The notes beneath the pieces are model-generated. The model saw only the letters and a list, made by a program, of their open reading frames with translations, was not told where the DNA came from and ran no database searches. This document shows positions 1 to 34,504 of a DNA stretch of 34,504 bases, one piece after another (within the stretch, counting starts at the first letter, position 1; each line of letters starts with the position of its first letter). The DNA is taken from NCBI GenBank assembly GCA_948471205.1, contig CAOKRT010000016.1, positions 1 to 34,504 on the forward strand. The letters are read 5' to 3'. The position numbers and the translations under genes are program-made. This stretch comes from an uncultured Oscillospiraceae bacterium. Lineage in GTDB: Bacteria > Bacillota > Clostridia > Oscillospirales > Acutalibacteraceae.

Positions 1-43
1 TGGACACCAATCAAGATACCCATTGTATCAAAATTGGTGTCCA
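1..43. repeat. Perfect inverted repeat (hairpin) beside tRNA-Ser
   Basis: Bases 1-11 (TGGACACCAAT) are exactly complementary to 33-43. A second 5-bp stem, GATAC 15-19 with GTATC 25-29, sits inside it around the loop CCATT. On the minus strand the hairpin begins 4 bases after the encoded CCA end of the tRNA, so it may terminate or process the tRNA transcript. The window edge hides whether a U-tract follows. Confidence 0.6.
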
Positions 44-47
44 GTTA

Positions 48-135
48 TGGCGGAGAGGATGGGATTCGAACCCATGTGGCTTTTGGCCAAACGGTTTTCA
101 AGACCGCCTCGTTATGACCGCTTCGATACCTCTCC
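48..135 (-). tRNA. tRNA-Ser (anticodon UGA)
   Basis: Read on the minus strand, the acceptor stem GGAGAGG pairs with CCTCTCC. The T arm carries GGTTCGAATCC. The anticodon loop reads CTTGAAA, giving anticodon UGA, which decodes UCA and other UCN serine codons. There is a long variable arm (TTTGGCCAAAAGCCA region), as expected of a class II serine tRNA. The discriminator is G, usual for tRNA-Ser, and CCA is encoded at 50-48. The length is 88 nt including CCA. Confidence 0.95.
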
Positions 136-186
136 GTATCTGCTCAAATATATTAGCACAAGAAGATAATGTTGTCAACACCTTTT

Positions 187-222
187 TCAAAAAAGAAAGC
201 CGTTTTTAAATTAAAAACGGCT
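187..222 (-). terminator. Rho-independent terminator of the zinc-ribbon gene
   Basis: The stem is 198-207 paired with 213-222 (AGCCGTTTTT with AAAAACGGCT) around a 5-base loop. On the minus strand it is followed by a T-rich run (TTTCTTTTTT). It lies 12 bases after the stop codon of the gene at 234-509. Confidence 0.8.
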
Positions 223-233
223 AAATTCATGAA

Positions 234-509
234 TTATTCTTCATTCATTTTTGCAAAGCATTCACTGCAGTAAACAGGTCTGTCTTCTCTTGGCTGAAAA
301 GGAACTTTGCATGCTGCTCCGCAGCTTGCACAAGTTGCATCGTGCATTTCTCTTGGACCCTTTGCTGCTGCTTTTCTTGCATTGCGGCAGTCCTTGCATC
401 TCTGCGGCTCATTAACAAAGCCTTTTTCAGCATAAAATTCCTGTTCACCGGCTGTGAAAACAAATTCGTTTCCGCAGTCTTTGCAAACTAAAGTTTTATC
501 TTCGTACAT
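234..509 (-). CDS. Small zinc-ribbon protein
   Basis: This 91-residue protein has four CxxC knuckles: CKDC at residues 9-12, CKDC near 38-41, CASC near 60-63 and CSEC near 81-84. They form two zinc ribbons of the type seen in short clostridial 'zinc-ribbon domain' proteins. The rest is charged and soluble, with no signal peptide or membrane segment. The start ATG at 509 has GAGAGG about ten bases upstream. The gene lies downstream of the SigH-like sigma factor in the same direction and has its own terminator. The zinc-binding assignment is strong. The cellular role is unknown, and nucleic-acid or ribosome binding is only a guess. Confidence 0.8.
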   Translation of the reverse strand: MYEDKTLVCKDCGNEFVFTAGEQEFYAEKGFVNEPQRCKDCRNARKAAAKGPREMHDATCASCGAACKVPFQPREDRPVYCSECFAKMNEE

Positions 510-562
510 TCTTCAAAACCTCTCTTTCATATAAAATTAGTTGCAGTGCAACCTTTGGACAA

Positions 563-1135
563 TCAGAAGGAAACTACTTTCAGTTTCTTTCTAATGCGCT
601 GTAAAGCGTTATCAATCGCCTTTGGGTTTTTGCTTAGTTTATCTGCGATTTCACTGTAACTGCAACCAATCATATGTAGTCTCAAAACATTGTTTTCAAA
701 TTCAGAGAGTTCATTTTGAAGTTGTTGTGTTAACACTGATACGCTTTCCTGAGCAAGGAAAGAATCTTCGGCGCTTAATGATGTGCTGCCGGTTTCGGCA
801 AACCATTCTTCAAGCGGAATTACATTCCCGCGGGGAACGTCTTTCTGCCTGTTTACTTTGCGCAGCGCCGTTTGTAGAGAATTGTTGATACATGTATAGC
901 AATAGGTGCTGAAGGCAGTGCCTTTTCTGTAATCAAAAGATTTTATTGCCGCAAGAAGACCAATCATGCCTTCCTGAATTAAATCTTCTCTTTCAATTTC
1001 AGAACTGGAATATTTTGATGCCAAAGCCTCAACCGCTGTTCTGTATCGTGTGATAATGAATGTTAATGCTTCATTATCTCCTTCTTTGGAAAGTGAAAGA
1101 ATTTCAGTTTCAGTTAAGTTTTTTAACATCTTCAT
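563..1135 (-). CDS. sigH: RNA polymerase sigma-70 family factor, SigH-like
   Basis: The protein is 190 residues. Region 2 contains REDLIQEGMIGLLAAIKSFD and the FSTY(C)YTCI segment that in this family binds the -10 element. Region 4 is the helix-turn-helix around GCSYSEIADKLSKNPKAIDNALQRIRKKL; the AIDNALQRIRKKL ending is typical of the Spo0H/SigH group of Firmicutes, which drives early stationary-phase and sporulation genes. At 190 residues it is a little shorter than B. subtilis SigH (about 218). The ATG at 1135 has AGGTG eight bases upstream. An in-frame GTG at 1162 has no ribosome binding site and lies inside the promoter, so I reject it. The presence of spoIIGA-sigE elsewhere in the window agrees with a sporulation role. 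It could instead be another SigH-like paralogue. Confidence 0.85.
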   Translation of the reverse strand: MKMLKNLTETEILSLSKEGDNEALTFIITRYRTAVEALASKYSSSEIEREDLIQEGMIGLLAAIKSFDYRKGTAFSTYCYTCINNSLQTALRKVNRQKDVPRGNVIPLEEWFAETGSTSLSAEDSFLAQESVSVLTQQLQNELSEFENNVLRLHMIGCSYSEIADKLSKNPKAIDNALQRIRKKLKVVSF

Positions 1136-1153
1136 ATCTTCTTCACCTATCTT

Positions 1154-1182
1154 AATATACACCTAAATGTATATTCCGTCAA
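1154..1182 (-). promoter_or_regulatory. Promoter of the SigH-like gene with palindrome
   Basis: On the minus strand, TTGACG (1182-1177) and TATATT (1159-1154) are separated by exactly 17 bases, each one mismatch from the sigma-A consensus. An inverted repeat, AATATAC (1154-1160) with GTATATT (1169-1175), covers the -10 box and half the spacer and could be an operator. The predicted leader is very short, ending in the AGGTG ribosome binding site. Confidence 0.65.
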
Positions 1183-1223
1183 GTTTTTATTTATTCTTAC
1201 CGATAATAAAAGGCGTATTTTTA

Positions 1224-2318
1224 TTATACATTGAATCTGAATTCAACAATGTCTCCGTCTTTCATCACATATTCTTTGCCTTCACTTTTAACAAGTCCTT
1301 TGTCTTTGCAGGCGCTCAGGCTTCCGTTTTCTATCAGGTCATTAAATGCCACAACTTCGGCACGGATAAATCCTCTTTCAAAATCGGTATGAATTTTTCC
1401 TGCTGCCTGCGGCGCTTTTGTACCTTCCTTAATAGTCCATGCCCTTACTTCTTTTTTGCCTGCAGTCAGAAAAGATATTAAGCCAAGCAGGTGATAGCTT
1501 TTTTTTATCAGTCGGTCAAGTCCGCTTTTTTCCAATCCCATATCTGCAAGAAAAATTTCTTTTTCCTCTTCGTCAAGCGTAGCGATTTCTGCTTCCATTT
1601 CAGCACAGATCGGCAATGTTTCCGCACCTTCTTCTGCGGCTATTTCCTTTACAATGTTGAAATTTTTATTGCTGTCAATTCCGTTGGCAAAATCATCTTC
1701 ACTCATATTGCAGGCATAAATTACCGGCTTTACCGTAAGTAAGGAAACTTCTTTAAGATATTCCTGTTCATCGTCTGAAATTTCAACTGCTCTTGCTGTT
1801 TTTCCGTTTTCCATTTCAGCATAAAGCTTTTCAAGAAAATCAACCTCTGGAGCAATTGTTTTGTCACCCTTCATAGCTTTTTTTCTGCTGTCTATTCTTC
1901 TTGCAAGTATGTCAAGGTCGGATAATATAAGCTCTAAATTTATTGTTTCTATGTCGCGTGCAGGGTCTATAGAACCGTCTACATGTGTGATATCATTGTT
2001 TTCAAAGCATCTTACAACGTGAATGACGGAATCAACCTCTCTGATATGGCTTAAAAATTTATTTCCCAAACCTTCGCCCTTTGATGCGCCTTTAACAAGC
2101 CCTGCTATATCCACAAATTCAATTGTGGCAGGCGTGAATTTGTCCGGAATGTACATTTCTGCAAGTTTATCAAGCCTTTCATCCGGCACGCTCACCATTC
2201 CCACATTCGGTTCAATGGTGCAGAACGGATAATTGGCACTTTGTGCACCGGCATTTGTAATTGCATTAAACAGCGTGCTTTTTCCTACGTTCGGAAGTCC
2301 TACGATACCAAGTTTCAT
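1224..2318 (-). CDS. ychF: Redox-regulated ATPase YchF (Obg-like ATPase)
   Basis: The protein is 364 residues, the usual size for YchF/OLA1. The P-loop GLPNVGKST is at residues 6-14, a DIAGLVKGAS G3-type segment follows, and NMSE replaces the NKxD motif, which explains ATP rather than GTP preference in this family. A coiled-coil insertion lies in the middle (about residues 125-200), and the C-terminal TGS-like domain contains AWTIKEGTKAPQAAGKIH and ends in DGDIVEFRFNV. The family binds ribosomes and is linked to oxidative stress responses. The start is ATG at 2318, with GGAG six bases upstream; an in-frame TTG at 2330 overlaps that ribosome binding site. It is transcribed divergently from ilvB. 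Confidence 0.97.
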   Translation of the reverse strand: MKLGIVGLPNVGKSTLFNAITNAGAQSANYPFCTIEPNVGMVSVPDERLDKLAEMYIPDKFTPATIEFVDIAGLVKGASKGEGLGNKFLSHIREVDSVIHVVRCFENNDITHVDGSIDPARDIETINLELILSDLDILARRIDSRKKAMKGDKTIAPEVDFLEKLYAEMENGKTARAVEISDDEQEYLKEVSLLTVKPVIYACNMSEDDFANGIDSNKNFNIVKEIAAEEGAETLPICAEMEAEIATLDEEEKEIFLADMGLEKSGLDRLIKKSYHLLGLISFLTAGKKEVRAWTIKEGTKAPQAAGKIHTDFERGFIRAEVVAFNDLIENGSLSACKDKGLVKSEGKEYVMKDGDIVEFRFNV

Positions 2319-2382
2319 TGTATTCTCCAATCTGCCTTAAAAAATTCTGTTTTCGGCATTAACAAATAGTTTTACAAAATGC

Positions 2383-2411
2383 ATTCTAACATAGCAAATC
2401 CGATTTGTCAA
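2383..2411 (-). promoter_or_regulatory. Promoter of ychF
   Basis: On the minus strand, TTGACA (2411-2406) and TAGAAT (2388-2383) are 17 bases apart. This is a near-consensus sigma-A promoter about 65 bases upstream of the ychF start. It stands back to back with the ilvB promoter. Confidence 0.8.
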
Positions 2412-2445
2412 AATCTAACTATGATTTCTATATAGCAAATATATC

Positions 2446-2474
2446 TTGACATATTTATATAAAAATAATAGAAT
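2446..2474 (+). promoter_or_regulatory. Promoter of the ilvB-ilvN-leuC-leuD operon
   Basis: TTGACA (2446-2451) and TAGAAT (2469-2474) are 17 bases apart. The predicted start near 2481 leaves a leader of only about 30 bases, so there is no room for a T-box or leader-peptide attenuator. Regulation, if any, must act at the DNA. A 9-base direct repeat ATAGCAAAT occurs at 2391-2399 and 2432-2440, in the ychF spacer and just upstream of this -35 box. Confidence 0.85.
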
Positions 2475-2511
2475 AGTTATTAAATCTAAATGCATAACAG
2501 GAGGGTTAAAT

Positions 2512-4173
2512 ATGAAATTAAACGGTTCTCAGATCGTTCTGGAGGTTCTTAAAGAGCAGGGCGTAGATACTGTTTTCGGTTATCCCGGCGGAACAATTCT
2601 TAACATTTTTGATGAACTTTATAAATACGGCGATACATTCAATCATGTTCTTACCGCACATGAACAGGGTGCTTCGCACGCCGCGGACGGCTACAGCCGT
2701 GCAACAGGTAAGGTCGGCGTTTGCTTTGCTACATCAGGTCCCGGTTCAACAAATCTTGTAACCGGTATCGCAACGGCATATATGGATTCTATTCCTGTTG
2801 TTGCAATCACCTGTAACTATGCAACATCCGGTCTTGGCAGAGATTCTTTTCAGGAAGTGGATATCACAGGTATAACAATGCCTATAACTAAGCATAACTT
2901 TATGGTTAAGGATGTTCATGACCTTGCGGCAACTCTGCGCCGTGCATTTGAAATTGCGCAAAGCGGAAGAAAAGGTCCTGTTCTGGTTGATATTCCCAAA
3001 GACATTACAGCGGATATCTGTGAATATGAACCGCAGAGCAAAATGGAACCGCTGCCGTATAAAAAGCCGAAGCAGCATTGCTTTGAACGAGCTGTAAAGC
3101 TTATTTCAGAAGCGAAAAAACCGATTATCTACGTTGGCGGCGGTGCTATTTTATCCGATGCAGGTGAAAGCTTAATAAAGTTTGCAGAAAAAATCGATGC
3201 GCCGGTTGTATCTTCCCTTATGGGACTGGGTGCTTTTCCGAACGGTCATGAACTGCATCTCGGCTTAATAGGCATGCATGGTCATTTTGAATGTAATAAG
3301 GCAGCGCACGACTGCGATGTGCTTATCGTTGCCGGTGCGCGTTTTTCTGACCGCGTTGCCGGAAACAGGGCAAAGTTTGCACCTGATGCGGAAATTATAC
3401 ATATTGATATTGATTCGGCAGAAATGGATAAAAATATTGTTTCCAATTATCATTTAAGAGGCACGCTTTCAGAAGTGCTTCCGATGCTTACAGATGCTGT
3501 TGACCAGCTTGATCACAGCGAATGGAAAGCAGAAATCAATACATTTAAACGTCCGTTTAATCAGCTTCAGATTGGTGATTTTGTTAATCCGCAGACGCTT
3601 ATTGAAGCAGTAGACAGAAAGACACCTGATGATGCGATTGTTGTTACGGATGTAGGTCAGCATCAGTTATGGGCAGCACAGTTTTATAAATTTAAACATC
3701 CGCGCACACTTCTGTCTTCAGGCGGTCTCGGCACAATGGGGTATTCGATGGGTGCTGCAATCGGTGCGGCACTCGGATGTCCGGATAAGCGTGTTGTTAT
3801 GTTTACAGGTGACGGCGGCTTCCATATGAATCTGACAGAACTTGCCACAATGGCATCTTACAATGTGCCGGTTGTTATGTTTGTAATGAATAATAAAGTG
3901 CTTGGCATGGTTCGTCAGTGGCAGAAGATTTTTTACGGAAACCGTTTTTCCGATACAGATCCTCACCGTGCAACAGATTTTGTTAAAGTTGCCGAAGCAT
4001 TCGGTGTTAAAGGATTGTATATTAACAGCAATGATGAAATAGATAAAGTGCTTGATGAAGCATTTAAAGTAAACGGCCCTGTGGTTGTTGAATGCAGGAT
4101 TTCTCCTGATTCAAACGTTCTTCCGATGATTCCTCCGGGCGGTTCAGTAGCAGATATTAAAGAGGAGATGTAA
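2512..4173 (+). CDS. ilvB: Acetolactate synthase, large (catalytic) subunit
   Basis: This 553-residue thiamine-diphosphate enzyme condenses two pyruvates, or pyruvate with 2-oxobutyrate, in the first common step of valine/leucine and isoleucine synthesis. Visible features are YPGGTILNIFDEL near residue 25, the catalytic-glutamate segment TAHEQGASHAADGYSRATG near 45-65, a central FAD/nucleotide domain (YVGGGAIL) and the C-terminal cofactor motif GDGGFHMNLTEL followed by NVPVVMFVMNN. The start is ATG 2512 with AGGAGG at 2499-2504; upstream extension would run into the promoter. ilvN follows after two bases, so the complex is co-translated. Biosynthetic rather than catabolic acetolactate synthase is inferred from the ilvN and leuCD neighbours. 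Confidence 0.97.
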   Translation: MKLNGSQIVLEVLKEQGVDTVFGYPGGTILNIFDELYKYGDTFNHVLTAHEQGASHAADGYSRATGKVGVCFATSGPGSTNLVTGIATAYMDSIPVVAITCNYATSGLGRDSFQEVDITGITMPITKHNFMVKDVHDLAATLRRAFEIAQSGRKGPVLVDIPKDITADICEYEPQSKMEPLPYKKPKQHCFERAVKLISEAKKPIIYVGGGAILSDAGESLIKFAEKIDAPVVSSLMGLGAFPNGHELHLGLIGMHGHFECNKAAHDCDVLIVAGARFSDRVAGNRAKFAPDAEIIHIDIDSAEMDKNIVSNYHLRGTLSEVLPMLTDAVDQLDHSEWKAEINTFKRPFNQLQIGDFVNPQTLIEAVDRKTPDDAIVVTDVGQHQLWAAQFYKFKHPRTLLSSGGLGTMGYSMGAAIGAALGCPDKRVVMFTGDGGFHMNLTELATMASYNVPVVMFVMNNKVLGMVRQWQKIFYGNRFSDTDPHRATDFVKVAEAFGVKGLYINSNDEIDKVLDEAFKVNGPVVVECRISPDSNVLPMIPPGGSVADIKEEM

Positions 4174-4175
4174 TT

Positions 4176-4688
4176 ATGGCAGAGGAAAAACTTGTATTGT
4201 CTGTTCTTGTTGATAACGTATACGGCGTGCTTCAGCGCGTTGCAAGCCTTTTTTCAAGAAGAGGATATAATATCAGTTCCTTAACTGTTAGTGAAACAGA
4301 AGATCCTTTATTTTCAAGAATGACAATTGAAACTTATACAGAGCCTGAAAATTTCAGACAGATTAAGGCGCAGCTTTTAAAGCTTGAAATTGTAAAAAAG
4401 GTTGCTGAACTTACTGATGAAAAATCTGTTTCCAGCGAACTCCTTCTTGTTAAGGTAAAAGCAGCAGGTCTTGAAACAAAAAATCAGCTTCTTTCCTACA
4501 ATGTCCGCTACGGTGCACGTGTGCTTGATGTATCAAAAACAACCGTAACATTTGAATTTACAGGCGAAGGCTCTGCTATTGATATGTTTATAGAAGAGCT
4601 TGAACAGAAATTCGGTATTGTTGAGCTTGCCAGAACAGGTGTAACCTCGCTTGAAAGAGGCGAAGGCTCATTTAATGACGATATTTAA
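4176..4688 (+). CDS. ilvN: Acetolactate synthase, small (regulatory) subunit
   Basis: The protein is 170 residues. The N-terminal ACT domain begins LVLSVLVDNVYGVLQRVASLF and includes the RRGYNISSLTVSETEDP segment typical of IlvN/IlvH. The second half is the C-terminal regulatory domain, with AKVLDVS-like (ARVLDVSKTTVTFEFTG) and the ending RTGVTSLERG. It stabilises IlvB and usually gives feedback inhibition by valine. The gene starts 2 bases after the ilvB stop, with GAGGAG inside the end of ilvB as ribosome binding site, so translational coupling is likely. The length matches the short IlvH type. Confidence 0.97.
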   Translation: MAEEKLVLSVLVDNVYGVLQRVASLFSRRGYNISSLTVSETEDPLFSRMTIETYTEPENFRQIKAQLLKLEIVKKVAELTDEKSVSSELLLVKVKAAGLETKNQLLSYNVRYGARVLDVSKTTVTFEFTGEGSAIDMFIEELEQKFGIVELARTGVTSLERGEGSFNDDI

Positions 4689-4715
4689 TTTTAATTAGGA
4701 AATCAGGTGAATAAA

Positions 4716-5975
4716 ATGGGTATGACAATGACTCAGAAAATACTGGCGGCGCATGCAGGTCTGGATTCTGTTGAAGCGGGTCAGTTAATAGAAGCCAATT
4801 TGGATATGGTTCTCGGAAACGACGTAACCTCTCCGGTGGCTATAAATGAAATGAACAAATTCGGAAAAACTTCTGTTTTTGACAAAACAAGAATTTCTCT
4901 TGTTATGGATCATTTTACTCCGAACAAGGATATTCAGTCTGCCGAAAACTGCAGACAGGTGCGTGAATTTGCAAAAAAGAACGATATTCTTCATTATTAT
5001 GATGTCGGAAATATGGGAATAGAGCATGCGCTTCTTCCTGAAAAAGGCATTGTAACCTGCGGTGACTGCATTATAGGTGCAGACAGCCATACCTGTACAT
5101 ACGGTGCTCTTGGCGCTTTTTCAACGGGTGTAGGTTCAACAGATATGGCCGCCGGAATGATTTCCGGAAAGGCATGGTTCAAAGTGCCGAGTGCTATTAA
5201 AGTTGTTATAACAGGAGAAAAGGCACCTTTTATCAGCGGCAAAGATGTTATTCTTCATATTATCGGTGAAATCGGTGTAGACGGCGCACTTTATAAGAGT
5301 CTTGAATTCACAGGAAACGGCATTAAAAATCTTTCTATGGATGACCGCCTTTGCATTTCAAATATGGCTATTGAATGCGGCGCTAAAAACGGAATTTTCC
5401 CTGTTGACGATGTTACAATTGCCTATGTCAACGGCAGGTCTTTAAGGGAATATAAGGTTTATGAAGCAGATGCCGATGCTGTTTATGACAGCACAATCAC
5501 CGTTGATTTAAGCACGCTTCGTCCTACTGTTGCATTTCCGCATCTTCCGGAAAATACAAAAACAATTGATGAAGTACCTGAAATTAAAATCGACCAGGTT
5601 GTTATCGGTTCATGTACAAACGGCCGCATGGAGGATATGCGTACAGCGGCCGCTATCCTTAAAGGCAAAAAGGTTGCAGACGGTGTTCGGGTTATTGTTA
5701 TTCCTGCAACACAGAACATATATATGAACTGTATAAAAGAAGGTCTTGCAGAAATATTTGTTGAAGCGGGCGCAATTGTTTCCACTCCAACCTGCGGTCC
5801 TTGTCTTGGCGGACATATGGGCATTCTTGCCAAGGGAGAAAAGGCGGTTTCCACTTCAAACCGTAACTTTGTAGGCAGAATGGGTCATACGGAATCGGAA
5901 ATTTATCTTGCATCTCCTGCAGTGGCAGCAGCTTCGGCTGTGAAGGGATTCATTGCAGACCCTGCAAAAATATAG
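4716..5975 (+). CDS. leuC: 3-isopropylmalate dehydratase, large subunit (archaeal/clostridial type)
   Basis: This 419-residue aconitase-superfamily subunit isomerises 2- to 3-isopropylmalate in leucine synthesis. The 4Fe-4S ligands are visible as GSCTNGR and [13 protein letters not shown], and the substrate-loop segment [23 protein letters not shown] is intact. About 420 residues and the opening [15 protein letters not shown] place it in the shorter homoaconitase/IPMI group of archaea and clostridia, not the 466-residue enterobacterial LeuC. The ATG at 4716 has AGGTGA five bases upstream; GTG 4707 overlaps that site and is unlikely. The partner leuD follows after 10 bases. A homoaconitase or citramalate-pathway activity cannot be excluded, but ilvBN upstream favours leucine. 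Confidence 0.94.
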
Positions 5976-5985
5976 GAGGTTCATT

Positions 5986-6465
5986 ATGAACGCAAAAGGT
6001 AAAGTACATAAATTCGGAAATAATATTGATACAGATGTTATTATTCCTGCAAGATATCTGAATAAAAGTGACGAGGCATGGCTTGCTTCCCACTGTATGG
6101 AAGATATTGACAAGGAATTTGTTAATAATGTAAAAACCGGCGATATTATGGTTGCCGAGGCTAATTTCGGCTGCGGCTCTTCACGTGAGCATGCGCCGAT
6201 AGCCATTAAAGCAAGCGGAATATCCTGTGTTATTGCATCTACATTTGCACGTATATTTTACAGAAATGCAATAAATATCGGACTTGCAATTCTTGAATGC
6301 GACGAAGCTGCAAGGGATATAAACAACGGTGATGAGGTAGAGGTAGACTTTGACAGCGGTTTAATTACAAACTGCACAACGGGAAAAAGCTATCAGGCAC
6401 AGCCTTTTCCGCCGTTTATTCAGGATATTATTTCAAAAGGCGGACTTTTGAAATCTATAGGCTGA
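5986..6465 (+). CDS. leuD: 3-isopropylmalate dehydratase, small subunit
   Basis: The protein is 159 residues, the compact LeuD of the archaeal/clostridial type. It opens [20 protein letters not shown] and contains [16 protein letters not shown] and [15 protein letters not shown], the swivel-domain motifs that complete the LeuC active site. The ATG at 5986 has AGGAGGT at 5974-5980; the upstream in-frame extension overlapping leuC is not used. leuA and leuB are absent from the window, so the rest of the pathway is encoded elsewhere. Confidence 0.95.
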
Positions 6466-6499
6466 TTTTGCTTTCTGTGCAAACTGATGGGGTAGAAGA

Positions 6500-6907
6500 A
6501 TGGAACTTATAATTGATTCTGAAATATTAAATAAATGCGGCAGCGGTTCATCTGAATACTGGTTTTCCTATAAGGATTACACAGTTAAAAATATAAGAGA
6601 CCTTGATACCGGCGTTAAACCTAACGATATGGGGCAGACAACGTATTTTGTGTCCATAGGCTTAATTCCTTTTATTACAATAAGCAACGAGGAAATTATA
6701 AGAGGTTTTGTAAATGAAAAAGGCAATGCAAAAATAAAATCTGTGCTTGATAAAATCAGCGGAGAAGAATTTGTTGATACTTTTTGGAAGTATTTTAATG
6801 CTTATCCCGAATTTAAAGAGGGCATTGATGATTTTGCCAGCCGGTATACAAATCATAAAATTGCAGCCTGGTGCAGTGAAAACAATATTAAATACAGGTT
6901 TGCATAA
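6500..6907 (+). CDS. Hypothetical protein of 135 residues
   Basis: I do not recognise this protein. It is soluble, with no signal peptide or membrane segment, rich in Asn, Ile and Lys, with Cys at 13 and 124 and a C-terminal stretch AAWCSENNIKYRF. It starts at ATG 6500 behind GGGGTAGAAGA, 34 bases after leuD with no terminator between, so it is probably the last gene of the ilvB operon. A terminator follows. Base composition and codon use look like its neighbours. A housekeeping role in branched-chain amino acid synthesis is possible but unsupported. Confidence 0.65.
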   Translation: MELIIDSEILNKCGSGSSEYWFSYKDYTVKNIRDLDTGVKPNDMGQTTYFVSIGLIPFITISNEEIIRGFVNEKGNAKIKSVLDKISGEEFVDTFWKYFNAYPEFKEGIDDFASRYTNHKIAAWCSENNIKYRFA

Positions 6908-6927
6908 ATATTGGCAATTCGTAAAAC

Positions 6928-6965
6928 GGCAGACATATTCATATCAGGTCTGCCTGTTTTGCTTT
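6928..6965 (+). terminator. Terminator closing the ilvB operon
   Basis: GGCAGAC (6928-6934) pairs with GTCTGCC (6948-6954), with a small inner ATAT/ATAT stem, followed by TGTTTTGCTTTT. It begins 20 bases after the stop of the 135-residue gene. The stem is moderate rather than strong. Confidence 0.65.
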
Positions 6966-7008
6966 TATCATTCAGGCAAATATCAATAAATTAAAGGGGA
7001 AGAATTTT

Positions 7009-8706
7009 ATGTTATTAACAAAATACGGGGAAACGCTGAACAGGCAGCATCCCTTAAATGAATATCCGCGTCCGCAGTTTGTAAGAAACAGTTACATAAA
7101 TTTAAACGGAATTTGGAAATGTGAATTTTCCGATGATAAAAAACTGCCTGAAAAATTCAGCAGTGAAATTGTTGTTCCGTTTTCACCGGAAACACCTCTT
7201 TCCGGTGTGAACCGTGTGTTAAAGCCCGGTGAATATCTTCATTATGAAAAAGTGTTTGAAATACCTGAAGGATTTAATAAAGGCCGGGTATTTCTGCATT
7301 TCGGCGCAGTGGACCAGATCGCCTGCGTTTATATAAACGGAAAAAAAGCTGGAAGCCATACAGGCGGATACACACCGTTTAAATTTGAAATAACTTCTTT
7401 TATTCAAGAAGGGGAAAATGTTCTGCATGTTTCGGTATTGGATTATTCGGATACAAAGGAATATTCCAAGGGTAAGCAAAAATTCAGCCGCGGCGGCATA
7501 TGGTACAGCCCCCAAAGCGGTATTTGGCAGACGGTATGGCTTGAAAGCACACCGAAAGAATTTCTTGAAAAGGTCAGAATAACACCTGATTATGATAAAG
7601 AGCAGGTAAGTTTTGCGTTTTTCGGAACAGATGATGTTATTACTACTATTTATGACGGTGATGAAATGATTGCCGAAACAAAGGAGAAAACTGTAAAAAT
7701 ACCTGATTTCAAGGCGTGGTCTCCTGAAAATCCGTTTCTGTATCATGTTAAATTTCAGGCTTGCGGAGAAGTAATTCAATCTTATTTCGGAATGCGAAAG
7801 TTTTCAACAGGCACTGATGAAAACGGTATAAAAAGACTGTTTCTTAATAATAAACCGTATTTTCATAACGGACTGCTTGATCAGGGCTATTATCCTGACG
7901 GCTATTTAACGCCGCCAAGCAACAAAGCTATGGAGGATGATATTATAAAAATGAAGGAGCTTGGATTTAATATGCTTAGAAAGCATATTAAAATAGAACC
8001 GCTTCTTTGGTATCATTACTGTGATGTAAACGGAATTCTGGTATGGCAGGATATGGTTAACGGCGGCGGCAATTACGGACTTGAAATATCCGTGCTTCCG
8101 TTTATCGGAATAAATCTTGACGATACAAATTATAAAACGTTTAAAAGAACGGATAAATCGGCAAGAGAGCTTTATTATACTGAACTGAATGAAATGCTGG
8201 ATTATCTTTATAACTGCCCATGTATTGCGCTTTGGGTGCCGTTTAACGAAGGATGGGGGCAGTTTGATTCTCATATTGCTTACGATATGCTGAAAAAGCT
8301 TGATCCTTCCAGAACCGTTGATACAACATCAGGCTGGCATGACAGAGGCTGTTCCGATGTTATTTCCAAGCATATCTATTTTACGCCGATAAAGGTGAAG
8401 CAGGGTAACCGCCCGTATGTGCTATCGGAATTCGGCGGATATTCTCAGAAAATAGCAGGGCATACTTTTAATAATAAAATGTTTGGCTACAAAATTTATA
8501 AGACAAAGGAAAGTCTTACAAAAGCATATAAACGCACATTTGAAAAAACAATCATTCCGCAGATAAAAACAGGTTTAAGTGCAACTGTGTATACGCAGGT
8601 TACGGATGTTGAGGATGAACTGAACGGCATTTTAACATATGACCGAAAAGTAGTTAAAATAGACGAAAAAACAATGAAAGAAATAAACAGAAAGGTGAAA
8701 TTATAA
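7009..8706 (+). CDS. Glycoside hydrolase family 2 protein (beta-galactosidase/beta-glucuronidase type)
   Basis: This 565-residue protein has no signal peptide, so it is cytoplasmic. The N-terminal jelly-roll sugar-binding domain contains [12 protein letters not shown], the segment around [13 protein letters not shown], and [20 protein letters not shown] short immunoglobulin-like segment follows (about 185-255), then the TIM barrel. The predicted acid/base is Glu414 in NEGWGQF and the predicted nucleophile Glu474 in [10 protein letters not shown], both in positions expected for GH2. The Asn before Glu414 is present. It lacks the extra C-terminal domains of LacZ. The start ATG 7009 has AAGGGGAA upstream. 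Its stop overlaps the next start by one base. The substrate cannot be told from sequence. Confidence 0.9.
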
Positions 8707-9290
8707 TGAATCAGCTTGAAGAAAAAAACGGAATAAAAGCATTGATTAAAACAAATATGGGAGATATGGAATTTGTATTGTTTCCGCAGGCAGCGCCAAA
8801 GGCTGTTGAAAATTTTATAACCCATTCTAAAAACGGATATTATAACGGATTGATTTTTCACCGTGTAATTAAAGATTTTATGATTCAGGGCGGGGATCCT
8901 GACGGTACCGGCTGCGGCGGTGAATCCATTTACGGCAGCAGTTTTGAAGATGAGTTTTCCATAGATGCAAGAAATTATTACGGTGCACTTTCAATGGCGA
9001 ATTCAGGACCTAACACAAACGGCAGTCAGTTTTTTATCGTTCAGGCGAAATCTGTGCCTTCCAATCTTTTAGACCAGATGGAGCAACTGAAGGATAATGG
9101 TTTTCCGCAGCAGGTTATTGATAATTATAAAAAGGTTGGCGGAACACCGTGGCTTGATTTTCATCACACGGTATTCGGTCAGCTTATCAGCGGCGGAGAA
9201 ACGCTGGAAGATATAGCTTCCGTGAAATGCGGTATGGCTGATAAGCCGGTATACGATGTTGTTATTAATACAATAGAAATAACTGAATAA
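8706..9290 (+). CDS. Peptidyl-prolyl cis-trans isomerase, cyclophilin type
   Basis: This 194-residue cyclophilin catalyses proline isomerisation. Core motifs are [19 protein letters not shown] (catalytic Arg), [15 protein letters not shown] and [14 protein letters not shown]. An insertion between the NGSQFF strand and FHHTVFG (about residues 120-155, [19 protein letters not shown] region) is larger than in minimal bacterial cyclophilins and is common in clostridial ones. There is no signal peptide or lipobox, so it is cytoplasmic. The start overlaps the GH2 stop as TAATG, with AAAGGTG upstream, so the two are translationally coupled. Confidence 0.95.
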
Positions 9291-9303
9291 TTTTTTTGTT
9301 TTT

Positions 9304-9335
9304 GAGGCAGTGAGCAGGTCACTGCCTCTTTTTTT
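9304..9335 (+). terminator. Strong terminator after the cyclophilin gene
   Basis: GAGGCAGTGA (9304-9313) pairs perfectly with TCACTGCCTC (9319-9328) around GCAGG and is followed by seven T. It separates the GH2-cyclophilin unit from spoIIGA. Confidence 0.93.
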
Positions 9336-9476
9336 GCCTTTTACCGCCCTAAGAAAGTGAATTTTTCTTAAAAAAGGCAATATTCAGTTTTCCTCCTTTC
9401 CGATATTAACAGCTCTTTGTTGCGCGGCATTTTCATCTTTTTAAATCCGTTTTTTAATTTTAGTGTGCAATATTAT

Positions 9477-9509
9477 TTGACATTTTATTTGTTTCTGCCG
9501 ATGTATAAT
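9477..9509 (+). promoter_or_regulatory. Putative spoIIG-type promoter with 21-bp spacer
   Basis: Perfect TTGACA (9477-9482) and perfect TATAAT (9504-9509) are separated by 21 bases instead of 17. Long spacers (21-22 bp) are characteristic of the Spo0A-activated, sigma-A-dependent spoIIE and spoIIG promoters of B. subtilis. TTTGACA at 9476-9482 is TGTCAAA on the other strand, matching the core of a Spo0A box (TGTCRAA) overlapping the -35 element. The predicted start near 9516 would put the AGGTGG ribosome binding site at the extreme 5' end, which is a caveat. Confidence 0.6.
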
Positions 9510-9526
9510 GAAACAGGTGGTGGCTT

Positions 9527-10324
9527 ATGAATGTAATTTATATAGATGTACTTTTTGTGGTTAATTTTTTCATAACCTTTTTTCTTGTTCTGGTTACTGC
9601 CAAATTCGCCAAACGAAAAGAAAAACTTTGGCGAACGGTTGCTGCATCTTTCCTCGGCGGTATGTATTCGCTTGTTATACTGTGCAACAATCTTAATTTT
9701 TTTGTATCGTGCCTTGGAAAACTTTTTGCCGCCTGTTTCATTATTGCTGCCGCTTTTCAACTAAAAGGTTTGAAAACGTACATAAAAGAAGTTGCAATAT
9801 TCTTTTTTGTCAGTTTTCTGTTTGTGGGAATAATCATAGGGCTGTGGTTTATATTCAAACCAAACGGAGTTGTAATAAATAATTCAACGGTGTATTTTAA
9901 TATTTCTGCCCGTGTGCTTCTTATAACTGCGTTTACTGCCTATATTATTTCCGTAGCTGCTATTAGACTTTATAACAATAAGACGGCAATTCGGGACCTA
10001 TACTGCGTAACTGTTTATAAAAACGACGAAAAAGTAAAATTTTTTGCTTTTGCAGACAGCGGAAACAATCTGAAGGAACCGTTTTCAAACAGTCCGGTAA
10101 TTGTTGCCGAACAAAAATTGTTTGAAAATTTTGCATGTCAAAGATTGATTCCGTTTTCAACAATCGGAGGGGAGGGGGTGCTGAATGCATTTAAGCCTGA
10201 TAAGGTGGAAATTAACTCATCATTGGGAAGTGTGGAAATAAATGATGTTTACATAGCCCTTAGCGACAGTGTAAAAAAAGGAGAATATCAGGGAATTTTA
10301 AATCCTAAAATTTTAAATGTCTGA
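9527..10324 (+). CDS. spoIIGA: Sigma-E processing peptidase SpoIIGA
   Basis: The protein is 265 residues. The N-terminal half has about five hydrophobic membrane segments (beginning IYIDVLFVVNFFITFFLVLV). The C-terminal half is a soluble aspartic-protease-like domain. FADSGNNLKEP carries the predicted catalytic Asp177, close to Asp183 of B. subtilis SpoIIGA, and the YQGILNP ending fits the family. It cleaves the pro-sequence of SigE in the mother cell after a signal from the forespore. The start ATG 9527 has AGGTGGTGG upstream. sigE follows after 93 bases in the classic spoIIG order. This assignment rests on the DSGN motif, topology and neighbour, and is strong. Confidence 0.93.
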   Translation: MNVIYIDVLFVVNFFITFFLVLVTAKFAKRKEKLWRTVAASFLGGMYSLVILCNNLNFFVSCLGKLFAACFIIAAAFQLKGLKTYIKEVAIFFFVSFLFVGIIIGLWFIFKPNGVVINNSTVYFNISARVLLITAFTAYIISVAAIRLYNNKTAIRDLYCVTVYKNDEKVKFFAFADSGNNLKEPFSNSPVIVAEQKLFENFACQRLIPFSTIGGEGVLNAFKPDKVEINSSLGSVEINDVYIALSDSVKKGEYQGILNPKILNV

Positions 10325-10350
10325 GGGATAAATATAAAATACATATAAAT

Positions 10351-10402
10351 CGAATACTCTGTTTGGCTGCACAGGGATTATTCGTAATTAAAGCTTGCAG
10401 CC
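10351..10402 (+). promoter_or_regulatory. Candidate RNA pseudoknot upstream of sigE
   Basis: A stem forms from CGAATA-CTCTGT (10351-10362) with ACAGGG (10371-10376, one G-U pair) and TATTCG (10379-10384). Its 8-base loop contains GGCTGC (10365-10370), which is complementary to GCAGCC (10397-10402), directly before the GGAAAG ribosome-binding-site candidate of sigE. The linker 10385-10396 could span the first stem. This is inferred from complementarity only. Confidence 0.4.
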
Positions 10403-10417
10403 GGAAAGACTGAGTGA

Positions 10418-11119
10418 ATGATTATGTTTAAGAAAATTAAACAGTTTTTATTAAAATTATTTAAAAAAGAATGCTTTTACATAAACGGACCGGAAACGCT
10501 TCCTCCGCCGCTGACAAAAGAGGAAGAGGAAACCGTTATGAATGAACTGCGGCAGGGAATAGAAGTGCACAGAGATTTGCTTATCACACATAATCTTCGC
10601 CTTGTTGTTTATATTGCAAAAAAATTCGACGGCTGTGTAACATCAACGGAAGATTTGGTTTCTATCGGCACAATAGGGCTGATGAAAGCAGTGAAAACTT
10701 TTAATCCGGACAAAAACATAAAATTTGCTACATATGCTTCCAGATGCATTGAAAATGAAATTTTAATGCATCTGCGCAAGGTGAATAATGCAAAGCATGA
10801 AATGAGCTTTGATGAACCGCTTAGCATAGACTGGGACGGAAATGAACTTACGCTTCGCGATGTGCTTGGCAGTGAGCCGGATGAAATATCTGTTGATATT
10901 GAATACAGCGACGAGAAAAAACTGCTTCTTAAAATAGTAAATTCCCTTTCCGAAAAGGAAAGGGAATTAATGAAAATGCGTTTTGGAATTATGGGCGAAA
11001 CAGAACATACGCAGAAAGAACTGGCAGATTTAATGGGCATTTCTCAAAGCTATATTTCAAGGCTTGAAAAAAGGATTATTGAAAAAATCAGAAATGAAAT
11101 GATGCGGGAATATGCGTAA
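10418..11119 (+). CDS. sigE: Sporulation sigma factor SigE (as pro-sigma-E)
   Basis: This 233-residue sigma factor directs early mother-cell transcription. A basic amphipathic pro-sequence ([17 protein letters not shown]) precedes [18 protein letters not shown]. By comparison with the B. subtilis cut site, SpoIIGA should cleave between Phe20 and Tyr21. Region 2 has [20 protein letters not shown] and [19 protein letters not shown], then [21 protein letters not shown], all typical of SigE. Region 4 ends [22 protein letters not shown]. The pro-sequence is about 18-20 residues, shorter than the 27 of B. subtilis. ATG 10418 and ATG 10424 are both possible, and ribosome binding is weak (GGAAAG). 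sigG does not follow; a terminator does. Confidence 0.96.
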
Positions 11120-11126
11120 TTTATGT

Positions 11127-11166
11127 AGACAGAAGCAATGCTTTTTTCTTCTGTCTGACTTTTTTG
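11127..11166 (+). terminator. Terminator after sigE
   Basis: AGACAGAAG (11127-11135) pairs perfectly with CTTCTGTCT (11148-11156) and is followed by GACTTTTTT. It ends at the stop of the convergent DUF378 gene and blocks read-through into it. Confidence 0.85.
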
Positions 11167-11168
11167 CT

Positions 11169-11378
11169 TTATTCTTTAACAATGTGATTATCTCTGAATA
11201 ACAGGCTTATGCACCAGATAGCGGCAAGTCCTACGATGCTGTAAATGATTCTTGCAAAAATAGAATCCTGTCCGCCGCAGATCCAGGCAACAAGGTCAAA
11301 TTGGAAAAGACCTATCAACCCCCAGTTCAAGCCTCCGATTATGTTAAGGATTAAAGCAATTCTGTTTATAATGGTCAT
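11169..11378 (-). CDS. DUF378-family small membrane protein
   Basis: The protein is 69 residues, almost entirely two membrane helices: IINRIALILNIIGGLNWGLIGL and FARIIYSIVGLAAIWCISLLF. The GGLNWGLIG motif and the size are diagnostic of the DUF378 (YuzA-like) family, whose function is not known. GGAG lies nine bases before ATG 11378, which I choose. An in-frame ATG at 11387 abuts the same GGAG and is too close to be used. A terminator hairpin lies only a few bases upstream of its ribosome binding site, so the source of its transcript is unclear. Confidence 0.85.
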   Translation of the reverse strand: MTIINRIALILNIIGGLNWGLIGLFQFDLVAWICGGQDSIFARIIYSIVGLAAIWCISLLFRDNHIVKE

Positions 11379-11394
11379 AAATTTCATCTCCAAA

Positions 11395-11435
11395 TAAAAA
11401 AGTCGTTAGTATGATACCCATACTAACGGCTTTTT
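11395..11435 (-). terminator. Terminator between manA and the DUF378 gene
   Basis: CGTTAGTATG (11403-11412) pairs perfectly with CATACTAACG (11418-11427). On the minus strand it is followed by ACTTTTTT. On the plus strand it is followed by GCTTTTT, so it could act both ways. It lies downstream of manA but directly abuts the leader of the DUF378 gene. Confidence 0.75.
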
Positions 11436-11495
11436 ATACTTTTTTTATATTTTATATTTTTTGTCAGTTTTTTAAGATACAAAAAACTGATTGTT

Positions 11496-12449
11496 TTAAA
11501 TGTTTGTTACAATTATTTCCGCTTTTCCGTTTACTTTATATTTTCCGTAATTTGCCGGAATAAAAAAGCTGTCGCCTTTTTTGAAGGCAATTCCGTTAAT
11601 GTATCCGCTGCCTTCTGTTACAAGAATATGATGAAAGCTTTTTTCATCTGTTTCAAGCCCGATTTCCGAATGAATGTCATAATGGTAAACCGTAAACAGT
11701 TTGCATTCGGTAAGAAGCAGTCTGATACCGCCGCTGATTTCTTCGGGTTTTCCAAACGGTCTGATTTCATATTTGGCAGGTTCTGTAACGGAAACATCAA
11801 CCGCTTTGTCAATATGAAGTTCTCTCGGTTTGCCGTCTTTTCCAACTCTGCCGTAATCGTAAACGCGGTAGGTTGAATTGCTGTTCTGCTGAATTTCGGC
11901 AATAAGAGCGCCTTTTCCGATTGCATGCACGGTTCCTGCTTCAATAAAGAACAAATCGCCTTTTTTTACATTAACTACATTCAGAACATCCAAAAGCGTA
12001 TTGTTTTCAATGGCTGTTCTGAATTCCTGCGATGAAATTTTTTCTTTAAATCCGTAAATCAGTTTTGCATCCTCTGCGGCATCAAGAACATACCAGATTT
12101 CGGTTTTTCCGAATTCATGTTCCACTCTTTCTGCGTATTCATTATCAGGGTGTACCTGAATAGAAAGATTATCCCTGGCGTCAATCAGTTTAATCAGAAC
12201 GGGAAAATATGGAAATGCTGAAGAATTTGTGCCTGCTGTTTCTTTCTTTCCGCATTTTTCAATTACATCCTCAAGTGAGCATTTATCATATTTTCCGCCG
12301 TCAACAATGCTTTTTCCGTCCTTATGGCAGGCAAGCATCCATCCTTCTGCAATCGGTTCTATATCACATTTAAAGCCGAAGTCGTCACGAAGTCTTGTGC
12401 CGCCCCAGATATAATCCTTGAAAACAGGTTTCAATTTTAGAATTTCCAT
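11496..12449 (-). CDS. manA: Mannose-6-phosphate isomerase, class I
   Basis: This 317-residue cupin enzyme interconverts mannose-6-phosphate and fructose-6-phosphate. Metal-site motifs are QVHPDNEYA (Gln and His ligands), the following GKTEIWYVLDA (Glu) and EAGTVHAIGKG (His). The stretch LIAEIQQNSNSTYRVYDYGR holds the catalytic Arg region typical of class I bacterial enzymes. About 315 residues is normal for the short Firmicute form. The start ATG 12449 has AAGGAAAA nine bases upstream; in-frame sequence further up (to 12512) runs through the promoter. It is transcribed alone, divergently from the ABC-F gene. Confidence 0.96.
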   Translation of the reverse strand: MEILKLKPVFKDYIWGGTRLRDDFGFKCDIEPIAEGWMLACHKDGKSIVDGGKYDKCSLEDVIEKCGKKETAGTNSSAFPYFPVLIKLIDARDNLSIQVHPDNEYAERVEHEFGKTEIWYVLDAAEDAKLIYGFKEKISSQEFRTAIENNTLLDVLNVVNVKKGDLFFIEAGTVHAIGKGALIAEIQQNSNSTYRVYDYGRVGKDGKPRELHIDKAVDVSVTEPAKYEIRPFGKPEEISGGIRLLLTECKLFTVYHYDIHSEIGLETDEKSFHHILVTEGSGYINGIAFKKGDSFFIPANYGKYKVNGKAEIIVTNI

Positions 12450-12483
12450 AATGATTTTCCTTTTCAATAATATATTTATATTT

Positions 12484-12512
12484 AATATATCAAAATTTTG
12501 CTTCACATTCAA
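12484..12512 (-). promoter_or_regulatory. Predicted manA promoter
   Basis: On the minus strand, TTGAAT (12512-12507) and TATATT (12489-12484) are 17 bases apart. The -35 box touches the -35 box of the divergent ABC-F promoter, so the two polymerases would compete. Confidence 0.55.
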
Positions 12513-12530
12513 GGCGTAATAGTGTAAAAT
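12502..12530 (+). promoter_or_regulatory. Predicted promoter of the ABC-F operon
   Basis: TTCACA (12502-12507) and TAAAAT (12525-12530) are 17 bases apart, each one mismatch from consensus. It would drive the ABC-F, flavoprotein, cmk, plsC and ispH-rpsA genes. Confidence 0.65.
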
Positions 12531-12561
12531 AGCTATATATTTTTCAGAGGTATAAATAATT

Positions 12562-14451
12562 ATGTCAGTAGTAAGTGTTCAAAATTTAACTTTATCATTT
12601 GGCGAACAAACTTTATTTGCCAATGTTTCATTTGATATATTTGAGAAAGACAAGGTTGGATTTGTCGGAGCAAACGGTGTTGGAAAAACATCTTTGTTTA
12701 AAATAATAAAAGGTGAATATCTGCCGGACAGCGGAAATTGCTTTATAGGCAAAAACGTTAAAGTGGGATATATGGAACAGCATACCTGTTCTGACAATAA
12801 AACCGTATATGATGAACTGATTTCCGTTTTTGCTGATTTAACGGAAATGGAAAAGGAACTTGAAAGGATTTCCGAAAAACTGACTGTTAATGCTTCAGAT
12901 GAGCTTATTGCCAGGCAGGATTTTCTTACAAATGAATTTCAGAGCAAAGGCGGTTTGACTTATAAAAGCCTTACCCGTTCCAGTCTGATTGGGCTTGGAT
13001 TTGAAGAAAAGGATTTTTCAATGGAAACCGCCAAGCTTTCCGGCGGTCAGAAATCAAAGCTGATTCTTGCAAAACTGCTTCTTTCCAAAGCCGATCTGCT
13101 GTTGCTTTATGAACCTACAAATCATCTTGATATAAGCGCCGTTGAATGGCTTGAGGGCTTTTTATCCTCTTTTTCAGGATCGTTTATCGTTATTTCTCAT
13201 GACAGATATTTTCTTGATAAAATAACGGACAAAACAATAGAACTTGAAAACGGACGTCTTCGTTCCTATAAGGGAAATTATTCTGAATTTCTGGTTAAAA
13301 AGGAAGCAGAGCAAAAGGCAATAGAAGAAAAGTACAATCTTGATTTAAAAGAAATTGAACGGCTTGAAGGAATTATCGCGCAGCAAAGGCAGTGGAACAG
13401 GGAAAAGAATATTAAGACTGCCGAAAGCAAGGAAAAGGTGATTGAAAGAATCAAGGCGCAAATGGTGGTGCCGGATGCAAAGGTGCAGAAAATAAGATTT
13501 GATTTTACGCCGAAATGTATTTCCGGCGAGGATGTGCTGGAAGTAAACGGTTTGGCAAAATCATTCGGTGATAAAAAAATTTTTGAAGATATATCTTTTA
13601 ATATTACAAAAGGGGAACGTGTGTTTCTTTTGGGCGATAACGGCTGTGGAAAAACTACGCTTCTTAAAATTCTAATGAAAGATTATCCGCCTTCGGACGG
13701 TAAATTCAGATTCGGCGCAAATTTGTTTACGGGTTATTTTGACCAGGTGCAGGCAAAACTGGATTTAAAGAAAACCGCTATGGACGAGGTGTGGACAGCA
13801 TTTCCGTATTTAACCGAAACAAAGCTCAGAAATGCTTTGGCGGCGTTTTTATTTAAGGGTGATGATGTTTATAAGGTGCTTGAAAAATGTTCGGGCGGGG
13901 AACGTGCACGGATTGCGCTTTTAAAACTGATGCTTGGGCAGTTTAATTTTCTTCTGCTTGATGAACCTACAAATCATCTGGACGCTTTTTCAAGAGAAGA
14001 ACTTGAGAATACACTTTTAAATTACAGCGGAACCATGCTTATTGTTTCTCATGACAGATATTTTATCAATAAGCTTGCAACTTCTGTTATTGAACTTACG
14101 CCGCACGGTGTAAATACTTACCTCGGAAATTATGACAGCTATGCTGAAAAACGATTTATTTCCGGGGAAAAGGAAAAGAAAGAAAAAATTGTAAAAGTAA
14201 ATGATTATAAATTAAAAAAGGAAAGGGCAAGCGCGCTCCGAAAGCTGAAAACAAAACTTTCAAGAATTGAAGATGAAATTGAGAATGCTGAGCTTAACGC
14301 AGGGCTTCTTGAAGAAAAAATCTGCTCCAATCCTCCTTATGAAGAATTGCTGAAGATTACCAATGAACTGGAAGAAGTCAATCGTTTAAAAGAAACGCTT
14401 TATGAACAGTGGGAAGCAGTATCTGAAGAATTGACAGAATATGATGATTAA
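12562..14451 (+). CDS. ABC-F family ATPase (YdiF/Uup-like) with substituted Walker B Asp in domain 1
   Basis: This 629-residue protein has tandem ATPase domains and no membrane domain, so it is a translation-factor-type ABC-F acting at the ribosome rather than a transporter. Domain 1 has Walker A GANGVGKTS at 36-44 and signature LSGGQ at 159-163. Its Walker B reads LLLLYEPTNHLD, with Tyr183 where Asp is expected; Glu184 is kept. Domain 2 has Walker A GDNGCGKTT at 358-366 and a normal LLLDEPTNHLD with Asp467. The inter-domain linker is charged and helical (about 240-310). A C-terminal coiled coil (about 545-629) resembles Uup/YdiF. The start ATG 12562 has AGAGGT upstream. The exact subfamily, and whether it confers antibiotic resistance, cannot be told. 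Confidence 0.93.
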   Translation: MSVVSVQNLTLSFGEQTLFANVSFDIFEKDKVGFVGANGVGKTSLFKIIKGEYLPDSGNCFIGKNVKVGYMEQHTCSDNKTVYDELISVFADLTEMEKELERISEKLTVNASDELIARQDFLTNEFQSKGGLTYKSLTRSSLIGLGFEEKDFSMETAKLSGGQKSKLILAKLLLSKADLLLLYEPTNHLDISAVEWLEGFLSSFSGSFIVISHDRYFLDKITDKTIELENGRLRSYKGNYSEFLVKKEAEQKAIEEKYNLDLKEIERLEGIIAQQRQWNREKNIKTAESKEKVIERIKAQMVVPDAKVQKIRFDFTPKCISGEDVLEVNGLAKSFGDKKIFEDISFNITKGERVFLLGDNGCGKTTLLKILMKDYPPSDGKFRFGANLFTGYFDQVQAKLDLKKTAMDEVWTAFPYLTETKLRNALAAFLFKGDDVYKVLEKCSGGERARIALLKLMLGQFNFLLLDEPTNHLDAFSREELENTLLNYSGTMLIVSHDRYFINKLATSVIELTPHGVNTYLGNYDSYAEKRFISGEKEKKEKIVKVNDYKLKKERASALRKLKTKLSRIEDEIENAELNAGLLEEKICSNPPYEELLKITNELEEVNRLKETLYEQWEAVSEELTEYDD

Positions 14452-14488
14452 TTTATAATTGAAAATAGATTTATTTAAAGAGGATTTA

Positions 14489-15712
14489 ATGAAAAATATA
14501 GTAATTATAGGAGCGGGTGCATCTGGGCTGATGGCGGCTGCCGAAAGTGCCAAAAGGGGCAATGTGGTAACGGTTATTGAAAAAATGCACCGCCCGGCAA
14601 GAAAGGTTCTGATATCGGGAAAGGGACGGTGCAATGTAACAAATGCCTGTTTTGATATGGAAGAGCTTATATCAAATGTTCCCACAAATCCAAGATTCCT
14701 GTATTCTGCCTTTGCCAATTTTATGCCGTATGATATGATTGCCTTTCTTGAAGATATGGGTGTTCCCGTAAAAACAGAAAGAGGAAACAGAGTTTTTCCT
14801 GTTTCTGATAAAGCGGCCGATATCGTTGATGCGCTTGTTAAAAATGCCGAAAATTGCGGTGCAAATATTATAAACGGCACAGTTAAATCATTTGATTTTG
14901 ATCATAATAAAATATCGGCAGTTATTCTTGAAGACGGACGCAGAATGGAATGTGACAGCGTTGCAATATGCACAGGCGGTAAAAGCTATTCCTCCACCGG
15001 TTCTTCCGGTGACGGTTATATTCTGGCAAAATCTGCCGGGCATTCGGTAACAGAAATTAAACCTTGTCTTGTACCGCTTGTATGTACCAATAATTTTATT
15101 CCGAAACTTCAGGGTTTAAGTCTTAAAAATGTTTCTGTCAGGCTGATGAAAGATAATAAAACCGTTTATTCGGATTTCGGCGAAATGCTGTTTACGCATT
15201 TCGGAATAAGCGGACCCGTTGTTTTATCCGCTTCAAGCCATATCAGAAATATTAAAAACGGAATTTATAAAATGATTGTTGATTTAAAGCCTGCGCTTGA
15301 TTATGACATACTTGATAAACGCATTCTGCGTGATTTTTCAGAATGTAACAATAAAGATTTTATAAATTCTCTTTCAGCCCTTTTGCCAAAAAAGCTGATT
15401 CCTGTTATTGTATTGTTAAGCGGAATTGAACCGTCTAAAAAGGTAAATGAAATCAGCAGGGACGAAAGACACAGGCTGGGAAAATTGATAAAAGAGTTTG
15501 AAATAAATATATCGGATTTTTTTGATATAGATGCGGCAATCGTTACAGGCGGCGGTATTAATGTTAAAGAAATTAATCCGAAAACAATGCAGTCCAAAAT
15601 TATTGAAAATTTATATTTTGCAGGGGAAGTAATTGATGTGGATGCCTATACAGGCGGATTTAATCTTCAGATTGCCTTTTCAACAGGCGTGCTTTGCGGG
15701 CAGAATATGTAA
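14489..15712 (+). CDS. HI0933/YhiN-family FAD-dependent flavoprotein
   Basis: This 407-residue flavoprotein begins with the dinucleotide-binding fold NIVIIGAGASGLMAAAESAKRG and continues with RPARKVLISGKGRCNVTNA, the signature of the HI0933-like family. Near the C-terminus are AIVTGGGINVKEINPKTM and the FAD-closing segment LYFAGEVIDVDAYTGGFNLQIAFSTG. The family is a NAD(P)/FAD-dependent oxidoreductase group that includes BaiN, but the substrate of most members is unknown. The start ATG 14489 has AGAGGA upstream; the in-frame extension to 14459 has no ribosome binding site. It lies 37 bases after the ABC-F gene, directly before cmk, an order seen in clostridia. Confidence 0.93.
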   Translation: MKNIVIIGAGASGLMAAAESAKRGNVVTVIEKMHRPARKVLISGKGRCNVTNACFDMEELISNVPTNPRFLYSAFANFMPYDMIAFLEDMGVPVKTERGNRVFPVSDKAADIVDALVKNAENCGANIINGTVKSFDFDHNKISAVILEDGRRMECDSVAICTGGKSYSSTGSSGDGYILAKSAGHSVTEIKPCLVPLVCTNNFIPKLQGLSLKNVSVRLMKDNKTVYSDFGEMLFTHFGISGPVVLSASSHIRNIKNGIYKMIVDLKPALDYDILDKRILRDFSECNNKDFINSLSALLPKKLIPVIVLLSGIEPSKKVNEISRDERHRLGKLIKEFEINISDFFDIDAAIVTGGGINVKEINPKTMQSKIIENLYFAGEVIDVDAYTGGFNLQIAFSTGVLCGQNM

Positions 15713-15732
15713 TAAATAAGGAGAATAGAATT

Positions 15733-16392
15733 ATGATAAATGTTGCAATAGACGGTCCTGCAGGTGCAGGCAAAAGTACAATTGCAAGGGCGGCAGCAGG
15801 ACAGCTTGGCTTTATTTATGTGGATACAGGCGCCTTGTACAGGGCGGTAGCACTGAACGCGGTCAGAAATAATGCTTTGGAGGATAATGAAAAGCTGGTT
15901 TCCATGCTTGACGATACAACAGTAAAGCTTCAGTTTGACGAAAGCGGAAATCAGTGTGTTATTTTAAACGGCGAAGATGTTTCTTCTTTGATAAGAACAC
16001 CTGAAATATCTATGGGCGCTTCAAAGGTTTCCGGTGTTCCGGCGGTTCGTGCGTTTCTTCTTGATCTTCAAAGAGAAATTGCGCAGAACAATAATGTTAT
16101 TATGGACGGCAGGGATATAGGCACGGTTGTTCTTCCGAATGCCGATGTTAAAATTTTTCTTACTGCTTCACCGGAATGCAGAGCCGAAAGAAGGTTTAAA
16201 GAGCTTGTTGAAAAAGGCGAAAAAGTAACGTTTGGAGAAGTTTTGGCAGATGTTAATCAAAGAGATTATCAGGACAGCCACCGTGAAATAGCGCCGATGA
16301 AGCCTTGTGAGGATTCTGTTATGGCAGATACAACAGGAAATACACTTGATGAAAGTGTTGAAATGATAATTAAAATTATAAAAGGAGAATAA
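15733..16392 (+). CDS. cmk: Cytidylate kinase
   Basis: This 219-residue kinase phosphorylates CMP and dCMP. It has the P-loop GPAGAGKST at residues 8-16, DTGALYRAVALNA, the CMP-binding segment MDGRDIGTVVLPNADVKIFL and the lid QRDYQDSHREIAPM. The length is normal. The ATG at 15733 has AAGGAG at 15718-15723; the in-frame upstream extension overlapping the flavoprotein is not needed. cmk-plsC-ispH/rpsA is a recognised gene cluster in Firmicutes. Confidence 0.97.
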   Translation: MINVAIDGPAGAGKSTIARAAAGQLGFIYVDTGALYRAVALNAVRNNALEDNEKLVSMLDDTTVKLQFDESGNQCVILNGEDVSSLIRTPEISMGASKVSGVPAVRAFLLDLQREIAQNNNVIMDGRDIGTVVLPNADVKIFLTASPECRAERRFKELVEKGEKVTFGEVLADVNQRDYQDSHREIAPMKPCEDSVMADTTGNTLDESVEMIIKIIKGE

Positions 16393-16398
16393 TTTAAT

Positions 16399-17058
16399 AT
16401 GAAAAAATTTGATTATTCGGTTGTGAAGCATTATAAATTCTATGGGTTTGTAAAAAATGTGTTCGGACCGATATTCAAAGCTGTTTATAAACTGAAATTC
16501 AAGGGCCTTGAAAATGTGCCCGCAGATAACAGCGATAAATACATAGTTGCAATTAACCATACATGCGCATTTGATCCTGTTTTTGTTTCTATTCCAAAAA
16601 ATGTTCCGCCGCTGCACTTTATGGCAAAAGCAGAACTTTTTAAAAATCCTGTTGTCGGATGGGTTATAGAGCATCTGTACGGATTTCCGGTTCACAGAGG
16701 AAAGGGAGATACATCGGCAATAGATTACGGTGAAAAAATCGTGGAAGAGGGCCATGTTATGGCCATTTGTCCGGAGGGCAAAAGAGTTAAGGATAAAGAG
16801 GGCGTTCCGCAAAAAGCAAAATCCGGTGTTGCAATTGTTGCAAAGGCAACAAACGCTTCGGTTCTGCCTGTGGCAATATGCTGCGACGGACCGATTAAAA
16901 TGGGAAAACAGGTAACAGTTTCTTACGGCAAAATGCTTACGCTTTCCGATTTGGGACTTGATAAGGATGAACTTAAAACCAGTGATATAAAAAATGCCGC
17001 AAATATGGTAATGGATAATATTTTTGCTCTTTGGGAGGCAGAAAAAAATGCAGATTAA
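16399..17058 (+). CDS. plsC: 1-acyl-sn-glycerol-3-phosphate acyltransferase
   Basis: This 219-residue acyltransferase converts lysophosphatidate to phosphatidate in membrane lipid synthesis. The catalytic NHxxxxD motif is NHTCAFD, with His54 and Asp59. The second motif is FMAKAELFKNPVVGWV and the third is PEGKRVKD, a variant of the EGTRS glycerol-phosphate site. It has no clear membrane helix and probably associates peripherally. The ATG at 16399 has AAAGGAGAA upstream, 6 bases after cmk. Its 3' end overlaps ispH by 11 bases, indicating coupled translation. Confidence 0.93.
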   Translation: MKKFDYSVVKHYKFYGFVKNVFGPIFKAVYKLKFKGLENVPADNSDKYIVAINHTCAFDPVFVSIPKNVPPLHFMAKAELFKNPVVGWVIEHLYGFPVHRGKGDTSAIDYGEKIVEEGHVMAICPEGKRVKDKEGVPQKAKSGVAIVAKATNASVLPVAICCDGPIKMGKQVTVSYGKMLTLSDLGLDKDELKTSDIKNAANMVMDNIFALWEAEKNAD

Positions 17059-19093
17059 ACTTGCCGAAACGGCCGGTTTCTGTTTTGGTGTGGACCGTGC
17101 GGTCAATCTTGTTTATGATTTAATATCAAAGGGAGAAAAAGTTTGCACGCTGGGTCCTATTATTCATAATCAACAGCTTGTTGATGATTTAAAACACAGG
17201 GGCGTTAAAACAATCGAATCTCCTTTTGAATGTGAAAGTGATTTCAAAATTGTTGTTCGTACACACGGTGTTGAAAAGTCTGTTATTGAGGATATAGAAA
17301 GCAGAAATATTCCGTATGTGAATGCAACATGCCCTTTTGTAAGAAAAATTCACAAAATTGTAAGCGAGCAGGAAAGCGGCACCGTTACGCTGATTGCAGG
17401 CGATGAAAAACACCCGGAGGTAATGGGAATCCGTTCCTTCTGCAAAGGTGAAAGTTTTGTTTTTAAAAATGAAAATGAACTTGAATTTATTTTAAATTCC
17501 GGAAAAATTCATTCGGATAACCGTATTATTTGTGTTTCTCAAACCACTTTCAGCCTGGAAGAATGGAAAAAATGTAAAAAAAATTTAAAAAAAGTATATA
17601 CAAAATGTGAAATATTTGATACAATATGCAGTGCAACATCCGATAGACAGCAAGAAGCATACGAATTGTCAAAGCAATGCGATGCCATGATTGTTATCGG
17701 AGGTCGCCATTCATCCAATACATGCAAGCTAAGAGATGTATGTTCCGAAAATACGCCTACCTTTTTGATAGAAACAGCAAGCGAACTTTCCGGCATAGAT
17801 TTTTCAACTTACAAAGTAGTTGGTGTTACTGCCGGGGCTTCGACACCCTCGGTAATTATCAAGGAGGTACTCAAAACCATGTCCGAAGAAATTAAAGAAA
17901 AGGAAGTTGAAGCAGCTGAAACAGTTGCCGAGACAGCAGAAATCGCTGATAATGCCGAAAAGGCTGCTGTCGATCCATCTGCTGATGGTGAGACAACCTT
18001 CGCAGAAATGCTCGAAGAATCATTCAGTGACGATGACACAAGTAAAGTAGTAAAGGGAATTGTTGTAAACATTACGCCAACAGAGGTATTTGTTGATGTT
18101 CCCGGAAGAAAGCAAACAGGCGTTATTGCAGCGGAAGACCTTTCAGCAGAACCATTTGATAAATGCGAAGATGTTGTTGCAATCGGTGATGAACTTGACC
18201 TTATCATTATGAAAACAGATGATCAGGACGGCGTGCTGAAGCTTTCTAAAAAATTAACAGACGCTTTCAAAGGCTGGGATGAAATTGTTGCAGCCAAAGA
18301 AGCAGATGAAATTCTTGAAGGTCCTGTAACAGCAATTATCCGCGGCGGTGTTCTTGTAACTGTAAAAGGCACACGTGTGTTTGTTCCTGCTTCACTTACA
18401 GGCGTTCCGAGAAATCAGGAACTTGATGTTCTTAAAGATGCTACTGTTCGCTTTAAGATTATTGACATCAATAATGCAAGAAGAAGAGCCGTTGGTTCAA
18501 TTAAGGTGGTTGTTCTTGAAGAAAAGAAAGCCGCAGAAGAAGCTGCTTGGGCTAAGCTTGAAGAAGGAATGGTTATTACAGGAACTGTAAAATCACTCAC
18601 AAGCTACGGTGCATTTGTTGATATCGGCGGAGTAGACGGTATGATTCATATCAGCGAGCTTTCATGGACTCGTATTAAGCATCCGTCAGAAGTTGTTAAA
18701 GTCGGTGACCAGGTTGAAGTTACTGTTAAGGCTTTAGACGATGAAAATAAAAAGATTTCTCTTGGTTTCAAGAAAATTGAAGATAATCCGTGGGAAATTC
18801 TTAAAAGGGATTATCCTGTGGGAACAGATGTTGAAGCTACAGTTGTCGGTCTTGCCGCATTTGGTGCTTTTGCAAATGTTATTCCGGGAATTGACGGTCT
18901 TATCCACATCAGCCAGATTAGCTGGGAAAGAATTAAAACACCTGCTGATGCGCTTAAAGTTGGCGATGTTGTAAATGCAAGAATTACAGAAATTGATTTC
19001 GATAAGAAGAGAGTAAGCCTTTCAATGAAAGATCTTCTTGAAAAGCCTGAAGAAAAAATCGAAGCTCTTTCTGATGATGCTGATGAAGAATAA
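17048..19093 (+). CDS. ispH: 4-hydroxy-3-methylbut-2-enyl diphosphate reductase fused to ribosomal protein S1
   Basis: This 681-residue fusion is known from clostridia. Residues 1-277 are IspH (LytB), the last enzyme of the MEP isoprenoid pathway. The 4Fe-4S ligands are Cys12 (GFCFGVD), Cys95 (NATCPFV) and Cys194 (DTICSATSDRQQ), plus the IIHNQQLV and RTHGV motifs. A Glu/Ala-rich linker (278-335) leads to four S1 RNA-binding repeats, beginning near VVKGIVVNI, GPVTAIIRGGV, GMVITGTVKSLTSYGAFVDIGG and EATVVGLAAFGAFANVIPG. The last two are the best conserved. The start ATG 17048 has GGGAGG upstream. In-frame ATG 17879 (residue 278), preceded by AAGGAGG, could yield free S1 protein. The fusion has no frameshift. 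A terminator follows. Confidence 0.96.
   Translation: MQIKLAETAGFCFGVDRAVNLVYDLISKGEKVCTLGPIIHNQQLVDDLKHRGVKTIESPFECESDFKIVVRTHGVEKSVIEDIESRNIPYVNATCPFVRKIHKIVSEQESGTVTLIAGDEKHPEVMGIRSFCKGESFVFKNENELEFILNSGKIHSDNRIICVSQTTFSLEEWKKCKKNLKKVYTKCEIFDTICSATSDRQQEAYELSKQCDAMIVIGGRHSSNTCKLRDVCSENTPTFLIETASELSGIDFSTYKVVGVTAGASTPSVIIKEVLKTMSEEIKEKEVEAAETVAETAEIADNAEKAAVDPSADGETTFAEMLEESFSDDDTSKVVKGIVVNITPTEVFVDVPGRKQTGVIAAEDLSAEPFDKCEDVVAIGDELDLIIMKTDDQDGVLKLSKKLTDAFKGWDEIVAAKEADEILEGPVTAIIRGGVLVTVKGTRVFVPASLTGVPRNQELDVLKDATVRFKIIDINNARRRAVGSIKVVVLEEKKAAEEAAWAKLEEGMVITGTVKSLTSYGAFVDIGGVDGMIHISELSWTRIKHPSEVVKVGDQVEVTVKALDDENKKISLGFKKIEDNPWEILKRDYPVGTDVEATVVGLAAFGAFANVIPGIDGLIHISQISWERIKTPADALKVGDVVNARITEIDFDKKRVSLSMKDLLEKPEEKIEALSDDADEE
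17861..17881 (+). promoter_or_regulatory. Internal ribosome binding site and start at the ispH/rpsA junction
   Basis: AAGGAGG (17861-17867) lies 11 bases before ATG 17879-17881, in frame with the fusion and exactly at the domain boundary. Translation from here would give a 404-residue stand-alone S1 protein. The same bases encode Lys-Glu-Val near the IspH C-terminus, so the match may partly be coding constraint. Confidence 0.5.
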
Positions 19094-19103
19094 TAAATTA
19101 TTT

Positions 19104-19140
19104 AAAACGCTGCGGTTTTCCGCGGCGTTTTTATTTTTTT
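19104..19140 (+). terminator. Terminator after ispH-rpsA
   Basis: AACGCTGCGG (19106-19115) pairs with CCGCGGCGTT (19120-19129, one G-U) around TTTT and is followed by a long T-rich run. Confidence 0.93.
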
Positions 19141-19150
19141 CTTAATAAAC

Positions 19151-19184
19151 AAAAATGCTGTCGGTTTAAACCAACAGCATTTTT
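19151..19184 (-). terminator. Terminator of the DUF4364-like gene
   Basis: AAAAATGCTGT (19151-19161) pairs with ACAGCATTTTT (19174-19184), with an inner GGTTTAAACC palindrome. The A/T flanks let it act in both directions. It lies ten bases after the stop of the minus-strand gene at 19194. Confidence 0.85.
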
Positions 19185-19193
19185 CAATCGTAA

Positions 19194-19763
19194 TTATTCT
19201 GAAAACAGAGAGTTTATAAGGTTTTCATAAATTTTAACCGGATTTGTCTGAAATTTGTCTTTAATAATTTCAGCTTCTTCAATAGACGGCACTTTCAGCC
19301 GTAACACCATAAAATCATTCTCATTGTCCGTTACATGCATTGTAACATCAAAGCCGTATCCTGCCTTTTCAATTTCTACTCTGTTTTCTTTGCTGTAAAT
19401 TTCTTTTGCTGCAATGCGCGCCGCCATTTCTATGCTTTTTTCCCTTATAGATAACGGCAAATCCTTTTCAACCATTTCAAGCAGTGTTTCGCACTGAACG
19501 GAAGGGACAAGATAACCGTCTGTATCTTCGGTAATGATTCTGTCTCTGAAAATTCTGGAAAATGCATCCATCACTTCAAAATAATTTGCAATTGCGCCTG
19601 AAACAAGCACTTCACAAACTTCTTTTTGCGTAAGTTTTACATTCGATTTTGTAACCATATAGCAAATGATTGTATTAATATCGCTTTTGGAGCGAAGTCC
19701 GCCGGGTTCTATACCCGCCGTTAATGCATCAAATTCCAAATTTACTATTTCTTTTTCGTTCAT
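19194..19763 (-). CDS. DUF4364-like putative regulator
   Basis: The protein is 189 residues. The N-terminal part (about residues 25-95) reads as a winged-helix-like region (NTIICYMVTKSNVKLTQKEVCEVLV, then a recognition-like stretch ending RIITEDTDGYLVPS). The C-terminal part is mixed alpha/beta with GYGFDVTMHVTDNENDFMVLRLKVPS. This pattern resembles the DUF4364 family of clostridial putative transcription factors. The ATG at 19763 has GGAG nine bases upstream; the longer frame to 19868 crosses the promoter. It is monocistronic and divergent from the DUF1858-trmK operon, which it might regulate. The family match is by eye and moderate. Confidence 0.6.
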   Translation of the reverse strand: MNEKEIVNLEFDALTAGIEPGGLRSKSDINTIICYMVTKSNVKLTQKEVCEVLVSGAIANYFEVMDAFSRIFRDRIITEDTDGYLVPSVQCETLLEMVEKDLPLSIREKSIEMAARIAAKEIYSKENRVEIEKAGYGFDVTMHVTDNENDFMVLRLKVPSIEEAEIIKDKFQTNPVKIYENLINSLFSE

Positions 19764-19788
19764 AAATCTCATCTCCAATGTAAAAACT

Positions 19789-19840
19789 ATATTAACATAA
19801 TATTTACTTACTTGCAAAGGTTTTAGTAATATATTATAAT
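19789..19840. promoter_or_regulatory. Divergent promoters sharing a palindromic -35 box
   Basis: TTGCAA at 19812-19817 is its own reverse complement. On the plus strand it stands 17 bases before a perfect TATAAT (19835-19840), driving the DUF1858-trmK operon. On the minus strand it stands 17 bases before TAATAT (19794-19789), driving the DUF4364-like gene. The plus promoter is convincing; the minus one is weaker. Confidence 0.6.
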
Positions 19841-19897
19841 AAAATAATAATGTAAGCTTCATTTGCATTTATTTTTTAGTTTAAAGGAGTTTTAAAA

Positions 19898-20101
19898 ATG
19901 ACAGAAGTAACAAAAGAAACAATCATCGGTGATGTTCTTGATATGTGCCCGGAAACAGCGCCTCTTTTTTTGGAAATGGGTATGCATTGCCTTGGCTGCC
20001 CGGCATCAAGAGGAGAATCTATTGAAGCTGCCTGCTGTGTTCACGGAACAGATGCAGACGAGTTGGTTTCTAAAATAAACGCATTTATAAAAAATAAGTA
20101 A
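19898..20101 (+). CDS. DUF1858 domain protein
   Basis: The protein is 67 residues. The sequence TIIGDVLDMCPETAPLFLEMGMHCLGCPASRGESIEAACCVHGTD-type is diagnostic of DUF1858, a small helical domain with a conserved CxxC (CLGC) and further cysteines (positions 13 and 48-49). It is often associated with hybrid-cluster or iron-sulfur proteins in anaerobes. It is predicted soluble and cytoplasmic. The ATG at 19898 has AAAGGAG upstream. Its stop overlaps the trmK start as TAATG. The molecular function is unknown; redox or metal binding is inferred from the cysteines. Confidence 0.88.
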   Translation: MTEVTKETIIGDVLDMCPETAPLFLEMGMHCLGCPASRGESIEAACCVHGTDADELVSKINAFIKNK

Positions 20102-20739
20102 TGATTAAATTATCAAAAAGATTATCGGCCGTGGCACGCCTTGTAAATCAAAACGCTTTGCTTGCGGATATTGGCTGTGACCATGGCTATCTTCCAGTAT
20201 GGCTGCTTTTGAACAATAAAATTAAATCTGCTGTTGCAAGTGATATCAATGAGGGACCGCTTGCTTCCTGCAGGCAGCTTGTTGCAGCGTATTCCCTTGA
20301 GAATAAAATCAAATGCAGAATTTCAAACGGTCTGCAGGAAATTAAAGAAAAAGAGTGTACGGATATTGCTGTTTGCGGTATGGGCGGAGAACTGATAGCA
20401 GATATTGTTTCATCTTGCAAATGGGCTGAAAGCAGAGAGAAGCATTTTATTTTCAATCCTATGACCCATTCGGAAATACTGCGGAAATATCTTTGTGACA
20501 ATGGTTTCGAAATTCAAAGCGATATAATTGTTAAGGAAGGAAAGCATTATTACAATGTTTTTGACGCTGTTTATACAGGCGTAAAAAAAATATATCCTGT
20601 CAGTTACTATTATCTCGGTAAGATTGATAATTTTGAACATACGGAATATTTTAAACATCTTTTGCATTATCTTGAAAACAAAATGAAGGGCGGAACTGAT
20701 TTCTCAGAAGTTATCTCTGCCATTAAGGAAAAAATATGA
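20101..20739 (+). CDS. trmK: tRNA (adenine-N1-)-methyltransferase TrmK
   Basis: This 212-residue class I S-adenosylmethionine methyltransferase is predicted to methylate N1 of adenine 22 in tRNAs such as tRNA-Ser and tRNA-Tyr. The SAM-binding motif is ADIGCDHGYLPVWL (about residues 22-35), then ASDINEGPLASC, the AVCGMGGELIADIV segment and FNPMTHSEILRKYL, all in TrmK order. A C-terminal helical region follows (about 160-212). It overlaps DUF1858 by 1 base and nif3 by 4 bases; the trmK-nif3 pairing is conserved in Firmicutes. A tRNA-Ser(UGA), a likely substrate class, is encoded at 48-135. Confidence 0.93.
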   Translation: MIKLSKRLSAVARLVNQNALLADIGCDHGYLPVWLLLNNKIKSAVASDINEGPLASCRQLVAAYSLENKIKCRISNGLQEIKEKECTDIAVCGMGGELIADIVSSCKWAESREKHFIFNPMTHSEILRKYLCDNGFEIQSDIIVKEGKHYYNVFDAVYTGVKKIYPVSYYYLGKIDNFEHTEYFKHLLHYLENKMKGGTDFSEVISAIKEKI

Positions 20740-21482
20740 CAACTGTAAAAAATATATATGACTACATAAACAGCGTTGCGCCTTTTAATACACAGGAGGA
20801 ATGGGACAACGCCGGTTTTCTGATTGGTGATTTCAGAAAAGAAGTAAAAAAAGCAGTGCTTTGTCTTGATGCAACAAAAAACACTGCACGGTTTGCAGCG
20901 GATATTCATGCGGATTTGATTTTATCGCATCATCCTGTCATTTTCAAAGGAATAAAAAGTGCTGTTAAAGGAAGCGCAGTTTATACCTGTATTGAAAATG
21001 ATATCGCCGTTATTTCTGCACATACAAACTTTGATATTGCGCAGTGCGGCATTAACCATAATCTTGCAAAACGCCTTCATCTGAATAATATAAGCAGTTT
21101 GGAAAATTCATTTATTGCGGTTGGAGAACTTGACTGCGAAATGAGTATGGATGATTTTGCACAGTATGTCAGTGATACGCTTAATGTAAGCGGATTAAGA
21201 TATACAGACAGCGAAAAGACAATAAAAAGAGTTGCAGTCGGCGGGGGAGCCTGCGAAGAGTATGCAGATGTTGCTTTAAAAAATGCTGATTGCTTTATAA
21301 CAGGCGATATGAAGTATCACGATATGCTTGAATGTGCAGAAAACGGATATGCGGTTATAAGTGCAGGACATTATGAAACAGAACATGATTCTTTTATTAT
21401 GTTTATGGAAAATCTGAAGAAAGTTTTTCCGGATGTTGCGTTTGTAAGCGCAAATCAGAAAAATCCTGTGTTGGCGGTGTAA
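20736..21482 (+). CDS. Nif3-like dinuclear metal centre protein
   Basis: The protein is 248 residues, the short form of the Nif3/YqfO (DUF34) family. Metal-binding segments are LSHHPVIFKG, SAHTNFDIAQCGINHNLA and, at the C-terminus, SAGHYETEHDSF. It also has the EEWDNAGFLIGD opening. It lacks the PII/CutA-like insertion of the B. subtilis protein. The family is annotated 'GTP cyclohydrolase I type 2' in places, but its activity is not settled; metal insertion or chaperoning has been proposed. The ATGA overlap with trmK couples translation. Confidence 0.92.
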   Translation: MTTVKNIYDYINSVAPFNTQEEWDNAGFLIGDFRKEVKKAVLCLDATKNTARFAADIHADLILSHHPVIFKGIKSAVKGSAVYTCIENDIAVISAHTNFDIAQCGINHNLAKRLHLNNISSLENSFIAVGELDCEMSMDDFAQYVSDTLNVSGLRYTDSEKTIKRVAVGGGACEEYADVALKNADCFITGDMKYHDMLECAENGYAVISAGHYETEHDSFIMFMENLKKVFPDVAFVSANQKNPVLAV

Positions 21483-21483
21483 T

Positions 21484-23166
21484 ATGGCATTAGACGGAAT
21501 TTATCTTTACCACCTTAAAAATGAAATTTCGGAATTTGCAGTTGGTGCAAGAATAGAAAAAATTCATCAGCCGTCCAGAGATGAACTTGTTTTTTCTCTT
21601 CGTTCAAGAGAGGGTGCAAAAAAGCTGCTGCTGTCCTGCCGGGCTGACAGTGCACGCATTCATTTTACTGAATATCCGCCTGAAAACCCATCTAAGCCGC
21701 CAATGCTCTGTATGCTTTTAAGAAAGCATTTAACAGGTGCAAAAATAATTTCGGTTGAGCAGGACGGGCTGGAAAGAATTATTAAAATTAATGCCGATAC
21801 AATAAATGAGCTGGGCGATTTGGTTTGCCTTTCTGTAATTGTTGAAATTATGGGGAAATACAGCAATATTATTTTGGCAAACGAAAACGGTGTTATTATA
21901 GATGCTGTTAAAAGAGTGGATGAAAACAAATCGCAGGTAAGATGTGTTTTGCCTGGAATGGACTATGTTTCTCCGCCGCCTCAGCACAAATTCAGTCTTT
22001 TTTCAGATGATATTTCTGATATTAAGGAGAAAATTGCGCATAGCAGAAAATCGCCGTCCAATGCATTTCAGGAAGCGGTGATGGGTGTTTCGCCTATAAT
22101 CTGCCGGGAGTATGAAAACGGTGTTTCAATAGAAAAAATAAAAGAATTTGCAGAAAAACCTGTTCCGGTTGCCGTTATAAACGATACGCCTATGGATTTT
22201 TCCTTTATGCCGGTAAGCCAGTACGGAAATCTTGTGATTTTAAAAGAGTTTTCAACTTTTTCGGCTTTGCTTGATTATTTTTACTATGAAAAAGTTAGAG
22301 CAGACAGAATAAAACAGCGTTCCGGAGAGCTTTTTAAAACGCTTCAGAATTTTTATGAACGTGCAGTAAGAAAAGCTGCTGCAAGGAAAAGCGAACTGCA
22401 GGACTGCAGGGATAAGGACAAATACAGAATATTCGGCGATTTGCTATCCACTAATCAATATAATTTGCAAAAAGGTTCGCCGTATTATGATTTGGAAAAT
22501 TATTATGATAACTGTAATATAATCAGAGTTCCTGTTGATGTAACGCTTTCTCCTTCGCAGAATGCGCAGAAATATTATAAGGAATACAGAAAAAAACAGA
22601 TTGCGGAAAGTAAGCTGATTGATTTTATTGCAGATGCCGAAAAAGAAGCCGAATATCTTGAAACGGTTATTGACAGCCTGTCAAGAGCGGAAACAGACGG
22701 AGAGATTACTGAAATCAGAAACGAACTTTCCCAGACAGGATATATAAAAAAGAGAAATGAAAAAAAAATGCGAAATCAAAAGCTTTTGAAACCCATGGAA
22801 TATAAAAGTGAAGAAGGCTTTAAAATTTATGTCGGCAGAAATAATTTGATGAACGACAGACTTACGCTTAAAACCGCTAAAAATTATGATTTATGGTTTC
22901 ATACCAAGGATATACCCGGCTCTCATGTTGTTGTGGAAAATGACGGCAGAGAATTTACTGATAAAGTTATCAGAGAAGCCGCAATGCTTGCCGCTTTTAA
23001 CAGCAGAGCGGGCAAATCCTCAAATATACCTGTTGATTACACAATTATTAAAAACGTTAAAAAGCCCTCGGGAGCAAAACCAGGTATGGTTATATATTCT
23101 GAATATAAAACGGAATTTGTAACACCGAATGCTGCTGAGCTTGAAAGGATAGAAAGAATTGTATAA
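21484..23166 (+). CDS. rqcH: NFACT-family ribosome quality control protein RqcH
   Basis: This 560-residue bacterial Rqc2 homologue, formerly called fibronectin-binding A protein, binds stalled 50S-peptidyl-tRNA complexes and promotes C-terminal alanine tailing. The NFACT-N domain opens ALDGIYLYHLKNEIS and includes PPMLCMLLRKHLTGAKI. A middle region and coiled coil lie around 285-440 (ERAVRKAAARKSELQ, ADAEKEAEYLETVIDSL). The NFACT-R domain contains FKIYVGRNNLMNDRLTLK and YDLWFHTKDIPGSHVV. The functional Asp97-Arg98 pair of B. subtilis reads Glu97-Arg98 (GLERII) here, a conservative change. The start ATG 21484 lies one base after the nif3 stop. The gene overlaps ispD by 8 bases. Confidence 0.93.
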   Translation: MALDGIYLYHLKNEISEFAVGARIEKIHQPSRDELVFSLRSREGAKKLLLSCRADSARIHFTEYPPENPSKPPMLCMLLRKHLTGAKIISVEQDGLERIIKINADTINELGDLVCLSVIVEIMGKYSNIILANENGVIIDAVKRVDENKSQVRCVLPGMDYVSPPPQHKFSLFSDDISDIKEKIAHSRKSPSNAFQEAVMGVSPIICREYENGVSIEKIKEFAEKPVPVAVINDTPMDFSFMPVSQYGNLVILKEFSTFSALLDYFYYEKVRADRIKQRSGELFKTLQNFYERAVRKAAARKSELQDCRDKDKYRIFGDLLSTNQYNLQKGSPYYDLENYYDNCNIIRVPVDVTLSPSQNAQKYYKEYRKKQIAESKLIDFIADAEKEAEYLETVIDSLSRAETDGEITEIRNELSQTGYIKKRNEKKMRNQKLLKPMEYKSEEGFKIYVGRNNLMNDRLTLKTAKNYDLWFHTKDIPGSHVVVENDGREFTDKVIREAAMLAAFNSRAGKSSNIPVDYTIIKNVKKPSGAKPGMVIYSEYKTEFVTPNAAELERIERIV

Positions 23167-23836
23167 CGTGGCAGTTATTCTTGGTGCAGGAAACGGCACA
23201 AGAATGGAAATGAATAAAAGTAAAATGCTTCTTGAAATCGGCGGCAAAACGGTTATTGAACGAAGTGTCGAAGCATTTGCCGATATGCCTGAAATTGATG
23301 AAGTCATTGTTGTCTGCCGTGCATGTGATATGGAAGTGTTTGCTGATTTAATTACTGATGAGAATGTAACTTTTGTTATCGGCGGCAGCACACGCCAGCA
23401 AAGTGTGGCAAATGCCGTTGAAACGATTGATCAATGCGATTATATTATTATTCATGACGGGGCAAGACCGCTTGTAACCCAAAAAGCAATTATCAACACG
23501 CTTGACAAGGCGCAGATGTGCGGCGCGGCGGCAACAGGTGTTACTGTTAAGGATACAATTAAAATTGTTGACAATGACTTTGCAATTGCAGGCACACCGA
23601 ACAGAAATAATCTAGTTTCCATACAGACACCGCAGATATTTGATTTTAATCTTTATAAAAAAGCCTTGCAGAAAGCACAGGCGGATAATATGGATTATAC
23701 AGATGACTGTCAGCTTGTGGAAAAACTGGGTGCAAAGGTTTTTGCTGTTTCGGGTGATTATGATAATATTAAAATCACAACCAAAAGCGATATTCCGCTT
23801 GCTGAAAACATCCTTGCAATGAGAGGGGATTTGTAA
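23159..23836 (+). CDS. ispD: 2-C-methyl-D-erythritol 4-phosphate cytidylyltransferase
   Basis: This 225-residue enzyme attaches CMP to methylerythritol phosphate in the MEP pathway. The nucleotide loop is [11 protein letters not shown] (usual LAAGxGxRM), followed by [54 protein letters not shown] and the ending [27 protein letters not shown]. The start appears to be TTG 23159, nine bases after AAAGGA and overlapping the rqcH stop; GTG 23168 has no ribosome binding site at a good distance. ispF overlaps by 1 base, so the two successive MEP enzymes are coupled. Confidence 0.94.
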
Positions 23837-24303
23837 TGAGAATAGGGCACGGATACGATGTGCATAAATTTGCCGAAAACAGAAAATGTATTATAGGTGG
23901 CGTGGTAATTCCGTATGAAATGGGATTGCTTGGTCATTCCGATGCGGATGTGCTGCTTCATGCAATCGCAGATGCTGTTCTCGGCGCGGCGGCAATGGGA
24001 GATATCGGGCATCTTTTTCCTGATACCGATGCGGCATTTAAGAATGCGGACAGTTTGATTCTTCTTGAAAAAACTGTTTCTGCGGTTAAGGCAAAAGGAT
24101 ACAGAATCGGAAACATTGATGCAACCGTTATTGCGCAGGCGCCGAAAATGGCACCGCATATTGATAAAATGCGTGCGAACATTGCAATAGCGTGTGATAT
24201 GGATATTGATTTTGTTTCTGTTAAGGCAACAACCGAAGAGGGGCTTGGCTTTACGGGAACAAAACAGGGAATTGCCGCACATGCGGTTTGTATAATTGAA
24301 TAA
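23836..24303 (+). CDS. ispF: 2-C-methyl-D-erythritol 2,4-cyclodiphosphate synthase
   Basis: This 155-residue trimeric enzyme forms the cyclic diphosphate intermediate of the MEP pathway. Zinc ligands are Asp8 and His10 (GHGYDVH) and His42 ([26 protein letters not shown]). The C-terminus has [22 protein letters not shown], matching the family end. The length is normal. It starts within TAATG of ispD. The intervening enzyme IspE is not in the window. A terminator follows at 24311. Confidence 0.97.
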
Positions 24304-24310
24304 AACGGAT

Positions 24311-24344
24311 TGCCTGCACATAGAATTCTGTGGCGGGCATTTTT
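24311..24344 (+). terminator. Terminator after ispF
   Basis: TGCCTGC (24311-24317) pairs with GCGGGCA (24333-24339, one G-U), extended inward by ACA/TGT past a bulged G, and is followed by TTTTTC. Confidence 0.8.
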
Positions 24345-24412
24345 CGTATTAAAGATTTTATAATAAATATAGTGTATTCATTATATATTTTTTGAAAAAA
24401 TTGTTAACACTA

Positions 24413-24440
24413 TTGACAAATGGAAAAATCTTGCTAAAAT
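24413..24440 (+). promoter_or_regulatory. groESL promoter
   Basis: TTGACA (24413-24418) and TAAAAT (24435-24440) are 16 bases apart, a sigma-A type promoter. The predicted start near 24447 falls inside the CIRCE element. Confidence 0.88.
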
Positions 24441-24445
24441 AGTAA

Positions 24446-24472
24446 TTAGCACTCGGACATAAAGAGTGCTAA
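24446..24472 (+). promoter_or_regulatory. CIRCE operator (HrcA binding site)
   Basis: TTAGCACTC (24446-24454), nine spacer bases, then GAGTGCTAA (24464-24472): a perfect match to the CIRCE inverted repeat bound by the heat-shock repressor HrcA. It sits at the transcription start of groES-groEL. Confidence 0.98.
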
Positions 24473-24510
24473 AACAGAAAAATCATTAATTTTAACAGAG
24501 GTGAATTCTT

Positions 24511-26438
<1,928 letters not shown>

Positions 26439-26455
26439 TACTAAAGCATAGTTTT

Positions 26456-26483
26456 AAAGGCAGATTTTATATCTGCCTTTTTA
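26456..26483 (+). terminator. Terminator after groEL
   Basis: AAAGGCAGAT (26456-26465) pairs perfectly with ATCTGCCTTT (26471-26480) around TTTAT, with a T-run. Confidence 0.93.
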
Positions 26484-26509
26484 TGCTGTTATTATTTTGT
26501 CAAAAAATG

Positions 26510-26538
26510 TTGACAAATCAGAAAACTTGTATTATAAT
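26510..26538 (+). promoter_or_regulatory. Promoter of the T-box-controlled oxidoreductase operon
   Basis: Perfect TTGACA (26510-26515) and perfect TATAAT (26533-26538) are 17 bases apart. Transcription should start near 26545. A fully consensus promoter fits an operon controlled afterwards by attenuation. Confidence 0.92.
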
Positions 26539-26544
26539 TTTTTC

Positions 26545-26808
26545 AAATTCATATTTAAACATATTGACGAGAACAAAAATCGGTTTTAATCTTTTTTGCA
26601 GAGAGCAGGCGGCCGGTGTAAGCCTGCAGAAGAAAAACTGTAATATCCTCTCCGAGTGGCTGTGCTGAAAATCAGTAGGTGCAGACGGCAGCCTCCGTTA
26701 TAACGGCAGTGAATGTTTGTTCATGTAAGTGCGTCTTTTCAGACGAATAAGAGTGGTACCACGGTATAATTATATCGCCTCTTTGCCTTAGGGCAAAGAG
26801 GTGTTTTT
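26545..26808 (+). promoter_or_regulatory. T-box riboswitch (tRNA-sensing leader)
   Basis: The region holds the T-box hallmarks in order: AGAGAGC (26600-26606); an apical hairpin GCAGGC/GCCTGC carrying GGTGTAA (26615-26621); CCGAG then GCTGAAAATCAGTAGG (AGTAGG at 26674-26679) of stem II; CCGTTATAACGG of stem IIA/B; a short stem III (CGTCT/AGACG); and the T-box sequence AATAAGAGTGGTACCACGG (26746-26764). An antiterminator (AAGAG 26749-26753 with CTCTT 26779-26783) competes with the terminator at 26778-26808. TGGT implies a tRNA with A73. The specifier is uncertain: pairing of 26581-26587 with 26634-26640 and of 26569-26572 with 26649-26652 makes AUC (Ile) at 26645-26647 my best guess. The canonical AGUA and GAA loop elements are not obvious. 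Confidence 0.92.
26778..26808 (+). terminator. T-box regulatory terminator
   Basis: CCTCTTTGCC (26778-26787) pairs perfectly with GGCAAAGAGG (26792-26801) around TTAG and is followed by TGTTTTT. Its 5' strand is shared with the antiterminator. Confidence 0.93.
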
Positions 26809-26840
26809 GTTATTTTTTTCTTATTGAAAGGAGAATACAT

Positions 26841-27413
26841 ATGAAAAATTGTGTTGAAATTCGCTGGCATGGCAGGGGCGGTCAGGGTGCAAAAACCGCA
26901 GCATTGCTTCTTGCCGATGTTGCTTTTAAAACAGGCAGCTATGTGCAGGGCTTTCCTGAATACGGTCCTGAGCGTATGGGTGCGCCGATTACGGCCTATA
27001 ACAGAATCAGCCCGAATGAAATCAGGGTTCATTCCAATATTTATGCGCCGGATTTTGTAGTTGTGGTTGATGAAAGCCTGCTGGATACAATTCATGTTAC
27101 CGAAGGGCTTAATCCCGACGGCGCAATTCTTATTAATACGTCCAAATCAAAGGAAGATATTGAAAAGCATCTGAACGGCTATAAAGGCAGAGTGTATACA
27201 ATAGATGCAAGAAAAGTTTCTGTTGCATGCTTGGGTAAATATTTTCCGAATACGCCTATGCTTGCAGGAATTGTAAAGGTTTCCGGTGTTATGCAGTGGG
27301 ACAGTTTTCTGTCTGAAATGGAAGCGTCCTTTAAACATAAATTCTCTTCAAAGCCTGAAGTTATCGAGGGTAATATGAATGCTCTTAAAATGGCTTTTGA
27401 AGAGGTAAAATAG
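26841..27413 (+). CDS. porC: 2-oxoacid:ferredoxin oxidoreductase, gamma subunit
   Basis: The protein is 190 residues, matching the gamma subunit (about 190) of four-subunit pyruvate or 2-oxoisovalerate:ferredoxin oxidoreductases. The opening VEIRWHGRGGQGAKTAALLLADVA is the family signature for CoA/domain III, followed by GFPEYGPERMGAPITAYNRIS. It is soluble. The ATG at 26841 has AAAGGAGAA upstream, 32 bases after the T-box terminator. It is the first gene of a gamma-delta-alpha-beta operon. Pyruvate is the commonest substrate of this subunit type, but the tRNA-responsive leader leaves a branched-chain or 2-oxobutyrate substrate open. The gene symbol is by family analogy. Confidence 0.9.
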   Translation: MKNCVEIRWHGRGGQGAKTAALLLADVAFKTGSYVQGFPEYGPERMGAPITAYNRISPNEIRVHSNIYAPDFVVVVDESLLDTIHVTEGLNPDGAILINTSKSKEDIEKHLNGYKGRVYTIDARKVSVACLGKYFPNTPMLAGIVKVSGVMQWDSFLSEMEASFKHKFSSKPEVIEGNMNALKMAFEEVK

Positions 27414-27424
27414 GAGGTTAAGAT

Positions 27425-27727
27425 ATGAAATCAGATGTTAACAAGCTTAATTTGAACTGTAAATGGCAGGATTTAACAGAGGGTATGCAGATTTACGGCG
27501 AAATGACCTCTAAGGAATTCAATACGGGTGAATGGACCTCTGTTAAGCCGGAACTTCATGAGGATTTATGCGTGCACTGCCTTATGTGCATTCCTGTTTG
27601 CCCGGACAGCGTTATTCCCGTTGTTAACGGCAAGCGCGGTGCGTTTGATTATGACCACTGCAAGGGCTGCGGCATTTGCGTTAAAGCATGTCACACCGGC
27701 GCAATTACAATGAAGGGGGTAAAATAA
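27425..27727 (+). CDS. porD: 2-oxoacid:ferredoxin oxidoreductase, delta subunit (2x[4Fe-4S] ferredoxin)
   Basis: The protein is 100 residues with two ferredoxin clusters: CVHCLMCIPVCPDS and CKGCGICVKACHTGAI. The second cluster ends Cys-His instead of the usual Cys-Pro, a modest variant. Size and the N-terminal extension (ending EFNTGEWTSVKPELHEDL) match the delta subunit that carries electrons from the beta subunit to free ferredoxin. The ATG at 27425 has AGGAGGT upstream. Gaps to its neighbours are 11 and 2 bases. Confidence 0.92.
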   Translation: MKSDVNKLNLNCKWQDLTEGMQIYGEMTSKEFNTGEWTSVKPELHEDLCVHCLMCIPVCPDSVIPVVNGKRGAFDYDHCKGCGICVKACHTGAITMKGVK

Positions 27728-27729
27728 CT

Positions 27730-28911
27730 ATGTCAAGAAGAGATCGTTTAAGCGGCAATGAAGCTGTTTCAGAAGCGCTTCGCCAAATTAATCCGGATGT
27801 TATGGCGGCTTTTCCGATTACACCTTCCACTGAAATTCCGCAGTACTTTTCAAAACTGGTTGCAAACGGACAGGTTGATTCCGAATTTATTCCCGTTGAA
27901 TCCGAGCATTCGGCTATGTCTGCCATTATCGGTGCACAGGCAGCCGGTGCGCGTTCTGTTACGGCAACCTCATCTGCAGGTATGGCTCTTATGTGGGAAG
28001 AACTTTATCTTGCCGCATCAAACAGGCTTCCTTGTGTGCTTACACTTGTAAACAGAGCATTGTCAGGTCCTATCAATATTAACTGTGATCACAGTGATTC
28101 CATGGGTGCCAGAGATTCGGGCTGGATTCAGATTTATGCCGAAAACAATCAGGAGGTTTATGATAATCTTGTTATGGCTTACAGAATAGGCGAGCATAAG
28201 GACGTTATGCTTCCTGTTATGATTTGTCAGGACGGATTCATTACTTCACATGCTGTTGAAAATATAAATCTTCTTGAAGATAAAGAGGTTAAGGATTTTG
28301 TTGGTGAATACGAACCCGAAAATTATCTTCTGAATCCGGAATGTCCTATGGCGGTTGGACCTTACAGCGTTACAAATTATTATTTTGAAGCAAAACGTGC
28401 ACAGGCAGAAGCGCTAAAAAATGCAAAACAGGTTGTACTGGATGTTGCGGAGGAATATGCTGAAATCAGCGGCAGAAAGTATGGACTTTTTGAAGAATAT
28501 AAAATGGAAGATGCCGAAGAGGCCGTTGTAATCATAGGTTCTGCGGCAGGCACGGCAAAAGATGCTGTTGATGCGTTAAGAGAACAGGGTAAAAAAGTTG
28601 GTCTTATAAAAATCCGTCTTTTCCGTCCGTTTCCCGCATGCGAAATTGCAGAAGCGCTTAAAAATGTGAAAGCAGTTGCTTTAATGGACCGTACAGAAAG
28701 CTATAATGACTGCTGCGGTCCTCTCGGTGCGGAAGTAACAGCAGCTCTTTACAGAGCAAAGGCAAACTGTCTTGCCGTAAATTATGTTTACGGTCTTGGC
28801 GGCAGAGATGTTAGAGTAGAAGATATGATTCATGTGTATAATGAACTTGAAAAAATTGCCGCACAGGGCAAGGTTGAAAATCCGTATCGCTATATGGGCG
28901 TAAGAGAATAA
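27730..28911 (+). CDS. porA: 2-oxoacid:ferredoxin oxidoreductase, alpha subunit
   Basis: The protein is 393 residues, the size of the alpha subunit of Thermotoga-type four-subunit pyruvate:ferredoxin oxidoreductase. It opens RLSGNEAVSEALRQINPDVMAAFPITPSTEIP, with FIPVESEHSAMSAIIGAQAAGARSVTATSSAGMALM and NRALSGPININCDHSDSMGARDSGWIQIYAENNQE, segments shared with pyruvate/oxoisovalerate enzymes. The C-terminal part is the transketolase-C-like domain (VVIIGSAAGTAKDAVDAL, LFRPFP). The ATG at 27730 has AAGGGGGT upstream; an earlier in-frame start at 27688 overlaps porD and lacks a site. The substrate is inferred, not shown. Confidence 0.9.
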   Translation: MSRRDRLSGNEAVSEALRQINPDVMAAFPITPSTEIPQYFSKLVANGQVDSEFIPVESEHSAMSAIIGAQAAGARSVTATSSAGMALMWEELYLAASNRLPCVLTLVNRALSGPININCDHSDSMGARDSGWIQIYAENNQEVYDNLVMAYRIGEHKDVMLPVMICQDGFITSHAVENINLLEDKEVKDFVGEYEPENYLLNPECPMAVGPYSVTNYYFEAKRAQAEALKNAKQVVLDVAEEYAEISGRKYGLFEEYKMEDAEEAVVIIGSAAGTAKDAVDALREQGKKVGLIKIRLFRPFPACEIAEALKNVKAVALMDRTESYNDCCGPLGAEVTAALYRAKANCLAVNYVYGLGGRDVRVEDMIHVYNELEKIAAQGKVENPYRYMGVRE

Positions 28912-28925
28912 GGAGGTGCTTTTCA

Positions 28926-29867
28926 ATGTATAATTTTAAAGAGTTTGTCGGCAGAGAAGAGCGTCTTGCCGGCGGGCACAGAATGTGTGCCGGCTGCGGC
29001 GGAACAATTGCCGTAAGAAATGTGCTTAAAGCAATCAGACCGGGTGATAAGGCAGTTGTGGGCAATGCCACAGGATGTCTTGAGGTTTCTTCGTTTATGT
29101 ATCCTTTTACCGCTTATAAGGACAGTTATATTCATAATGCTTTTGAAAATGCAGGCGCAACAATGAGCGGGGTAGAGGGTGCCTATAATGTTTTAAAACG
29201 AAAAGGCAAGCTTGATGACACTTTCAAGTTTATTACTTTCGGCGGTGACGGCGGCACATATGATATAGGTTTTCAGTCACTTTCAGGTGCTATGGAACGC
29301 GGTCATGATATGGTTTATGTGTGCTATGACAATGGTGCGTATATGAATACCGGTATTCAGCGTTCATCAGCTACTCCGATGTTTGCAGATACAACAACCA
29401 CGCCGATAGGCTTTGAATCAAACGGTAAGCCGCAGTACAGAAAGGATTTATCTGCAATTATTGCCGAGCATAAAGTGCCGTATGTTGCACAAACAACATT
29501 TTTACATAATTTCCGTGATTTGCATGTAAAATCCGAAAAAGCAATTTATACAAAGGGCGCTGCTTTTCTGAATATTATGGCTCCTTGTCCGAGGGGATGG
29601 AGATATAATACATGGGATATTATGGAAATATGCCGTCTTGCAGTTGAAACTCGCTACTGGCCTTTGTTTGAGGTAATTGACGGCAGATGGATATTGAATT
29701 ATGAGCCGAGAAATTATGTGCCTGTTGAAGAATGGCTTGCGAAACAGGGCAGATTTAAGCATATGTTTAAATCCGGCAATGAATGGATGATTGAAGCTTT
29801 TCAGAAAGAAGTGGACCGCCGCTGGTCTGAACTTCTTAACCGCTGTGAAGAAGTACGCGGAGCATAA
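28926..29867 (+). CDS. porB: 2-oxoacid:ferredoxin oxidoreductase, beta subunit (thiamine-diphosphate binding)
   Basis: This 313-residue protein carries the active-site cofactors. CAGCGG (residues 18-23) and the later GNATGCLEVSS fit 4Fe-4S cysteines, with a further Cys in the C-terminal part. The ThDP/Mg motif is GGDGGTYDIGFQSLSGAMERGHD followed by YVCYDNGAYMNTGIQRS. It acts in the cytoplasm with porC, porD and porA, interconverting 2-oxoacid + CoA and acyl-CoA + CO2, reversibly with ferredoxin. The ATG at 28926 has AAGGAGGTG upstream. A strong terminator follows, closing the operon. Confidence 0.92.
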   Translation: MYNFKEFVGREERLAGGHRMCAGCGGTIAVRNVLKAIRPGDKAVVGNATGCLEVSSFMYPFTAYKDSYIHNAFENAGATMSGVEGAYNVLKRKGKLDDTFKFITFGGDGGTYDIGFQSLSGAMERGHDMVYVCYDNGAYMNTGIQRSSATPMFADTTTTPIGFESNGKPQYRKDLSAIIAEHKVPYVAQTTFLHNFRDLHVKSEKAIYTKGAAFLNIMAPCPRGWRYNTWDIMEICRLAVETRYWPLFEVIDGRWILNYEPRNYVPVEEWLAKQGRFKHMFKSGNEWMIEAFQKEVDRRWSELLNRCEEVRGA

Positions 29868-29873
29868 TGATGG

Positions 29874-29902
29874 AACAGAGAGGATATCCTCTCTGTTTTT
29901 TT
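29874..29902 (+). terminator. Terminator after porB
   Basis: ACAGAGAGGA (29875-29884) pairs perfectly with TCCTCTCTGT (29887-29896) and is followed by seven T. Confidence 0.94.
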
Positions 29903-29909
29903 ATATGAT

Positions 29910-29937
29910 TTGACTTTTTGATGAATTGTGATAAAAT
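29910..29937 (+). promoter_or_regulatory. Promoter of the ABC exporter operon
   Basis: TTGACT (29910-29915) and TAAAAT (29932-29937) are 16 bases apart, each one mismatch from consensus. Transcription should start near 29944, exactly where the long-range stem of the structured leader begins. Confidence 0.75.
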
Positions 29938-29943
29938 AAATAT

Positions 29944-30088
29944 GCCACACAGTTTAATATCACTCAAAGCAGGCATACTATGGTAAAAACGTATGCTTTG
30001 ATTTGTCATTTCCTGCTGGGGGTGAACTGTGTGGCAACAGAAGTCGGGCTGCGTTTTTCGGTGCGTAGCTTAGGCTGCGTACTTTTTT
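29944..30088 (+). promoter_or_regulatory. Structured leader, candidate riboswitch of unassigned class
   Basis: A long-range P1 stem joins GCCACACAGTT (29944-29954) to AACTGTGTGGC (30025-30035), 11 perfect pairs. Inside, AGCAGG (29968-29973) pairs with CCTGCT (30012-30017) and CATAC (29974-29978) with GTATG (29991-29995). Downstream is a terminator (30061-30088). GGCTGCGT occurs twice (30047-30054 and 30073-30080): the second copy forms the terminator, while the first can pair with CGTAGC (30064-30069) to prevent it. Aptamer, switch, terminator and ribosome binding site lie in the order of a transcriptional riboswitch. I could not match it to a class I remember. Confidence 0.65.
30061..30088 (+). 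terminator. Leader terminator before the ABC exporter
   Basis: GTGCGTAGC (30061-30069) pairs with GCTGCGTAC (30074-30082, two G-U/U-G) around TTAG and is followed by six T. It lies only a few bases before the GGAGGG ribosome binding site of the next gene, so it must be regulated or leaky. Confidence 0.85.
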
Positions 30089-30104
30089 ATTTGGAGGGAA
30101 TTTT

Positions 30105-31007
30105 ATGGTTCTTGAAATGAAAGACATTAACAAAAGCTTCGGCGAAAAGCGGGTGCTGAACAATGTTTCCGTGAAAGCTGAAGGCGGCAGGGCATTTGGA
30201 TTGCTTGGAAGAAACGGTGCGGGCAAAACAACATCCATCCGAATTCTGATGAATGTTTTTCCTGCAAACAGCGGCGAAATTCTGTATGATGGGAAACCAA
30301 TAAATTATGATAAAGTAAAATTTGGTTATCTTCCCGAAGAAAGAGGACTTTACCCTAAAAAGAAAATCATAGACCAGCTTGTGTATTTTGCCGAACTGAA
30401 GGGCATGCGGAAAGCAGATGCAGTCAAGGCGATTGATTATTGGCTTGGCAGACTTCAGATGCAGGAATACAGGAATAAGCGGCTGGATACGCTCTCAAAA
30501 GGCAATCAGCAGAAAATTCAGCTTATAACAGCACTTGCGCATAATCCTCAGATTATTATACTTGATGAACCGTTTTCCGGTCTTGACCCCGTTAATGCAA
30601 TGCTTCTTAAAGATGTAGTAAAAGAGGAAATCAATAAAGGAAAAATTGTGTTTTTTTCAAGCCATCAGATGAATTATATTGAGGAATTCTGCAGCGATAT
30701 TGCAATTCTCAATAACGGCGGCATTGTATTATCGGGAACTCTTACGGAAATAAAACGTAATTATCCGAGAAATAAAATCGTTGTGCGTTCCGCAGAAAAA
30801 AGCAAAATAAAATCTGATTTCAAAAATATGTGCTCTGATTTCGGAGACGACGCAGTTCTTATTGCATTGCATTCTCCGAAAGATAAACAGCTTGTTATGA
30901 AACAGCTTGCAGATCATTATGATATAGATGAAATAAAGGTGTTTGAACCGTCTTTAAATGATATTTTTGTTGAATATACCAATACAGATGAGGAGGAGAG
31001 CCGATGA
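30105..31007 (+). CDS. ABC-2 type exporter, ATP-binding subunit (NatA/YhaQ-like)
   Basis: This 300-residue ATPase has Walker A GRNGAGKTTS near residue 36, a Q-loop region GYLPEERGLYPKKKIIDQL, signature LSKGNQQK, Walker B IIILDEPFSGLDP and the His switch SSHQM. The YLPEERGLYP wording and the C-terminal DUF4162-like domain (about 215-300) are typical of the NatA/YhaQ group paired with NatB/YhaP permeases. Some relatives export sodium or peptides; the substrate here is unknown. The start ATG 30105 has GGAGGG upstream. It overlaps the permease gene by 4 bases (ATGA). Expression is probably controlled by the structured leader at 29944-30088. Confidence 0.92.
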   Translation: MVLEMKDINKSFGEKRVLNNVSVKAEGGRAFGLLGRNGAGKTTSIRILMNVFPANSGEILYDGKPINYDKVKFGYLPEERGLYPKKKIIDQLVYFAELKGMRKADAVKAIDYWLGRLQMQEYRNKRLDTLSKGNQQKIQLITALAHNPQIIILDEPFSGLDPVNAMLLKDVVKEEINKGKIVFFSSHQMNYIEEFCSDIAILNNGGIVLSGTLTEIKRNYPRNKIVVRSAEKSKIKSDFKNMCSDFGDDAVLIALHSPKDKQLVMKQLADHYDIDEIKVFEPSLNDIFVEYTNTDEEESR

Positions 31008-32251
31008 AGCAGTTTGCGAAAATTTTAAAATTTGAACTTAAAGGTTATCTGGCAAATAAAATTTTTCTTGGTGTAACAATATTTATTATGGCTGTTATTA
31101 TCGGAATACTTTTTTATCCGAATTTTGCAGAAATTTTCAAAAAAAATGCATCTGATACAGGTGGTACGAATAAAATTATGCTTGTGTCGGCGGATTCGGC
31201 TTTTTCTGAAAACGGTGTCAGTCAGTTGAAAAATGCATTTTCGGCTGCTTTTTCGGATTATGAAATTGTTTTTACCGATGAAACAGCAGACGATTTAAAA
31301 AACAAAATTAAAAATAAAGAAGCAGAATGTGCATTTGCCGTACATTCATTTACCGATTACACATATGTTGTAAACAATCTTTCTATGTATGATGCAAATA
31401 CGGCTGTTGCAGACGAAATACTCAAATCTGTTTGCAGAATGAATGCAATGCTGGAAAACGGAATTACTGAAGAGAAAGCACAGGAAATTATGGCTTTGCA
31501 GATAAATCATAATCAGATTATAACCGGCGAAGACCAGATGCAGAATTTTATTTATACGTATATAATGGTTTTTGCTTTGTATATGGTAATTCTTCTTTAC
31601 GGACAGATGGTTGCAACAAATGTTGCCACAGAAAAGAGTTCCAGAGCGATGGAACTTCTGATTACCAGCGCCAAACCGACAAGTATGATGTTCGGCAAGG
31701 TTATTGCTTCCTGTATTGCCGGTCTGCTGCAGATAACCGCTATTTTCGGCACAGCCTTTGCATGTTATAATATTAATAAAAAACACTGGGGCGGCAATGA
31801 AATAATATCTTCTGTTTTCAATATTCCTGTTTCTGTTTTTGTTTATATGCTGGTTTTCTTCCTGCTTGGATTTTTAATTTATGCCTTTTTGTACGGCGCA
31901 GTCGGTTCAACCGCATCCAAACTGGAAGATATAAATACATCGGTTATGCCGATAACCATGCTTTTTATTCTTGCATTTTTTGTGGTTGTGTTTTCGCTTT
32001 CAAGCGGAAATGCAGATAATACTTTAATGAAAATCTGTTCCTATATTCCGTTTACATCTCCGATGGCAATGTTCACCAGAGTGGCAATGAGCACAGTGCC
32101 TGTTTATGAAATTGTTATTTCAATCAGTATTCTGATTGCTTCTGCTATAGGAACAGGGTATGTTTCGGCAAAAATATACCGCGCAGGCGTGCTGCTTTAC
32201 GGCACAACACCTAAAATTGCAACTGTAGTAAAAATGTTGAAGAAATCATAA
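31004..32251 (+). CDS. ABC-2 type exporter, permease subunit (NatB/YhaP-like)
   Basis: The protein is 415 residues. One N-terminal membrane helix (about 18-38, IFLGVTIFIMAVIIGILFYP) is followed by a roughly 140-residue extracytoplasmic region. A C-terminal block of about five or six helices runs from about 180, including YTYIMVFALYMVILLYGQMVA, VFVYMLVFFLLGFLIYAFLYGA and ITMLFILAFFVVVFSLS. The motif EKSSRAMELLITSAKPTSMMFGKV is the conserved coupling segment of NatB/YhaP permeases. It pairs with the ATPase encoded immediately upstream. The transported compound is not identifiable; sodium or an antimicrobial compound are family precedents. Confidence 0.9.
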   Translation: MKQFAKILKFELKGYLANKIFLGVTIFIMAVIIGILFYPNFAEIFKKNASDTGGTNKIMLVSADSAFSENGVSQLKNAFSAAFSDYEIVFTDETADDLKNKIKNKEAECAFAVHSFTDYTYVVNNLSMYDANTAVADEILKSVCRMNAMLENGITEEKAQEIMALQINHNQIITGEDQMQNFIYTYIMVFALYMVILLYGQMVATNVATEKSSRAMELLITSAKPTSMMFGKVIASCIAGLLQITAIFGTAFACYNINKKHWGGNEIISSVFNIPVSVFVYMLVFFLLGFLIYAFLYGAVGSTASKLEDINTSVMPITMLFILAFFVVVFSLSSGNADNTLMKICSYIPFTSPMAMFTRVAMSTVPVYEIVISISILIASAIGTGYVSAKIYRAGVLLYGTTPKIATVVKMLKKS

Positions 32252-32283
32252 AAAAAATCCCCGATGAAAATCGGGGATTTTTT
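32252..32283. terminator. Bidirectional terminator between the ABC permease and ppa
   Basis: ATCCCCGAT (32257-32265) pairs perfectly with ATCGGGGAT (32270-32278) around GAAA, with A-run and T-run flanks. It serves both the plus-strand permease gene and the convergent ppa gene. Confidence 0.95.
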
Positions 32284-32284
32284 C

Positions 32285-32818
32285 TTACATCTGAAATTTC
32301 TTTATGTATTCGTCAATACATTTTTCAATAATTTTTTCTGCCGCATCTCTGTTTTGTACTTCGGTAACAGAAGTGCTTTTGTCATTTTCAAGTGTTTTGT
32401 AAACCTCAAAGAAATGTTTTATTTCATCAAAACGGTGGCTTGGAAGCTGATCAATATTTTCATAGCAATTATAGTTTGGATCATTTACAGGCACAGCAAT
32501 GATTTTTTCGTCCTTTGCTCCGCCGTCTTCCATAATAAGCACACCTATCGGAACGCATTCCACAATGGTCATGGGCTGAATCTGCTCGCTGCAAAGCACA
32601 AGCACATCAAGCGGGTCATTGTCGCTTGCGTATGTTCTTGGAATAAAACCGTAATTGGCAGGATAGTGCGTGGATGTGAAAAGCACTCTGTCAAGCTTCA
32701 GCATACCGGTTTCCTTATCAAGTTCGTACTTGTTTTTGCCGCCTTTTGAAATTTCAATAACGGCATAAAATCTGTCTTTTTTTATTCTTTTCGGTGATAT
32801 ATTGTGCCATATATTCAT
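32285..32818 (-). CDS. ppa: Inorganic pyrophosphatase, family I
   Basis: This 177-residue soluble enzyme hydrolyses pyrophosphate to phosphate, pulling biosynthetic reactions forward. The active-site signature is DNDPLDVLVL after YPANYGFIPRTYAS. Other metal and substrate residues lie in EISKGGKNKYELDKETG and the AVPVNDPNY stretch. Many Firmicutes use the unrelated manganese family II enzyme, so a family I enzyme is a useful marker. The start ATG 32818 has GAGGAATTC upstream. A TATAAT box lies about 35-40 bases upstream on the minus strand, but I saw no good -35 box. Confidence 0.96.
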   Translation of the reverse strand: MNIWHNISPKRIKKDRFYAVIEISKGGKNKYELDKETGMLKLDRVLFTSTHYPANYGFIPRTYASDNDPLDVLVLCSEQIQPMTIVECVPIGVLIMEDGGAKDEKIIAVPVNDPNYNCYENIDQLPSHRFDEIKHFFEVYKTLENDKSTSVTEVQNRDAAEKIIEKCIDEYIKKFQM

Positions 32819-32878
32819 AGGAATTCCTCGCTTTCTTATATGATTTTATCATTATATCAAAATAAATACAAGAATTTG

Positions 32879-32907
32879 TTGAAACTTTAAATTTATTTTT
32901 ATATAAT
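32879..32907 (+). promoter_or_regulatory. azlCD promoter
   Basis: TTGAAA (32879-32884) and perfect TATAAT (32902-32907) are 17 bases apart. The leader is about 24 bases, too short for an RNA attenuator. Confidence 0.78.
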
Positions 32908-32937
32908 ATCTAAATAGTTTTTCTTTCAGAGGTAATT

Positions 32938-33642
32938 ATGAAAACAAATAAGGCGCAGACAATTAAATTTGCTTTGAAAAAATCATTGCCCGTTCTTTTC
33001 GGCTATCTGTTTCTCGGTTCTGCTTTCGGCATTATGCTTTATGAAGCAGGATATAATGTTTTATGGGCAATTTTAATTTCCGTTGTGGTTTATGCCGGTT
33101 CAGGGCAGTTTCTGCTGGTATCGCTTTTAAGCTCGGCCGCATCTCTGCCAACGGTTGCTTTTATGACGCTGTTTGTTAATTCCCGCCATATATTCTACGG
33201 TTTGTCTTATGTTGAAACGTTTAAAAAGGGCGGCTGGCGCTATCCTTTTATGATTTTTTCTTTAACGGATGAAACGTATTCCGTAAACACATCTATACAT
33301 ACAGTTCCCGAAAATGTTGATGAAGTGCGTGCCAGATATTTTATCGGGCTTTTTGATCATCTTTACTGGATTTTGGGTTCTGTTATCGGTTCTCTTGCGG
33401 GTCAGCTTATTCCGATAGATTTTACCGGTGTCGATTTTTCCATGACAGCGCTGTTTGTTGTTATTTATATTGATCAGATGCTGGAAGCAAAAAATAAATT
33501 TACAGGAATTATCGGAATTGTATGTGCAGTTTTGTGCCTTGTTATTTTCGGTGCGGATAATTTTCTTTTGCCTTCGCTTATTCTTACCGTTGCACTGCTT
33601 TCGGTAATGAAGCCGCTTATTCAGAAAAAGGAGGTAAACTGA
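32938..33642 (+). CDS. azlC: AzlC-family branched-chain amino acid exporter, large subunit
   Basis: The protein is 234 residues with about six membrane helices. The family-defining segments are LPVLFGYLFLGSAFGIMLYEAGYN, VYAGSGQFLLVSLL and VNSRHIFYGLSYVE, then LTDETYSV. AzlC works with the small AzlD protein to export leucine, isoleucine or valine and their toxic analogues such as azaleucine. The start ATG 32938 has AGAGGT upstream. azlD follows after 1 base. The branched-chain amino acid link matches ilvBN-leuCD in the same window, but the two are separate operons. Confidence 0.94.
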   Translation: MKTNKAQTIKFALKKSLPVLFGYLFLGSAFGIMLYEAGYNVLWAILISVVVYAGSGQFLLVSLLSSAASLPTVAFMTLFVNSRHIFYGLSYVETFKKGGWRYPFMIFSLTDETYSVNTSIHTVPENVDEVRARYFIGLFDHLYWILGSVIGSLAGQLIPIDFTGVDFSMTALFVVIYIDQMLEAKNKFTGIIGIVCAVLCLVIFGADNFLLPSLILTVALLSVMKPLIQKKEVN

Positions 33643-33643
33643 T

Positions 33644-33979
33644 ATGCCTCTTTCAAACACACAGGTTATTATTATGATTGCGCTTGCGGCGTTATGCACA
33701 TTTGCCACAAGAGTTGTTCCGTTTGTACTGTTCGGCGGAAAAAAGGGCGTTCCCAAATTTATTAAATATCTTGGTGATATTTTGCCCACGGCGATAATTG
33801 GCGTGCTTATCATATACTGCCTTTCTGATTTTACCAAAGGTGATATCAATATTATTGCACCAAAGCTGATTGGTGTTGCCGTAACAGCGGCAATGCATAT
33901 TTGGAAACACAATACGTTGCTGAGCATTGCGGCAGGTACAATAAGTTATATGCTTTTAATTCATTTTGTATTTGTTTAG
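33644..33979 (+). CDS. azlD: AzlD-family branched-chain amino acid exporter, small subunit
   Basis: This 111-residue membrane protein has about four helices. It opens VIIMIALAALCTFATRVVPFVLFGGKK, followed by PKFIKYLGDILPTAIIGVLIIYCL, both typical of AzlD. It is translated one base after azlC from ATG 33644, with AGGAGGT upstream, to make the two-component exporter. The C-terminal helix (LLSIAAGTISYMLLIHFVFV) ends at the stop. A terminator-like hairpin follows. Confidence 0.94.
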   Translation: MPLSNTQVIIMIALAALCTFATRVVPFVLFGGKKGVPKFIKYLGDILPTAIIGVLIIYCLSDFTKGDINIIAPKLIGVAVTAAMHIWKHNTLLSIAAGTISYMLLIHFVFV

Positions 33980-34003
33980 GTAATAATGTTCTATTTAATA
34001 AAA

Positions 34004-34050
34004 ACAGTGCTGATTTGCTTTTGTTACAAGTAGAAATCAGTGCTGTTTTT
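34004..34050 (+). terminator. Terminator after azlD
   Basis: ACAGTGCTGATTT (34004-34016) pairs with AAATCAGTGCTGT (34034-34046, two wobble pairs) across a 17-base loop and is followed by TTTTT. Confidence 0.75.
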
Positions 34051-34103
34051 CTATTATGTAAAAGCATTTTGACAGAAAAAACGGGTATGACAAAGCCTTT
34101 TGA

Positions 34104-34132
34104 TAGACAAAAAAGATAAGAAGCGATATAAT
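34104..34132 (+). promoter_or_regulatory. Promoter remnant of the XRE regulator
   Basis: TAGACA (34104-34109) and perfect TATAAT (34127-34132) are 17 bases apart, about 25 bases before the AGGGGAGGG ribosome binding site. The promoter looks functional although the gene behind it is broken. Confidence 0.65.
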
Positions 34133-34157
34133 ACGAACGGAAGGGGAGGGATGCTTT

Positions 34158-34422
34158 ACGGATATTGGAGTTAAAATTAAAGCTGCACGCGTTAAAGCCG
34201 AACTTACGCAGGAGCAGGCAGACCATATCTAACTGGGAAACCGAAAAAACATATCCTGATATTATCAGTGTCGTAAAAATGAGCGATTTATATAATGTCA
34301 GCCTTGATCTTCTTTTAAAGGGTGAATCTGCTGTATCAATGCTCATATACGGTAAAGAAGCAAACAACCGAAAACAAGAGATAGACCGCCAGCACCACAC
34401 TATTCCGAATCAAAGAAGCTAA
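34158..34422 (+). pseudogene. Decayed XRE-family (Cro/CI-type) regulator
   Basis: Two reading frames together give an XRE helix-turn-helix protein. Frame one from 34158 reads (T)DIGVKIKAARVKAELTQEQA, then hits a stop at 34228-34230. The shifted frame from about 34216 reads RQTISNWETEKTYPDI and continues SVVKMSDLYNVSLDLLLKGE. About eight residues expected between (the AEKLGVS-type recognition-helix start) are missing, so a frame-shifting deletion removed part of the DNA-binding motif. The expected start codon is ACG at 34158, correctly spaced from AGGGGAGGG, suggesting a second lesion (ATG to ACG). The tail after LLLKGE is not recognisable. No intact gene is seen from 34423 to 34504. Confidence 0.75.
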
Positions 34423-34504
34423 AGACCAAAAGACAAGCATTATGGAATTCCTCTTTCCTTTCTTTCATAAAATTTTATTATTAGACAAAATAGAACAATT
34501 TATC

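Follow-up and report, generated by a model that had tools for sequence, protein, structure and literature searches.

The locus described here lies in a window of 34,504 nucleotides, the whole stretch of DNA that was analysed, from a gut-type Clostridia genome, and comprises a promoter, a T-box leader RNA and, behind the leader, an operon (26841-29867) encoding the gamma, delta, alpha and beta subunits of a 2-oxoacid:ferredoxin oxidoreductase (KOR). The features are collected in Table 1. The four-subunit domain set is complete (POR, Fer4, POR_N/PFOR_II and TPP), and the gamma-first order proposed in an earlier note on this DNA was confirmed by the TIGR02175 match of the first gene, followed by delta, alpha and beta.

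Table 1. Position and basis of the features identified at the KOR locus (numbering of the window)
Feature	Position	Strand	Basis
Sigma-70 type promoter TTGACA-17 nt-TATAAT	26510..26538	+	12/12 consensus match
T-box leader RNA (Stem I, Stem II/III region, antiterminator)	26555..26785	+	RF00230
Distal Stem I, bearing AGAGAGC and GGTGTAA	26600..26621	+	sequence, aligned to RF00230
Specifier triplet AUC (isoleucine)	26645..26647	+	calibrated register, column conservation
Antiterminator with T-box bulge UGGU	26750..26785	+	RF00230 alignment
Intrinsic terminator, exclusive with antiterminator	26776..26803	+	12-pair stem and U-run
KOR gamma subunit	26841..27413	+	TIGR02175 214 bits (cut-off 81.1), PF01558
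KOR delta subunit, ferredoxin-like, 4Fe-4S motifs	27425..27727	+	TIGR02179 87 bits (cut-off 60.05)
KOR alpha subunit, loop GPININCDHSDSMGARD	27730..28911	+	PF01855, PF17147; archaeal PorA nearest NCBIfam model, below cut-off
KOR beta subunit, thiamine diphosphate binding	28926..29867	+	PF02775; PorB nearest, below cut-off

The leader matches the Rfam covariance model RF00230 over its full length, Stem I included (219 of 219 positions, 116.6 bits against a cut-off of 93, E 2.2e-25). All the motifs named in the earlier note were located in the sequence: AGAGAGC (26600-26606), GGTGTAA (26615-26621), AGTAGG (26674-26679) and AGTGGTACCACGG (26752-26764), together with the bulge UGGU at 26754-26757, which is complementary to the tRNA 3' end ACCA. 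The mutually exclusive antiterminator and terminator also stood, as judged by the RF00230 alignment and the 12-pair terminator stem. The terminator-containing stretch folds at -25.2 kcal/mol (z -4.7 against shuffles), whereas the lowest-energy fold of the antiterminator stretch is not more stable than shuffles (z -0.5) and the folding energy of Stem I is not unusual (z -0.1). Since energy alone lends these two elements no support, the case for them is made by the covariance model and by comparison. Among 28 KOR leaders, 45 of 50 pairs are changed on both sides, and 95.1% of cells form a pair versus 71.3% in shuffles, in an alignment that was fitted to the structure. KOR leaders served to build two covariance models, R1 and R2, whose alignments therefore lean towards the KOR register; R1 scores the window leader, one of its own training rows, at 230.1 bits. 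On its sequence, the leader is a canonical class I, transcription-attenuating T-box.

The register of the specifier was calibrated on seven other T-boxes of the same genome, with the downstream genes named by reading their open reading frames: valS (GUA), pheS (UUC), cysE (UGC), leuA (CUC), trpE (UGG), trpB (UGG) and thrS (ACC). Read in one common register, with leuA shifted by two bases, all seven specifiers fit the downstream gene. In this register the columns A91, T92 and C93 are invariant in two overlapping sets of leaders (24/24 and 28/28), and AUC was identified in all 36 complete KOR leaders, these being the window, L013 and 34 leaders from named loci. The flanks vary: U, A or C precedes the triplet and C or A follows it. 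The alternative triplets UAU (Tyr) and UCC (Ser) were rejected because the flanking bases change while AUC does not. The AUC (Ile) reading of the earlier note is thus upheld by the calibrated register and by this invariance, and the leader is a predicted tRNA-Ile-specific T-box. The cognate tRNA of such a leader would be tRNA-Ile(GAU) with A73. A tRNA-Ile(GAU) consensus pattern had no match in the draft assembly, where only a tRNA with a CAU anticodon was found. The gene for tRNA-Ile(GAU) is often located in rRNA operons, which the draft assembly may lack.

The leader recurs upstream of KOR in relatives. Among 80 named KOR loci, 34 carry a complete T-box upstream, one carries a truncated T-box and in 45 none was found, the upstream sequence at two of the latter spanning 10 nt (L035) and 79 nt (L100). 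The carriers include the culturable Faecalicatena contorta (L081). A first motif scan had matched 24 loci, of which L043 and L051 were confirmed as T-boxes with AUC by Rfam and R1; model R1 also recovered leaders that the scan had missed. On the gamma subunit tree the T-box is present on 37 of 83 rows (one truncated), a distribution that needs 9 label changes, 7 of them forced by supported branches. T-boxes were also surveyed in whole genomes with Rfam matches at E 1e-6 (1e-3 in the own genome), a threshold at which divergent T-boxes elsewhere may be missed. Six genomes of the window's clade (G000, G021, G149, G205, G210 and G219) contain 7-9 T-boxes each, 48 in total, and the sole AUC T-box in each is the KOR leader. 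Specifiers in the survey were read by hand: L158 is ambiguous, although not AUC; seven loci show A-T-C across non-adjacent columns and read, when counted contiguously, CUC (six) or UGC (one) (L005, L143, L157, L161, L163, L180 and L164); and 6 of the 96 T-box loci (L141, L181, L188, L195, L198 and L203, none from the window clade) were unaligned by R2 and gave no specifier.

The earlier note had called for a comparison of the leader-gene pairing in relatives, and had allowed for a lost synthetase gene whose T-box became attached to the wrong operon. The comparison gave a mixed picture. The pairing recurs in relatives, and 45 of the 80 named loci show no leader. AUC T-boxes were also identified upstream of ileS in three of nine relatives searched (G152, G235 and G247), which together with the leaderless loci speaks for a stray synthetase leader, left before KOR by rearrangement. 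Two of these relatives, G235 and G247, carry an AUC T-box at KOR as well as at ileS; the third, G152, has a KOR relative (68% gamma identity) with no T-box found upstream and an additional AUC T-box before ilvB-ilvN-ilvA. Persistence of the pairing in divergent Clostridia, the invariance of AUC in the complete leaders and their strong covariation all speak against a stray leader, which is considered extremely improbable. Sequence comparison establishes the T-box, its isoleucine specifier and its repeated association with KOR.

The subunit set and domains of KOR are those of the archaeal-type four-subunit pyruvate synthase PorCDAB, and its closest matches among models and structures are to pyruvate synthases (PorA_Arch; structure 9bt4). 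However, the NCBIfam equivalog cut-offs for pyruvate synthase were missed by all subunits (score/cut-off: PorA_Arch 497.1/550, PorB 324.3/405, PorC 190.1/270 and PorD 77.4/120). Those for 2-ketoisovalerate ferredoxin oxidoreductase (VOR), which belongs to the same superfamily, were missed as well (NF006232 alpha 344.3/646 and NF008818 beta 281.2/405), the alpha subunit scoring lower here than against the pyruvate type. The alpha loop reads PININCDHSD in KOR and PINIWNDHQD in 9bt4, and Asn occupies the place of the Trp or Phe of pyruvate enzymes in 73 of the 76 alpha subunits that yielded the motif. A role of KOR as a common pyruvate synthase or oxidase, with the isoleucine T-box merely tuning pyruvate supply, would agree with its nearest relatives in sequence but is unlikely, given the missed cut-offs and a need for pyruvate that is not isoleucine-specific. 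The genome also encodes a second POR-domain protein in a frame of 1185 codons, by size a single-chain PFOR, so the main pyruvate enzyme may be one other than KOR.

The isoleucine pathway of the own genome comprises ilvA (485.7 bits), ilvBN (window 2446-4688), ilvC and ilvD, and KOR would therefore be a second route to isoleucine and not a gap filler. The same genes were sought in 29 distinct genomes of the 37 bearing the T-box (a further row, G206, duplicates the assembly of G149): ilvA was above cut-off in 28 (not in G240), ilvD was found in 27 (not in G203 and G209) and cimA was above cut-off in none. In a set of 30 T-box-bearing genomes, ilvC was found in 29 (not in G209). Replacement of a missing ilvA or cimA by KOR is unsupported by this distribution.

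Isoleucine-gated reductive carboxylation by a T-box-controlled KOR is in our judgement the best explanation of the locus, and a quite probable one; its inferred elements are the tRNA-Ile response, the reaction direction of KOR and the substrate. When isoleucine is short, uncharged tRNA-Ile would accumulate and its anticodon would pair with AUC in the specifier loop, its ACCA end would pair with the UGGU bulge, the terminator would not form and the KOR operon would be transcribed. When isoleucine is ample, transcription would end at about 26803. KOR would then work reductively, converting an acyl-CoA, CO2 and reduced ferredoxin to a 2-oxoacid and hence to isoleucine. The role in amino-acid synthesis foreseen in the earlier note is sustained by the comparison, as the recurrent pairing of an isoleucine T-box with KOR suggests that the enzyme helps to make isoleucine from short-chain acids.

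The favoured substrate, at about even confidence, is propionyl-CoA, giving 2-oxobutyrate that would enter IlvBN-IlvC-IlvD. The alternative substrate, 2-methylbutyryl-CoA, would give 3-methyl-2-oxopentanoate directly, a salvage of branched-chain fatty acid after which only a transaminase is needed. A selective enzyme of this kind would be uniquely isoleucine-directed, the Asn of the alpha loop would fit a different pocket, and the sources named in the titles of four T-box-bearing relatives (L039, L046, L045 and L102) are rumen, reticulum, ileum or faeces. The closeness to pyruvate synthases argues instead for a small substrate, and a branched-chain enzyme usually serves valine and leucine too, which leaves 2-methylbutyryl-CoA a rather unlikely choice. 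The opposite direction, an oxidative Stickland-type degradation of branched-chain 2-oxoacids, would find a parallel in porA of the same enzyme class, which in Clostridium sporogenes has reportedly been tied to the formation of branched-chain fatty acids, and in the relative identified in Dethiosulfatibacter aminovorans (L090). A T-box turns on at amino acid shortage, which is opposite to what a catabolic enzyme would call for, and this reading is judged quite improbable.

Compared with known isoleucine T-boxes (RF00230; ileS and ilv type), the Stem I motifs, AUC, the UGGU bulge and the antiterminator/terminator exclusion are alike; those leaders regulate ileS, ilv genes or a transporter, whereas this one regulates a KOR operon. 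The RNA is ordinary and KOR as a T-box target is, as far as we have searched, new. The proposed reaction and its isoleucine purpose are those of 2-oxobutyrate synthase (EC 1.2.7.2). As an activity, this enzyme is documented in studies that PMC7476758 cites, which report a ferredoxin-dependent carboxylation by which anaerobes convert propionyl-CoA to 2-ketobutyrate; PMC7476758 itself makes the case that some of the propionate route may instead be due to pyruvate formate-lyase. Rumen anaerobes that turn 2-methylbutyrate into isoleucine are described in work cited in PMC2812497, and reports of both acids being carboxylated towards isoleucine by anaerobes go back to 1969 (cited in PMC7476758 and PMC2812497). 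A literature search with the names of 2-oxobutyrate synthase gave only apparently unrelated work. The T-box/KOR pairing was not found in the literature searched and is unmentioned in passages of PMC2494555, PMC7778990, PMC3766115, PMC12452182 and PMC5171806; it may be in the T-box surveys doi 10.1261/rna.819308 and doi 10.1128/MMBR.00026-08, in RegPrecise or in TBDB.

An isoleucine-reading tag on one enzyme subfamily of many gut Clostridia offers a concrete candidate gene for a route with disputed genes. Tentatively, and as possible more than probable, the KOR subfamily with the alpha loop GPININ[C/A]DHSD may be the gene for the isoleucine-dedicated acyl-CoA carboxylase (2-oxobutyrate synthase) of gut anaerobes, and the isoleucine control point of the window clade may lie there and not at threonine deaminase or acetolactate synthase. 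If so, starved bacteria of this clade would rely mainly on scavenged propionate (or 2-methylbutyrate) for their isoleucine, and short-chain acids of the gut or rumen would be tied to bacterial isoleucine supply.

In the flanks of up to 6 kb, no acyl-CoA ligase or transaminase was recognised by eye among the recurrent neighbours of KOR. Two AMP-binding proteins (acyl-CoA ligase family) are encoded in the own genome, the partial frame of one having no NCBIfam model at 1e-60. Besides the subunits and the frames opposite them, the commonest neighbour of KOR, by reading, is groEL, identified at 11 of 81 loci.

The leader RNA of the four-subunit 2-oxoacid:ferredoxin oxidoreductase operon (KOR) is a standard T-box. 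Folding energy is unremarkable both for the antiterminator stretch (z -0.5) and for Stem I (z -0.1); the case for these two elements is made not by energy but by the covariance model and by covariation, the latter computed after the alignment had been fitted to the structure.

Features in and around the KOR operon (window coordinates)
Feature	Position	Description
ilvB-ilvN-leuC	2446-5975 (+)	classical branched-chain operon, 20 kb upstream of KOR
probable leuD	operon extent 2446-6465 (+)	ORF after leuC; identity tentative
sigma-70 promoter	26510-26538	upstream of T-box leader; 12/12 consensus matches
T-box leader	26555-26785	RF00230 end-to-end match, 116.6 bits
AUC triplet	26645-26647	in KOR leader
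terminator	26776-26803	strong; 5' arm common to antiterminator and terminator
KOR gamma-delta-alpha-beta	26841-29867	2-oxoacid:ferredoxin oxidoreductase; compact coding part
structured element	29938-30092 (+)	~145 nt, upstream of ABC transporter genes
azlC-azlD	32938-33979 (+)	branched-chain amino acid transport, 3 kb downstream of KOR operon

The window's own genome (1.85 Mb, 98.9% complete) contains eight T-box matches at E 1e-3. In the other seven, found before valS, pheS, cysE, leuA, trpE, trpB and thrS (names assigned by reading ORFs), the triplet read one nucleotide ahead of the lower strand of Stem I suits the downstream gene; for leuA the model alignment is shifted by two bases. The equivalent position of the KOR leader holds AUC, an isoleucine triplet, and this register agrees with the TBDB rule (PMC7778990) that, counting from the end of the specifier bulge, the specifier occupies positions 2-4. 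The pairing of an isoleucine T-box with KOR was not found in the literature searched, which did not include the two main T-box surveys, and within that literature it is new.

A gamma-subunit search of genome contigs gave 536 matches, the best 80 of which were kept as named KOR loci. Among these 80, a motif scan yielded 24 leader matches, 22 of them accepted; a covariance model (R1) trained on these 22, the window and one more locus (L013) added 12 complete leaders, including L043 and L051, and a partial one at L053 (13.8 bits, E 0.05) ended by the contig edge. A Stem I model (R2) run on 51 loci, 46 without a known leader, identified no additional KOR leader. The T-box is thus complete in 34/80, partial in 1/80 and not found in 45/80, the last including L035 and L100, where the upstream DNA is too short to judge. 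AUC was identified in 24/24 and 28/28 leaders of two overlapping alignments (A1 and A3) and by reading in L076, in total in all 36 distinct complete leaders (best 80 of 536, window and L013). The most divergent leaders (L065, L070, L083 and L098) keep AUC despite different 3' halves and have a non-canonical T-box bulge; L065 and L083 fall under the Rfam cut-off and were not called. No canonical T-box motif is recognisable in these four except the conserved TAGATGGTT. In isoleucine T-boxes of Lachnospiraceae type at KOR and ileS (L072, L076, L078, L081, L095, L104, L204, L208 and L210) the sequence is GGTGGT, and the canonical ACC that should follow UGGN is missing.

The regulon survey comprised nine KOR genomes (88 T-box matches, E 1e-6) and the window's own, with specifiers read for 90 of 96 loci. 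The window's clade is represented by six genomes with 48 T-boxes, in which AUC occurs at KOR and nowhere else. In the Lachnospiraceae-type genomes, AUC T-boxes precede KOR, ileS and a CstA-like carrier in G235, KOR and ileS in G247, and KOR only in G250. In G152, a family member (KOR gamma 68% identical), no T-box was found at KOR, and AUC T-boxes precede ilvB-ilvN-ilvA and ileS (names by reading); an isoleucine T-box is therefore attached to the classical route in this genome and to KOR in others. The AUC T-box before the CstA-like carrier (L197, carrier identified from its ORF; G235 is Faecalicatena contorta, the genome with L081) hints that isoleucine-containing peptides or a precursor may be taken up.

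The gamma-subunit tree comprises 83 rows (the best 80 of 536, window, L013 and L014), and explaining the 37 rows with a T-box takes 9 label changes. Supported branches force 7 or more of these, and missed leaders would inflate the count. The window's group carries the leader in 22 of 23 rows. The exception, L028, has the gamma subunit most similar to the window's among the best 80 (92% identical); upstream of 6001 no T-box was found, the apparent remnant being only a terminator-like 3' arm. From this arm and its position next to the window, L028 is read as a loss. On this tree the other T-box groups may be either gains or survivors.

The enzyme is a member of a known superfamily and reached the cut-off of no NCBIfam equivalog of defined substrate; the nearest models are archaeal pyruvate synthases, with scores under their cut-offs, and the nearest solved structure by sequence (9bt4) is named pyruvate:ferredoxin oxidoreductase. 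Propionyl (C3) and 2-methylbutyryl (C5) substrates would both lead to isoleucine. C3 is the preferred prediction for two reasons: pyruvate synthases are the enzymes nearest to KOR, and among branched-chain amino acids 2-oxobutyrate serves isoleucine alone. The pocket is a poor argument, since the alpha-subunit loop has Asn in 73 of the 76 subunits with the motif (His in 3; 81 looked at) whereas 9bt4 has Trp and 6cin Phe in the aligned loop. T-box (35/73) and non-T-box members (38/73) share the loop, which makes a single substrate for the family fairly likely. The genome also contains ilvC, ilvD, ilvA adjoining a RidA-like gene, and leuA followed by a leuB-like gene behind the leucine T-box; no T-box was found at the ilvB-ilvN-leuC operon. 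Given these classical genes, the genome is not short of that pathway and KOR would be a second supply.

Besides the window's azlC-azlD, azlC-like ORFs lie behind KOR in L026 and L031. The structured element before the ABC transporter genes folds at -56.5 kcal/mol (z -5.0) and matched no Rfam family at cut-off. DNA matches were identified in 66 of 300 family genomes, many covering just the last ~43 bases (hairpin and U-run). CATAC and AACTG never vary among 13 long copies, in which two-sided changes occur at 7 of 34 predicted pairs. Of 11 further long copies, 4 are followed by an ABC ATPase gene (by reading) and the rest by other genes, with none given for L242. The element resembles a small RNA gene or leader that has not been described, and several long copies have a TATAAT-like box just upstream.
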